Source: Thermoleophilia bacterium (GTDB taxonomy: Bacteria > Actinomycetota > Thermoleophilia > BMS3ABIN01). Taken from it: a stretch of DNA of 37,884 nt. The position numbers and the translations under genes were made by a program. The notes beneath the pieces were generated by a model. That model worked only from the letters and a program-made list of their open reading frames with translations, searched no databases and was not told the origin of the DNA. Below are positions 1 to 37,884 of the stretch, piece by piece. Location: positions 1 to 37,884 of the forward strand of contig JACUUL010000017.1 of the NCBI GenBank assembly GCA_014859345.1, read 5' to 3'. Positions within the stretch are counted from its first letter, which is position 1; each line of letters begins with the position of its first letter.

Positions 1-35
1 CAGTATCGCCCACCAGAGTTCCGAGCCATCTGGAT

Positions 36-84
36 CATCTGGTTTGTTATCGTCATCTGGTTTGTCCCGGGCCATCCGGTTTGT
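36..84. repeat. Three imperfect direct repeats, unit CATCYGGTTTGT
   Basis: Copies of a 12-base unit lie at 36-47, 54-65 and 73-84, about 18-19 bases apart; the third has C for T at one position. They run into a GCGAAGCGAAGGATCTG string at about 91-109, which resembles a dispersed intergenic repeat seen in many bacterial genomes. No gene is visible between 1 and 152, and the function of the repeats is unknown. Confidence 0.5.
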
Positions 85-152
85 CATCCAGCGAAGCGAA
101 GGATCTGATGATTCGTCACCGCCAAAAGCAGCCCGGCATGACAACAACGCGT

Positions 153-228
153 GGGGGATTAGCTCAGTTGGGAGAGCGCTTGCTTCGCATGCAAGAGGTC
201 ACCGGTTCAAGTCCGGTATCCTCCACCA
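153..228 (+). tRNA. tRNA-Ala (anticodon CGC)
   Basis: A complete 76-base cloverleaf can be drawn. The acceptor stem GGGGGAT (153-159) pairs with ATCCTCC (218-224) with one G-T pair; discriminator A225 is followed by an encoded CCA. The anticodon arm is CTTGC-TTCGCAT-GCAAG, giving anticodon CGC, which reads Ala GCG. The T arm is ACCGG-TTCAAGT-CCGGT. It is nearly identical to the second tRNA-Ala 240 bases downstream outside the anticodon arm, so the two probably arose by duplication. Confidence 0.97.
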
Positions 229-469
229 AAACCCGTTTCGGTTTTTCGGTTTCTGGCCCGGCTTTGCACCATCACCCTGATTTGCAGGCTGCAGCGGGAT
301 GCGCGTCAGAGTCCACTGATTTCCTGAAGCTGCGGCCTTAATTCACTAAAACGACCAAGGAATTGCAGGTTTTCCCTGCCCGCCAGGCCCCGCCTCGCCT
401 TCCCACCAGTTGCGGAAACGGTTTCTCTCCCGATGTCGATTCGATATATCATAGGAAACCGTTATGGAT

Positions 470-545
470 GGGGGATTAGCTCAGTTGGGAGAGCGCCTGG
501 TTTGCATCCAGGAGGTCACCGGTTCGAGTCCGGTATCCTCCACCA
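470..545 (+). tRNA. tRNA-Ala (anticodon TGC)
   Basis: A 76-base cloverleaf with encoded CCA (543-545). The acceptor GGGGGAT (470-476) pairs with ATCCTCC (535-541). The anticodon arm CCTGG-TTTGCAT-CCAGG gives anticodon TGC for Ala GCA and wobble codons. The T loop is TTCGAGT. A degraded phage-type ORF6N gene begins just beyond its 3' end, which fits use of this tRNA 3' end as an integration site in the past; that is inference. The 240 bases between the two tRNAs hold no gene I can support. Confidence 0.97.
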
Positions 546-572
546 ACCTTTTACCTCTTGAAAATGCCTTTG

Positions 573-958
573 TTAAGGCTTTTTATCGGTACATGACCCT
601 CGGCTTTTCTTCGCTCCAGATACAAAGCCGATAGGGTGCTTTTTCTTCGGTCGGGGCTGCGCCATTAGTTCACGGATTGCGTCGAATACTGCTTTGAACT
701 GCGAGTCATATTTTTTCTCAAGGGCTGTGAGTTACCGAGCCAGATAGGCATGGGTTGACAGGTTCTGGCGCAAGCGCACGAACGTCCTCATGATTTCGAT
801 ATTGACCTGAACGGCCCGCGGGCTGTGCAGCACGCTCGAGAGCATCGCAACTCCTTGTTCAGTAAGAGCGTTAGGTGGATAACGGCGGCCGCCCCATCCA
901 CTTGAGATGCCAAATTGGCTTTTCAAGTCCTCGAACTCCTGCTTTGTCAAAGCTAACC
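573..958 (-). pseudogene. ORF6N-domain (phage-type) protein remnant
   Basis: The intact stretch (950 to 732) encodes a block characteristic of the ORF6N family, with motifs like [35 protein letters not shown] and [21 protein letters not shown] at 734-732 follows LAR, where relatives carry Lys. Reading on in the same frame to the next TAA at 575-573 gives LTALEKKYDSQFKAVFDAI, RELM and KKKHPIGF, the normal family C-terminus. A single nonsense change (AAA/AAG to TAA) therefore splits the gene. The N-terminal half, expected upstream of about 958, is not recognisable in any frame, so it is deleted or replaced. The family belongs to prophages and mobile islands as a putative DNA-binding or antirepressor-type protein. 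Its place beside tRNA-Ala suggests a decayed integrated element. Confidence 0.8.
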
Positions 959-1448
959 GGGATCGACGGCTGAAGCTGATACGGGATTTTTAAGTTGGCC
1001 TGCAGGCGCCAGGGGAGTGAAACTTTAATGAGATGCCGGATCGCAGCTCTGCGAATCTCGTTGACAACGAGCACATTTTCATAGAAACGCGCCCGCCGGT
1101 TCCAGGCCGCTGCGTCGTATCCACAAAAGGAGAAAGCCCCGATCAAGATCGGGGCCTTCCAAGGGGGGCGATTAAGCCCATGACACAAATAAGAGTATGT
1201 AGGTTTGAATGATACCCTCTATTCGGCATTCAGTCTATGATGAGAATTTACCAAATTACTGATAATAATTAATCATAAAACCGTCTAAGAAGCTTTCGTG
1301 ATAACTGTCTTTATCCCGAGGCAGGTCATCTTCGTGGTGCGTGCTCCCCAGAATAAGATTGCGGGACCAATTCAAAAAAGTTTACATCTTGCAGCAATTT
1401 TGTTAGACGCGAAGCTCATTGTCGTCGACTCCCGAGATCACGGGGGAA
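959..1448. other. Gene-poor stretch with a palindrome
   Basis: A 105-codon open frame on the - strand (1188-871) covers half of this stretch. It overlaps the ORF6N remnant in another frame and resembles nothing I recognise, so I do not call it. A near-perfect palindrome GCCCCGATC-AA-GATCGGGGC lies at 1136-1155. Read on the - strand it is followed by a T-rich run, so it may be a terminator left from the decayed element. From about 1200 to 1290 the sequence is AT-rich without a clear gene. Confidence 0.4.
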
Positions 1449-2180
1449 TTACCCGACGAAGTCAACGTAGCCGGCCCTGACCGCATAGGCAACCGCCTCC
1501 AGCTTGCTATGGACGCCCAGTTTCCCCAGGATGTTCTGGATGTGATTGCGTGTAGTCGTGGGGCTGATGTAAAGCTGCCGGGATATAACTTCGTTGCTCA
1601 GGCCGCGGGCCAGTAATTGCAGTATCTCCAGCTCCCTGCGGGTAAGCCGCACCATTCCTTTGCCATCGGAGCCGGATACAGGTTCGGCCTCGAGTCCAAC
1701 CCCGGAACCCAAGGGCCGCGGCTGTTCATAGTGCTGAACGGCGGCCCGCACATGCTTGGCCAGGGTCTCGAGTTTGGTGTTTCGCTGCCGCAGCCTGTCA
1801 TGCGCGTGCTTGATGCGGGCCGCGGCGGCCACTCTGGCCGCCAGTTCATCGTGGTCGAATGGCTTGGCGATATAGTCGTGGGCGCCGACTTCGAAACCGG
1901 CCACCTTGTCCTCGGAGCTCGGCTGCTCGTGAACAAAAATAACCGGGATGTTCTTGAGAATGTTGTCGTTCTTTAGCGTTTTGCAGATCTCATGTCCGCC
2001 CGTCACAGGCATGTCGACATCGAGGATTATGACGTCGGGCCGTTCGTCCTTGGCGATCTGCCGGGCAGCGGATCCGTCCACCGCCGTCATCACGTGGCAA
2101 CCTGCTTTTGCCAGGCACTCCTTGGCAGCGTTGAGTACGTCTGGATCGTCGTCTACGATAAGAATCTTTTCATTTGGCAT
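1449..2180 (-). CDS. LuxR/NarL-type response regulator
   Basis: 243 residues. The N-terminal receiver domain has the acidic pocket D10-D12, phosphoacceptor D54 in IILDVDMP and switch Lys K106 in YIAKPFD. The usual Thr/Ser of the switch region near residue 83 is replaced by Val-His (PVIFVHEQ), so signalling geometry may differ. A charged linker (about 120-175) leads to a C-terminal LuxR helix-turn-helix, with LTRRELEILQLLARGLSNEV opening the DNA-binding domain and a recognition helix around SPTTTRNHIQNILGKLGV. No partner kinase is adjacent; the hybrid kinase at 25982 and the kinase at 32340 are far away. It is transcribed alone on the - strand with a dyad just upstream. The target is unknown. 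Confidence 0.93.
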   Translation of the reverse strand: MPNEKILIVDDDPDVLNAAKECLAKAGCHVMTAVDGSAARQIAKDERPDVIILDVDMPVTGGHEICKTLKNDNILKNIPVIFVHEQPSSEDKVAGFEVGAHDYIAKPFDHDELAARVAAAARIKHAHDRLRQRNTKLETLAKHVRAAVQHYEQPRPLGSGVGLEAEPVSGSDGKGMVRLTRRELEILQLLARGLSNEVISRQLYISPTTTRNHIQNILGKLGVHSKLEAVAYAVRAGYVDFVG

Positions 2181-2218
2181 TTCTGAACTCGCAGGTCATT
2201 TGGCAAGAATTACCTCGT

Positions 2219-2234
2219 AGTATACAAATATACT
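2219..2234. promoter_or_regulatory. Dyad upstream of the response regulator
   Basis: AGTATA-CAAA-TATACT is a perfect inverted repeat with 6-base arms, centred about 46 bases before the response-regulator start. On the - strand its right arm, TATACT, could also serve as the -10 box. A LuxR-type protein binding such a dyad could autoregulate; this is inference from position only. Confidence 0.4.
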
Positions 2235-2352
2235 CTGGATTAGTGTTTTTGAAAAGGGGTAAGGCATTTTCATCAGTTTCTGGTTAACCGTTCGCTCCAG
2301 GCATGTCAGGCGAAGTGGACCGCCGTGAGCGAATTCATCCTGGAGTTTGCGG

Positions 2353-2376
2353 AAAAACCCCGCCAGTTAGCCTGGC
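2353..2376 (-). terminator. Intrinsic terminator after the fumarase genes
   Basis: On the - strand the stem CGCCAG-GCTA-CTGGCG (2376-2361) is followed by GGG and then TTTTT. It lies about 35 bases past the stop of the fumarase beta gene and so closes the fumarase transcript. Confidence 0.75.
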
Positions 2377-2409
2377 GTGCCGGGGAAACACGGGGATCCC
2401 GGGTTTTGC

Positions 2410-2982
2410 TCAGCAGGACTTGCGGCTCGCACTCCTCCGGTAGCGGGCTCGGCCGGCGCTGTAAAGATTGCCTCCTCTGGTGTCAATAGCCACGATGGCG
2501 GGAAATTCCCTGACCTCGAGCCGAAAGATGGCCTCAGTTCCCAGTTCGGGCCAGGCAGCCGGCTCGGCGGCCTCTATCTTTTCGGCCAGGAGGGCTCCCG
2601 CCCCGCCCACGGCCACAAGGTAGACCGCATCGTGCTCGCCCAGCGACCGGGAGACTTCTTCGCTTCTTTCCCCCTTTCCGATCATGGCCCTGACTCCAGT
2701 GGCCGCCAGCAGCGGCGGGGTAAATCGGTCCATCCGGGAGCTGGTAGTCGGTCCGGCCGAGCCGGTGGCCATTCCAGGCTGGGCCGGCGTGGGTCCGGTA
2801 TAGTAGATGATCTGTCCGGCGAGGTCGACGGGAAGGTCTTCACCTCGCTCGATAAGTTCTATCAACCGCTGGTGCGCGGCGTCGCGGGCGGTATAAATAA
2901 CGCCAGTGATGAGCACGGGGTCCCCAACGCTCAATTCCCGAACATCATGGCCGCTTAGAGGCGGTGTCAGAGTTATGGCCAT
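2410..2982 (-). CDS. fumB-type beta subunit: Fumarate hydratase class I, beta (C-terminal) subunit
   Basis: 190 residues from the ATG at 2982; the frame stays open further upstream, but MAITLTPPLSGHDVRELSVG is the usual family start. It matches the beta subunit of two-part class I hydro-lyases (fumarase or L-tartrate dehydratase): GDPVLITGVIYTARDAAH near the N-terminus, then YTGPTPA and GPTTSSRMD, which bind the substrate carboxylate, and GKGERS. Together with the alpha subunit upstream it forms the [4Fe-4S] enzyme that interconverts fumarate and malate. Malic enzyme lies next upstream on the same strand, which favours fumarase over tartrate dehydratase. The extreme C-terminus (SAGRARYRRSASRKSC) is unusually basic. 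Confidence 0.88.
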   Translation of the reverse strand: MAITLTPPLSGHDVRELSVGDPVLITGVIYTARDAAHQRLIELIERGEDLPVDLAGQIIYYTGPTPAQPGMATGSAGPTTSSRMDRFTPPLLAATGVRAMIGKGERSEEVSRSLGEHDAVYLVAVGGAGALLAEKIEAAEPAAWPELGTEAIFRLEVREFPAIVAIDTRGGNLYSAGRARYRRSASRKSC

Positions 2983-3062
2983 GCAGGCTCCTCCGCGGCA
3001 AGCCGCTCGGTTTTGGTCCCGGCCGCCGCCAGCAGATTCCCGGTTATGATGGCCGAAGTCAT
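2973..3062 (-). CDS. Possible 29-residue coupling peptide
   Basis: An ATG directly abuts the TAG of the alpha subunit (TAG-ATG at 3065-3060) and opens a 29-codon frame. Its TAA overlaps the ATG-containing start of the beta subunit. The peptide begins MTSAIITGNLLAAAGTK and has no known domain. Its stop/start geometry at both ends would let ribosomes pass from alpha to beta without dissociating, so it may act only as a translational coupler. Alternatively it is the remnant of a longer alpha C-terminus or a chance frame. Confidence 0.35.
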   Translation of the reverse strand: MTSAIITGNLLAAAGTKTERLAAEEPAWP

Positions 3063-3908
3063 CTATATTCTCCCGGACGCCCGCCTGGCGGAGTTGCACT
3101 GAATATTGACCGCCACCGGAAGAGTGGCGATATGGCAGGGGTATTCCTCGATGGCCACTCCCAGGCAGGTGACGACCCCGCCGAAACCCCCTGGGCCGAT
3201 GCCCAGGTCGTTGACCGCGTCCATTATTTTCTGCTCAAGTCCCCCCAGCCGGGGATCGATATGCGCCTCCCCGGCCGGGCGCAGGAGCGCCTTCTTGGCC
3301 AGCAGCGCCGCCCGGTCCATGGAGCCACCCACACCGATCCCAAGGAAGACGGGAGGGCAGGGGTTGGCGCCAGCCGCCTCCACGGTATCGACGGCAAAAC
3401 GGATGATCCCGTCCGGGCCGTCGGCGGGTTTGAGCATGGCCGTCCGGCTCATGTTCTCGCTGCCGGCACCCTTGGGCAGCACCGATATCTTCACGGAATC
3501 CCCCGGAACCAGCTCCAGATGAAGCATGGCCGGAGCATTTGTTCCGGTATTGACCCGGTCAAAGCATGGATCGCTCACTATCGAGGCCCGCAGGTGACCC
3601 TCCCGCCGGGCCTGGTCCACACCCTCGTCCACAGCCTCTTGCGGCGTGGAGCCGGTAATGTGGACGTCCCGCCCGACTTCGGCAAAGACCACTGCCAGGC
3701 CGGTGTCCTGGCATAGCGGCACCCGTTTGCGAGCGGCTATTCCTGCGTTTTTCAGCAGAGTCTCCAGGACCTCGATTCCCGTTAGCGATTTCTCCTCGAG
3801 CAGCGCCCCTTCCAGCGCGCCTATGACATCGGAAGGCAGATTGAAATTGGCGTCCTGGTAGAGTCTGGCAACCAGTGCCGTGATGTCAGAGGCAGGGATA
3901 TCCCTCAC
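3063..3908 (-). CDS. fumA-type alpha subunit: Fumarate hydratase class I, alpha (N-terminal) subunit
   Basis: 281 residues from a GTG at 3908 with GAGGA seven bases ahead. It shows the class I fumarase iron-sulfur signature: C66 in RVPLCQDTG, C183 in ANPCPPVFLGIGVGG and a Cys near the end in VAVNIQC (C271). It also has the glycine-rich GIGPGGFGG loop. This family binds an oxygen-labile [4Fe-4S] cluster whose unique iron coordinates fumarate or malate. The beta subunit follows after 80 bases. An L-tartrate dehydratase assignment cannot be excluded from sequence alone, but the neighbouring malic enzyme supports a C4-acid role. Confidence 0.9.
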   Translation of the reverse strand: MRDIPASDITALVARLYQDANFNLPSDVIGALEGALLEEKSLTGIEVLETLLKNAGIAARKRVPLCQDTGLAVVFAEVGRDVHITGSTPQEAVDEGVDQARREGHLRASIVSDPCFDRVNTGTNAPAMLHLELVPGDSVKISVLPKGAGSENMSRTAMLKPADGPDGIIRFAVDTVEAAGANPCPPVFLGIGVGGSMDRAALLAKKALLRPAGEAHIDPRLGGLEQKIMDAVNDLGIGPGGFGGVVTCLGVAIEEYPCHIATLPVAVNIQCNSARRASGRI

Positions 3909-4062
3909 AGTATGGTCCTCTGTCGAGTGACGGAGTGTCTCATTGCCGGGTCCCGTAGCGTTAATAAGCCATCCCTTTCGAAGCGAAGATTCTTCGGACG
4001 CCGTTTTGTGCTCACCCTGAAGAACCGCAAAGCTCCCGGGATGAAGATTCCCTGGTCCTGTC

Positions 4063-5337
4063 CTATCCAGCCAATCCCAGCATGGCTCGGGTGCGGGCTG
4101 CTACTTCTTCCGGGCCGCGGGGCTCACGAGCCACGCCGCTGCTGACCGCGGCATCCGCCACCGCGGCGGACACCGCCGCGGGCACCGCGGGATCGAACGG
4201 CCGCGGGATGATGTAATCCGGAGAGACATTCCCGCCCACCAGATCCGTGAGCGCCCTGGCTGCCGCTACCTTCATCTCCCGGTTGATCACGCGGGCGCGC
4301 ACGTCCAAGGCTCCCCGGAATATGCCGGGAAAGCCCAAGACGTTGTTCACCTGGTTGGGAAAGTCACTGCGGCCAGTGGCCACTACAGCGGCCCCTGCCG
4401 CCAGAGCGTCGGCCGGCATTATCTCCGGATCGGGATTGGCCATGGCAAACACCACCGCGCCCTCATCCATGGAGGCCACCATCTCTCTGGAAACAGCATC
4501 TTTCACCGATACGCCCACGAACATGTTCGTTCCCCGCATGGCTTCGGCCAGATCTCCCCGCCGGCCGGCGGGATTGGTCCAGCCTGCGACTTCCCGCTTC
4601 ACCGGCGTGAGATCGTCACGGTGGGCGCCCACGATCCCGCTCGTGTCGCACAGTATTATCTCCCTTGCCCCCACGTGGTAAAACATGCGGGCGATAGCGA
4701 TGCCGGCCGCGCCGGCTCCGTTAATGACTATCTTAAGCTCATCAAGGCTCCTGCCGGTGACGCGGCAGGCACTCAAAGCCGCCGCCAGAACAACCACCGC
4801 GGTACCGTGCTGGTCATCGTGAAAGACGGGGATGTCACAATCCTCTATCAGCCGGGACTCCACCTCGAAGCAGGCGGGAGCGGCGATGTCCTCGAGGTTG
4901 ATGCCACCGAATGATGGCTCCAGGAGTGTTACCGTACGCACGATCTCACCGGGATCTTGCGTGTCTATGCAGACCGGGAAAGCGTCCACGGCGCCGAATG
5001 CTTTGAAAAGGGCCGATTTCCCCTCCATCACCGGCAGCGCCGCCCGGGCGCCGATGTTTCCGAGGCCCAGAACCGCGGACCCGTCCGTGACGATGGCCAC
5101 CGTGTTCCACCGCCCTGTGTACACGTCCACCAGGGAAGGATCCCTGGCGATATGACGACATGGCTCCGCCACCCCCGGTGTATAGGCGATGGACAGGTCA
5201 TAAACATTGGCAACCGGAACCTTGCTCTCGATCGAGAGCTTGCCGCGCCACCTCTCGTGAAGCCGGAGCGCCTCTTCCTGCAGGGATTTTTTCGAATCTT
5301 CGCCAGTCACTCCACATATTATATATGAACGCTTCAC
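4063..5337 (-). CDS. NAD(P)-dependent malic enzyme
   Basis: Up to 424 residues. It oxidatively decarboxylates malate to pyruvate. Visible motifs are AYTPGVAEP with catalytic Tyr (Y52 in this numbering), the metal- and substrate-binding FHDDQHGTA segment (about 170), the nucleotide-binding NGAGAAGIAIA (about 206) and FAMANPDPEI. Its size fits the short bacterial form without a phosphotransacetylase domain. The start is uncertain: a TATAAT box lies inside the first codons (around 5321), so the real start may be the GTG at 5310 (V10) on a leaderless transcript. It sits upstream of the fumarase genes on the same strand with a gap of about 150 bases, so the three could form a malate/fumarate/pyruvate unit. 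Confidence 0.93.
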   Translation of the reverse strand: MKRSYIICGVTGEDSKKSLQEEALRLHERWRGKLSIESKVPVANVYDLSIAYTPGVAEPCRHIARDPSLVDVYTGRWNTVAIVTDGSAVLGLGNIGARAALPVMEGKSALFKAFGAVDAFPVCIDTQDPGEIVRTVTLLEPSFGGINLEDIAAPACFEVESRLIEDCDIPVFHDDQHGTAVVVLAAALSACRVTGRSLDELKIVINGAGAAGIAIARMFYHVGAREIILCDTSGIVGAHRDDLTPVKREVAGWTNPAGRRGDLAEAMRGTNMFVGVSVKDAVSREMVASMDEGAVVFAMANPDPEIMPADALAAGAAVVATGRSDFPNQVNNVLGFPGIFRGALDVRARVINREMKVAAARALTDLVGGNVSPDYIIPRPFDPAVPAAVSAAVADAAVSSGVAREPRGPEEVAARTRAMLGLAG

Positions 5338-5538
5338 ACGCGGCTCTCAATGGTTTAGAGTTCGGTGCGACGAAAAATAAGAGGATGTAGCTTCCGGCTA
5401 CAATCATTGCAAAACGTGGCCGCCATGGTCTCATCCGGACTCCGCCAAGAGAGCTGCAAGCGGTCATTTGGCTTGGCGATGAATCCGGGCCGGACTCTGA
5501 GCATGTCGCGTCAGGGTGGCAGGAAGAGAGGATGCAGT

Positions 5539-6402
5539 ATGAGATCAGGAGAAGACAAAGAACAGGAAACACCGAGCCGCTTAAAGATCGGCGGCATGGC
5601 CCTGGAGAATGGGGTGCTCTTCCAGACTGAAAGCCATTGGGCCATGGCCCTGCGGAGGCCGGATGGCGAGATCGAGATCTCTTCAGGGGGGAAACTGCTG
5701 CCCGCCAGATTGAGAAACATGAAGAAGATCCCCCTGCTCAGGGGCCTGGCCGGCCTTGCCGAGAACGCCAAGGTACTGCCGCAGGCGATCGCCAGGGGAG
5801 GCGAGGTCACCGCCCTGACCCGCTCGCCGCAGATGCTGGCCGCGATGCTCGTCAGCGTCGTTGGCACCATCATTGTCAGGAATCCAAAGAAGGACTTGCC
5901 GCCGCTGATGGAAGAGACGCTGGTGTCGGCGCTGGCCCTGATGCCCGCCCTGGTGGCTGTACGCAAGACCCGCGCCATTCAATACCATGCCGCTGAACAT
6001 AAGTCAATCAATGCCTACGAGCTGTCAGGCATAGTGGACGAAAGCAACATCCAAACCGCCGGAGCCAGACATGCACGTTGCGGCACCAATATTATAGGCC
6101 CCGTCCTCGTGCTGATGACGTTGGGAAACACCCTGGCGCACCGTTTCCTGGGCCGCCGGCGGCAGGTCGCCCGCCTGGGGGTCAGCATCCTGAGCATTTC
6201 GGGGGCCGTGGAACTCGTCCAGTGGGCTGCCCGCCACCCGCAGAGCCCGTGGTCGAAAATCCTGTCCCTGCCCGGAGAAGAGCTTCAGAACTTGCTCACC
6301 ACCGCCGAGCCTTCGGCAGATCAACTCGAAGTGAGCCTGGCCGCGCTGAAGGAACTTCTCCGGCTGGAGAAAGCCCTTCCGGAGCAGGCCGGGGTGGCAT
6401 AA
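5539..6402 (+). CDS. DUF1385 / YqhQ-like membrane protein
   Basis: 287 residues from the ATG at 5539, chosen because AAGAGAGG lies nine bases ahead and the residues before it in the open frame look non-coding. It begins with the family block LKIGGMALENGVLFQ. It then has hydrophobic segments (about 95-135 and 190-235) and the signature AVRKTRAIQYHAAEHKSIN with its His-Glu-His cluster, followed by a conserved ARCGTNI block. The family is common in Gram-positive-type bacteria, where it is encoded near prfA or peptidase genes, and its function is not established. Here the next gene encodes an eRF1-like factor, an interesting if weak parallel. A metal site at HAAEH is inferred from the residues only. 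Confidence 0.85.
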   Translation: MRSGEDKEQETPSRLKIGGMALENGVLFQTESHWAMALRRPDGEIEISSGGKLLPARLRNMKKIPLLRGLAGLAENAKVLPQAIARGGEVTALTRSPQMLAAMLVSVVGTIIVRNPKKDLPPLMEETLVSALALMPALVAVRKTRAIQYHAAEHKSINAYELSGIVDESNIQTAGARHARCGTNIIGPVLVLMTLGNTLAHRFLGRRRQVARLGVSILSISGAVELVQWAARHPQSPWSKILSLPGEELQNLLTTAEPSADQLEVSLAALKELLRLEKALPEQAGVA

Positions 6403-6520
6403 GGTTCCCCACCTGAATTTTTTTTCTGAAAACCGGGTAATTTAAAAAAGACCAGGCCGGCAGCAATTCATCCGCATCCGGCCGTAGAACGGACAACTCT
6501 CCAAGCGAGGTGGCAAACAA

Positions 6521-7660
6521 ATGATCTCCACTGCCGAGATTGCGTCCCTGAAAGACTTCACCAGCCATGACCGTCACCCGGTAGTGAGCCTCTATCTCAA
6601 CGTGAATGGCGCTCAACGCCCAACCCGGGGGGATTACGAGACAGAGTTCAGCATCCTGGCCAGCAACCTGAGGAAGACCGCGCGAGAAGAACTGGGATTC
6701 ACCAGGGATCAGCAGTCCTTGCTGGACGAAGAGCTCGCAGCCATAAGCGAATATCTGGCGCTTCAATTCAAACGGAACGGCACCCGCGGGCTGGTCATAT
6801 TCTCATGCAAGCGGGAGGGCCTGTGGCAGGTAAACACCATGAACGTGCCCGTGGAAAACCGTCTCTATGTGGACTGGAAGCCACAGGTGGCTCCGCTGAT
6901 GGAAACGCTGTCTGCCTTCGAGCAGATCTGCGTCCTGGTGACCAGCAAGGAGACCGCCCGCATCTTCCGTGTTTTCGCCAATGAAATCACCGAGCACACC
7001 GAGATACTAAACCGGGTGCCCAAGCATCACGGCCAGGGCGGCTGGGAGCAGAACAAACTCCAGCGATGGCACGAAAAAGAGGTAAGGGAACATCTGAAAC
7101 AGGCCGCCGAGGCGACCATGGAGTTCTTTAACCAGGAGCGTTTCGACCGGCTGGCGGTCGGCATAGCCGACGACCTGTGGCCGGAGCTGGAGAAATTGCT
7201 GCACCCATACCTCAAGGAACGCATACTGGGACGTTTCGCCGTGGATGTCTTAAACGCGTCGGTCAACGACATCCTCAAGAACGTAAACAGCCTGGCGGAA
7301 GAGGAGCGGCAGCTGGAAGAATCGGCACTGCTTGAATCTCTCGGTCCTGCGCTTGCTGCCGGCAAGAGCTGGGTGGGAGGGCTCGATGACGTGCTGGCCG
7401 CGCTCAATCAGCGCCGCGTGGACTTGCTCCTGGTGGAGAGCGGCTTCAGCGAGCCCGGACGCAAGTGCACCAGCTGCGACACCCTGGAATACGCGGAGCA
7501 GAACTGTCCTTCGTGCAGCCGCAGAGGAGAGAAAATCGCAGATGTGGTGGACGAAGCCAGGGAACTGGCCATCCGCCAGGGAAGCCGTATGATCACTGTC
7601 GACCCGGGGCATCCGGAGATGGAGCTCGCGAGTCGGATCGTGGCGCGGCTTCGATACTAG
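6521..7660 (+). CDS. Bacterial eRF1-like (baeRF/Vms1-type) protein
   Basis: 379 residues from ATG 6521 with AAGCGAGG upstream. The N-terminal part (SHDRHPVVSLYLNV) and the central HHGQGGWEQNKLQRWHEKE segment, with GQGGW at 171-175, match the bacterial/archaeal eRF1-domain family. In that family a GGQ-like loop enters the ribosomal peptidyl-transferase centre. The C-terminal domain has the L7Ae-like DLLLVESGF strand and a CxxC...CxxC zinc ribbon (about 310-328). Relatives include the mycobacterial Rv2629 group and the hibernation factor Balon, so a role in ribosome hibernation or rescue under stress is likely. ClpB follows downstream and universal-stress genes occur further on, consistent with a stress role. 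The exact subfamily is not settled. Confidence 0.85.
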   Translation: MISTAEIASLKDFTSHDRHPVVSLYLNVNGAQRPTRGDYETEFSILASNLRKTAREELGFTRDQQSLLDEELAAISEYLALQFKRNGTRGLVIFSCKREGLWQVNTMNVPVENRLYVDWKPQVAPLMETLSAFEQICVLVTSKETARIFRVFANEITEHTEILNRVPKHHGQGGWEQNKLQRWHEKEVREHLKQAAEATMEFFNQERFDRLAVGIADDLWPELEKLLHPYLKERILGRFAVDVLNASVNDILKNVNSLAEEERQLEESALLESLGPALAAGKSWVGGLDDVLAALNQRRVDLLLVESGFSEPGRKCTSCDTLEYAEQNCPSCSRRGEKIADVVDEARELAIRQGSRMITVDPGHPEMELASRIVARLRY

Positions 7661-7833
7661 GCGCCCGGCGCGAGGCCGGTCATGTCCGCTTAGGTCACTC
7701 GCAAAACCATGGCCGCCCTGACCGAAGCGGCCCCCACACGCGCTCTCATTCGCGCGCCAAATCCACCATGAGCCGCGAGGAATCTATTTAATCACAAATC
7801 TATGTCTTATATTATAAGATTTTATACCAATAT

Positions 7834-7865
7834 CCTTGACATATAACGGAGAGTAGCTGTAAAAT
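7834..7865 (+). promoter_or_regulatory. Strong-looking promoter in the clpB leader
   Basis: TTGACA followed after 18 bases by TAAAAT, inside an AT-rich island (7785-7865). It points toward clpB but lies about 700 bases ahead of it. No HspR (HAIR) or CIRCE operator is visible nearby. Confidence 0.55.
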
Positions 7866-7911
7866 GTGCGTGAAAATTCCCGCTCGGGAGCAGACTGAAA
7901 GGAGACAAACA

Positions 7912-8064
7912 TTGTCGCTACTTCTTAGGACACCGAGCCGGAGATTACACGATCCGCACAGCCGCCTTTTTGCGATGTTTTTTGAAGGTCCGCGCGCGCA
8001 GATGCTCAGGGAAGATTGGGTGCTTTTCAAATGGCCGCATGGGCCCGGAGCCGAAGCGCATTGA
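7912..8064 (+). CDS. Possible 50-residue leader ORF
   Basis: A TTG start at 7912 is preceded by AAAGGAGA with seven bases of spacing, a better ribosome site than that of clpB itself. The frame runs 51 codons including the stop. The predicted product begins SLLLRTPSRRLHDPHSRLF and ends KWPHGPGAEAH; I recognise no family. It follows the 7834 promoter directly, so it may be a small protein or a regulatory leader peptide. The codon pattern is unconvincing. Confidence 0.3.
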   Translation: MSLLLRTPSRRLHDPHSRLFAMFFEGPRAQMLREDWVLFKWPHGPGAEAH

Positions 8065-8408
8065 GGTGACAAGGACCGGCGAATGACCGGTGAATCCCCC
8101 CCTGGTCATTCCCCGTCTAAATAGTGCAAGGGTAAAAAGGAAATAACTCCTTGGACCTTGCGAAGAGGTGAGGCGAATGATTCAGGTGGACGGTTTGCAG
8201 GGCTTGCCTCGCGGTGAAGCGGAGTTTTCTGGGCAACCGGTATTGGAAACCACGGTTTCCGGACTGGTAATCAGAAATCACGATGCGACGTCGCGGGGCG
8301 AGATTCAGCCGGAGCAACGTCGCGGTGTCCGGTTCAGGCCTTCACAGAAGGCAGAAGCCGGAAACAGGCGTGGAGCACCGAGATAATTAGCCGTCAAGCG
8401 CTGTATAT

Positions 8409-8467
8409 CCGGAAAGGGTGCTTCTGGCCACGTTTGTAAACAGCTGTTGAGGTTGTTCCGGTTTTTT
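8409..8467 (+). terminator. Terminator-like hairpin upstream of clpB
   Basis: CCGGAA (8409-8414) pairs with TTCCGG (8456-8461) and is followed immediately by six T residues. The 41-base loop contains a further small palindrome (ACAGCTGT). It could end the short upstream transcript or act as an attenuator for clpB. Confidence 0.5.
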
Positions 8468-8569
8468 ATGTCTAAAAAAGGTGAATAAACAAGTTATGAC
8501 ACGATTCGGCCAGGCTAGCGTCACTTATCGTCCAGCCAGGGACAAGTAACAGGGAACGAATTTTAAACC

Positions 8570-11209
8570 ATGAATCCGGAAAAACTGACAATCAAGGCAC
8601 AGGAAGCGCTGGCAGCTTCGCAGAAGAAGGCCGAGGCGGCCGGCCAGCAGGCTATCGAGCCTGAGCATCTGCTCCTCTCCCTGCTCGAGCAGGGAGAGGG
8701 AATTGTCGTGCCCATATTGCAGAAGCTGGGAGCGGACCCGCAGTCGATCTCCGCCGAGCTGACCCGGGCAATCGCGTCCATGCCGAAGATTACAGGGGCT
8801 CCAGGGCAGCAGATCTACATCAGCAACACTCTCAATCAGGTGCTGGGCAAGGCCGGGGACCTTGCTGCGCAGCTCAAGGACGAGTATGTCAGCACCGAGC
8901 ATCTGCTTCTGTCCTCAGCGGAGATCGACAGCAAATCCGCCCAAATTTTAAAAGCCGCCGGTGCGACTTCCGAGCGCCTGCTCTCGGCGCTCATGGATGT
9001 GCGCGGCAGCCAGCGGGTCACAGATCCCAACCCGGAGGCCAAGTTCCAACCGCTGGAGCAGTACGGCCGCGACCTCACCGAGGAGGCCCGCCGGGACAAG
9101 CTGGACCCGGTGATCGGCCGCGACGACGAGATCCGCCGCGTCATCCAGGTGCTCTCCCGCCGCACCAAGAACAACCCTGTGCTCATCGGCGACCCCGGCG
9201 TGGGCAAGACGGCCCTGGTGGAGGGCCTGGCGCAGCGCATTGTCGACGGTGACGTGCCGGAAGGCCTGAAGGACAAGCGCGTCGTGGCGCTGGACATCGG
9301 CTCGCTGGTGGCAGGCTCGAAGTACCGGGGCGAATTCGAGGACCGGCTCAAGGCGGTGCTCAAGGAGATCCAGGATTCCGAAGGAAAGATCGTCATGTTC
9401 ATCGATGAGATGCATACGCTGGTGGGCGCCGGCGCCGCCGAGGGCTCCATCGATGCTTCCAACATGCTCAAGCCGATGCTGGCGCGCGGCGAACTCAGGG
9501 CGGTGGGCGCCACCACGCTCGATGAATATCGTAAATATGTGGAAAAGGACCCGGCGCTGGAGCGCCGCTTTCAGCCCGTTTATGTCGGCGAACCCACGGT
9601 GGAAGATACCATCGCGATTTTACGCGGGCTCAAGGAGCGCTACGAGGTGCACCACGGCGTTCGCATCCAGGACGCGGCGCTGGTGGCCGCGGCGGTGCTT
9701 TCCGACCGCTACATCACCGACCGCTACCTGCCGGACAAGGCCATCGACCTCGTCGACGAATCCAGCTCCCGGCTGCGCATCGAGATCGACAGCCTCCCCA
9801 CCGAGATCGACGTTGTCGACCGCCGCATCAAGAAGCTGGAGATCGAGGACCGGGCGCTCAGGAAGGAGAAGGACAAGGCTTCGAAGGAGCGCCGGGCCAA
9901 GGTTAAGGAAGAGCTCGCCCAGCTCAAGGAAGAGGTCAACCGCATGAAGGCGCACTGGACCAACGAGAAGGAGTCGATCCAGAAGATCCGGGCGCTCAAG
10001 ACGGAGCTTGAAGAGACCAAGACGGCGGCCGAGCGCGCCGAGCGCGAGGGCGACCTGCAGAAGGCCGCCGAGCTGCGCTACGGCCGGACGGTAGAGCTGA
10101 GCGGGGAGATCGAGAAGGAGAACCAGCGCCTCGCCGAGCTGCAGAAGGACCTGAAGATGCTCAAGGAAGAGGTGGACGAGGAGGACGTCGCCGAGGTGGT
10201 AAGCAAGTGGACCGGCATCCCGGTTTCAAAGCTCATCGAGGGAGAGGTGGAGAAGCTCATCCACATGGAGGAGCGCCTGCACGAGAGGGTCATCGGCCAG
10301 GACGAGGCCATCGCTGCAGTGTCCAACGCCATGCGGCGGGCGCGTGCAGGCCTGAGCCTGCCAAACCGGCCCTACGGCTCGTTCATCTTCCTGGGCCCCA
10401 CGGGGGTAGGCAAGACCGAGCTGGCCAAGGCGCTGGCGGAATTCATGTTCGACGACGAGCACGCCATGGTGCGCATCGATATGTCGGAGTTTCAGGAGAA
10501 GCACACGGTGTCGCGCCTGATCGGCGCCCCGCCGGGCTACGTGGGCTACGAGGAGGGCGGCTACCTTACCGAGGCGGTCAGGCGACGGCCCTACACGGTG
10601 ATTCTCATGGACGAGATCGAGAAGGCCCACCCCGAGGTGTTCAACGTGCTGCTGCAGATCATGGACGAGGGCAGGCTCACCGACGGCCACGGCCGCACGG
10701 TGGATTTCAAGAACGCCGTCATCATCATGACCTCCAATATCGGCTCACAGCACATCACCGAGCTGGGCGCCGGCAAGGAGGCCGAGGAAGAGATGGACCG
10801 GCGGGTAAGCGAGGCCATGAAAGCCCACTTCAAGCCGGAGTTTTTAAACCGCGTGGACGACATCATTATCTTCCACCGCTTAAGCGAGGAGCAGCTCAGG
10901 GAGATCGTGGATATCCAGGTGCGCGGCATGAGCCGCATGCTTCAGGACCGCGGCGTGGGCATCACCCTCACCGGCGCGGCCAGGGACTACCTGTCCCGCG
11001 AGGGCTACGACCCCGCCAACGGCGCCCGGCCGCTAAAGCGGCTCATCCAGAAGGAGATCCAGGACGTGCTGGCGCTCAAGCTGCTTACCGGCGAGATTAA
11101 GGAGGGGCAGACGGTGGAGGTGGACGCGCACGACCTCGGACTCTCGTTTAAGGCCGTGACCGCGCCGGAGATGGTGGAGGAGGCAGCCGAGGTCAGCGAG
11201 AGGGCCTGA
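8570..11209 (+). CDS. clpB: ATP-dependent disaggregase ClpB
   Basis: 879 residues, full length for ClpB. The N-terminal substrate domain (1-150) starts [17 protein letters not shown]. The first AAA+ module has Walker A GDPGVGKT (about 205). The long coiled-coil M domain (about 410-530, rich in Lys/Glu/Arg) distinguishes ClpB from ClpA/ClpC. The second AAA+ module has GPTGVGKT (about 605), the pore loop GYVGYEEGG, Walker [12 protein letters not shown] and the sensor MTSNIGS. With DnaK it dissolves protein aggregates after heat or oxidative stress. The ribosome site is weak (CAGGGAA about 15 bases before the ATG), which adds interest to the long leader. Confidence 0.98.
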
Positions 11210-11292
11210 GCCGGACTATTTAAATCCATGCCCTTGCCGCTGTTCGTCACCACCGGGGGCCCCCGTTTGTGTTGACAGAACAATTGGTCTGA

Positions 11293-11448
11293 GTGTTATC
11301 AGCCCGCGGTCTTCCCAAACGATCCTGGGTCAAGATAAGCCAGATCAGGACGCTGTCTGTCAGGAGAATCGGCAGGAAGTTGGGGCGGGCCTCCGCGAAG
11401 GAGATCGACCGGGTCGTCGATGGGCTCAAAGAGATTGTATCAGGTTAG
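11293..11448 (+). pseudogene. mazF: mazF toxin 3' fragment
   Basis: The frame carries GLPKRSWVKISQIRTLSV followed by RIGRKLGRAS, then a short alpha-helical tail to TAG. This is the C-terminal third of a MazF/PemK-family mRNA interferase. A TGA at 11290-11292 lies just upstream in frame and no N-terminal half (start region or catalytic Arg/Thr block) can be found, nor an antitoxin gene. It is a decayed toxin-antitoxin module. Confidence 0.75.
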
Positions 11449-11647
11449 CTGTTTCGTTCTGTGCGGTACAGGAACCGCAAAAGGAACCGCGTACACAGAG
11501 GTTTTTTCGCTACAGGAGCAAATCACGAAGGCCACCGGCAGGAGATTCCCGCCCAAGGTCAGCTCGACTGATGACTGGCTGACATTCACTGCCGCAAGCG
11601 CACCGGCGGTAACGGAAGAAGATGTCGCGGATGTCAGAGAATCCTGA
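11449..11647 (+). other. Unassigned short open frame
   Basis: A 75-codon frame overlapping the mazF remnant (11420-11647) continues to 11647, ending APAVTEEDVADVRES. Its later half has a plausible protein-like composition, but I recognise no family and see no start signal. It may be debris from the same decayed module. Confidence 0.2.
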
Positions 11648-11673
11648 TTTTGCCTGTTATTATGCCGCAGGAT

Positions 11674-11706
11674 ACGAGCGGCCCGGATAGATTCCGGGCC
11701 GCTCGT
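11674..11706. terminator. Bidirectional hairpin terminator
   Basis: A perfect 13-base stem (ACGAGCGGCCCGG with CCGGGCCGCTCGT) encloses a 7-base loop. It lies about 50 bases after the csbD-like stop (- strand), where it probably ends that transcript. No long T run follows on either side. Confidence 0.7.
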
Positions 11707-11755
11707 ACGTTTGAGCAAGATTGGCCTCTGAACGCCGGCCTGCCTCATGCCTCCG

Positions 11756-11971
11756 TCAGGCGGCTTCGTGCTTTTTCCTGTATTCCAGGATGCGGTTGTC
11801 AACTTCGGTTTCCGCTTCCTTTTTGTTCCAGCCATATTTCTCCTGCAGCTTGCCTACGAGGGAATCCTTTTTCCCGCCAATCTCATCCCACTCGTCATCG
11901 GTTATGTCACCCCACCATTCTCTTGCCTGGCCCCTCATCTGTTTCCATTTTCCTTTGAGAATGTCATCCAT
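11756..11971 (-). CDS. CsbD-like general stress protein
   Basis: 71 residues from ATG 11971, with an excellent GGAGGAGG seven bases ahead. It carries the CsbD-family pattern: LKGKWKQMRGQAREWWGDIT, then a GGKKDSLVGKLQEKYGW repeat-like segment and a charged tail. These small hydrophilic proteins are induced by general stress in many bacteria (sigma-B in Bacillus), and their mechanism is unknown. The gene is monocistronic with its own terminator. Confidence 0.88.
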   Translation of the reverse strand: MDDILKGKWKQMRGQAREWWGDITDDEWDEIGGKKDSLVGKLQEKYGWNKKEAETEVDNRILEYRKKHEAA

Positions 11972-12245
11972 TTTTTCCTCCTCCAGTAGCGCTCTTCCTC
12001 ATCAGGATCAGCGGTATGGCTGCGTACTGTGCATTTTTTCCTCACGCCAACCTATTTAAACGTGTCATATCAGATAGCACCGGGAGGACGGAGTGTAATC
12101 GTTTGGCGGCTGCCCCTGGACACCGCGGCGGACAGAAAGCGCGCAGGGCAGTTTTGATCCCGTCGCTGATCCGGCCATTCCTGCGGCCCGATGAACATCA
12201 ACGGCTGTCTCCGATTTCAGTCTTTGTGAGCTTTGTTCCCGGTTT

Positions 12246-12842
12246 TCAGCCGACCCAGGTCCTAACCGCCTGGTGCACGAACTCAACCGCGATGGCCGCC
12301 AGCAGGATTCCCATTACCCGGGTAAGCAGGTCCACGCCTGTATCTTTCAGCAGCCGCACCAGCTGCTCGGCCAGCGTCAGGGCGACCCAGACGACCACGA
12401 GCGCCCCCAGGATGCCGGCGGACACCAGCGATTTCGCGGCGGCGGTCTCGGCCTGGCTCATCAGCAGCATGGCGGCCACAACCGCTCCCGGTCCGCCCAG
12501 CAGGGGAGTCCCCAGCGGCACCAGGGCCACGTTGGCGCCGCGGGCCAGGCCTTCCTCCGCGTTGAGCCTTCCCTTCATCATGTCCAGGGCAACTATACCC
12601 AGCAAAATGCCGCCCGCCACCATCAGGCTCTCCACCGAGATGCCCAGGTAATCGAGTATATAGCGGCCGAAGAAGGCGAAAAAGAAAATAACCGCGGCGG
12701 CGGCCAGCACCGCCTGGACGGCGAACCGGCGGCGGCCGCGTTCCTCGTACCGGGTGAGGATCAGGAAAACAGGCGTGTTTCCAACCGGGTCGATGATCAC
12801 GACCAGAGTGATAAAAGTGGTGATTAGAAGTTTCCAGTCCAT
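12246..12842 (-). CDS. MarC-family integral membrane protein
   Basis: 198 residues from ATG 12842, preferred over the in-frame TTG nine bases earlier because GCAGGA precedes it. It has six predicted membrane segments, and the N-terminal block FITLVVIIDPVGNTPVFL is the family hallmark. The middle pair is marked by GGPGAV (about 120). The family (MarC/SnatA) was once linked to antibiotic resistance and in some members to amino-acid export; the substrate here is unknown. No gene is obvious in the 270 bases separating it from the csbD-like gene. Confidence 0.88.
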   Translation of the reverse strand: MDWKLLITTFITLVVIIDPVGNTPVFLILTRYEERGRRRFAVQAVLAAAAVIFFFAFFGRYILDYLGISVESLMVAGGILLGIVALDMMKGRLNAEEGLARGANVALVPLGTPLLGGPGAVVAAMLLMSQAETAAAKSLVSAGILGALVVVWVALTLAEQLVRLLKDTGVDLLTRVMGILLAAIAVEFVHQAVRTWVG

Positions 12843-13042
12843 GCCAGCCAAATCCTGCCGTTCACAATAAAGGTTCTGTCGCCGGAAGTTTTCCCCTTTT
12901 TCTTATAACTGGAATCTCTTTGTCTGCACTTGAACACAGGTTTATGCTGCAACGGCCAGAATTCCCGGCTGCCGCCCGTAAAATTCCGTATCTCCATTTC
13001 TCATGCTTGCAAAAAAACCTTGAAACAATCATCACAAAGGGG

Positions 13043-13071
13043 TTGCATTGGATTATGGCTGATGTTATAGT
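13043..13071 (+). promoter_or_regulatory. Promoter for the 3D-domain protein
   Basis: TTGCAT (13043-13048), a 17-base spacer and TATAGT (13066-13071). It is the only good promoter in the 12852-13174 gap, which otherwise holds no gene I can support, and would give a leader of 100 bases or more. Confidence 0.55.
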
Positions 13072-13174
13072 CCCAACTCGGTCGGGTCCAGAGCCTTGCT
13101 TTTGTTATAAGTGGGGCAAATAGTGCGAATTGCAGCATTTTCTGGAATCCGATGTCTTTGTTTAAAGGTAAAAA

Positions 13175-14287
13175 ATGCCTCGTGGTGGGGGATCGGCACC
13201 TTCCCGGGCAAATGTCAAGCTCACATTGGAGGAAGTTATTTTTACAGTATTCCTTGAACAGATAGGAAAACTGAAATCAACTTTCCTGGCCAAGCTTCTT
13301 CTTTTTCTTCCCGTAATTCCCCTTTCACTCCTAATTATCTCCTCCGCGGCGGCTACGCCCGCCGGAGAGCTGGATGGCCAGATCAGCGGCCTCGAGGCGC
13401 GCTCCGGCGTGCTCGACGACAGCTACCGCCAGGCGCTCGCCGACATGGTAGCTGTCGACAGCGAGGTCAACCACCATACCGCTTCAATCCAGCAAGCCGG
13501 CCAGCGCCGTGAAGAAGTCCAGGCCGAACTCGAGTCTGAAGAGCAGTATCTCGAAGAAGTCCAGGCTCAACTGGCCCGCCAGCAGAGCCTGCTGGAAAAG
13601 AGGCTCCAGGGCGCCTACAAGAGCGACGAAATGGGGTTTCTGGCTGTCGTCATGAGCGCCGGTGATTTCAGCGATTTTCTGAACCGGATGGATCTGATAA
13701 GCCTGATAGCGGAGGAAGACCGTAGGCTGATTCTATCCATTGAGGAGTCCCGGACAGCCGTGGAAGCAAGGCTGGTCTCTCTCTCGGATAAAAAGCAGGA
13801 GCTGGCGTCACTTATCGAAGAGTTGGGTTCGGCGCAGGACAGCCTCCTTGCTGCGCAGGCTGAGCAGCAGCGGGTCGTCTCCGGTATAGAGGCGCAGATG
13901 CGGGATAACCAGGATCAGCTGGCTCAGCTGCAGACGGAAGCGGCGGCGATTCAGTCAAGAATGAGCCAGATCCAGAGCAATTCAGCGCCCTCCGGCGGCG
14001 GCGGAGGCTATGCTCCTCCCCCTTCAGGCGGCGGCACTCATAACATGACGGCCACCGCTTACTGCCTGCAGGGCACCACCGCCACAGGCATGCAGGCTGG
14101 CCGGGGCGTAATAGCGGTAGACCCGGGGGTTATTCGCCTGGGTAGCCGAGTGCATGTCTCCGGCTATGGCGATGCGATCGCCGCCGATACCGGCGGAGCC
14201 ATCAGGGGTAACAAGATCGATGTCTGGCTGCCCTGCGGCGAGGCGATCGCCTGGGGCGTGCGCACGGTGACTGTCACAGTTTATTAA
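13175..14287 (+). CDS. Exported coiled-coil / 3D-domain cell-wall protein
   Basis: Up to 370 residues. A signal peptide is formed by KSTFLAKLLLFLPVIPLSLL and an AAAT-type cleavage region (about 35-62). A long Glu/Gln/Ala-rich coiled coil (65-280) resembles the CwlO/PcsB-type N-terminal module. A Gly/Pro-rich linker (about 280-295) leads to a C-terminal 3D domain (so named for three conserved Asp): MTATAYC, VIAVDPGVIRLGSRVHVSGYG, AADTGGAIRGNKIDVW. Such domains occur in Rpf/MltA-type wall lytic enzymes. The start is uncertain: residues before the signal peptide look non-coding, and GGAGGAAG at about 13229 suggests initiation just downstream at a rare codon. It is likely secreted and active in peptidoglycan remodelling. 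Confidence 0.85.
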   Translation: MPRGGGSAPSRANVKLTLEEVIFTVFLEQIGKLKSTFLAKLLLFLPVIPLSLLIISSAAATPAGELDGQISGLEARSGVLDDSYRQALADMVAVDSEVNHHTASIQQAGQRREEVQAELESEEQYLEEVQAQLARQQSLLEKRLQGAYKSDEMGFLAVVMSAGDFSDFLNRMDLISLIAEEDRRLILSIEESRTAVEARLVSLSDKKQELASLIEELGSAQDSLLAAQAEQQRVVSGIEAQMRDNQDQLAQLQTEAAAIQSRMSQIQSNSAPSGGGGGYAPPPSGGGTHNMTATAYCLQGTTATGMQAGRGVIAVDPGVIRLGSRVHVSGYGDAIAADTGGAIRGNKIDVWLPCGEAIAWGVRTVTVTVY

Positions 14288-14431
14288 CATCGGTTGCCGC
14301 TCGGGTTCCCTGCTCGGCCGCTTTTTTTCCGTTCATCCCTGCCTGATCGTCTGTTCCGCCTTCCCGATCGCGTATCCCTGATGTCAGAATAGCTGCTGTA
14401 TGGTTTTTGGCCGGCATAACGGAGATATGAC

Positions 14432-15076
14432 GTGAAAGCGGAACCAGTGGAAAAACTTCATCGCTCCGCGCTGCTTAAAAAGGGCGTGCGGCTCGAATAC
14501 TTCACTGTCGGCTACAATGTCATCGAGGGTTTTATCGCCGTGGCGGCGGGCGTCGTTGCGGGCAGCATAGCGCTGGTGGGGTTCGGCCTGGACAGCTTCA
14601 TCGAAGTAGCCGCCGGAACCGCCGTGCTCTGGAGGCTGAAGCGGGAGCTCAAGCCCCGGTCCGGCGCGGCGGAGGCCGGCCACGAAGCCCGGGAAAAAAA
14701 GGCCCTGTTTATCGTGGGAATCACCTTTTTCGTTCTGGCTCTATACATACTGCTGGAAGCCGGGTATAACTTGATAACGGGACACGAGGCTGCCGAAAGC
14801 ATGCCAGGCATCGTGCTGGCGGCGGTTTCCCTGGTCATAATGCCGGCCCTGGCTTTTTTAAAACAGCGGACGGGCCGCGCGCTTGGCAGCAGGGCGCTGC
14901 AGGCCGATGCTGTCGAGACATGGATGTGTTCATATCTTTCGCTGGTGCTGCTGGCGGGTCTGGTGCTAAACGCGGCGCTGGGATGGTCCTGGGCCGATCC
15001 GGCCGCGGCGCTGGCCATGCTGCCGCTGGTGATCCGTGAGGGTTTCGAGGCAATCAGGGAGGCCAGGGAGGAATGA
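14432..15076 (+). CDS. Short cation diffusion facilitator-like transporter
   Basis: 214 residues from GTG 14432 with ACGGAG seven bases ahead. It has about five to six membrane segments and CDF-family blocks GSIALVGFGLDSFIEVAAG and ALQADAVETWMCSY. The metal-site pattern is atypical: the usual HxxxD of helix 2 appears as GFGLDSFIE and that of helix 5 as DAVETW. The cytoplasmic C-terminal domain of full-length CDF proteins is absent. It is followed after 10 bases by a canonical CDF gene, so the pair is probably co-transcribed. Substrate is unknown; divalent metals are likely. Confidence 0.82.
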   Translation: MKAEPVEKLHRSALLKKGVRLEYFTVGYNVIEGFIAVAAGVVAGSIALVGFGLDSFIEVAAGTAVLWRLKRELKPRSGAAEAGHEAREKKALFIVGITFFVLALYILLEAGYNLITGHEAAESMPGIVLAAVSLVIMPALAFLKQRTGRALGSRALQADAVETWMCSYLSLVLLAGLVLNAALGWSWADPAAALAMLPLVIREGFEAIREAREE

Positions 15077-15086
15077 GAGGAAGAAG

Positions 15087-16061
15087 ATGAGCAGCCACAA
15101 CCATGGCGGCCAGGCGGGCCATGCCGGTCATTCCCACGGTCTCAACCTGTCCCGTCGCCTTGGCATAGTGCCCGGCTTGATCGCCGGCATCGCGCTGAAT
15201 CTGGTCATCGTGGTTATCCAGATCATTGCCGGCATAATCGCCGGCAGCCTGGCCCTGATCAGCGACGCCCTGCATAGCGCCACGGACATCTCGGCGCTCG
15301 CCATCACCTGGTTCGCGCTGGCGCAGGCCAAAAAACCGCCCTCGGCCTTCAAGACATTCGGATATCACCGCACCGGCATCCTCACCGCGCTCGTCAATTC
15401 GCTGGTGCTGGTGCTGGTTACCCTGTGGATCTTCTACGAGGCATACCAGCGGTTACTGGATCCGCAGCCTGTCGGCGGAACACTCGTATTGATAGCCGCG
15501 ATCGTTGCCCTCGCAGCCAACCTGCTCATTGTCTATTTTCTGCACGGCAGGGCAGAAGAGGACCTCAATATCCGCAGCGCCGTGCTCCACCTGCTGGGCG
15601 ACGCCGCCGCGTCCGCTGCCGTGATCGTAGCGGGCCTTGTGATTATAATTACCGGATGGTACCCGGCCGACCCCCTGGTAAGCGTGCTTCTGGGTCTCGC
15701 GATCCTCTGGGGCGCCTGGCGGATCATCAGGGAGACACTGGAAATACTCCTGGAGGCGTCCCCCCGCACCGTGGATGTGGACAAGGCAGTCGAAGCGATG
15801 ATACGGGAAGAAGGCGTGCTGGGCGTCCACGACATGCACGTCTGGACCCTGGGCTCAGGCATCTACGCGCTCAGCTGCCACATCCTCATCGAGGACATCA
15901 GGGTGAGCGAGAGCAGCCGCATCATCAGGAATTTAAAACACATGCTCAGATGTGACTTCCATATCACCCACTCCACCATCGAGGTGGAATCTGTGTCGTG
16001 TAATGTCGAGGGGCCTTACTGCCAGATCAGCGACCACCATCTGATCGAACCCTGCGACTAA
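15087..16061 (+). CDS. CzcD-type cation diffusion facilitator
   Basis: 324 residues from ATG 15087 (GAGAGGAAGAAG upstream). A His-rich N-terminus (SSHNHGGQAGHAGHSHG) typical of zinc carriers precedes six membrane helices. The metal motifs are intact: LISDALHSATD in helix 2 and LHLLGDAAASA in helix 5 (HxxxD in each). The C-terminal cytoplasmic domain includes HDMHVWTLGSG and IRNLKHML. Members export zinc, cadmium or cobalt by proton antiport. The extreme C-terminus is Cys/His-rich (SCNVEGPYC, DHH). Confidence 0.94.
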   Translation: MSSHNHGGQAGHAGHSHGLNLSRRLGIVPGLIAGIALNLVIVVIQIIAGIIAGSLALISDALHSATDISALAITWFALAQAKKPPSAFKTFGYHRTGILTALVNSLVLVLVTLWIFYEAYQRLLDPQPVGGTLVLIAAIVALAANLLIVYFLHGRAEEDLNIRSAVLHLLGDAAASAAVIVAGLVIIITGWYPADPLVSVLLGLAILWGAWRIIRETLEILLEASPRTVDVDKAVEAMIREEGVLGVHDMHVWTLGSGIYALSCHILIEDIRVSESSRIIRNLKHMLRCDFHITHSTIEVESVSCNVEGPYCQISDHHLIEPCD

Positions 16062-16129
16062 GCGCGAGAGCCGGCTTCCGGCGCCGGGCGGAGGCCTGAA
16101 TCTGCCGGTTGTGATAAAATTAACGAAGC

Positions 16130-16666
16130 ATGGCTGTCAAGAAGAAAAAGTCTCGAAACAATAAGCGGAAAGAATCCTCCCAGAAAAGCAATTCCCGCCG
16201 GCCCTCCGGGTTTCTGCTGGCCATATTGATCATCGCGATCGTAGGCCTGGGCGCGGGAATCACGGCAGCCGTCATGGCAAGCAGCGGCGGCAACGGCGGC
16301 TCGGACGGATCCGGCATCAAGATTCCTGATTACGCCTATTCCCCCCAGGCGCCCAAGGGAGCGGACAAGGCCTACCAGTTCGCGGTTGACCATCCTGAAT
16401 ACCTGGCGGCAGTGCCCTGCTACTGCGGGTGCGGCGACGATCGTTTTGGCCATGTCAGCAATCTGGATTGTTTCGTGAAGTCGAGGAATGGCGACGATGT
16501 GCTGTACGACGACCATGCCTTCGGCTGACCCTTATGAGTGGATATCGCGCTGGACGTGATCCGGCTGAAGGATAATGGCAAGGATATAAAGGAGATCCGG
16601 GAGTGGATCGAAGAGGAGTATTCGAAGCTGGGATATCCAGCGACTGACACGCCTCCGGTGGAGTAG
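16130..16666 (+). CDS. PCYCGC-motif protein with predicted UxxU selenocysteines
   Basis: 178 residues if two in-frame TGA codons are read through. Residues 1-22 are Lys/Arg-rich, a single membrane anchor follows (about 27-48), then the soluble domain carries VPCYCGCGDDRFGHVSNLDC, the hallmark of the PCYCGC-motif family. The frame meets TGA at 16526-16528 (codon 133) and 16535-16537 (codon 136) and continues as VDIALDVIRLKDNGKDIKEI and a normal family C-terminus to TAG. In relatives both positions are Cys, in a DDH...CxxC context. Both TGAs therefore fall exactly on a CxxC pair, making UxxU. A hairpin at 16540-16562 could serve as a SECIS element. A TAAAAT box nine bases before the ATG suggests a leaderless mRNA. 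The family function is unknown; a thiol/selenol redox or metal-handling role is inferred. Confidence 0.82.
16540..16562 (+). promoter_or_regulatory. Candidate bacterial SECIS hairpin
   Basis: GGAT pairs with ATCC at the base, then A-T, a bulged T (16545) and C-G, G-C pairs close a 7-base loop CGCTGGA (16548-16554); G16558 is also bulged. A bulged U below a two-pair mini-stem and a G-containing apical loop is the layout recognised by SelB in E. coli. The loop starts 20 bases after the first TGA and 11 after the second. The folding is by eye. Confidence 0.45.
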
Positions 16667-16691
16667 GCAAACAACTCCTTGAGATAAGAAG

Positions 16692-16711
16692 GCCCCCGGT
16701 CCGGGGGCTTT
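16692..16711. terminator. Terminator shared by the PCYCGC gene and ligA
   Basis: GCCCCC (16692-16697) pairs with GGGGGC (16703-16708), followed by TTTT on the + strand. It lies 25 bases past the TAG of the selenoprotein candidate and at the very end of convergent ligA, so it serves the + transcript and possibly both. Confidence 0.75.
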
Positions 16712-18820
<2,109 letters not shown>

Positions 18821-18978
18821 CTACCCCATCCCCGCCTGGTCGCGTCCTGAAATCCGGGGGAGGAGGGCTTTCTCCGCGAGAAATGCGGAGACATGATTCC
18901 TTCAGGTTTGATCCATCAGCAAGCCGTTGGAAATGAGGTTCGTGCGCCCGAATTCCCGACCGTGTTGCCCCTGAATGT

Positions 18979-19473
18979 CTACCGGGCGCACTCCCCGCCG
19001 GTGCTTCCGAGCATCTCCAGGGCGTGCCCGAGCGCCGGCCGGACAATCGCGAAGGATTCTTCGCAGGCCTTGGGAGAGCCCGGGAAATTGAGGATGAGGG
19101 TGCAGCCGCGGATGCCGCTGACTGCGCGCGAGAGCATGGCGCGGGGGGTGATCTGCATGGAGCCGGCCCGGATCGCCTCCGCAAAGCCCGGGGCCTGCCG
19201 TTCGATTACCGACAGGGTCGCCTCGGGGGTGACATCCCGGGGAGTGAGGCCGGTTCCGCCGGTGGTAACGATGAGGTCGACGGCCCCACCCCTTTCGCTG
19301 AAATGCCTCAGGGCTTTGGCGATTTCCTTTATCTCATCGGCGACGATCTCGCGCGCCACCGTTTCGGCGCCTGCTTCCTTTAGCAGCCGCTCCAGGGTGT
19401 CGCCGCTGTTATCCTCCCGCTCGCCCCGGGAGCCTTTGTCGCTGACGGTGACCACCGCGGCCGTGAAGCTCAT
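18979..19473 (-). CDS. mogA: Molybdopterin adenylyltransferase MogA/MoaB
   Basis: 164 residues from ATG 19473, seven bases after the MOSC gene. Motifs are TAAVVTVSDKGSRGEREDNS at the N-terminus, VDLIVTTGGTGLTPRD, which binds molybdopterin, and NFPGSPKA near the C-terminus. It adenylates molybdopterin before metal insertion. It is the last gene of the Moco operon that starts at mobAB. The N-terminal SDKG and the length favour MogA over MoaB, but the two are close relatives. Confidence 0.92.
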   Translation of the reverse strand: MSFTAAVVTVSDKGSRGEREDNSGDTLERLLKEAGAETVAREIVADEIKEIAKALRHFSERGGAVDLIVTTGGTGLTPRDVTPEATLSVIERQAPGFAEAIRAGSMQITPRAMLSRAVSGIRGCTLILNFPGSPKACEESFAIVRPALGHALEMLGSTGGECAR

Positions 19474-19480
19474 GCCACAC

Positions 19481-19915
19481 CTATTCCTCGATTACCTCGA
19501 TAACATCGCCCGCGGCGACAGCTCCAGGTTCCAGCACCTTGACGAATATCCCTTCCCGGGGCATCACGCAATCTCCCGCCTGGTAATAGATGTTACAGCG
19601 GCTATGGCACTTCTTGCCGATCTGAGTGACTTCAACCAGGACTCTGCCGAGCCTCAACTGCGTGCCTATCGGCAGCACCGGCAGGTCGATGCCAGCGGTG
19701 GTCACGTTCTCGGCCAAATCGCCGGGCCCGACGTCGAGCCCCCTGTCTGTCATCTTGTCGATGCTCTCCCGGGCCAGCAAACTGACCTGGCGATGCCACT
19801 TGCCCGCGTGAGCATCACCGTTGATGCCGTGCTCCGGCCTTAGCTCAGCCCGTCCCACCGCCCGCTTGCGCTCGCCCTTGGCGTCGGAGATGTTAACCGA
19901 AACTATCCTGGCCAT
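19481..19915 (-). CDS. MOSC-domain protein
   Basis: 144 residues, a stand-alone MOSC domain. It has ELRPEHGINGDAHAG, RQVSLLARES and the conserved Cys region GKKCHSRCNIYYQAGDCVMP. MOSC domains bind molybdenum cofactor or carry sulfur to it. In many anaerobes a single-domain MOSC gene is joined to mogA, as here. A REP-like repeat lies between it and moaC. The start ATG 19915 has AAGGGAACGG upstream. Confidence 0.9.
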   Translation of the reverse strand: MARIVSVNISDAKGERKRAVGRAELRPEHGINGDAHAGKWHRQVSLLARESIDKMTDRGLDVGPGDLAENVTTAGIDLPVLPIGTQLRLGRVLVEVTQIGKKCHSRCNIYYQAGDCVMPREGIFVKVLEPGAVAAGDVIEVIEE

Positions 19916-19951
19916 GCTGTCCGTTCCCTTTCTTGTTGTCAGGTCTATTTA

Positions 19952-20045
19952 TTTTGGGGACACAATACTAAATACAGATATTTCCGAAACTATTTGGTAT
20001 TGTGTCCCCCGAAAAGGGGTTGGTATTGTGTCCCCCGAAAAGGGG
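19952..20045. repeat. REP-like element with a 26-base tandem repeat
   Basis: Two identical, directly abutting 26-base units (19994-20019 and 20020-20045) each begin TTGGTATTGTGTCCCC and end in a CCCC-cGAAAa-GGGG hairpin. An inverted partial copy, GGGGACACAATACT, lies at 19956-19969, so the whole element can fold back on itself. Palindromes with GGGGACA/TGTCCCC ends resemble the REP sequences mobilised by REP-associated tyrosine transposases. It sits inside the Moco operon between moaC and the MOSC gene. Confidence 0.75.
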
Positions 20046-20061
20046 TGTCCGGGTCGAGGTT

Positions 20062-20535
20062 CTAAGCCCTCCACGCGCCGGATTGGCCTCCCGTTTTTTC
20101 GGTTACCTTGATGCCGCCGATCTCCATCCCCTTGTCCACTGCCTTGCACATGTCATAAATCGTGAGGGCAGCCATGGAAACCGCAACCAGGGCTTCCATC
20201 TCCACACCGGTTTTGCCGGAGAGGCTGACGGAGGCGATTATTTCCACACAAGAGGCCTCGGCGTCGATCTCGAAATCTATTTGCGCGTGCTCGATGCTCA
20301 GCGGATGGCACAAGGGGATAAGGCGGGAAGTCTCCTTGGCCGCCATAATCCCGGCTACCCGCGCCACCGAGAGCACGTCGCCCTTGGGAAGAGCCTGCTC
20401 CTGAAGCAGCCGCAGGGTTTCCGGGGCCATGGTGACACGCCCCTCCGCCCGGGCGGTGCGGCCCGTCACCGGCTTGCCGCCCACATCCACCATCCGCGCC
20501 TTGCCTTCTGTGTCGAGGTGTGAAAATTCGCTCAT
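20062..20535 (-). CDS. moaC: Cyclic pyranopterin monophosphate synthase MoaC
   Basis: 157 residues, a typical length. It contains [20 protein letters not shown], the conserved [25 protein letters not shown] with the catalytic His, and [30 protein letters not shown]. It converts the MoaA product to cyclic pyranopterin monophosphate. The ATG lies two bases after the moaA stop, with GGAGGA formed by the end of moaA, so translation is coupled. Confidence 0.97.
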
Positions 20536-20537
20536 CG

Positions 20538-21536
20538 CTATCCTCCGATCTGGGCCATCGTGCGGCCGCCGGACTCCTCGCCGAGGCGGTCGAACCTCTT
20601 TCCGTTTATGGATCTGAGGATCACCTGCTGAAGCTCCTCCATGTCACCGTTTATATAAGGCACGACATCAATTTCATTGTCAGAAAAGAGACAATTTCGC
20701 AACTTGCCGTCCGCAGTCAGGCGCAGGCGGTTGCATTCCGAGCAGAAATGGTCGCTCATGGAGCTGATGAAGCCGATCGTCCCCCGCGCGCCCTGAAACC
20801 GGAAATACCGGGCAGGGCCGCCTCCCTGGGGGGAGTGCGCGGGCGACAGCTCACCATATCTTCCCAGCGCATCAAGCACCCGCTGGCGGGGCACAAATTT
20901 CCAGATGCCTCCCCGCCGCCTGCCGACCGGCATGAATTCGATAAAGCGCACATGCACGGGCATCTCCATGCATACCGCCACGAACTCATCCAGGTCATCC
21001 TCGATGCCGTCCAGCATGACCACGTTGACTTTGACGGGACTAAAGCCGACCTCCAGAGCCCTTTCGAGACCGGCCAGCACCTTCTCCAGGCGGGCTCCCC
21101 GGGTGATGCGGGAGAACCTGTCAGGATCGAGGCTGTCAATGCTTATATTGATGCGCGACAGGCCCGCCGCCCTCAGAGCGGCGGCGTATTCCTCCAGCAG
21201 GTAGCCGTTGGTGGTCAGGGCCAGGTCCTTCACCCCGGGAACGGCAGCCAGCATCGCCACCAGGTCCTGGCTCTGCTTGCGGGCCAGCGGCTCGCCCCCG
21301 GTGACGCGCACGCGGGTGATGCCAAGGTCCGCAGCCGCCCAGGTAAACCTGACGATCTCCTCATAAGTCAGGATACGGGAGTGGTCCTTAAACCTGACGC
21401 CTTCTGCGGGCATGCAGTAAACACAGCGGAAATTGCAGCGGTCGGTTATGGAGACGCGCAGGTAATCGATCACCCGGCCGCCGCCCGGTCCACCCCGGGA
21501 GGATGCTTCTTCCCGCCTGCCGTGGAGAGCCGCCAT
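20538..21536 (-). CDS. moaA: GTP 3',8-cyclase MoaA
   Basis: 332 residues from the ATG at 21536, whose A is shared with the mobAB stop (TGATG overlap). It is a radical-SAM enzyme: the N-terminal CNFRCVYC motif holds one [4Fe-4S] cluster, RVTGGEPL supports SAM binding, and the C-terminal [20 protein letters not shown] provides the three Cys for the second cluster. It rearranges GTP in the first step of Moco synthesis, feeding MoaC downstream. The usual C-terminal GG tail is present (QIGG). Confidence 0.97.
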
Positions 21537-22714
21537 CAGCACCCCTCCTCAACCGCGTCAAGATGCAGCCGATAGCGCTCCACCAGGAACCGGGCCACGG
21601 CGTCTGCGTCATCCAGGCCGAATACCGGCACCGTGCAGGCAGCCCGGGGGGTGTCGGATATCACCACCACCAGGTCCTCCTCCCGGCAGGCCAGAGTGCG
21701 GCTGCGCCCGCTGCGGGAGATCTCGATTCGGTCGGCGCCGGCGCTTTTGAAGCCCTCGACCAGCACGATATCCACGCTTCCGTTAACCTGCCGGTAAAGT
21801 TCTTCCAGAGACAGCTCGGCATCGACGCGCCTCACCGCCGCCATCGCTTCCGGCGAGGAGATAAACACCTCGCGGGCGCCGGCCCGGGCCATCCTCCAGG
21901 TATCGGTTCCCTCCCGGTCCATCTCGAAGCCGTGCACGTCGTGCTTTATGAAGGCGGTCTTCAACCCCATGGATGCCAGCAGCGGCACGAGCTTTTCCAG
22001 GAAAGTGGTCTTGCCGGAATTCTTCTTGCCCACAAAACAGACCAGGGGCGGGCGCCGTTTGCCTGAAAACGGCAAGTCCGACCCTTTTTGCGCGGTTTCA
22101 GCAGGCGATCCCGCCGGTTTTCCAGCCCGGGCAGAGAGGATGCGCTCCGCCTGCCGCAGGTCTTCCCTGGTGTTCAGATTGAAAAAAGAATCCCGGTCGA
22201 ATCCGCCGCCGGCCCTGCCGGCGTCCAGTTGGTGCACATTCAGTCTGTCCAGGGCCGCCTTTACGGCCAGCTCGCCGTTCTCTATCTGACGGCGCAGGGC
22301 GCCCGCGCATGATCTGGAGTAAAGCGCGCAGAGGGGCTCGAGGCCCTTCTCCGACAAAGGCACCACGGCGTCCCGGCCGGGAGCCGCAGCCGCCAGGCCG
22401 GCGGCAAGTCCGGGGGGGACAAACGGCATGTCGCAGGAAACCACCAGGCAGTGGCTGTGGCGGGCCGCCGCCAGCGCTGTGTAGATTCCGACGATCGAGG
22501 CGCGCAGGCTGTACTGGTCCGCCACGTGCGGCAGCCCGAACTCCTCGTAGTCGGAAGCTGTGCCGCCCACCATGAATACATCATCAGAGAGGGGCCGGAA
22601 CGATTCGATCACGTGGGTAACTACCGGCCGGCCGCCCAGGGCCAGCAGCGCCTTGTTGGAACCCATGCGCCGGCTTTTTCCCCCTGCCAGAATCGCTATT
22701 GAAAAATCCACCAT
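21536..22714 (-). CDS. mobAB: MobA-MobB fusion
   Basis: 392 residues. Residues 1-195 are MobA, the molybdenum cofactor guanylyltransferase: LAGGKSRRMGSNKALL binds GTP, followed by VVSCDMPFV and EPLCALY. A linker with low-complexity Ala/Gly (195-225) leads to MobB, the GTP-binding adaptor: CFVGKKNSGKTTFLEKLV (P-loop), KHDVHGFEMDREGTDTW and DIVLVEGFK. Fusion of the two is known in several anaerobic lineages. It is the first gene of the Moco operon, about 30 bases downstream of the riboswitch-like leader's terminator. Confidence 0.95.
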   Translation of the reverse strand: MVDFSIAILAGGKSRRMGSNKALLALGGRPVVTHVIESFRPLSDDVFMVGGTASDYEEFGLPHVADQYSLRASIVGIYTALAAARHSHCLVVSCDMPFVPPGLAAGLAAAAPGRDAVVPLSEKGLEPLCALYSRSCAGALRRQIENGELAVKAALDRLNVHQLDAGRAGGGFDRDSFFNLNTREDLRQAERILSARAGKPAGSPAETAQKGSDLPFSGKRRPPLVCFVGKKNSGKTTFLEKLVPLLASMGLKTAFIKHDVHGFEMDREGTDTWRMARAGAREVFISSPEAMAAVRRVDAELSLEELYRQVNGSVDIVLVEGFKSAGADRIEISRSGRSRTLACREEDLVVVISDTPRAACTVPVFGLDDADAVARFLVERYRLHLDAVEEGC

Positions 22715-22740
22715 GGCGTCACCTGTTCCTTGGCCCTAAA

Positions 22741-22947
22741 CAAAAATCTCCCCGCGAAGCGAAAGGGAGATGTGCGCACCCGGCCGCCACCTTCGCGCCT
22801 TCTTGGCGAACGCCAGCGTCGATGCATATTCTCCTTTCCAAAAACGGGAGGCCTGACCGTTTCCAGTCAAACCCTGTCGGCGCTTACCCATAGCTTCGTT
22901 CTAAAGCCTTAGATGCAAGAGCTCGGAGAACTATTATGTAATTTGAG
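22741..22947 (-). ncRNA. Moco-type riboswitch candidate with terminator
   Basis: The - strand leader of mobAB has a closing stem TTCTCC (22930-22925) with GGAGAA (22834-22829). Inside it are CTCCGAGC at the 5' side and GGAAAC...CCTCCCG...GGAAAGGAG at the 3' side, elements I associate with the Moco RNA motif. Downstream is an intrinsic terminator, ATCTCCC (22771-22765) with GGGAGAT (22752-22746), followed by TTTTTG. The AAAGGAGA of the closing stem is also almost complementary to the TCTCCCTTT of the terminator, so the two structures exclude each other. Formation of the closing stem would free the terminator and switch the Moco genes off. The class assignment rests on memory of the consensus; the terminator and the competing pairing are directly visible. 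Confidence 0.6.
22746..22771 (-). terminator. Attenuator of the Moco operon
   Basis: A seven-pair stem (ATCTCCC/GGGAGAT), 12-base loop and T run, about 30 bases before the mobAB ATG. A factor-independent terminator placed before rather than after the operon implies conditional read-through. Confidence 0.8.
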
Positions 22948-22953
22948 CTATTT

Positions 22954-22982
22954 ACGATATTCCGCGTTTTTCTCGCTGTCAA
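22954..22982 (-). promoter_or_regulatory. Promoter of the Moco operon
   Basis: On the - strand TTGACA (22982-22977), 17 bases, then TATCGT (22959-22954). Transcription would begin near 22947, about 17 bases before the closing stem of the leader RNA. Confidence 0.7.
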
Positions 22983-23011
22983 GTAGCGCTGTTGGTGAAA
23001 GAAACCGCCCG

Positions 23012-23812
23012 TTAAACGGCCTTTCGCCCGATGTGGCCCAGTCTTTTTGAATCCGCGCTTTCCCGGTCCAGCAGCCGGGCCACCAGATCGTCTGCGGGAG
23101 ACCCGAAAACCTCTCGCGCCCTGCCTATTTGCCTGATCCTGCCCCCGTCCAGGATTGCGATCCGGCCGGCGACGGCCCGGGCTTCTTCCGGAGAATGGGT
23201 GACATATATTACGGTGGTATTCTCCTGCACGGCTATGCGGCGCAGGTCCCGGTGCAGATCCTGCCTCGCCAGGCGGTCCAGATTGCCGGCGGGCTCGTCC
23301 AGGAACAGCACCTCGGGTTTGAGCACGATCGCGCGGGCAAGCGCCACCCGCTGGGCTTCCCCGCCGGAGAGGCTGCGCGCGTCATGATTCCGGATGTGCT
23401 CTATTCCCAGATCGTCGAGCACGGCGCCGACGCGTCGCTCGATTTCAGCGGCCGGCACGCGTCGCATCCTGAGCCCGTAAGCCACGTTGCTTTCCACGGT
23501 GCCCGCGAACATGTGGGGCTGCTGGAAGACCCCGGCCATCCGCCGCCGCGCCGCCTTGCTCCCGGGACCAACCCTCTCGCCGCCGTACAGGACCGTGCCG
23601 CGGGATGGCTTTTCCAGCAGGTTAAGGATGCTTACCAGCGTGCTCTTGCCGGCGCCATTGCGGCCCATCAGGCACAGGGTCTCGCCGGGGAAGAATTCGA
23701 TCATCCGGATATCCAGGACCATCCGGCCCCCGCGGGCATGCCAAAGGCCTTCTGCCTTGAGCAGGGGGCTCGCGGCAGCACCGTTCGTTTGGGCGACCTG
23801 GTTATCACTCAC
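23012..23812 (-). CDS. tupC: Tungstate/molybdate ABC transporter ATPase
   Basis: 266 residues from a GTG whose bases overlap the tupB stop (GTGA). It has Walker A GRNGAGKST, Q-loop FQQPHM, signature LSGGEAQRVALARA, Walker B VLFLDEP and H-loop VTHS. It lacks the long C-terminal regulatory TOBE/MOP domain of ModC, which fits the TupC group. It powers oxyanion uptake with TupB and TupA. The next operon downstream makes the cofactor that uses the metal. Confidence 0.9.
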   Translation of the reverse strand: MSDNQVAQTNGAAASPLLKAEGLWHARGGRMVLDIRMIEFFPGETLCLMGRNGAGKSTLVSILNLLEKPSRGTVLYGGERVGPGSKAARRRMAGVFQQPHMFAGTVESNVAYGLRMRRVPAAEIERRVGAVLDDLGIEHIRNHDARSLSGGEAQRVALARAIVLKPEVLFLDEPAGNLDRLARQDLHRDLRRIAVQENTTVIYVTHSPEEARAVAGRIAILDGGRIRQIGRAREVFGSPADDLVARLLDRESADSKRLGHIGRKAV

Positions 23813-24495
23813 CTGGTCATCACCCCTCCCTGGATACGCGACATGACGGCGTTAGCCGCCAGCGCTATAGTCAGCAGGATGATCCCCAGGGCCAGCCCCA
23901 GGGCGTACTCCCCCTTGCGCACCTCTTCCAGTATCGTCGTGGTCATCACCTGCGTTTCGCCCTTGAAGTTGCCTCCCACCATCATGACTGCTCCCACCTC
24001 GGCGATGATCCGCCCCATGCCGGCGATAATCGCCAGCACCAAGGTCAATTTCGCCTCGTTCAAGGCCGCCAGCGCCAACTGCAGGCGGCCGGCTCCCAGT
24101 GATTTTGCCTGCATGAGCACCTCGCGGGGGATGCCGCCGATGCCGGAGACCGTGATGCCCAGAACCAGCGGCACCGCCAGTACCAGCTGGGCAAGCACCA
24201 TCGCCTGCTTCGTGTAGAGCAGTTGTAGTGATCCCAGAGGGCCTGACCGGGAGAGGATCATGAACACAATCAGGCCGACCACTACCGGCGGCAGCGCCAT
24301 GCCGGTGTTGATGACAGCGACCACGGCGCCCCGGCCGGGGAATCGGGCCAGGCCGATAAGCACCCCCAGCGGGATGCCGATCACGGCCGCCACAGCGACA
24401 GCGGTTCCAGACACCTCCACGGACCGCAGGATGATGGACCAGACCTCGGCTGAAGCTAAAAGGCCAAGCGCTTGTCTGATGGAGTCAAGAAACAT
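23809..24495 (-). CDS. tupB: Tungstate/molybdate ABC transporter permease
   Basis: 228 residues with about five to six membrane helices. The ABC coupling motif is present in IPREVLMQAKSLGAGRLQLA, and AEVGAVMMVGGNFKGETQV is typical of TupB/CysW-like permeases. It overlaps tupC by four bases and follows tupA after about 30 bases. The ribosome site is weak. Specificity for tungstate is inferred from the TupA partner. Confidence 0.9.
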   Translation of the reverse strand: MFLDSIRQALGLLASAEVWSIILRSVEVSGTAVAVAAVIGIPLGVLIGLARFPGRGAVVAVINTGMALPPVVVGLIVFMILSRSGPLGSLQLLYTKQAMVLAQLVLAVPLVLGITVSGIGGIPREVLMQAKSLGAGRLQLALAALNEAKLTLVLAIIAGMGRIIAEVGAVMMVGGNFKGETQVMTTTILEEVRKGEYALGLALGIILLTIALAANAVMSRIQGGVMTR

Positions 24496-24526
24496 GGCGT
24501 ATCTTTTCGTATTTCCAAATGCGTTA

Positions 24527-25393
24527 TCATTGTGCCGCGTTGGGTGTAAACAACGCCCGCCCGTACTGTTCCTGTCCGTACTCGCCGATTATATTCTGGC
24601 CCTCCGGCGACGCCAGCCAGTCCGCGAAAGCGGCGGCGCCGCGGGCGTTGACAGCCGGGCATCTCTCCGGGTTCACAGGAATTACGCCATACTGGTTGAA
24701 CAGGTCCGGATCTCCTTCCAGCAGCACAATCACTCCTCCCGATAAACTGTCTTTCATGGACAGCCAGGTACCGAGATCGACCAGGACATATGACCGGGTC
24801 TCGTCGGCGATGCGCAGCGTCTCCCCCATTCCCTGCCCGGTGCTCCGGTACCAGACCCCTGAAGGCGTCAGCACGCCTCCTTTTACCCACAACTTCTTTT
24901 CCGCCTTGTGGGTGCCGGATTCATCGCCCCGTGAGATGAAACCGGACCGGGTCTGGGCTATCCGGCTAAACGCAGTCGAGGCATCGGGAGCCGTATCCGC
25001 TCCGGCCGGGTCGGCGCCCGCCCCGGCAATAACAAATTCGTTGTACATGATCTCCCGCCGTTCCGTTCCGAATTCATCGGTCACGAACTTCTCTTCCGCC
25101 TCCGGCGAATGGACCAGCACCACATCCGCGTCGCACTTCTCGCCCAGCTTGAGCGCCTCGCCGGTGCCCACCGCGTTTACTTTCACGCGATAGTCAGGGT
25201 AGGCCTGCTCGAAAGCCGGCAGCAGGACATCAAACAGGCCCGAGTCCTTGGTGCTGGTTGTGGAGGCGACGATGATATCCGATGTGCTGTTCCCGCCGGC
25301 CTGTCCATCGCCGCATCCGGATGCGAGGATTGACAGCAGGACCAGAATCGGAACCGCGGCGGCGGATCCTCTCGATAAAACCCTCTTCTTCAC
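24527..25393 (-). CDS. tupA: Tungstate-binding lipoprotein TupA
   Basis: 288 residues from a GTG with AAGGAGG five bases ahead. It is a lipoprotein: signal peptide with lipobox LASGC, Cys at 27. The mature protein opens with the TupA hallmark ASTTSTKDSGLFDVLLPAF, whose Thr/Ser residues bind the oxyanion. DADVVLVHSPEAEEKFV and FISRGDESGTHKAEKKLW follow. TupA proteins bind tungstate tightly and molybdate weakly, in contrast to ModA. Tungsten supply suggests W-dependent formate dehydrogenase or aldehyde oxidoreductase elsewhere in the genome. A terminator in its 5' leader implies regulation. Confidence 0.93.
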   Translation of the reverse strand: MKKRVLSRGSAAAVPILVLLSILASGCGDGQAGGNSTSDIIVASTTSTKDSGLFDVLLPAFEQAYPDYRVKVNAVGTGEALKLGEKCDADVVLVHSPEAEEKFVTDEFGTERREIMYNEFVIAGAGADPAGADTAPDASTAFSRIAQTRSGFISRGDESGTHKAEKKLWVKGGVLTPSGVWYRSTGQGMGETLRIADETRSYVLVDLGTWLSMKDSLSGGVIVLLEGDPDLFNQYGVIPVNPERCPAVNARGAAAFADWLASPEGQNIIGEYGQEQYGRALFTPNAAQ

Positions 25394-25428
25394 ACGATCC
25401 TCCTTGAAAAATCACAGCCCGGAAAAGC

Positions 25429-25460
25429 AAAAAACCCGAGCCCCTGTTCATTGGCCCAGG
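25429..25460 (-). terminator. Terminator in the tupA leader
   Basis: On the - strand CCTGGGCC (25460-25453) pairs fully, with two G-T pairs, with GGCTCGGG (25442-25435), followed by six T residues. It lies about 35 bases before the tupA start and after the small TGA-containing gene. It either ends that gene's transcript or attenuates tupABC; both would allow metal-dependent control. Confidence 0.7.
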
Positions 25461-25617
25461 CATCCGACCGGTCATCAACGGATTTGCTCCGCCGGAATGC
25501 TTCCGCGCGGCGCTCCGCCGGCCGCCAGTTGCATCCCTGAAGCAGGAGCATACAGCGCCATCAAGACACAAGTCAACACCGGCCGGCTGCCTATGCAGCG
25601 GCAGTGTCTGAATCTGC

Positions 25618-25794
25618 TCAGAAGCAGCCCAGCTCGCAGCTGTGTATCCTTATGTCCAGCTCATCGCAGAGCGCCCCTATCGCGGCATAATCCAGGCCGG
25701 CGTCCCGCGCCAGCTCTCTCGCCCGGGTTCAGGAGATGCGCTTCTGGTCGCCGCATAGTTCGAGCAATCGCTGTGTTATACTTGCCTTATCCAT
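25618..25794 (-). CDS. Small predicted selenoprotein (CxLGCF family)
   Basis: 58 residues from ATG 25794 if one in-frame TGA (25731-25729, codon 22) is read as an amino acid. The N-terminal part is MDKASITQRLLELCGDQKRI followed by S-U-T, and the rest runs ARELARDAGLDYAAIGALCD, then ELDIRIHSCELGCF to TGA. The C-terminal C-x-L-G-C-F ending matches a family of 60-70 residue proteins I recall from anaerobes, in which the residue after RIS is Cys. A hairpin at 25727-25704 (CCCG...CGGG base, AGAG loop) begins one base after the TGA and could be a SECIS. TAAAAT 13 bases before the ATG suggests near-leaderless mRNA. It lies just upstream of tupABC on the same strand, suggesting a role in W/Mo handling or formate metabolism. 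Function is unknown. Confidence 0.68.
25704..25727 (-). promoter_or_regulatory. Candidate SECIS hairpin in the small gene
   Basis: A 24-base stem-loop begins one base past the in-frame TGA: four G-C pairs at the base, then GC/GC and AG/CT pairs separated by two G-G mismatches, and an AGAG loop. Distance and size fit a bacterial SECIS, but the loop lacks a clear bulged U, so support is modest. Confidence 0.35.
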
Positions 25795-25981
25795 GTTCAG
25801 GGCGGCAATTTTACCAAAGTCGCCGTCCTTTTACATCCATTGGAGGTTAAAGGGGGCTGCTCCGCCGTCGGTTATATGACCGCAATATGCCCCGCTGTTG
25901 ACTGCTTTTTTCCAGGACCTGCAGGTTGCGAACCGAATAAGGCAAGTGTAGAAAAGTAAGTTCCGAGCGGGTGGTGCCGGA

Positions 25982-27937
25982 GTGATAAATCCTTTCAAAA
26001 GAAGCCTGGAAGCCAAGATTCTGGGCGTAATCGCCGCCGTGCTGGTGGTTGGCTTTGCTGTTTTTGCCATCATCGACATCAGGCAGGAGTCAGAAGCCCT
26101 TCTGGCCCAGAAGGAAGAGAGCACCGATATCCTCAGTTCTTCCGTAGTCAACAGCATCGAGAACATCATGCTCACGGGCAAGGGGGCCACCGCCGTCAGG
26201 AGCATCGACAACCTCCGCAATGTCCGCCAGGTCGACCGCATCCGGGTTTATTCCAACGAGGGTATCGAGGCATTTGGCGGCAACGGCGGGAACCAGCCCT
26301 CGGAACAGGTCCGCGATGCGCTGCGAACCGGGGACGGAAGCCGCCGCGTAGAGGAGCGCAATGGCACCCGGTACATGGTGCAGGTCAAGCCCCTTCCCAA
26401 TGACGCTGCCTGCCAGCAATGCCACGGCCCCGGTCCCATCCAGGGAGTTGTGCTGGTATCAACTTCCATGGAGGACGTGCAGCAAACAATCAACGACAAG
26501 AAGGCTTTTATGGCGCTGGCGCTGGTTCCGGGCCTTTTCCTGGTGCTGGCCATGCTGGCCGGAGCTTTAAGGGTTGCGGTCCTAAATCCACTGAGACGGG
26601 TGGCGACGGTAATCCGGGAGATAGCCGGCGGGGACCTGGGCCAGCGCGTGCAGGTCACCTCCGATGACGAAGTCGGCGTCATGGCCACCAGTTTCAACAG
26701 AATGGCCGACAATCTTGAGGAATCACGCGATAATCTGCGCCAGGTGAACCTGAATCTGCTGGAGGCGAACAGGCTGAAGTCAGAGTTCCTCTCGGTGATG
26801 AGCCACGAATTGAGAACACCCCTAAACGCGATCCTGGGCTTCACCGACATGCTCCTGGAACAGGATGATGAGGGCGAGTCCGGCCGCAACCTGCAATATC
26901 TTGTCAACATCGAAACCAGCGGCAGGCAACTGCTCAGACTGGTCAACGACATCCTGGACCTGTCCAGGATCAGCACCGACGACACCGAATTGAAGGTGCA
27001 GGATATTTCGATTTCCCGGCTTCTGGAGGACATCCGCAAGCTGGGCCACGCTTTTGCCGCACAGCGACACGTCCTGCTGGATGTAAAAATCCCGGCCTCG
27101 CTGCCACCGGTAGCCGCCGATCCGGGGAAGATAAAACGCGTTCTTTACAATCTGGTCAGCAACGCCATCAAGTTTACTCCGGAGAGCGGCCGGGTAACCC
27201 TCTCAGCCAGGGAGCATGGCGGCTTGATGGAGATATCCGTCGCGGATACCGGCATCGGCATCAGTCCTGAAGACCAAAAAAAGATTTTTTCCATGTTCGA
27301 GCAGCTCGATGGCGCGGATTCCCGCCGTTACGGAGGGATGGGAGTGGGATTGGCGCTCAGCCGGAAACTCGTGGAATCGCATGGCGGCAGGCTATGGGTG
27401 GAAAGCGAGCCCGGCAAGGGCAGCACTTTCTCTTTCTCCCTGCCGCTCGCTGAGAGCGGGCATCAGGCAGGCACAGAAACCGGCGCCGCCCCTGCAACCG
27501 CGCCCCGTATCGATCCTGAAAGCGGCAGCGACCGGGAGCTGGTGCTGGTGGTCGAGGACGATCCCCAGACCAGCGATCTGATCTCCACCTGGCTTCAAGA
27601 GGCAAATTTCAGGGTTGCCCGCGCATATGACGGAGAGCAGGCGGTCGAGCTTGCCTGTCGGCTTCAGCCTTTCGCGATCACCCTGGACATCCTGTTGCCC
27701 AAGCTGGATGGCTGGCAGGTGATGGAACGTCTGCGGGAAGACCCGGCGGCCAGGGGCATCCCGGTGGTAATAATCTCCATCTTGGAACAAAGCCCGAGAG
27801 CAGTGGCGATGGGCGCGTTTGATTACTTCGTCAAGCCGGTTGATAAAAAGGACTTCCTGTGCCGCATGTTGAGCCACGCGCTTTACGAACTGAGGGCGGG
27901 CAAGGAAGAGAAAGACATGCCGCCAGTCGACAACTGA
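25982..27937 (+). CDS. Haem-binding hybrid sensor histidine kinase
   Basis: 651 residues from GTG 25982. Membrane helix 1 is at about 12-32. The extracytoplasmic sensor domain (about 33-175) contains C144-QQ-C147-H148, a covalent haem-c motif, in the context of a Tll0287/DUF3365-like domain ([11 protein letters not shown] before, [16 protein letters not shown] after). Helix 2 (about 178-200) leads to a HAMP linker, then a HisKA domain with the phosphorylated H275 in [12 protein letters not shown]. The ATPase domain has N-box [17 protein letters not shown] and [11 protein letters not shown]-terminal receiver domain has D569 in [12 protein letters not shown]. It probably senses redox state, oxygen or NO through haem. 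No separate response regulator is adjacent. The start lacks a strong ribosome site. Confidence 0.93.
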
Positions 27938-28133
27938 CAAAAAATGCCGCTGGAAGCATGCGTTGCTGCCCTGGCGAATCGCGCGGCGCTGTCGTTCTCC
28001 TCTGACTCTTTCTCACTTTCAGCAAGGCAACCGTAAAAGCGGCTGTGCAGAAAGACCGGCTGTATGACGCCGGCTTCCCGCCATAAAGCTCCGCGAACGA
28101 CTGGCAACCGGTTTTGATAATATTTGCCTTGCC

Positions 28134-29486
28134 GTGAAAAGCAAGCGACTCAATCTCCATAAAACCACCCCGGCTCCCATCCGGTACGTGGCGCGGCCGT
28201 TCCAGCGTTTTTTCCGGGCGGCTGCTTCCGGAGGCATCCTGCTCCTGATCTCGGTGGTCGTGGCTCTTGGGTGGGCGAACTCCCGCTTTTCCGAATCGTA
28301 TTTCCATCTCTGGGAGAATCCCCTGACCCTGGGACTGGGCAGTTTTATCACGGAGCAGTCCCTGCATTTCTGGATAAATGACGCCCTCATGGTTATTTTC
28401 TTCTTCGCTGTGGGGTTGGAGATAAAGAGGGAGTTCCTGGCCGGCGAGCTTTCTTCCCGGAAAGCGGCGATTCTGCCGATCTTCGCCGCCGCGGGAGGCA
28501 TGGTGGTGCCGGCGGTGATCTACCTGGCGTTTAACCTGGGACAGCCGGGACAACATGGATGGGGAATACCGATGGCCACCGATATCGCTTTTGCCATTGG
28601 CGTAATGGCCGTCCTGGGCAGACGAATCCCGTTCGGCATAAAGATTTTCCTGGTGGCTCTGGCCATTGTGGATGATATCGGCGCTGTGCTGGTCATCGCC
28701 CTTTTCTATACGGGGGGCGTCTCCTGGCTGGCGCTGGCCGCAGCCGGGATTATCTTCGGCATCCTTATTGCCGCCAACAAGATGGGCATCCGGGCGATCT
28801 GGGTTTACCTTCTTCTGGGATTCGGCCTGTGGCTGACGGTTCACGAGTCGGGTGTGCACGCAACCATAGCCGGAGTGATGCTGGCGATGACCATCCCCTC
28901 CAGGCTGGATGTTGACGCCGGTGAATTCGTGCGGGTGGGAAAAAATCTGCTGGCTGATTTCGAGAAGGCTGGCAGCTGGGAAAACGATATCCTGCAAAAC
29001 TCCGAGCGCCAGGTCGCGCTCACCGAGCTGGAGGCGGCCAGCCGAGACCTGGAGGCGCCCTTGCAACGCCTGGAGCGCATCCTGTATCCCTGGGTAGCCT
29101 TCGTGATCGTGCCTGTTTTTGCGCTGTCGAATGCCGGGGTCAAAATCGAGGGAGATTTCGGCCAGCTGCTGCTTGGCGACCGCGTGGTGCTGGGTATCAT
29201 CGCCGGACTGGTGCTGGGCAAGCAGATTGGCATAACGCTGTTCTCCTGGGTCGCGGTTCGCCTGAACCTGGGCAGCCTTCCCCTGGGAGTCACATGGCGC
29301 CACGTGCACGGGGCCTCCTGCCTGGCCGGCATCGGCTTCACCATGTCCCTGTTTATCGCCATCCTGGCTTTCAGCGACGTGGAGATGCTTGACGCATCTA
29401 AGGTTGGCATCCTGGTTGCTTCGCTCGCGTCTGGCGTCCTGGGGCTGATCCTTCTGTTAACCGCGCCCGGGAAGTCTCAACGATGA
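28134..29486 (+). CDS. nhaA: Na+/H+ antiporter NhaA
   Basis: 450 residues from GTG 28134. It has about twelve membrane helices with the NhaA signatures: LMVIFFFAVGLEIKRE, MATDIAFAIG (the Asp at 150 corresponds to E. coli D133) and LAIVDDIGAVLVIALFY, where D180-D181 are the ion-binding pair. It is longer than E. coli NhaA (388) because of an N-terminal extension and a charged loop at about 255-310. It exports sodium in exchange for protons. A GATAAT box 12 bases before the GTG suggests a near-leaderless transcript. No partner genes are adjacent. Confidence 0.95.
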   Translation: MKSKRLNLHKTTPAPIRYVARPFQRFFRAAASGGILLLISVVVALGWANSRFSESYFHLWENPLTLGLGSFITEQSLHFWINDALMVIFFFAVGLEIKREFLAGELSSRKAAILPIFAAAGGMVVPAVIYLAFNLGQPGQHGWGIPMATDIAFAIGVMAVLGRRIPFGIKIFLVALAIVDDIGAVLVIALFYTGGVSWLALAAAGIIFGILIAANKMGIRAIWVYLLLGFGLWLTVHESGVHATIAGVMLAMTIPSRLDVDAGEFVRVGKNLLADFEKAGSWENDILQNSERQVALTELEAASRDLEAPLQRLERILYPWVAFVIVPVFALSNAGVKIEGDFGQLLLGDRVVLGIIAGLVLGKQIGITLFSWVAVRLNLGSLPLGVTWRHVHGASCLAGIGFTMSLFIAILAFSDVEMLDASKVGILVASLASGVLGLILLLTAPGKSQR

Positions 29487-29563
29487 TGTCTTGGGTATCT
29501 CCAGTTTCCGGTTTCCCGCACTAATTCATTCTGGAAACGAAGACGTCGCGAAATCCAAACCGC

Positions 29564-30940
29564 TCAGGTCCCGGCCTGGTTCTCTCCCATGCCGTACCGC
29601 TTCAGCTTGCGCCACAACGAAACCCGGTCGATCCCCAGGATATTGGCCGCCATCGATTTGTTGCCTCCGGTCGCCTGCAGCACCCATCTGATATACGCAA
29701 TCTCCTGCTCTTCCAGCGACGGATAGCGGCTTCCCTTTTTTCTGAATGTCCGGATATCAAGATCCCGAAGATCGTCCGGCAGGTGCGCCATCTCGATGGC
29801 TTCGCCGCTTGCCAGCGCCACGCCTCTCTCGATGACGTTCTCCAGCTCCCGGACATTTCCGGGAAAATCGTAATTTACCAGCAGGCCGACTGCTTCGGGC
29901 GCAATCTCTCGCACATCCTTCTTCATGAGCGCGGAATGTTTCGTTAGAAAGTACTGGCAAAGCAAGGGGATGTCATCGCGCCTCTCGGCGAGGGGAGGAA
30001 TGTTAAGGGAGATCACATTCAGCCGGTAATACAGGTCTTTTCGAAAACTGCTCCCCTCAGCTGTAAACTCGTGAAGATCGCGGTTGGAGGCGGCCAGGAT
30101 GCGGACGTCCACCTTGACCGGCGTTGTGCTTCCCAGCCTCAGCAGTTCCCTTTCCTGGATGACCCTGAGCAGCTTGACCTGCATGCCTGGTGACATCTCT
30201 GTGATCTCGTCCAGAAAAAGGGTGCCGCCAGAAGCCGCTTCTATCAGCCCCTTTTTGGAGGAGGATGCTCCGGTGAAAGCTCCTTTCTCATGGCCGAAAA
30301 GCTCATTGGCCAGCAGCTCCTCGGTCAAAGCGCCGCAGTTTACAGCAAGGAAGGGGCCTTCTGCCCTTCTGCTCATGAAATGGATGTATCGTGCCAGTAG
30401 TTCCTTGCCAGTCCCCGATTCCCCCGTGATCAGAACGTTGCAGTCCGTTGGCGCGATCTGGTTGGCAGTTTCCAGCAGCCGGCGCATTGATTCGTTCTGG
30501 GTGATGATTTTTACCTTGCCCTCGTAACGCTCGAGCTGTTTCCGCAACTGCGCGACCTCTTTCCGGAGGCCGACTCTCTCGACTGCGGATTTGACCACCC
30601 GGCGAACGTCGTCCAGTTTGAAGGGCTTGGCGATATAGTCGTAGGCGCCTTTTTTCATGGTCTCGACCGCCGAGGGCACAGAAGCATACGCGGTGATCAT
30701 GATCACCTCCGTGTCCGGATAGAGGCCCCTGCATTTCTCCAGGACCTCCACCCCGTCGGCCTCTTCCATTCTCAGATCAGTAAGCACCACGTCGAACTCC
30801 TTCTGTTCCAGCAGCCTCAAAGCCTCCACACTGCTGAGCATGCCCGTCACCTCGTATCCTTCTTTCTTCATCACGTGCTCGAGGTTCTTCAGGCCTGCCT
30901 GTTCGTCCTCTATAATCAGAATGCGTCCGTTGTTTCTCAT
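29564..30940 (-). CDS. Sigma-54-dependent response regulator (NtrC type)
   Basis: 458 residues. The receiver domain has E11-D12 and phosphoacceptor D55 in VVLTDLRMEEADG. The central AAA+ domain has Walker A GESGTGKE (173-180), the sigma-54 contact loop GAFTGA (220-225) and Walker B GTLFLDEI. The C-terminal Fis-type helix-turn-helix includes GGNKSMAANILGIDRVSLWR. Its start overlaps the kinase stop by four bases (ATGA), so the two are a pair. The nearest sigma-54 promoter is the one at 32527, beyond the kinase gene; it is very likely the target. Confidence 0.96.
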   Translation of the reverse strand: MRNNGRILIIEDEQAGLKNLEHVMKKEGYEVTGMLSSVEALRLLEQKEFDVVLTDLRMEEADGVEVLEKCRGLYPDTEVIMITAYASVPSAVETMKKGAYDYIAKPFKLDDVRRVVKSAVERVGLRKEVAQLRKQLERYEGKVKIITQNESMRRLLETANQIAPTDCNVLITGESGTGKELLARYIHFMSRRAEGPFLAVNCGALTEELLANELFGHEKGAFTGASSSKKGLIEAASGGTLFLDEITEMSPGMQVKLLRVIQERELLRLGSTTPVKVDVRILAASNRDLHEFTAEGSSFRKDLYYRLNVISLNIPPLAERRDDIPLLCQYFLTKHSALMKKDVREIAPEAVGLLVNYDFPGNVRELENVIERGVALASGEAIEMAHLPDDLRDLDIRTFRKKGSRYPSLEEQEIAYIRWVLQATGGNKSMAANILGIDRVSLWRKLKRYGMGENQAGT

Positions 30941-32340
30941 GTTTTTGGCTCCCGGGCAGGTAATTGGATGATAAACGTGGTCCCCATGCCGGGCTGGCTG
31001 TCCACATCCACGATCCCGCCGTGTTTTTCCACGACATTGTGGACGACGAAAAGGCCCAGCCCGTATCCCTTTTTCTTACTCGTGAAGAATGGGTCGAATA
31101 TCTTGGAGAGCGTTTCAGGCCCCATGCCGGCCCCGTTGTCACGCACATGGATCTCCACCATCTCTCCTTTCTCGCCCGCCCGCGACGCGGAAATGGAGAT
31201 GGTTCCCTCGCCCTTGATCGCGTCGACGGCGTTCTTGATCAGGTTCAGGATCATCTGCTGGATCTGCTGACGGTCCCCGTAAACCTGAAGGTTCTCAGGC
31301 ATGGCGGTGCTGATCCGGATCTGGGCGGGGATCTCCGCCTTGATGAAGCGAATCGTCTGATCAATGGCTTTGTCCAGCGAGAAAGTCCCATTCTGTTTCG
31401 TTCGGGAGAAATCGAGCAGGGAGGTCACCACGTCTCGGGCCCGGGCTGTTTCGGCCTCAATCTGGTCGATGAGTTCCATTTTGTATTCGAGATTATCGTC
31501 TCTCATCTCTTCCTTGAGGATCTGGCTGGAGGTGAAGATGTTGGAGAGAGGGTTATTCAGTTCATGGGCCACCCCGAAGACCAGCGTCCCCAGGGAAGCG
31601 AACTTCTCCGACTCCACCAGATACTGCTGGCGCTCCTGCAGCTCGATCAGCATCTTGTTGAAAGCCGCCTTGAGAGAGACGAGCTCCCGGTCGTCGAACC
31701 TGGCGGGAATCAGCGAGAATTCGCCGTCGGCAATCCTCTGCATATGCTTCTCCAGAACCGACAGCGGCTTGACAGCCTTGTCATAGAAAAAGAGGCCGCC
31801 GGCCAAGCCGGCCACCAGGATAAGGACCACTCCGGAGATAACCTGCTGTTTGGCCGACTGCAGGTAGTTCCCGGCGATGACATCGCGGTCGTTGGAGATC
31901 ATCTCGGCCGTGGTGACGATGTCTTTGCCCTTCTCGCGTATCTGTCCTTCCAGGACCTGTTTTTGCACCGGATCGATGATGCCGGCATCGGTCTTCAGTA
32001 AATCACTGTAATCTCTGAGGTCCTGGCTCAAGTTGTCTACCACTTCCGGGGATGTGAAGAGATAGAACTCCTTCCGGCCCAGTAGATCCTGTGCCTCCCT
32101 GATATAGCCATTTAGCTCCCGGTAGTCCTCGCCTGTCCGGTAGAGAAAAAAGTTTTTCTCGAACCGCCTTATTTCCAGTGTCGCGTCAAAAAAACTGGAG
32201 ACAGCCTCGCCTGAGGAAACCATCTCCTGAGTGTTGTTGAGGTTATTCCAGCTAAGCAGCACGAATGCGAACACCACCGCCACGCCGGACACATATCCGA
32301 AGAAAATTTTCTGGCGGAGACTTCTGGTGCGGAGTTTCAT
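30937..32340 (-). CDS. Sensor histidine kinase partner of the sigma-54 regulator
   Basis: 467 residues from ATG 32340; the frame stays open further upstream, but MKLRTRSLRQKIFFGYVSGV is a natural membrane-protein start. Helix 1 (about 10-30), an extracytoplasmic all-helical sensor domain (about 31-165) with EIRRFEKNFFLYRTGEDY as found in helical bundle sensors, helix 2 (about 168-186), HAMP, then HisKA with H259 in LVFGVAHELNNPLSNI. The ATPase domain has NLIKNAVDAIKGEG, DNGAGMG and KKGYGLGLFVVHNVVEKHGG. The NtrB/ZraS-like kinase core fits its sigma-54 partner. The signal is unknown. Confidence 0.95.
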   Translation of the reverse strand: MKLRTRSLRQKIFFGYVSGVAVVFAFVLLSWNNLNNTQEMVSSGEAVSSFFDATLEIRRFEKNFFLYRTGEDYRELNGYIREAQDLLGRKEFYLFTSPEVVDNLSQDLRDYSDLLKTDAGIIDPVQKQVLEGQIREKGKDIVTTAEMISNDRDVIAGNYLQSAKQQVISGVVLILVAGLAGGLFFYDKAVKPLSVLEKHMQRIADGEFSLIPARFDDRELVSLKAAFNKMLIELQERQQYLVESEKFASLGTLVFGVAHELNNPLSNIFTSSQILKEEMRDDNLEYKMELIDQIEAETARARDVVTSLLDFSRTKQNGTFSLDKAIDQTIRFIKAEIPAQIRISTAMPENLQVYGDRQQIQQMILNLIKNAVDAIKGEGTISISASRAGEKGEMVEIHVRDNGAGMGPETLSKIFDPFFTSKKKGYGLGLFVVHNVVEKHGGIVDVDSQPGMGTTFIIQLPAREPKT

Positions 32341-32362
32341 GTAATCAATACTATTCCTAAAT

Positions 32363-32377
32363 ATTGCATTTTGCAAT
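32363..32377. promoter_or_regulatory. Upstream activator site 1 (ATTGCA dyad)
   Basis: ATTGCA-TTT-TGCAAT is a perfect inverted repeat with 6-base arms, about 150 bases upstream of the -24 element. It shares TTGCATwwTGCAw with the second site, the pattern expected for dimers of one activator. Confidence 0.65.
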
Positions 32378-32438
32378 CTTTCCAGATATTTGTGCAACAC
32401 TCGGGTCGTTATAGAATTCACGGAACCCTCACAAACCG

Positions 32439-32451
32439 TTGCATAATGCAT
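32439..32451. promoter_or_regulatory. Upstream activator site 2 (TTGCAT-A-ATGCA)
   Basis: TTGCATAATGCAT contains the dyad TGCAT-A-ATGCA, about 76 bases upstream of the -24 element, in the usual enhancer window of NtrC-type activators. It matches site 1 in 10 of 13 positions. A half-like TTGTGCAA lies between them at about 32390. Confidence 0.65.
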
Positions 32452-32526
32452 CACTTATGACTTCTCAATGCGCTTTTAAGCCCTGTTTTCTCCCTTTTTA
32501 AGGGGTTTAGTGCTAGCTGCGCCTCT

Positions 32527-32542
32527 TGGCACGGTTATTGCT
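32527..32542 (+). promoter_or_regulatory. Sigma-54 (-24/-12) promoter
   Basis: TGGCAC, five bases, TTGCT: an essentially perfect match to the sigma-54 consensus. It is 60 bases ahead of the first gene of the stress/transport operon and adjacent to the genes for a sigma-54 activator and its kinase. Confidence 0.92.
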
Positions 32543-32601
32543 ATATGAAATATGAGTACACATGAGAGGGCCGGCAGCAAACCGGCCAGGAGGTAGTGAA
32601 C

Positions 32602-32799
32602 ATGAAGCTGATGCAAGGACTGGAGAACCTGCTGATGGCGGCGGCTTTTGCCGAGGAAGGCGAATTCGACACCGCCAGACAGATGGCTGCCGAGGCAATT
32701 CCGGAATCCGGAAAGGCAAAGGACAGCACGCCTGTACTGAAGCGGAAGCGAGAGACGCGCAGGCGAAGGAGGATATTTCCTTCCCCGCGCAAGGCATGA
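32602..32799 (+). CDS. Small protein with LMAAAFAEEGE module
   Basis: 65 residues from ATG 32602 with a perfect AGGAGG eight bases ahead; first gene after the sigma-54 promoter. Residues 1-30 (MKLMQGLENLLMAAAFAEEG, then EFDTARQMAAE) form a helical module repeated at the start of the next protein. The tail turns abruptly to Arg-rich sequence (KRKRETRRRRR), whereas the neighbouring frame there has a more coding-like composition, so a frameshift, real or a sequencing error, is possible after about residue 45. Function is unknown. Confidence 0.75.
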   Translation: MKLMQGLENLLMAAAFAEEGEFDTARQMAAEAIPESGKAKDSTPVLKRKRETRRRRRIFPSPRKA

Positions 32800-32829
32800 G
32801 CGCCGCGACGTCGCCGCGAACCTGACCGA

Positions 32830-33303
32830 GTGGGCAAGCTGGGTAAAAAATTCGAAGACCTGATGGCGGCCTCCTCCTTCGCGGAAGCGGGGGAGCCAGA
32901 GGCCGCCCGGGAGCTTCTCAAGGGCAGCAAGAAAGTACTGCTCGTGCTCACCGGCGAAGAGACGGATACCAAGTCACTCGGGCACGCGATCAATATCGCC
33001 CAGAGGACCGGTGCCGATCTGGAAGTCCTGACTGCAGGAGATGTCATGACAGGGGAGGCGCTAAAGCAGTGTGAAGAATGGGCGCGCAGTCAGTCTGTGG
33101 GATTCAGGGCGTTCCGTAAAAAAGGCTGCCTCCGGGATGCGACTTTAAGCCACACCAAAAACCGGCGCGATCTGGTCTGTGTGGTCATCGAATCCACTCA
33201 CACACTGAAAAAAGACTGCGCGCCCCGAGGTGGCAACTGGCTCGACGGCGTCTGGAAGCATCTGGGATGTCCGCTAACGCTAGTATCTGAAAAAAGCGAC
33301 TGA
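32830..33303 (+). CDS. USP-like protein with shared N-terminal module
   Basis: 157 residues from a GTG at 32830 with a poor ribosome site. Residues 4-30 (GKKFEDLMAASSFAEAGEPE, AARELL) repeat the module of the preceding small protein. The rest has an alternating strand-helix layout like universal-stress proteins: KKVLLVLTGEETD, RTGADLEVLTAG, DLVCVVIEST and CPLTLVS. A GCLRD motif and Cys residues stand out. Similar proteins occur beside TauE-type permeases in sulfate-reducing bacteria, by my recollection. The ATP-binding glycine loop of true USPs is absent. Role is probably regulatory or a scaffold for the permease. Confidence 0.78.
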   Translation: MGKLGKKFEDLMAASSFAEAGEPEAARELLKGSKKVLLVLTGEETDTKSLGHAINIAQRTGADLEVLTAGDVMTGEALKQCEEWARSQSVGFRAFRKKGCLRDATLSHTKNRRDLVCVVIESTHTLKKDCAPRGGNWLDGVWKHLGCPLTLVSEKSD

Positions 33304-33327
33304 AGATCAACACAAAAAGGAGAAGTC

Positions 33328-33567
33328 TTGACCAGAACCGCAGGAAAAAAATCATACGTCAGGCTGACGATACTGGGAATAATATCGCTTTTATCGTACT
33401 ACCTTCTGTTAGCAAACCAGAGCCTGGTGACAGATTACTTCATCAAGGGCGGAGCTTATGCGCTCCTGCCGATCGGCACGGCTCTTTATTTCTCTTTCGT
33501 GCATGGAGCCTTCTGCAGCGGCCTGCTGACGATCGCGCGCATCTCTGCAAAGGGGTCATCCCATTAA
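33328..33567 (+). CDS. Small two-helix membrane protein
   Basis: 79 residues from TTG 33328 with AAGGAGA five bases ahead. A basic N-terminus is followed by membrane helices at about 11-29 and 40-72, with the conserved-looking block GGAYALLPIGTALYFSFVHG. By position it belongs to the sigma-54 operon and directly precedes the permease, so it may be an accessory subunit. No assigned function. Confidence 0.78.
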   Translation: MTRTAGKKSYVRLTILGIISLLSYYLLLANQSLVTDYFIKGGAYALLPIGTALYFSFVHGAFCSGLLTIARISAKGSSH

Positions 33568-33613
33568 TAAAAACACTTGACAAGTGGATTTTGATAAAGG
33601 AGATGGATGGAAA

Positions 33614-34948
33614 TTGAAAAAATGGATCGTAGCGATACTGGCGGCAATAATTGCGATGCTGGTCCTGGCCCCGGCCGCTTTAGCCGAGGGGGCGCCTCCT
33701 TCAGACGCCAAGAAGGGCGAGTTTATCAAGGTTGATACAGCCAACCGTACCGCCGAATTCAGGCCGGTAGACCGGGATGAGCCCATAACCGTCAGGCTGG
33801 ATGAGCCTCTTGCAGTGGAAGACGTGCATTTGGACAAGAAGGTCATGGTCTCGCTCAGCAATGATGACGGCGAGCAAGTCGTCACCGAGATCTCGGTCAT
33901 GTTCATCGGCCTGGAGCCGGGCACGCTGGTCGCGTTGCTGATCGTCGGGTTTGTGGGCGGTCTGCTGAGCGGATTCATCGGCTCGGGAGGCGCTTTCGTG
34001 CTCACTCCCAGCATGATGTCGCTGGGTGTCCCCGGAGCTGTGGCCGTGGCCAGCAACATGTGCCACAAATTCCCCAAGGCCATGGTAGGCACCTACAAGA
34101 GGTTCCGCTACGGCCAGGTCGATGTCAAGCTGGGACTGATGATGGCCGGGTCGGCAATTGCTGGCGTGGAGCTGGGCATCCGGGTCCAGAAGATGATCCT
34201 GGACAAGTGGGGCAGCAGCGGCTCGGACCTGTACGTGAGCTTTGTATTTGTAGTGATACTGGTGATTGTGGGCAGCATAGTTCTTCGCGACGCTTTTAAA
34301 TCCGCGCGGGGCGGCGAGGCGGGGGAGAAAAAGCCCAGGCTGGCGCTAACCATGCAAAAGATTAAAATCCCTCCCATGATTCACTTCAAGAAGGCGGATG
34401 TCGTTCTCTCCTTGTGGGTGACTGTGCCGATCGGATTCGCCACCGGCCTGCTGGCGGCTACTATAGCGGTCGGCGGTTTCATCGGAGTTCCCGGGATGAT
34501 ATACATAGTTGGGGCATCCGCCGTGGTAGCCAGCGCGACCGAGTTGCTGGTGGCCTTCGTTATGGGCCTGTGGGGTTCCACGCAGTGGGCCCTGAGCGGA
34601 CTGATCGACATCAGGCTGACCCTGCTGATCCTGGCAACTTCTTTGCTGGGCGTTCAGCTGGGCGCCTTGGGAACGACCTACGTCAGGGACCACACCATCA
34701 AGCTTGTCATGGCCGCGGTCATGCTGATCGTGGCTGTAAGCCGAGGAGTCAAAGTGCCCGTATACATGAACAAACTGGGAATGATCTCCGTCTCTTCCGG
34801 AACTGCCGACTTACTCAATACCATAAGTTTTTGGGCTCTGATAGCGGCCCTTGCTGTTGCCGGCGGTATCATCTCCAGCGCCATGATCAAGGGAATCATC
34901 CGCGCCAGGATCGAGGAAAAGGAAGTGGCTGCTTCGAGGGGCGCCTGA
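33614..34948 (+). CDS. TauE/SafE-family permease with N-terminal domain
   Basis: 444 residues from TTG 33614, placed after AAAGGAG and giving the signal peptide LKKWIVAILAAIIAMLVLAP with an ALA-EG cleavage site. An extracytoplasmic domain follows (about 25-95: FIKVDTANRTAEFRPVDRDE). Then come eight or so helices, in two TauE/SafE repeats: VGGLLSGFIGSGGAFVLTP near residue 115 and PIGFATGLLAATIAVGGF near residue 285. The family exports or imports sulfur-containing or organic anions such as sulfite, taurine-derived compounds and sulfoacetate. The exported N-terminal domain and placement with USP genes under sigma-54 control are distinctive. Substrate is unknown. Confidence 0.9.
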   Translation: MKKWIVAILAAIIAMLVLAPAALAEGAPPSDAKKGEFIKVDTANRTAEFRPVDRDEPITVRLDEPLAVEDVHLDKKVMVSLSNDDGEQVVTEISVMFIGLEPGTLVALLIVGFVGGLLSGFIGSGGAFVLTPSMMSLGVPGAVAVASNMCHKFPKAMVGTYKRFRYGQVDVKLGLMMAGSAIAGVELGIRVQKMILDKWGSSGSDLYVSFVFVVILVIVGSIVLRDAFKSARGGEAGEKKPRLALTMQKIKIPPMIHFKKADVVLSLWVTVPIGFATGLLAATIAVGGFIGVPGMIYIVGASAVVASATELLVAFVMGLWGSTQWALSGLIDIRLTLLILATSLLGVQLGALGTTYVRDHTIKLVMAAVMLIVAVSRGVKVPVYMNKLGMISVSSGTADLLNTISFWALIAALAVAGGIISSAMIKGIIRARIEEKEVAASRGA

Positions 34949-34949
34949 C

Positions 34950-35804
34950 TTGGGCAACTACAGCAAGATACTCGTCGCCTTTGACGGCTCGCAATCCAGC
35001 CGAAACGCACTGGCGCAGACGCTTGCCGGGTTTGAGCATGGCTGGATCAAGGTCGTGGTGGTGGTCCCGTCATATGACGGAGACCTGGAGTTGATAGGAG
35101 TAAGCGACCTAGAGGCGCTGTTGCGCGGACCGGCTGATGAGCTGGCGGACGCCGCCAGGGAGATCACGCTGGCCGATGCGGGCCGGGTGAACATCGAGGT
35201 GGTAAAGGGTGAGGCTTACGAGAAGATCGTGGACCTGGCGGTTAGGGAGAACTGCACGCTCACTGTTATGGGCCGCCGGGGCCTGCACCGCGTGGAGCGG
35301 ATGCTGATGGGCAGTGTCACGGAGAAGGTCATCGTTCATTCTCCCACTGACGTCCTGGTCATCCCCCGGAACGCATCGGTCAGTTGGGACAATATTTTGG
35401 TCGCGACCGATGGATCGGAATACAGCAGAGCCGCCTTGGACAAGGCGTTGTTGTTTGCCAGGGAAACCGGCGGCCGCCTGCAGGCTGTCTCCGTCGTGGA
35501 CATCTATCCCGAGACCTACGCGGACGCGCCGGAGGTGGTGGCAAAAATGGAGGAAAAGGCCTTAACCGCCCTGGAGGATACCAGACGGAAAGCGGGGGCT
35601 GAGGGCATCGTCATCAGCACGCAGCTGTTACATGGTGATCCCGGCGAAGAGATCAGCAAGATGGCAGCCGGGGGCCGAGCCGGGATATTATTCGTGGGAA
35701 ACCGGGGCAGGACAGGCCTGAAGAAGATATTCCTGGGCAGCGTTGCCCAGAAAGTAATAGGCCTGAGCGCCTGTCCGGTGTTCGTCTCGCAAACGGCAAG
35801 CTAG
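34950..35804 (+). CDS. Tandem universal stress protein
   Basis: 284 residues from TTG 34950, one base after the permease stop, so translation is coupled. It has two USP domains: YSKILVAFDGSQSSRNAL (1-140) and WDNILVATDGSEYSRAAL (about 146-284). Each ends with the ATP-binding pattern: GRRGLHRVERMLMGSVTEKV and GNRGRTGLKKIFLGSVAQKV (G-2x-G-9x-G-S). It is likely cytoplasmic and nucleotide-binding, and may gate or report on the permease. Confidence 0.93.
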   Translation: MGNYSKILVAFDGSQSSRNALAQTLAGFEHGWIKVVVVVPSYDGDLELIGVSDLEALLRGPADELADAAREITLADAGRVNIEVVKGEAYEKIVDLAVRENCTLTVMGRRGLHRVERMLMGSVTEKVIVHSPTDVLVIPRNASVSWDNILVATDGSEYSRAALDKALLFARETGGRLQAVSVVDIYPETYADAPEVVAKMEEKALTALEDTRRKAGAEGIVISTQLLHGDPGEEISKMAAGGRAGILFVGNRGRTGLKKIFLGSVAQKVIGLSACPVFVSQTAS

Positions 35805-36274
35805 AACTCGAGCCTCGCCTCCGGGGTGGTCACCACGCTGGGTGCGATGGTTACCGCGCAGGGCAGGTCCCGGCCAACCTGGCGGACAACCCGCTCGGCG
35901 GTGCTGCCGATGAGCTGGCGGCCCAGGCGCCGGCGCCCGCTGGCGCCCATGACAATCAGGACCACATCCGGGTGCTCCTGGGCGAAGCGGATTATCTCGC
36001 GGGAGGAGTCACCATGCCGGACCTGAGTATCTATGTCCATTCCGGCTTCCCGCGCGATGGCTGAAGTCTCTTCCAGGATGCGTCGGGCCTGCTCCTCCAG
36101 CTCGGCGCTCACCGCTTCACGCACGGCCATGAACTCCGAGGCATATCTTTCAACGTCCACCACGCGCAGCGCGATCAGATCCAGGCCCAGCTTTCCTGCC
36201 ATTTGAAGCGCCAATCTGCTGGCGTCCTTGGCCTGTTCGGAACCGTCCGTAGGTATCAGGATTTTTTTGGCCAT
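35801..36274 (-). CDS. Universal stress protein, single domain
   Basis: 157 residues from ATG 36274 with GCGAGGGG ahead. It has KKILIPTDGSEQAKDASRLA at the N-terminus and MGASGRRRLGRQLIGSTAERV near the C-terminus, the ATP-binding type. It converges on the tandem USP gene, overlapping its end by four bases, so the two operons run tail to tail. Confidence 0.92.
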   Translation of the reverse strand: MAKKILIPTDGSEQAKDASRLALQMAGKLGLDLIALRVVDVERYASEFMAVREAVSAELEEQARRILEETSAIAREAGMDIDTQVRHGDSSREIIRFAQEHPDVVLIVMGASGRRRLGRQLIGSTAERVVRQVGRDLPCAVTIAPSVVTTPEARLEF

Positions 36275-36385
36275 TTGTCCCCTCGCTTTTTACCCGTGTC
36301 AGGATGACAATCCTATGCCCGAGGTGAAAACCCTGTGCGGGATGACAAAAATCATTTCCAGGGTGATTCCCCGGATAAGCGGAAA

Positions 36386-37237
36386 TTATTCCGGCTGGGC
36401 CACTGAGGCGCATGCTACCAGCACGGCGCATTGCGCCTCCGCGATCACGCGCTCGGCGACGCTGCCCATCAACAGCCTGGAGAGGCCGGTGCGGCCACGG
36501 CAGCCCATGACTATCAGATCGGCGTTTTTTTCCTCTGCCATCGACAGAATCACGCCATACGGCTTGCCGGAAGCGGTTAATGCTTCGGACTCGATATTGG
36601 CCCCTTCTGCGGCCTGCCTCCCGGCTGCGGCTATGGTCTCCGCCTCCTGAAGGTCAGAGTCGGATTCAGCGACGGAAAGGACAACCAGGCGGCTGCCGCA
36701 GACAGCCGCCATCTTCAGCGCTTCCCGGATGGCGGCCTCGCCGTAAACTGATCCATCGGTGGCCGCGATTATGGTACCGCATTCGATATCCGCCTCTCTC
36801 GGGACGACCAGAACATTGCACGGGGCATGGCCAATCACCTTGGCGGTGACGCTTCCCATCGCCATCCGCGCCAGGCCGGTGCGGCCCCGCCGCCCCATGA
36901 CAATGAGCTCGGCTCCGTTCCTCTCAGCCTCGGAGATGATCAGACTCCAGGGATCGTCCCCGACCTTGACTACAAGTTCCCACTTTATGCCCGCGCTATC
37001 CGCCTTCTTTACCTGAGCAAGCACGCTGCCTGTCGCCCTGTCCACTTCCTTTTGCACCAGTTCGGGGGCTTCGATCACATACACCTCGTGGACTTCAACG
37101 ACGGTCATCGCTATCAGCCTGCTCGAGCATCTCCCCGCCAGGCTCACCGCCGTCCTGACCGCGCCCTGGCTGAACTCAGAGCCATCAGTGCTCAGAAGCA
37201 TGGTTTCAAGTCTGTCCATCGGGCATTTCGCCGCCAT
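36386..37237 (-). CDS. Tandem universal stress protein (second)
   Basis: 283 residues from ATG 37237 with GGAGG seven bases ahead. It has two USP domains: ETMLLSTDGSEFSQGAV (about 11-145) and GTIIAATDGSVYGEAAI (about 150-280). Both carry the nucleotide loop: GRRGRTGLARMAMGSVTAKV and GCRGRTGLSRLLMGSVAERV. It lies upstream of the single-domain USP on the same strand with a gap of about 110 bases. Three USP genes with five domains within 2.3 kb indicate a specialised stress or energy-status cluster. Confidence 0.93.
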   Translation of the reverse strand: MAAKCPMDRLETMLLSTDGSEFSQGAVRTAVSLAGRCSSRLIAMTVVEVHEVYVIEAPELVQKEVDRATGSVLAQVKKADSAGIKWELVVKVGDDPWSLIISEAERNGAELIVMGRRGRTGLARMAMGSVTAKVIGHAPCNVLVVPREADIECGTIIAATDGSVYGEAAIREALKMAAVCGSRLVVLSVAESDSDLQEAETIAAAGRQAAEGANIESEALTASGKPYGVILSMAEEKNADLIVMGCRGRTGLSRLLMGSVAERVIAEAQCAVLVACASVAQPE

Positions 37238-37280
37238 TCAGGGCCTCCGTTTGCAGTTTCCTATGAGAAGCATGAGCGGT

Positions 37281-37335
37281 TCGCCGCAGCCGCGGCCGCG
37301 ATGACCCTAACATATCAAATCGCCGCAGCCGCGGC
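37281..37335. repeat. 16-base direct repeat upstream of USP gene
   Basis: TCGCCGCAGCCGCGGC occurs at 37281-37296 and again at 37320-37335, 39 bases apart, between 45 and 100 bases before the USP start. GACCCT and AGGGTC flank the second copy as an inverted pair. It may be an operator, or GC-rich chance repetition. Confidence 0.5.
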
Positions 37336-37403
37336 GAGGGTCCTGAGGATCGAATAAAGATTGTTATACGAGTCAAAGGTTGAACCGAAACTGTGACGGA
37401 CGA

Positions 37404-37416
37404 CCCCCCCCCCCCC
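37404..37416. repeat. 13-base C homopolymer
   Basis: An unbroken run of 13 C on the + strand in a region (37238-37587) with no gene I can support. Such tracts are slippage-prone and also a frequent sequencing-error site. Confidence 0.8.
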
Positions 37417-37587
37417 GGCATGTGATCTCGTGAGGAGGCCGCGAGATTAACCTGTATTTCCGCAAAAGCCGCGGTCGACGAGGTATCTGATGCTTGAGGG
37501 CGGAGCCAACAACGGGAAAAGCGCGAGAAATGGTTTTTCACCTGGAACAAGGAACGCTTTGAATGAAAAGACAACGGCAGCCGGCCG

Positions 37588-37776
37588 TCAACGCTCGCAC
37601 CACTTGCCGCTGAGGCACTTCTGCCCTTTTTTGCGGGGAACCTCGCTCATGCGGTCATCCTTGACACAGATCCAGATATCGCGGGCGGTGCGGTACTGGG
37701 CCCTGTCCTTGTAGAGATATCTGCAGGCCGTCTCAGGCAGGACGGGAAGTTCTCTGTCAATGCGGTTGTGGGTCAT
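37588..37776 (-). CDS. Possible small Cys-containing protein
   Basis: 62 codons from ATG 37776 to a TGA. The product is basic with Cys in ETACRYLYKD, DIWICVKD and GQKCLSGKWCER. I recognise no family. The ribosome site is poor and the size small, but composition and Cys spacing look protein-like. It could be a small metal-binding protein or a chance frame. Confidence 0.35.
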   Translation of the reverse strand: MTHNRIDRELPVLPETACRYLYKDRAQYRTARDIWICVKDDRMSEVPRKKGQKCLSGKWCER

Positions 37777-37884
37777 GACATCTATGAGGATACCGCGCTA
37801 AAGCAGGAGGGACAACTGCTCTAAGGGGTTATTGATTTCTGCATAAGTAAAGCAACACTCATGACAAAAAAAGAGGAAGATCAG

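Follow-up and report, generated by a model that had tools for sequence, protein, structure and literature searches.

A membrane-anchored protein of the PCYCGC family in a Thermoleophilia bacterium is very probably produced by decoding two in-frame UGA codons as selenocysteine (Sec), with one downstream hairpin acting as the SECIS of both; we put the probability of this reading, SECIS account included, at about 0.88. The gene lies in a stretch of 37,884 nucleotides (hereafter the window; Table 1) from a genome of 2.08 Mb. Its read-through product has the form MAVKKKKS...PCYCGCG...DDHAFG-U-PL-U-VDIALDV...TPPVE, and 6 nt lie between the two UGA codons. Re-reading the sequence returned the same frame, the same two TGA positions and the same terminal TAG as an earlier note on this DNA had given.

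Table 1. Features at and around the predicted selenoprotein gene (positions in the window)
Feature	Position	Strand	Remarks
3D-domain / PcsB coiled-coil cell-wall protein	13175..14287	+	conserved upstream syntenic marker; outside the system
Second, shorter CDF-family membrane protein	14432..15076	+	same strand as the selenoprotein gene
CDF cation-efflux transporter, C-terminal dimerisation domain	15036..16061	+	directly upstream of the selenoprotein gene
PCYCGC-family gene, predicted selenoprotein	16130..16666	+	178 aa with predicted Sec133 and Sec136 (UxxU); start ATG at 16130, stop TAG 16664-16666
Probable N-terminal membrane segment, about residues 28-50	16211..16279	+	sequence; Lys/Arg-rich stretch before it
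PCYCGC motif, residues 96-101	16415..16432	+	sequence and alignment
UGA codon 1, predicted Sec133	16526..16528	+	sequence and recurrence in relatives
UGA codon 2, predicted Sec136	16535..16537	+	sequence and recurrence in relatives
SECIS-like hairpin	16549..16565	+	stem 16549-16554/16560-16565, loop CGUGA 16555-16559; covariation, fold, synonymous suppression
LigA-like DNA ligase	16712..18811	-	conserved downstream syntenic marker; outside the system

Homology extends across both UGAs, since the 178-aa read-through product matches the PF13798 PCYCGC profile over residues 79–175 (93 bits, E 2.2e-26; cut-off 25 bits); the family C-terminus following the TGAs, previously described as intact, is indeed matched through residue 175. 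The NF041379 CYCXC (seleno)protein model (OS_HP4) scored 73.8 bits, under its 90-bit equivalog cut-off. Across 30 aligned relatives, the invariant columns were C97, C99, C101, C114, H129, C/U133 and C/U136; the columns of the UGAs exchanged Cys and Sec and held nothing else, so that the TGAs, as had been proposed, take the place of both Cys in the C-terminal CxxC motif of the family. Cys97, 99, 101 and 114, His129, Sec133 and Sec136 are conserved candidate ligands. The Lys/Arg-rich N-terminus that precedes the membrane segment suggests, by the positive-inside rule, that the Cys/Sec domain should face outward, outside the membrane. Residues 66–178 were modelled at high confidence (pLDDT 88–98, in blocks of ten), and a PDB sequence search with the protein returned no homologue.

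The double-UGA arrangement is recurrent. All 19 genomes of the Thermoleophilia order carry the PCYCGC family and selA, and translation of all copies revealed 12 distinct UxxU genes in 11 of these genomes, spanning four genera (g1, g2, g3 and g5), together with 13 UxxC genes and CxxC paralogues; the host genome itself has one UxxU, one UxxC and two CxxC copies. Loci known from named records partly duplicate the same genomes and were left out as independent counts. TGA stands at the same two codons in the 12 UxxU genes, and many UxxC genes have it at the first of these codons alone, a recurrence that bears out the claim that the two TGAs are beyond chance. With 12 UxxU genes in 11/19 genomes, beside UxxC and CxxC relatives, we conclude, on comparative grounds, that the UxxU frame is no pseudogene or error. 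On the tree, the UxxU label requires about four changes, and well supported branches make at least two of them unavoidable. In one sister pair, supported at 100/100, the second position is U in the second copy of L046 and C in the second copy of L037; one genome thus has UxxU where the other has UxxC, which we read as a recent Sec/Cys exchange at that position. In both of these loci, as in L073 and L086, a tandem second PCYCGC selenoprotein gene directly follows the first. The UxxC copy of the host genome (G000:C105, L059:114-371, minus strand) lies near a contig end and has a possible GCAC/GUGC hairpin.

Outside the order, sampling detected one UxxC gene among 399 genomes of the class and no double TGA among 397 genomes of the phylum Actinomycetota; among 400 genomes of Chloroflexota, UxxC was found and a double TGA was not. 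A UxxC gene from another family of the class (L053:337-870, plus strand) has a short C-terminal part and ends soon past the motif. UxxC also occurs in Bacillaceae, Gemmatimonadales and Methylomirabilota records; selA was found in the checked UxxC-bearing Bacillaceae, Gemmatimonadales and Chloroflexota genomes, and was not found in the checked Methylomirabilota record (1.7 Mb). Bacillus sp. EB01 and Neobacillus notoginsengisoli (L132, L134) hold UxxC PCYCGC tandem pairs, both with selA. A single-protein search of genome contigs yielded no relative, whereas the alignment-based search did find relatives. On plasmids the only PCYCGC matches were below 60% identity and mostly from Bacillota.

The genes whose absence the earlier note had named as telling against Sec are all present: the host genome carries tRNA-Sec (TCA anticodon), selB and selA on the same contig, and selD as well. 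An in-frame TGA, the only one in selD (G000:C13:13022-13954; L021/L063), falls inside the match, suggesting that SelD of this genome is probably itself a selenoprotein.

Selection on the nucleotide sequence downstream of the UGAs differs between the hairpin region and what lies beyond it. Beyond it, pN was 0.35 against a pS of 0.68, indicating that protein-level selection acts downstream of the UGAs. At codons 8–13 after UGA1, pS collapsed to 0.05 (0.08 in UxxU genes alone, 0.57 in CxxC paralogues) and regained approximately 0.65 by codons 14–19, within the surrounding range of about 0.65–0.7. The transcript of this region can form the hairpin GCUGGA-CGUGA-UCCGGC, 26 nt past UGA1 and 17 nt past UGA2. 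Across 20 UGA genes, 97% of cells were paired (with a seventh, outer pair counted) and 12 two-sided changes were observed, compared with a shuffled mean of 3.6 and none as high in 500 shuffles; sliding the hairpin along the alignment gave nothing comparable. RNAalifold recovered the hairpin unaided. The pair 16549–16565 is A-U, U-A, U-G or G-C depending on the clade; the covariation at pair 29-35 may represent one evolutionary event. Published rules for bacterial SECIS ask for a G in the first two loop positions, a spacing of 16–37 nt and an MFE of at most -7.5, and the hairpin agrees with them: its 5-nt loop has G second with U after it, both spacings are in range, and the fold energy of 16538–16573 is -9.8 kcal/mol. 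For the single window sequence, the energy was unexceptional relative to shuffles (z -0.75), and the argument for the hairpin is a comparative one.

The conserved hairpin is not the one proposed by the earlier note. The latter, at 16540–16562, resembles the MFE structure of the single window sequence with the UGAs included, but only 68% of its cells pair and it shows no two-sided changes, and we rejected it as a conserved SECIS. An alternative GCAC/GUGC hairpin lacked two-sided changes in the main set and was also discarded; four divergent UxxC paralogues (L035, L039, L054 and L059), which do not form the 16549–16565 hairpin, keep this alternative, and it may be their SECIS. Rfam gave no match at the selenoprotein locus.

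The complete machinery, UxxU in four genera, Cys in the paralogues and a covarying hairpin with synonymous suppression uphold the reading of both UGAs as Sec, and we consider Sec at both positions 133 and 136 very highly probable. In the proposed mechanism, the SelA/SelB/SelD/tRNA-Sec system would decode both in-frame UGAs in the UxxU protein, and the hairpin, lying within 16–37 nt of both codons, would recruit SelB with Sec-tRNA for each. Given Sec at both positions, a single SECIS is the very likely arrangement, on the basis of one 6-codon synonymous collapse that forms a covarying hairpin at suitable distance from either codon. A separate recoding signal for each UGA, or decoding of UGA1 through this hairpin and of UGA2 through something else, would accommodate the UGA2 spacing, which is close to the short end of the allowed range. 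We regard it as unlikely: the UxxU genes have a single synonymous-rate minimum (codons 5–13 after UGA1), an alifold of -30..+105 adds to the hairpin just a 4-bp helix, and in the UxxC orthologues this hairpin recurs at an identical position. Termination at Sec codons occurs under selenium shortage, and a mechanical listing of ORFs does return a 132-aa frame ending at 16528, as expected if UGA1 were an ordinary stop or the gene a pseudogene or a product of sequencing error. Such a 132-aa protein as the true product is nevertheless very improbable in view of identical TGAs in separate assemblies from four genera, purifying selection downstream and the conserved hairpin; leaky termination at UGA1 is possible as a by-product. 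Reassignment of UGA to Trp or Cys in the host genome would also leave the frame open once TGA is read through, but we give it almost no weight, as the residue replaced is always Cys and a full Sec system is present. Moreover, 14 of the 29 window genes use TGA as their normal stop, and on this ground we reject a genome-wide code change.

In most genomes of the clade, the gene sits between the 3D-domain gene and ligA. A CDF gene immediately precedes 11 of the 12 UxxU genes (all 11 first copies, the twelfth being a tandem copy) and 0 of 7 syntenic UxxC genes, an association that is phylogenetically non-independent, the syntenic UxxC set consisting of one genus and one relative. The CDF protein is nearest to the zinc transporters ZnT8 and ZitB. 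Several of these operons begin with an ArsR/SmtB-type regulator, nearest by sequence to SmtB and CadC and carrying ELCVCDIA; the window's own genome has no ArsR gene at this place. Just past the selenoprotein gene, at 16690–16712, the window shows an intrinsic-terminator-like GCCCCCGG/CCGGGGGC hairpin with a T run, and a Moco/tungsten riboswitch (RF01055) is found at 22815–22940 on the minus strand. In other phyla, the neighbours of the family include HMA-domain, P-type ATPase, cupredoxin/COX2-like and Fer4_5 proteins. At loci from Chloroflexota, a Methanosarcinales archaeon and a Bacillaceae (L093, L097, L124, L134), a Fer4_5 membrane protein is encoded close to the PCYCGC gene, with cupredoxin/COX2-like proteins also nearby at the Chloroflexota loci; PCYCGC and Fer4_5 genes possibly form a wider system.

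From the gene context we tentatively propose that the protein is an extracytoplasmic di-selenol handling soft metal ions and tied to metal export. The di-selenol, together with CxCxC, Cys114 and His129, would constitute a soft-metal ligand outside the membrane, and this domain would receive or detoxify Zn/Cd/Pb-type ions that leave the cell through the neighbouring CDF pump. A fuller and rather speculative version is a selenium-dependent metal module, in which the last gene of a Zn/Cd-type CDF operon would supply an extracytoplasmic di-selenol protein to take up the exported soft metal or hand it on, one SECIS would decode both UGAs, and the second Sec would accompany the link to the pump and be missing from syntenic orthologues that have no such pump. 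In the main rival reading, about as probable as the metal role, the protein, with Sec at both UGAs all the same, would be a thiol/selenol-disulfide oxidoreductase engaged in electron transfer of a CcmH-, Dsb- or Trx-like kind outside the membrane, its UxxU cycling via a diselenide; this opposes the functional part only and leaves Sec decoding untouched. A redox function is ascribed to most UxxC/UxxU selenoproteins (PMC9312934, PMC13188914), and the Fer4_5 and cupredoxin/COX2-like neighbours in other phyla point the same way, as does the best match of a PDB fold search, the CcmH periplasmic domain. That match is insignificant, like all others (E 3.4, probability 0.21), and a CcmH profile is absent among the protein's Pfam matches. 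The Zn/Cd-type efflux operon of the clade, and the HMA-domain and P-type ATPase genes nearby elsewhere, also argue against an oxidoreductase, which we hold as a tentative possibility.

The PCYCGC family is already known to contain a selenoprotein, OS_HP4/CYCXC (NF041379, under PF13798), which shares the domain and carries Sec in place of the first Cys of the C-terminal motif; it is listed as UxxC with a single Sec (PMC13188914, PMC9312934), whereas the window protein is UxxU with two. The suggestion that a di-selenol version is little described therefore stands for UxxU, of which these two reviews give no record in the family, and fails for selenoprotein members as such, since UxxC ones are listed there. 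We conclude that UxxU is a new form of PCYCGC selenoprotein, the UxxC form being already known. The PF13798 PCYCGC lipoproteins are surface-anchored and of unknown function (PMC13068155). Those of Bacillota and Chloroflexota have the same Cys pattern and domain as the window protein; they are mostly CxxC, and in Bacillota a lipoprotein anchor takes the place of the transmembrane helix. In the loci read, the Bacillota and Chloroflexota genes had no CDF operon beside them. Two Sec separated by two residues also occur in other families (Prx-like; the metal-binding protein/putative mercuric reductase NF041115; FmdB-type), which are set apart from the window protein by their listed domains. The clade's operon resembles SmtB/CadC-regulated CDF efflux operons in combining an ArsR/SmtB-type regulator with a CDF exporter, but adds a di-selenol membrane protein as its last gene.

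This gene provides a natural case of two Sec codons with apparently one covarying SECIS at two spacings, for which the syntenic UxxC orthologues and CxxC paralogues are built-in controls. The placement of a di-selenol in a metal-efflux operon raises a possible role of Sec as a metal ligand, a question left open by a review of the field (PMC13188914), and opens a testable route to the function of this widespread family.
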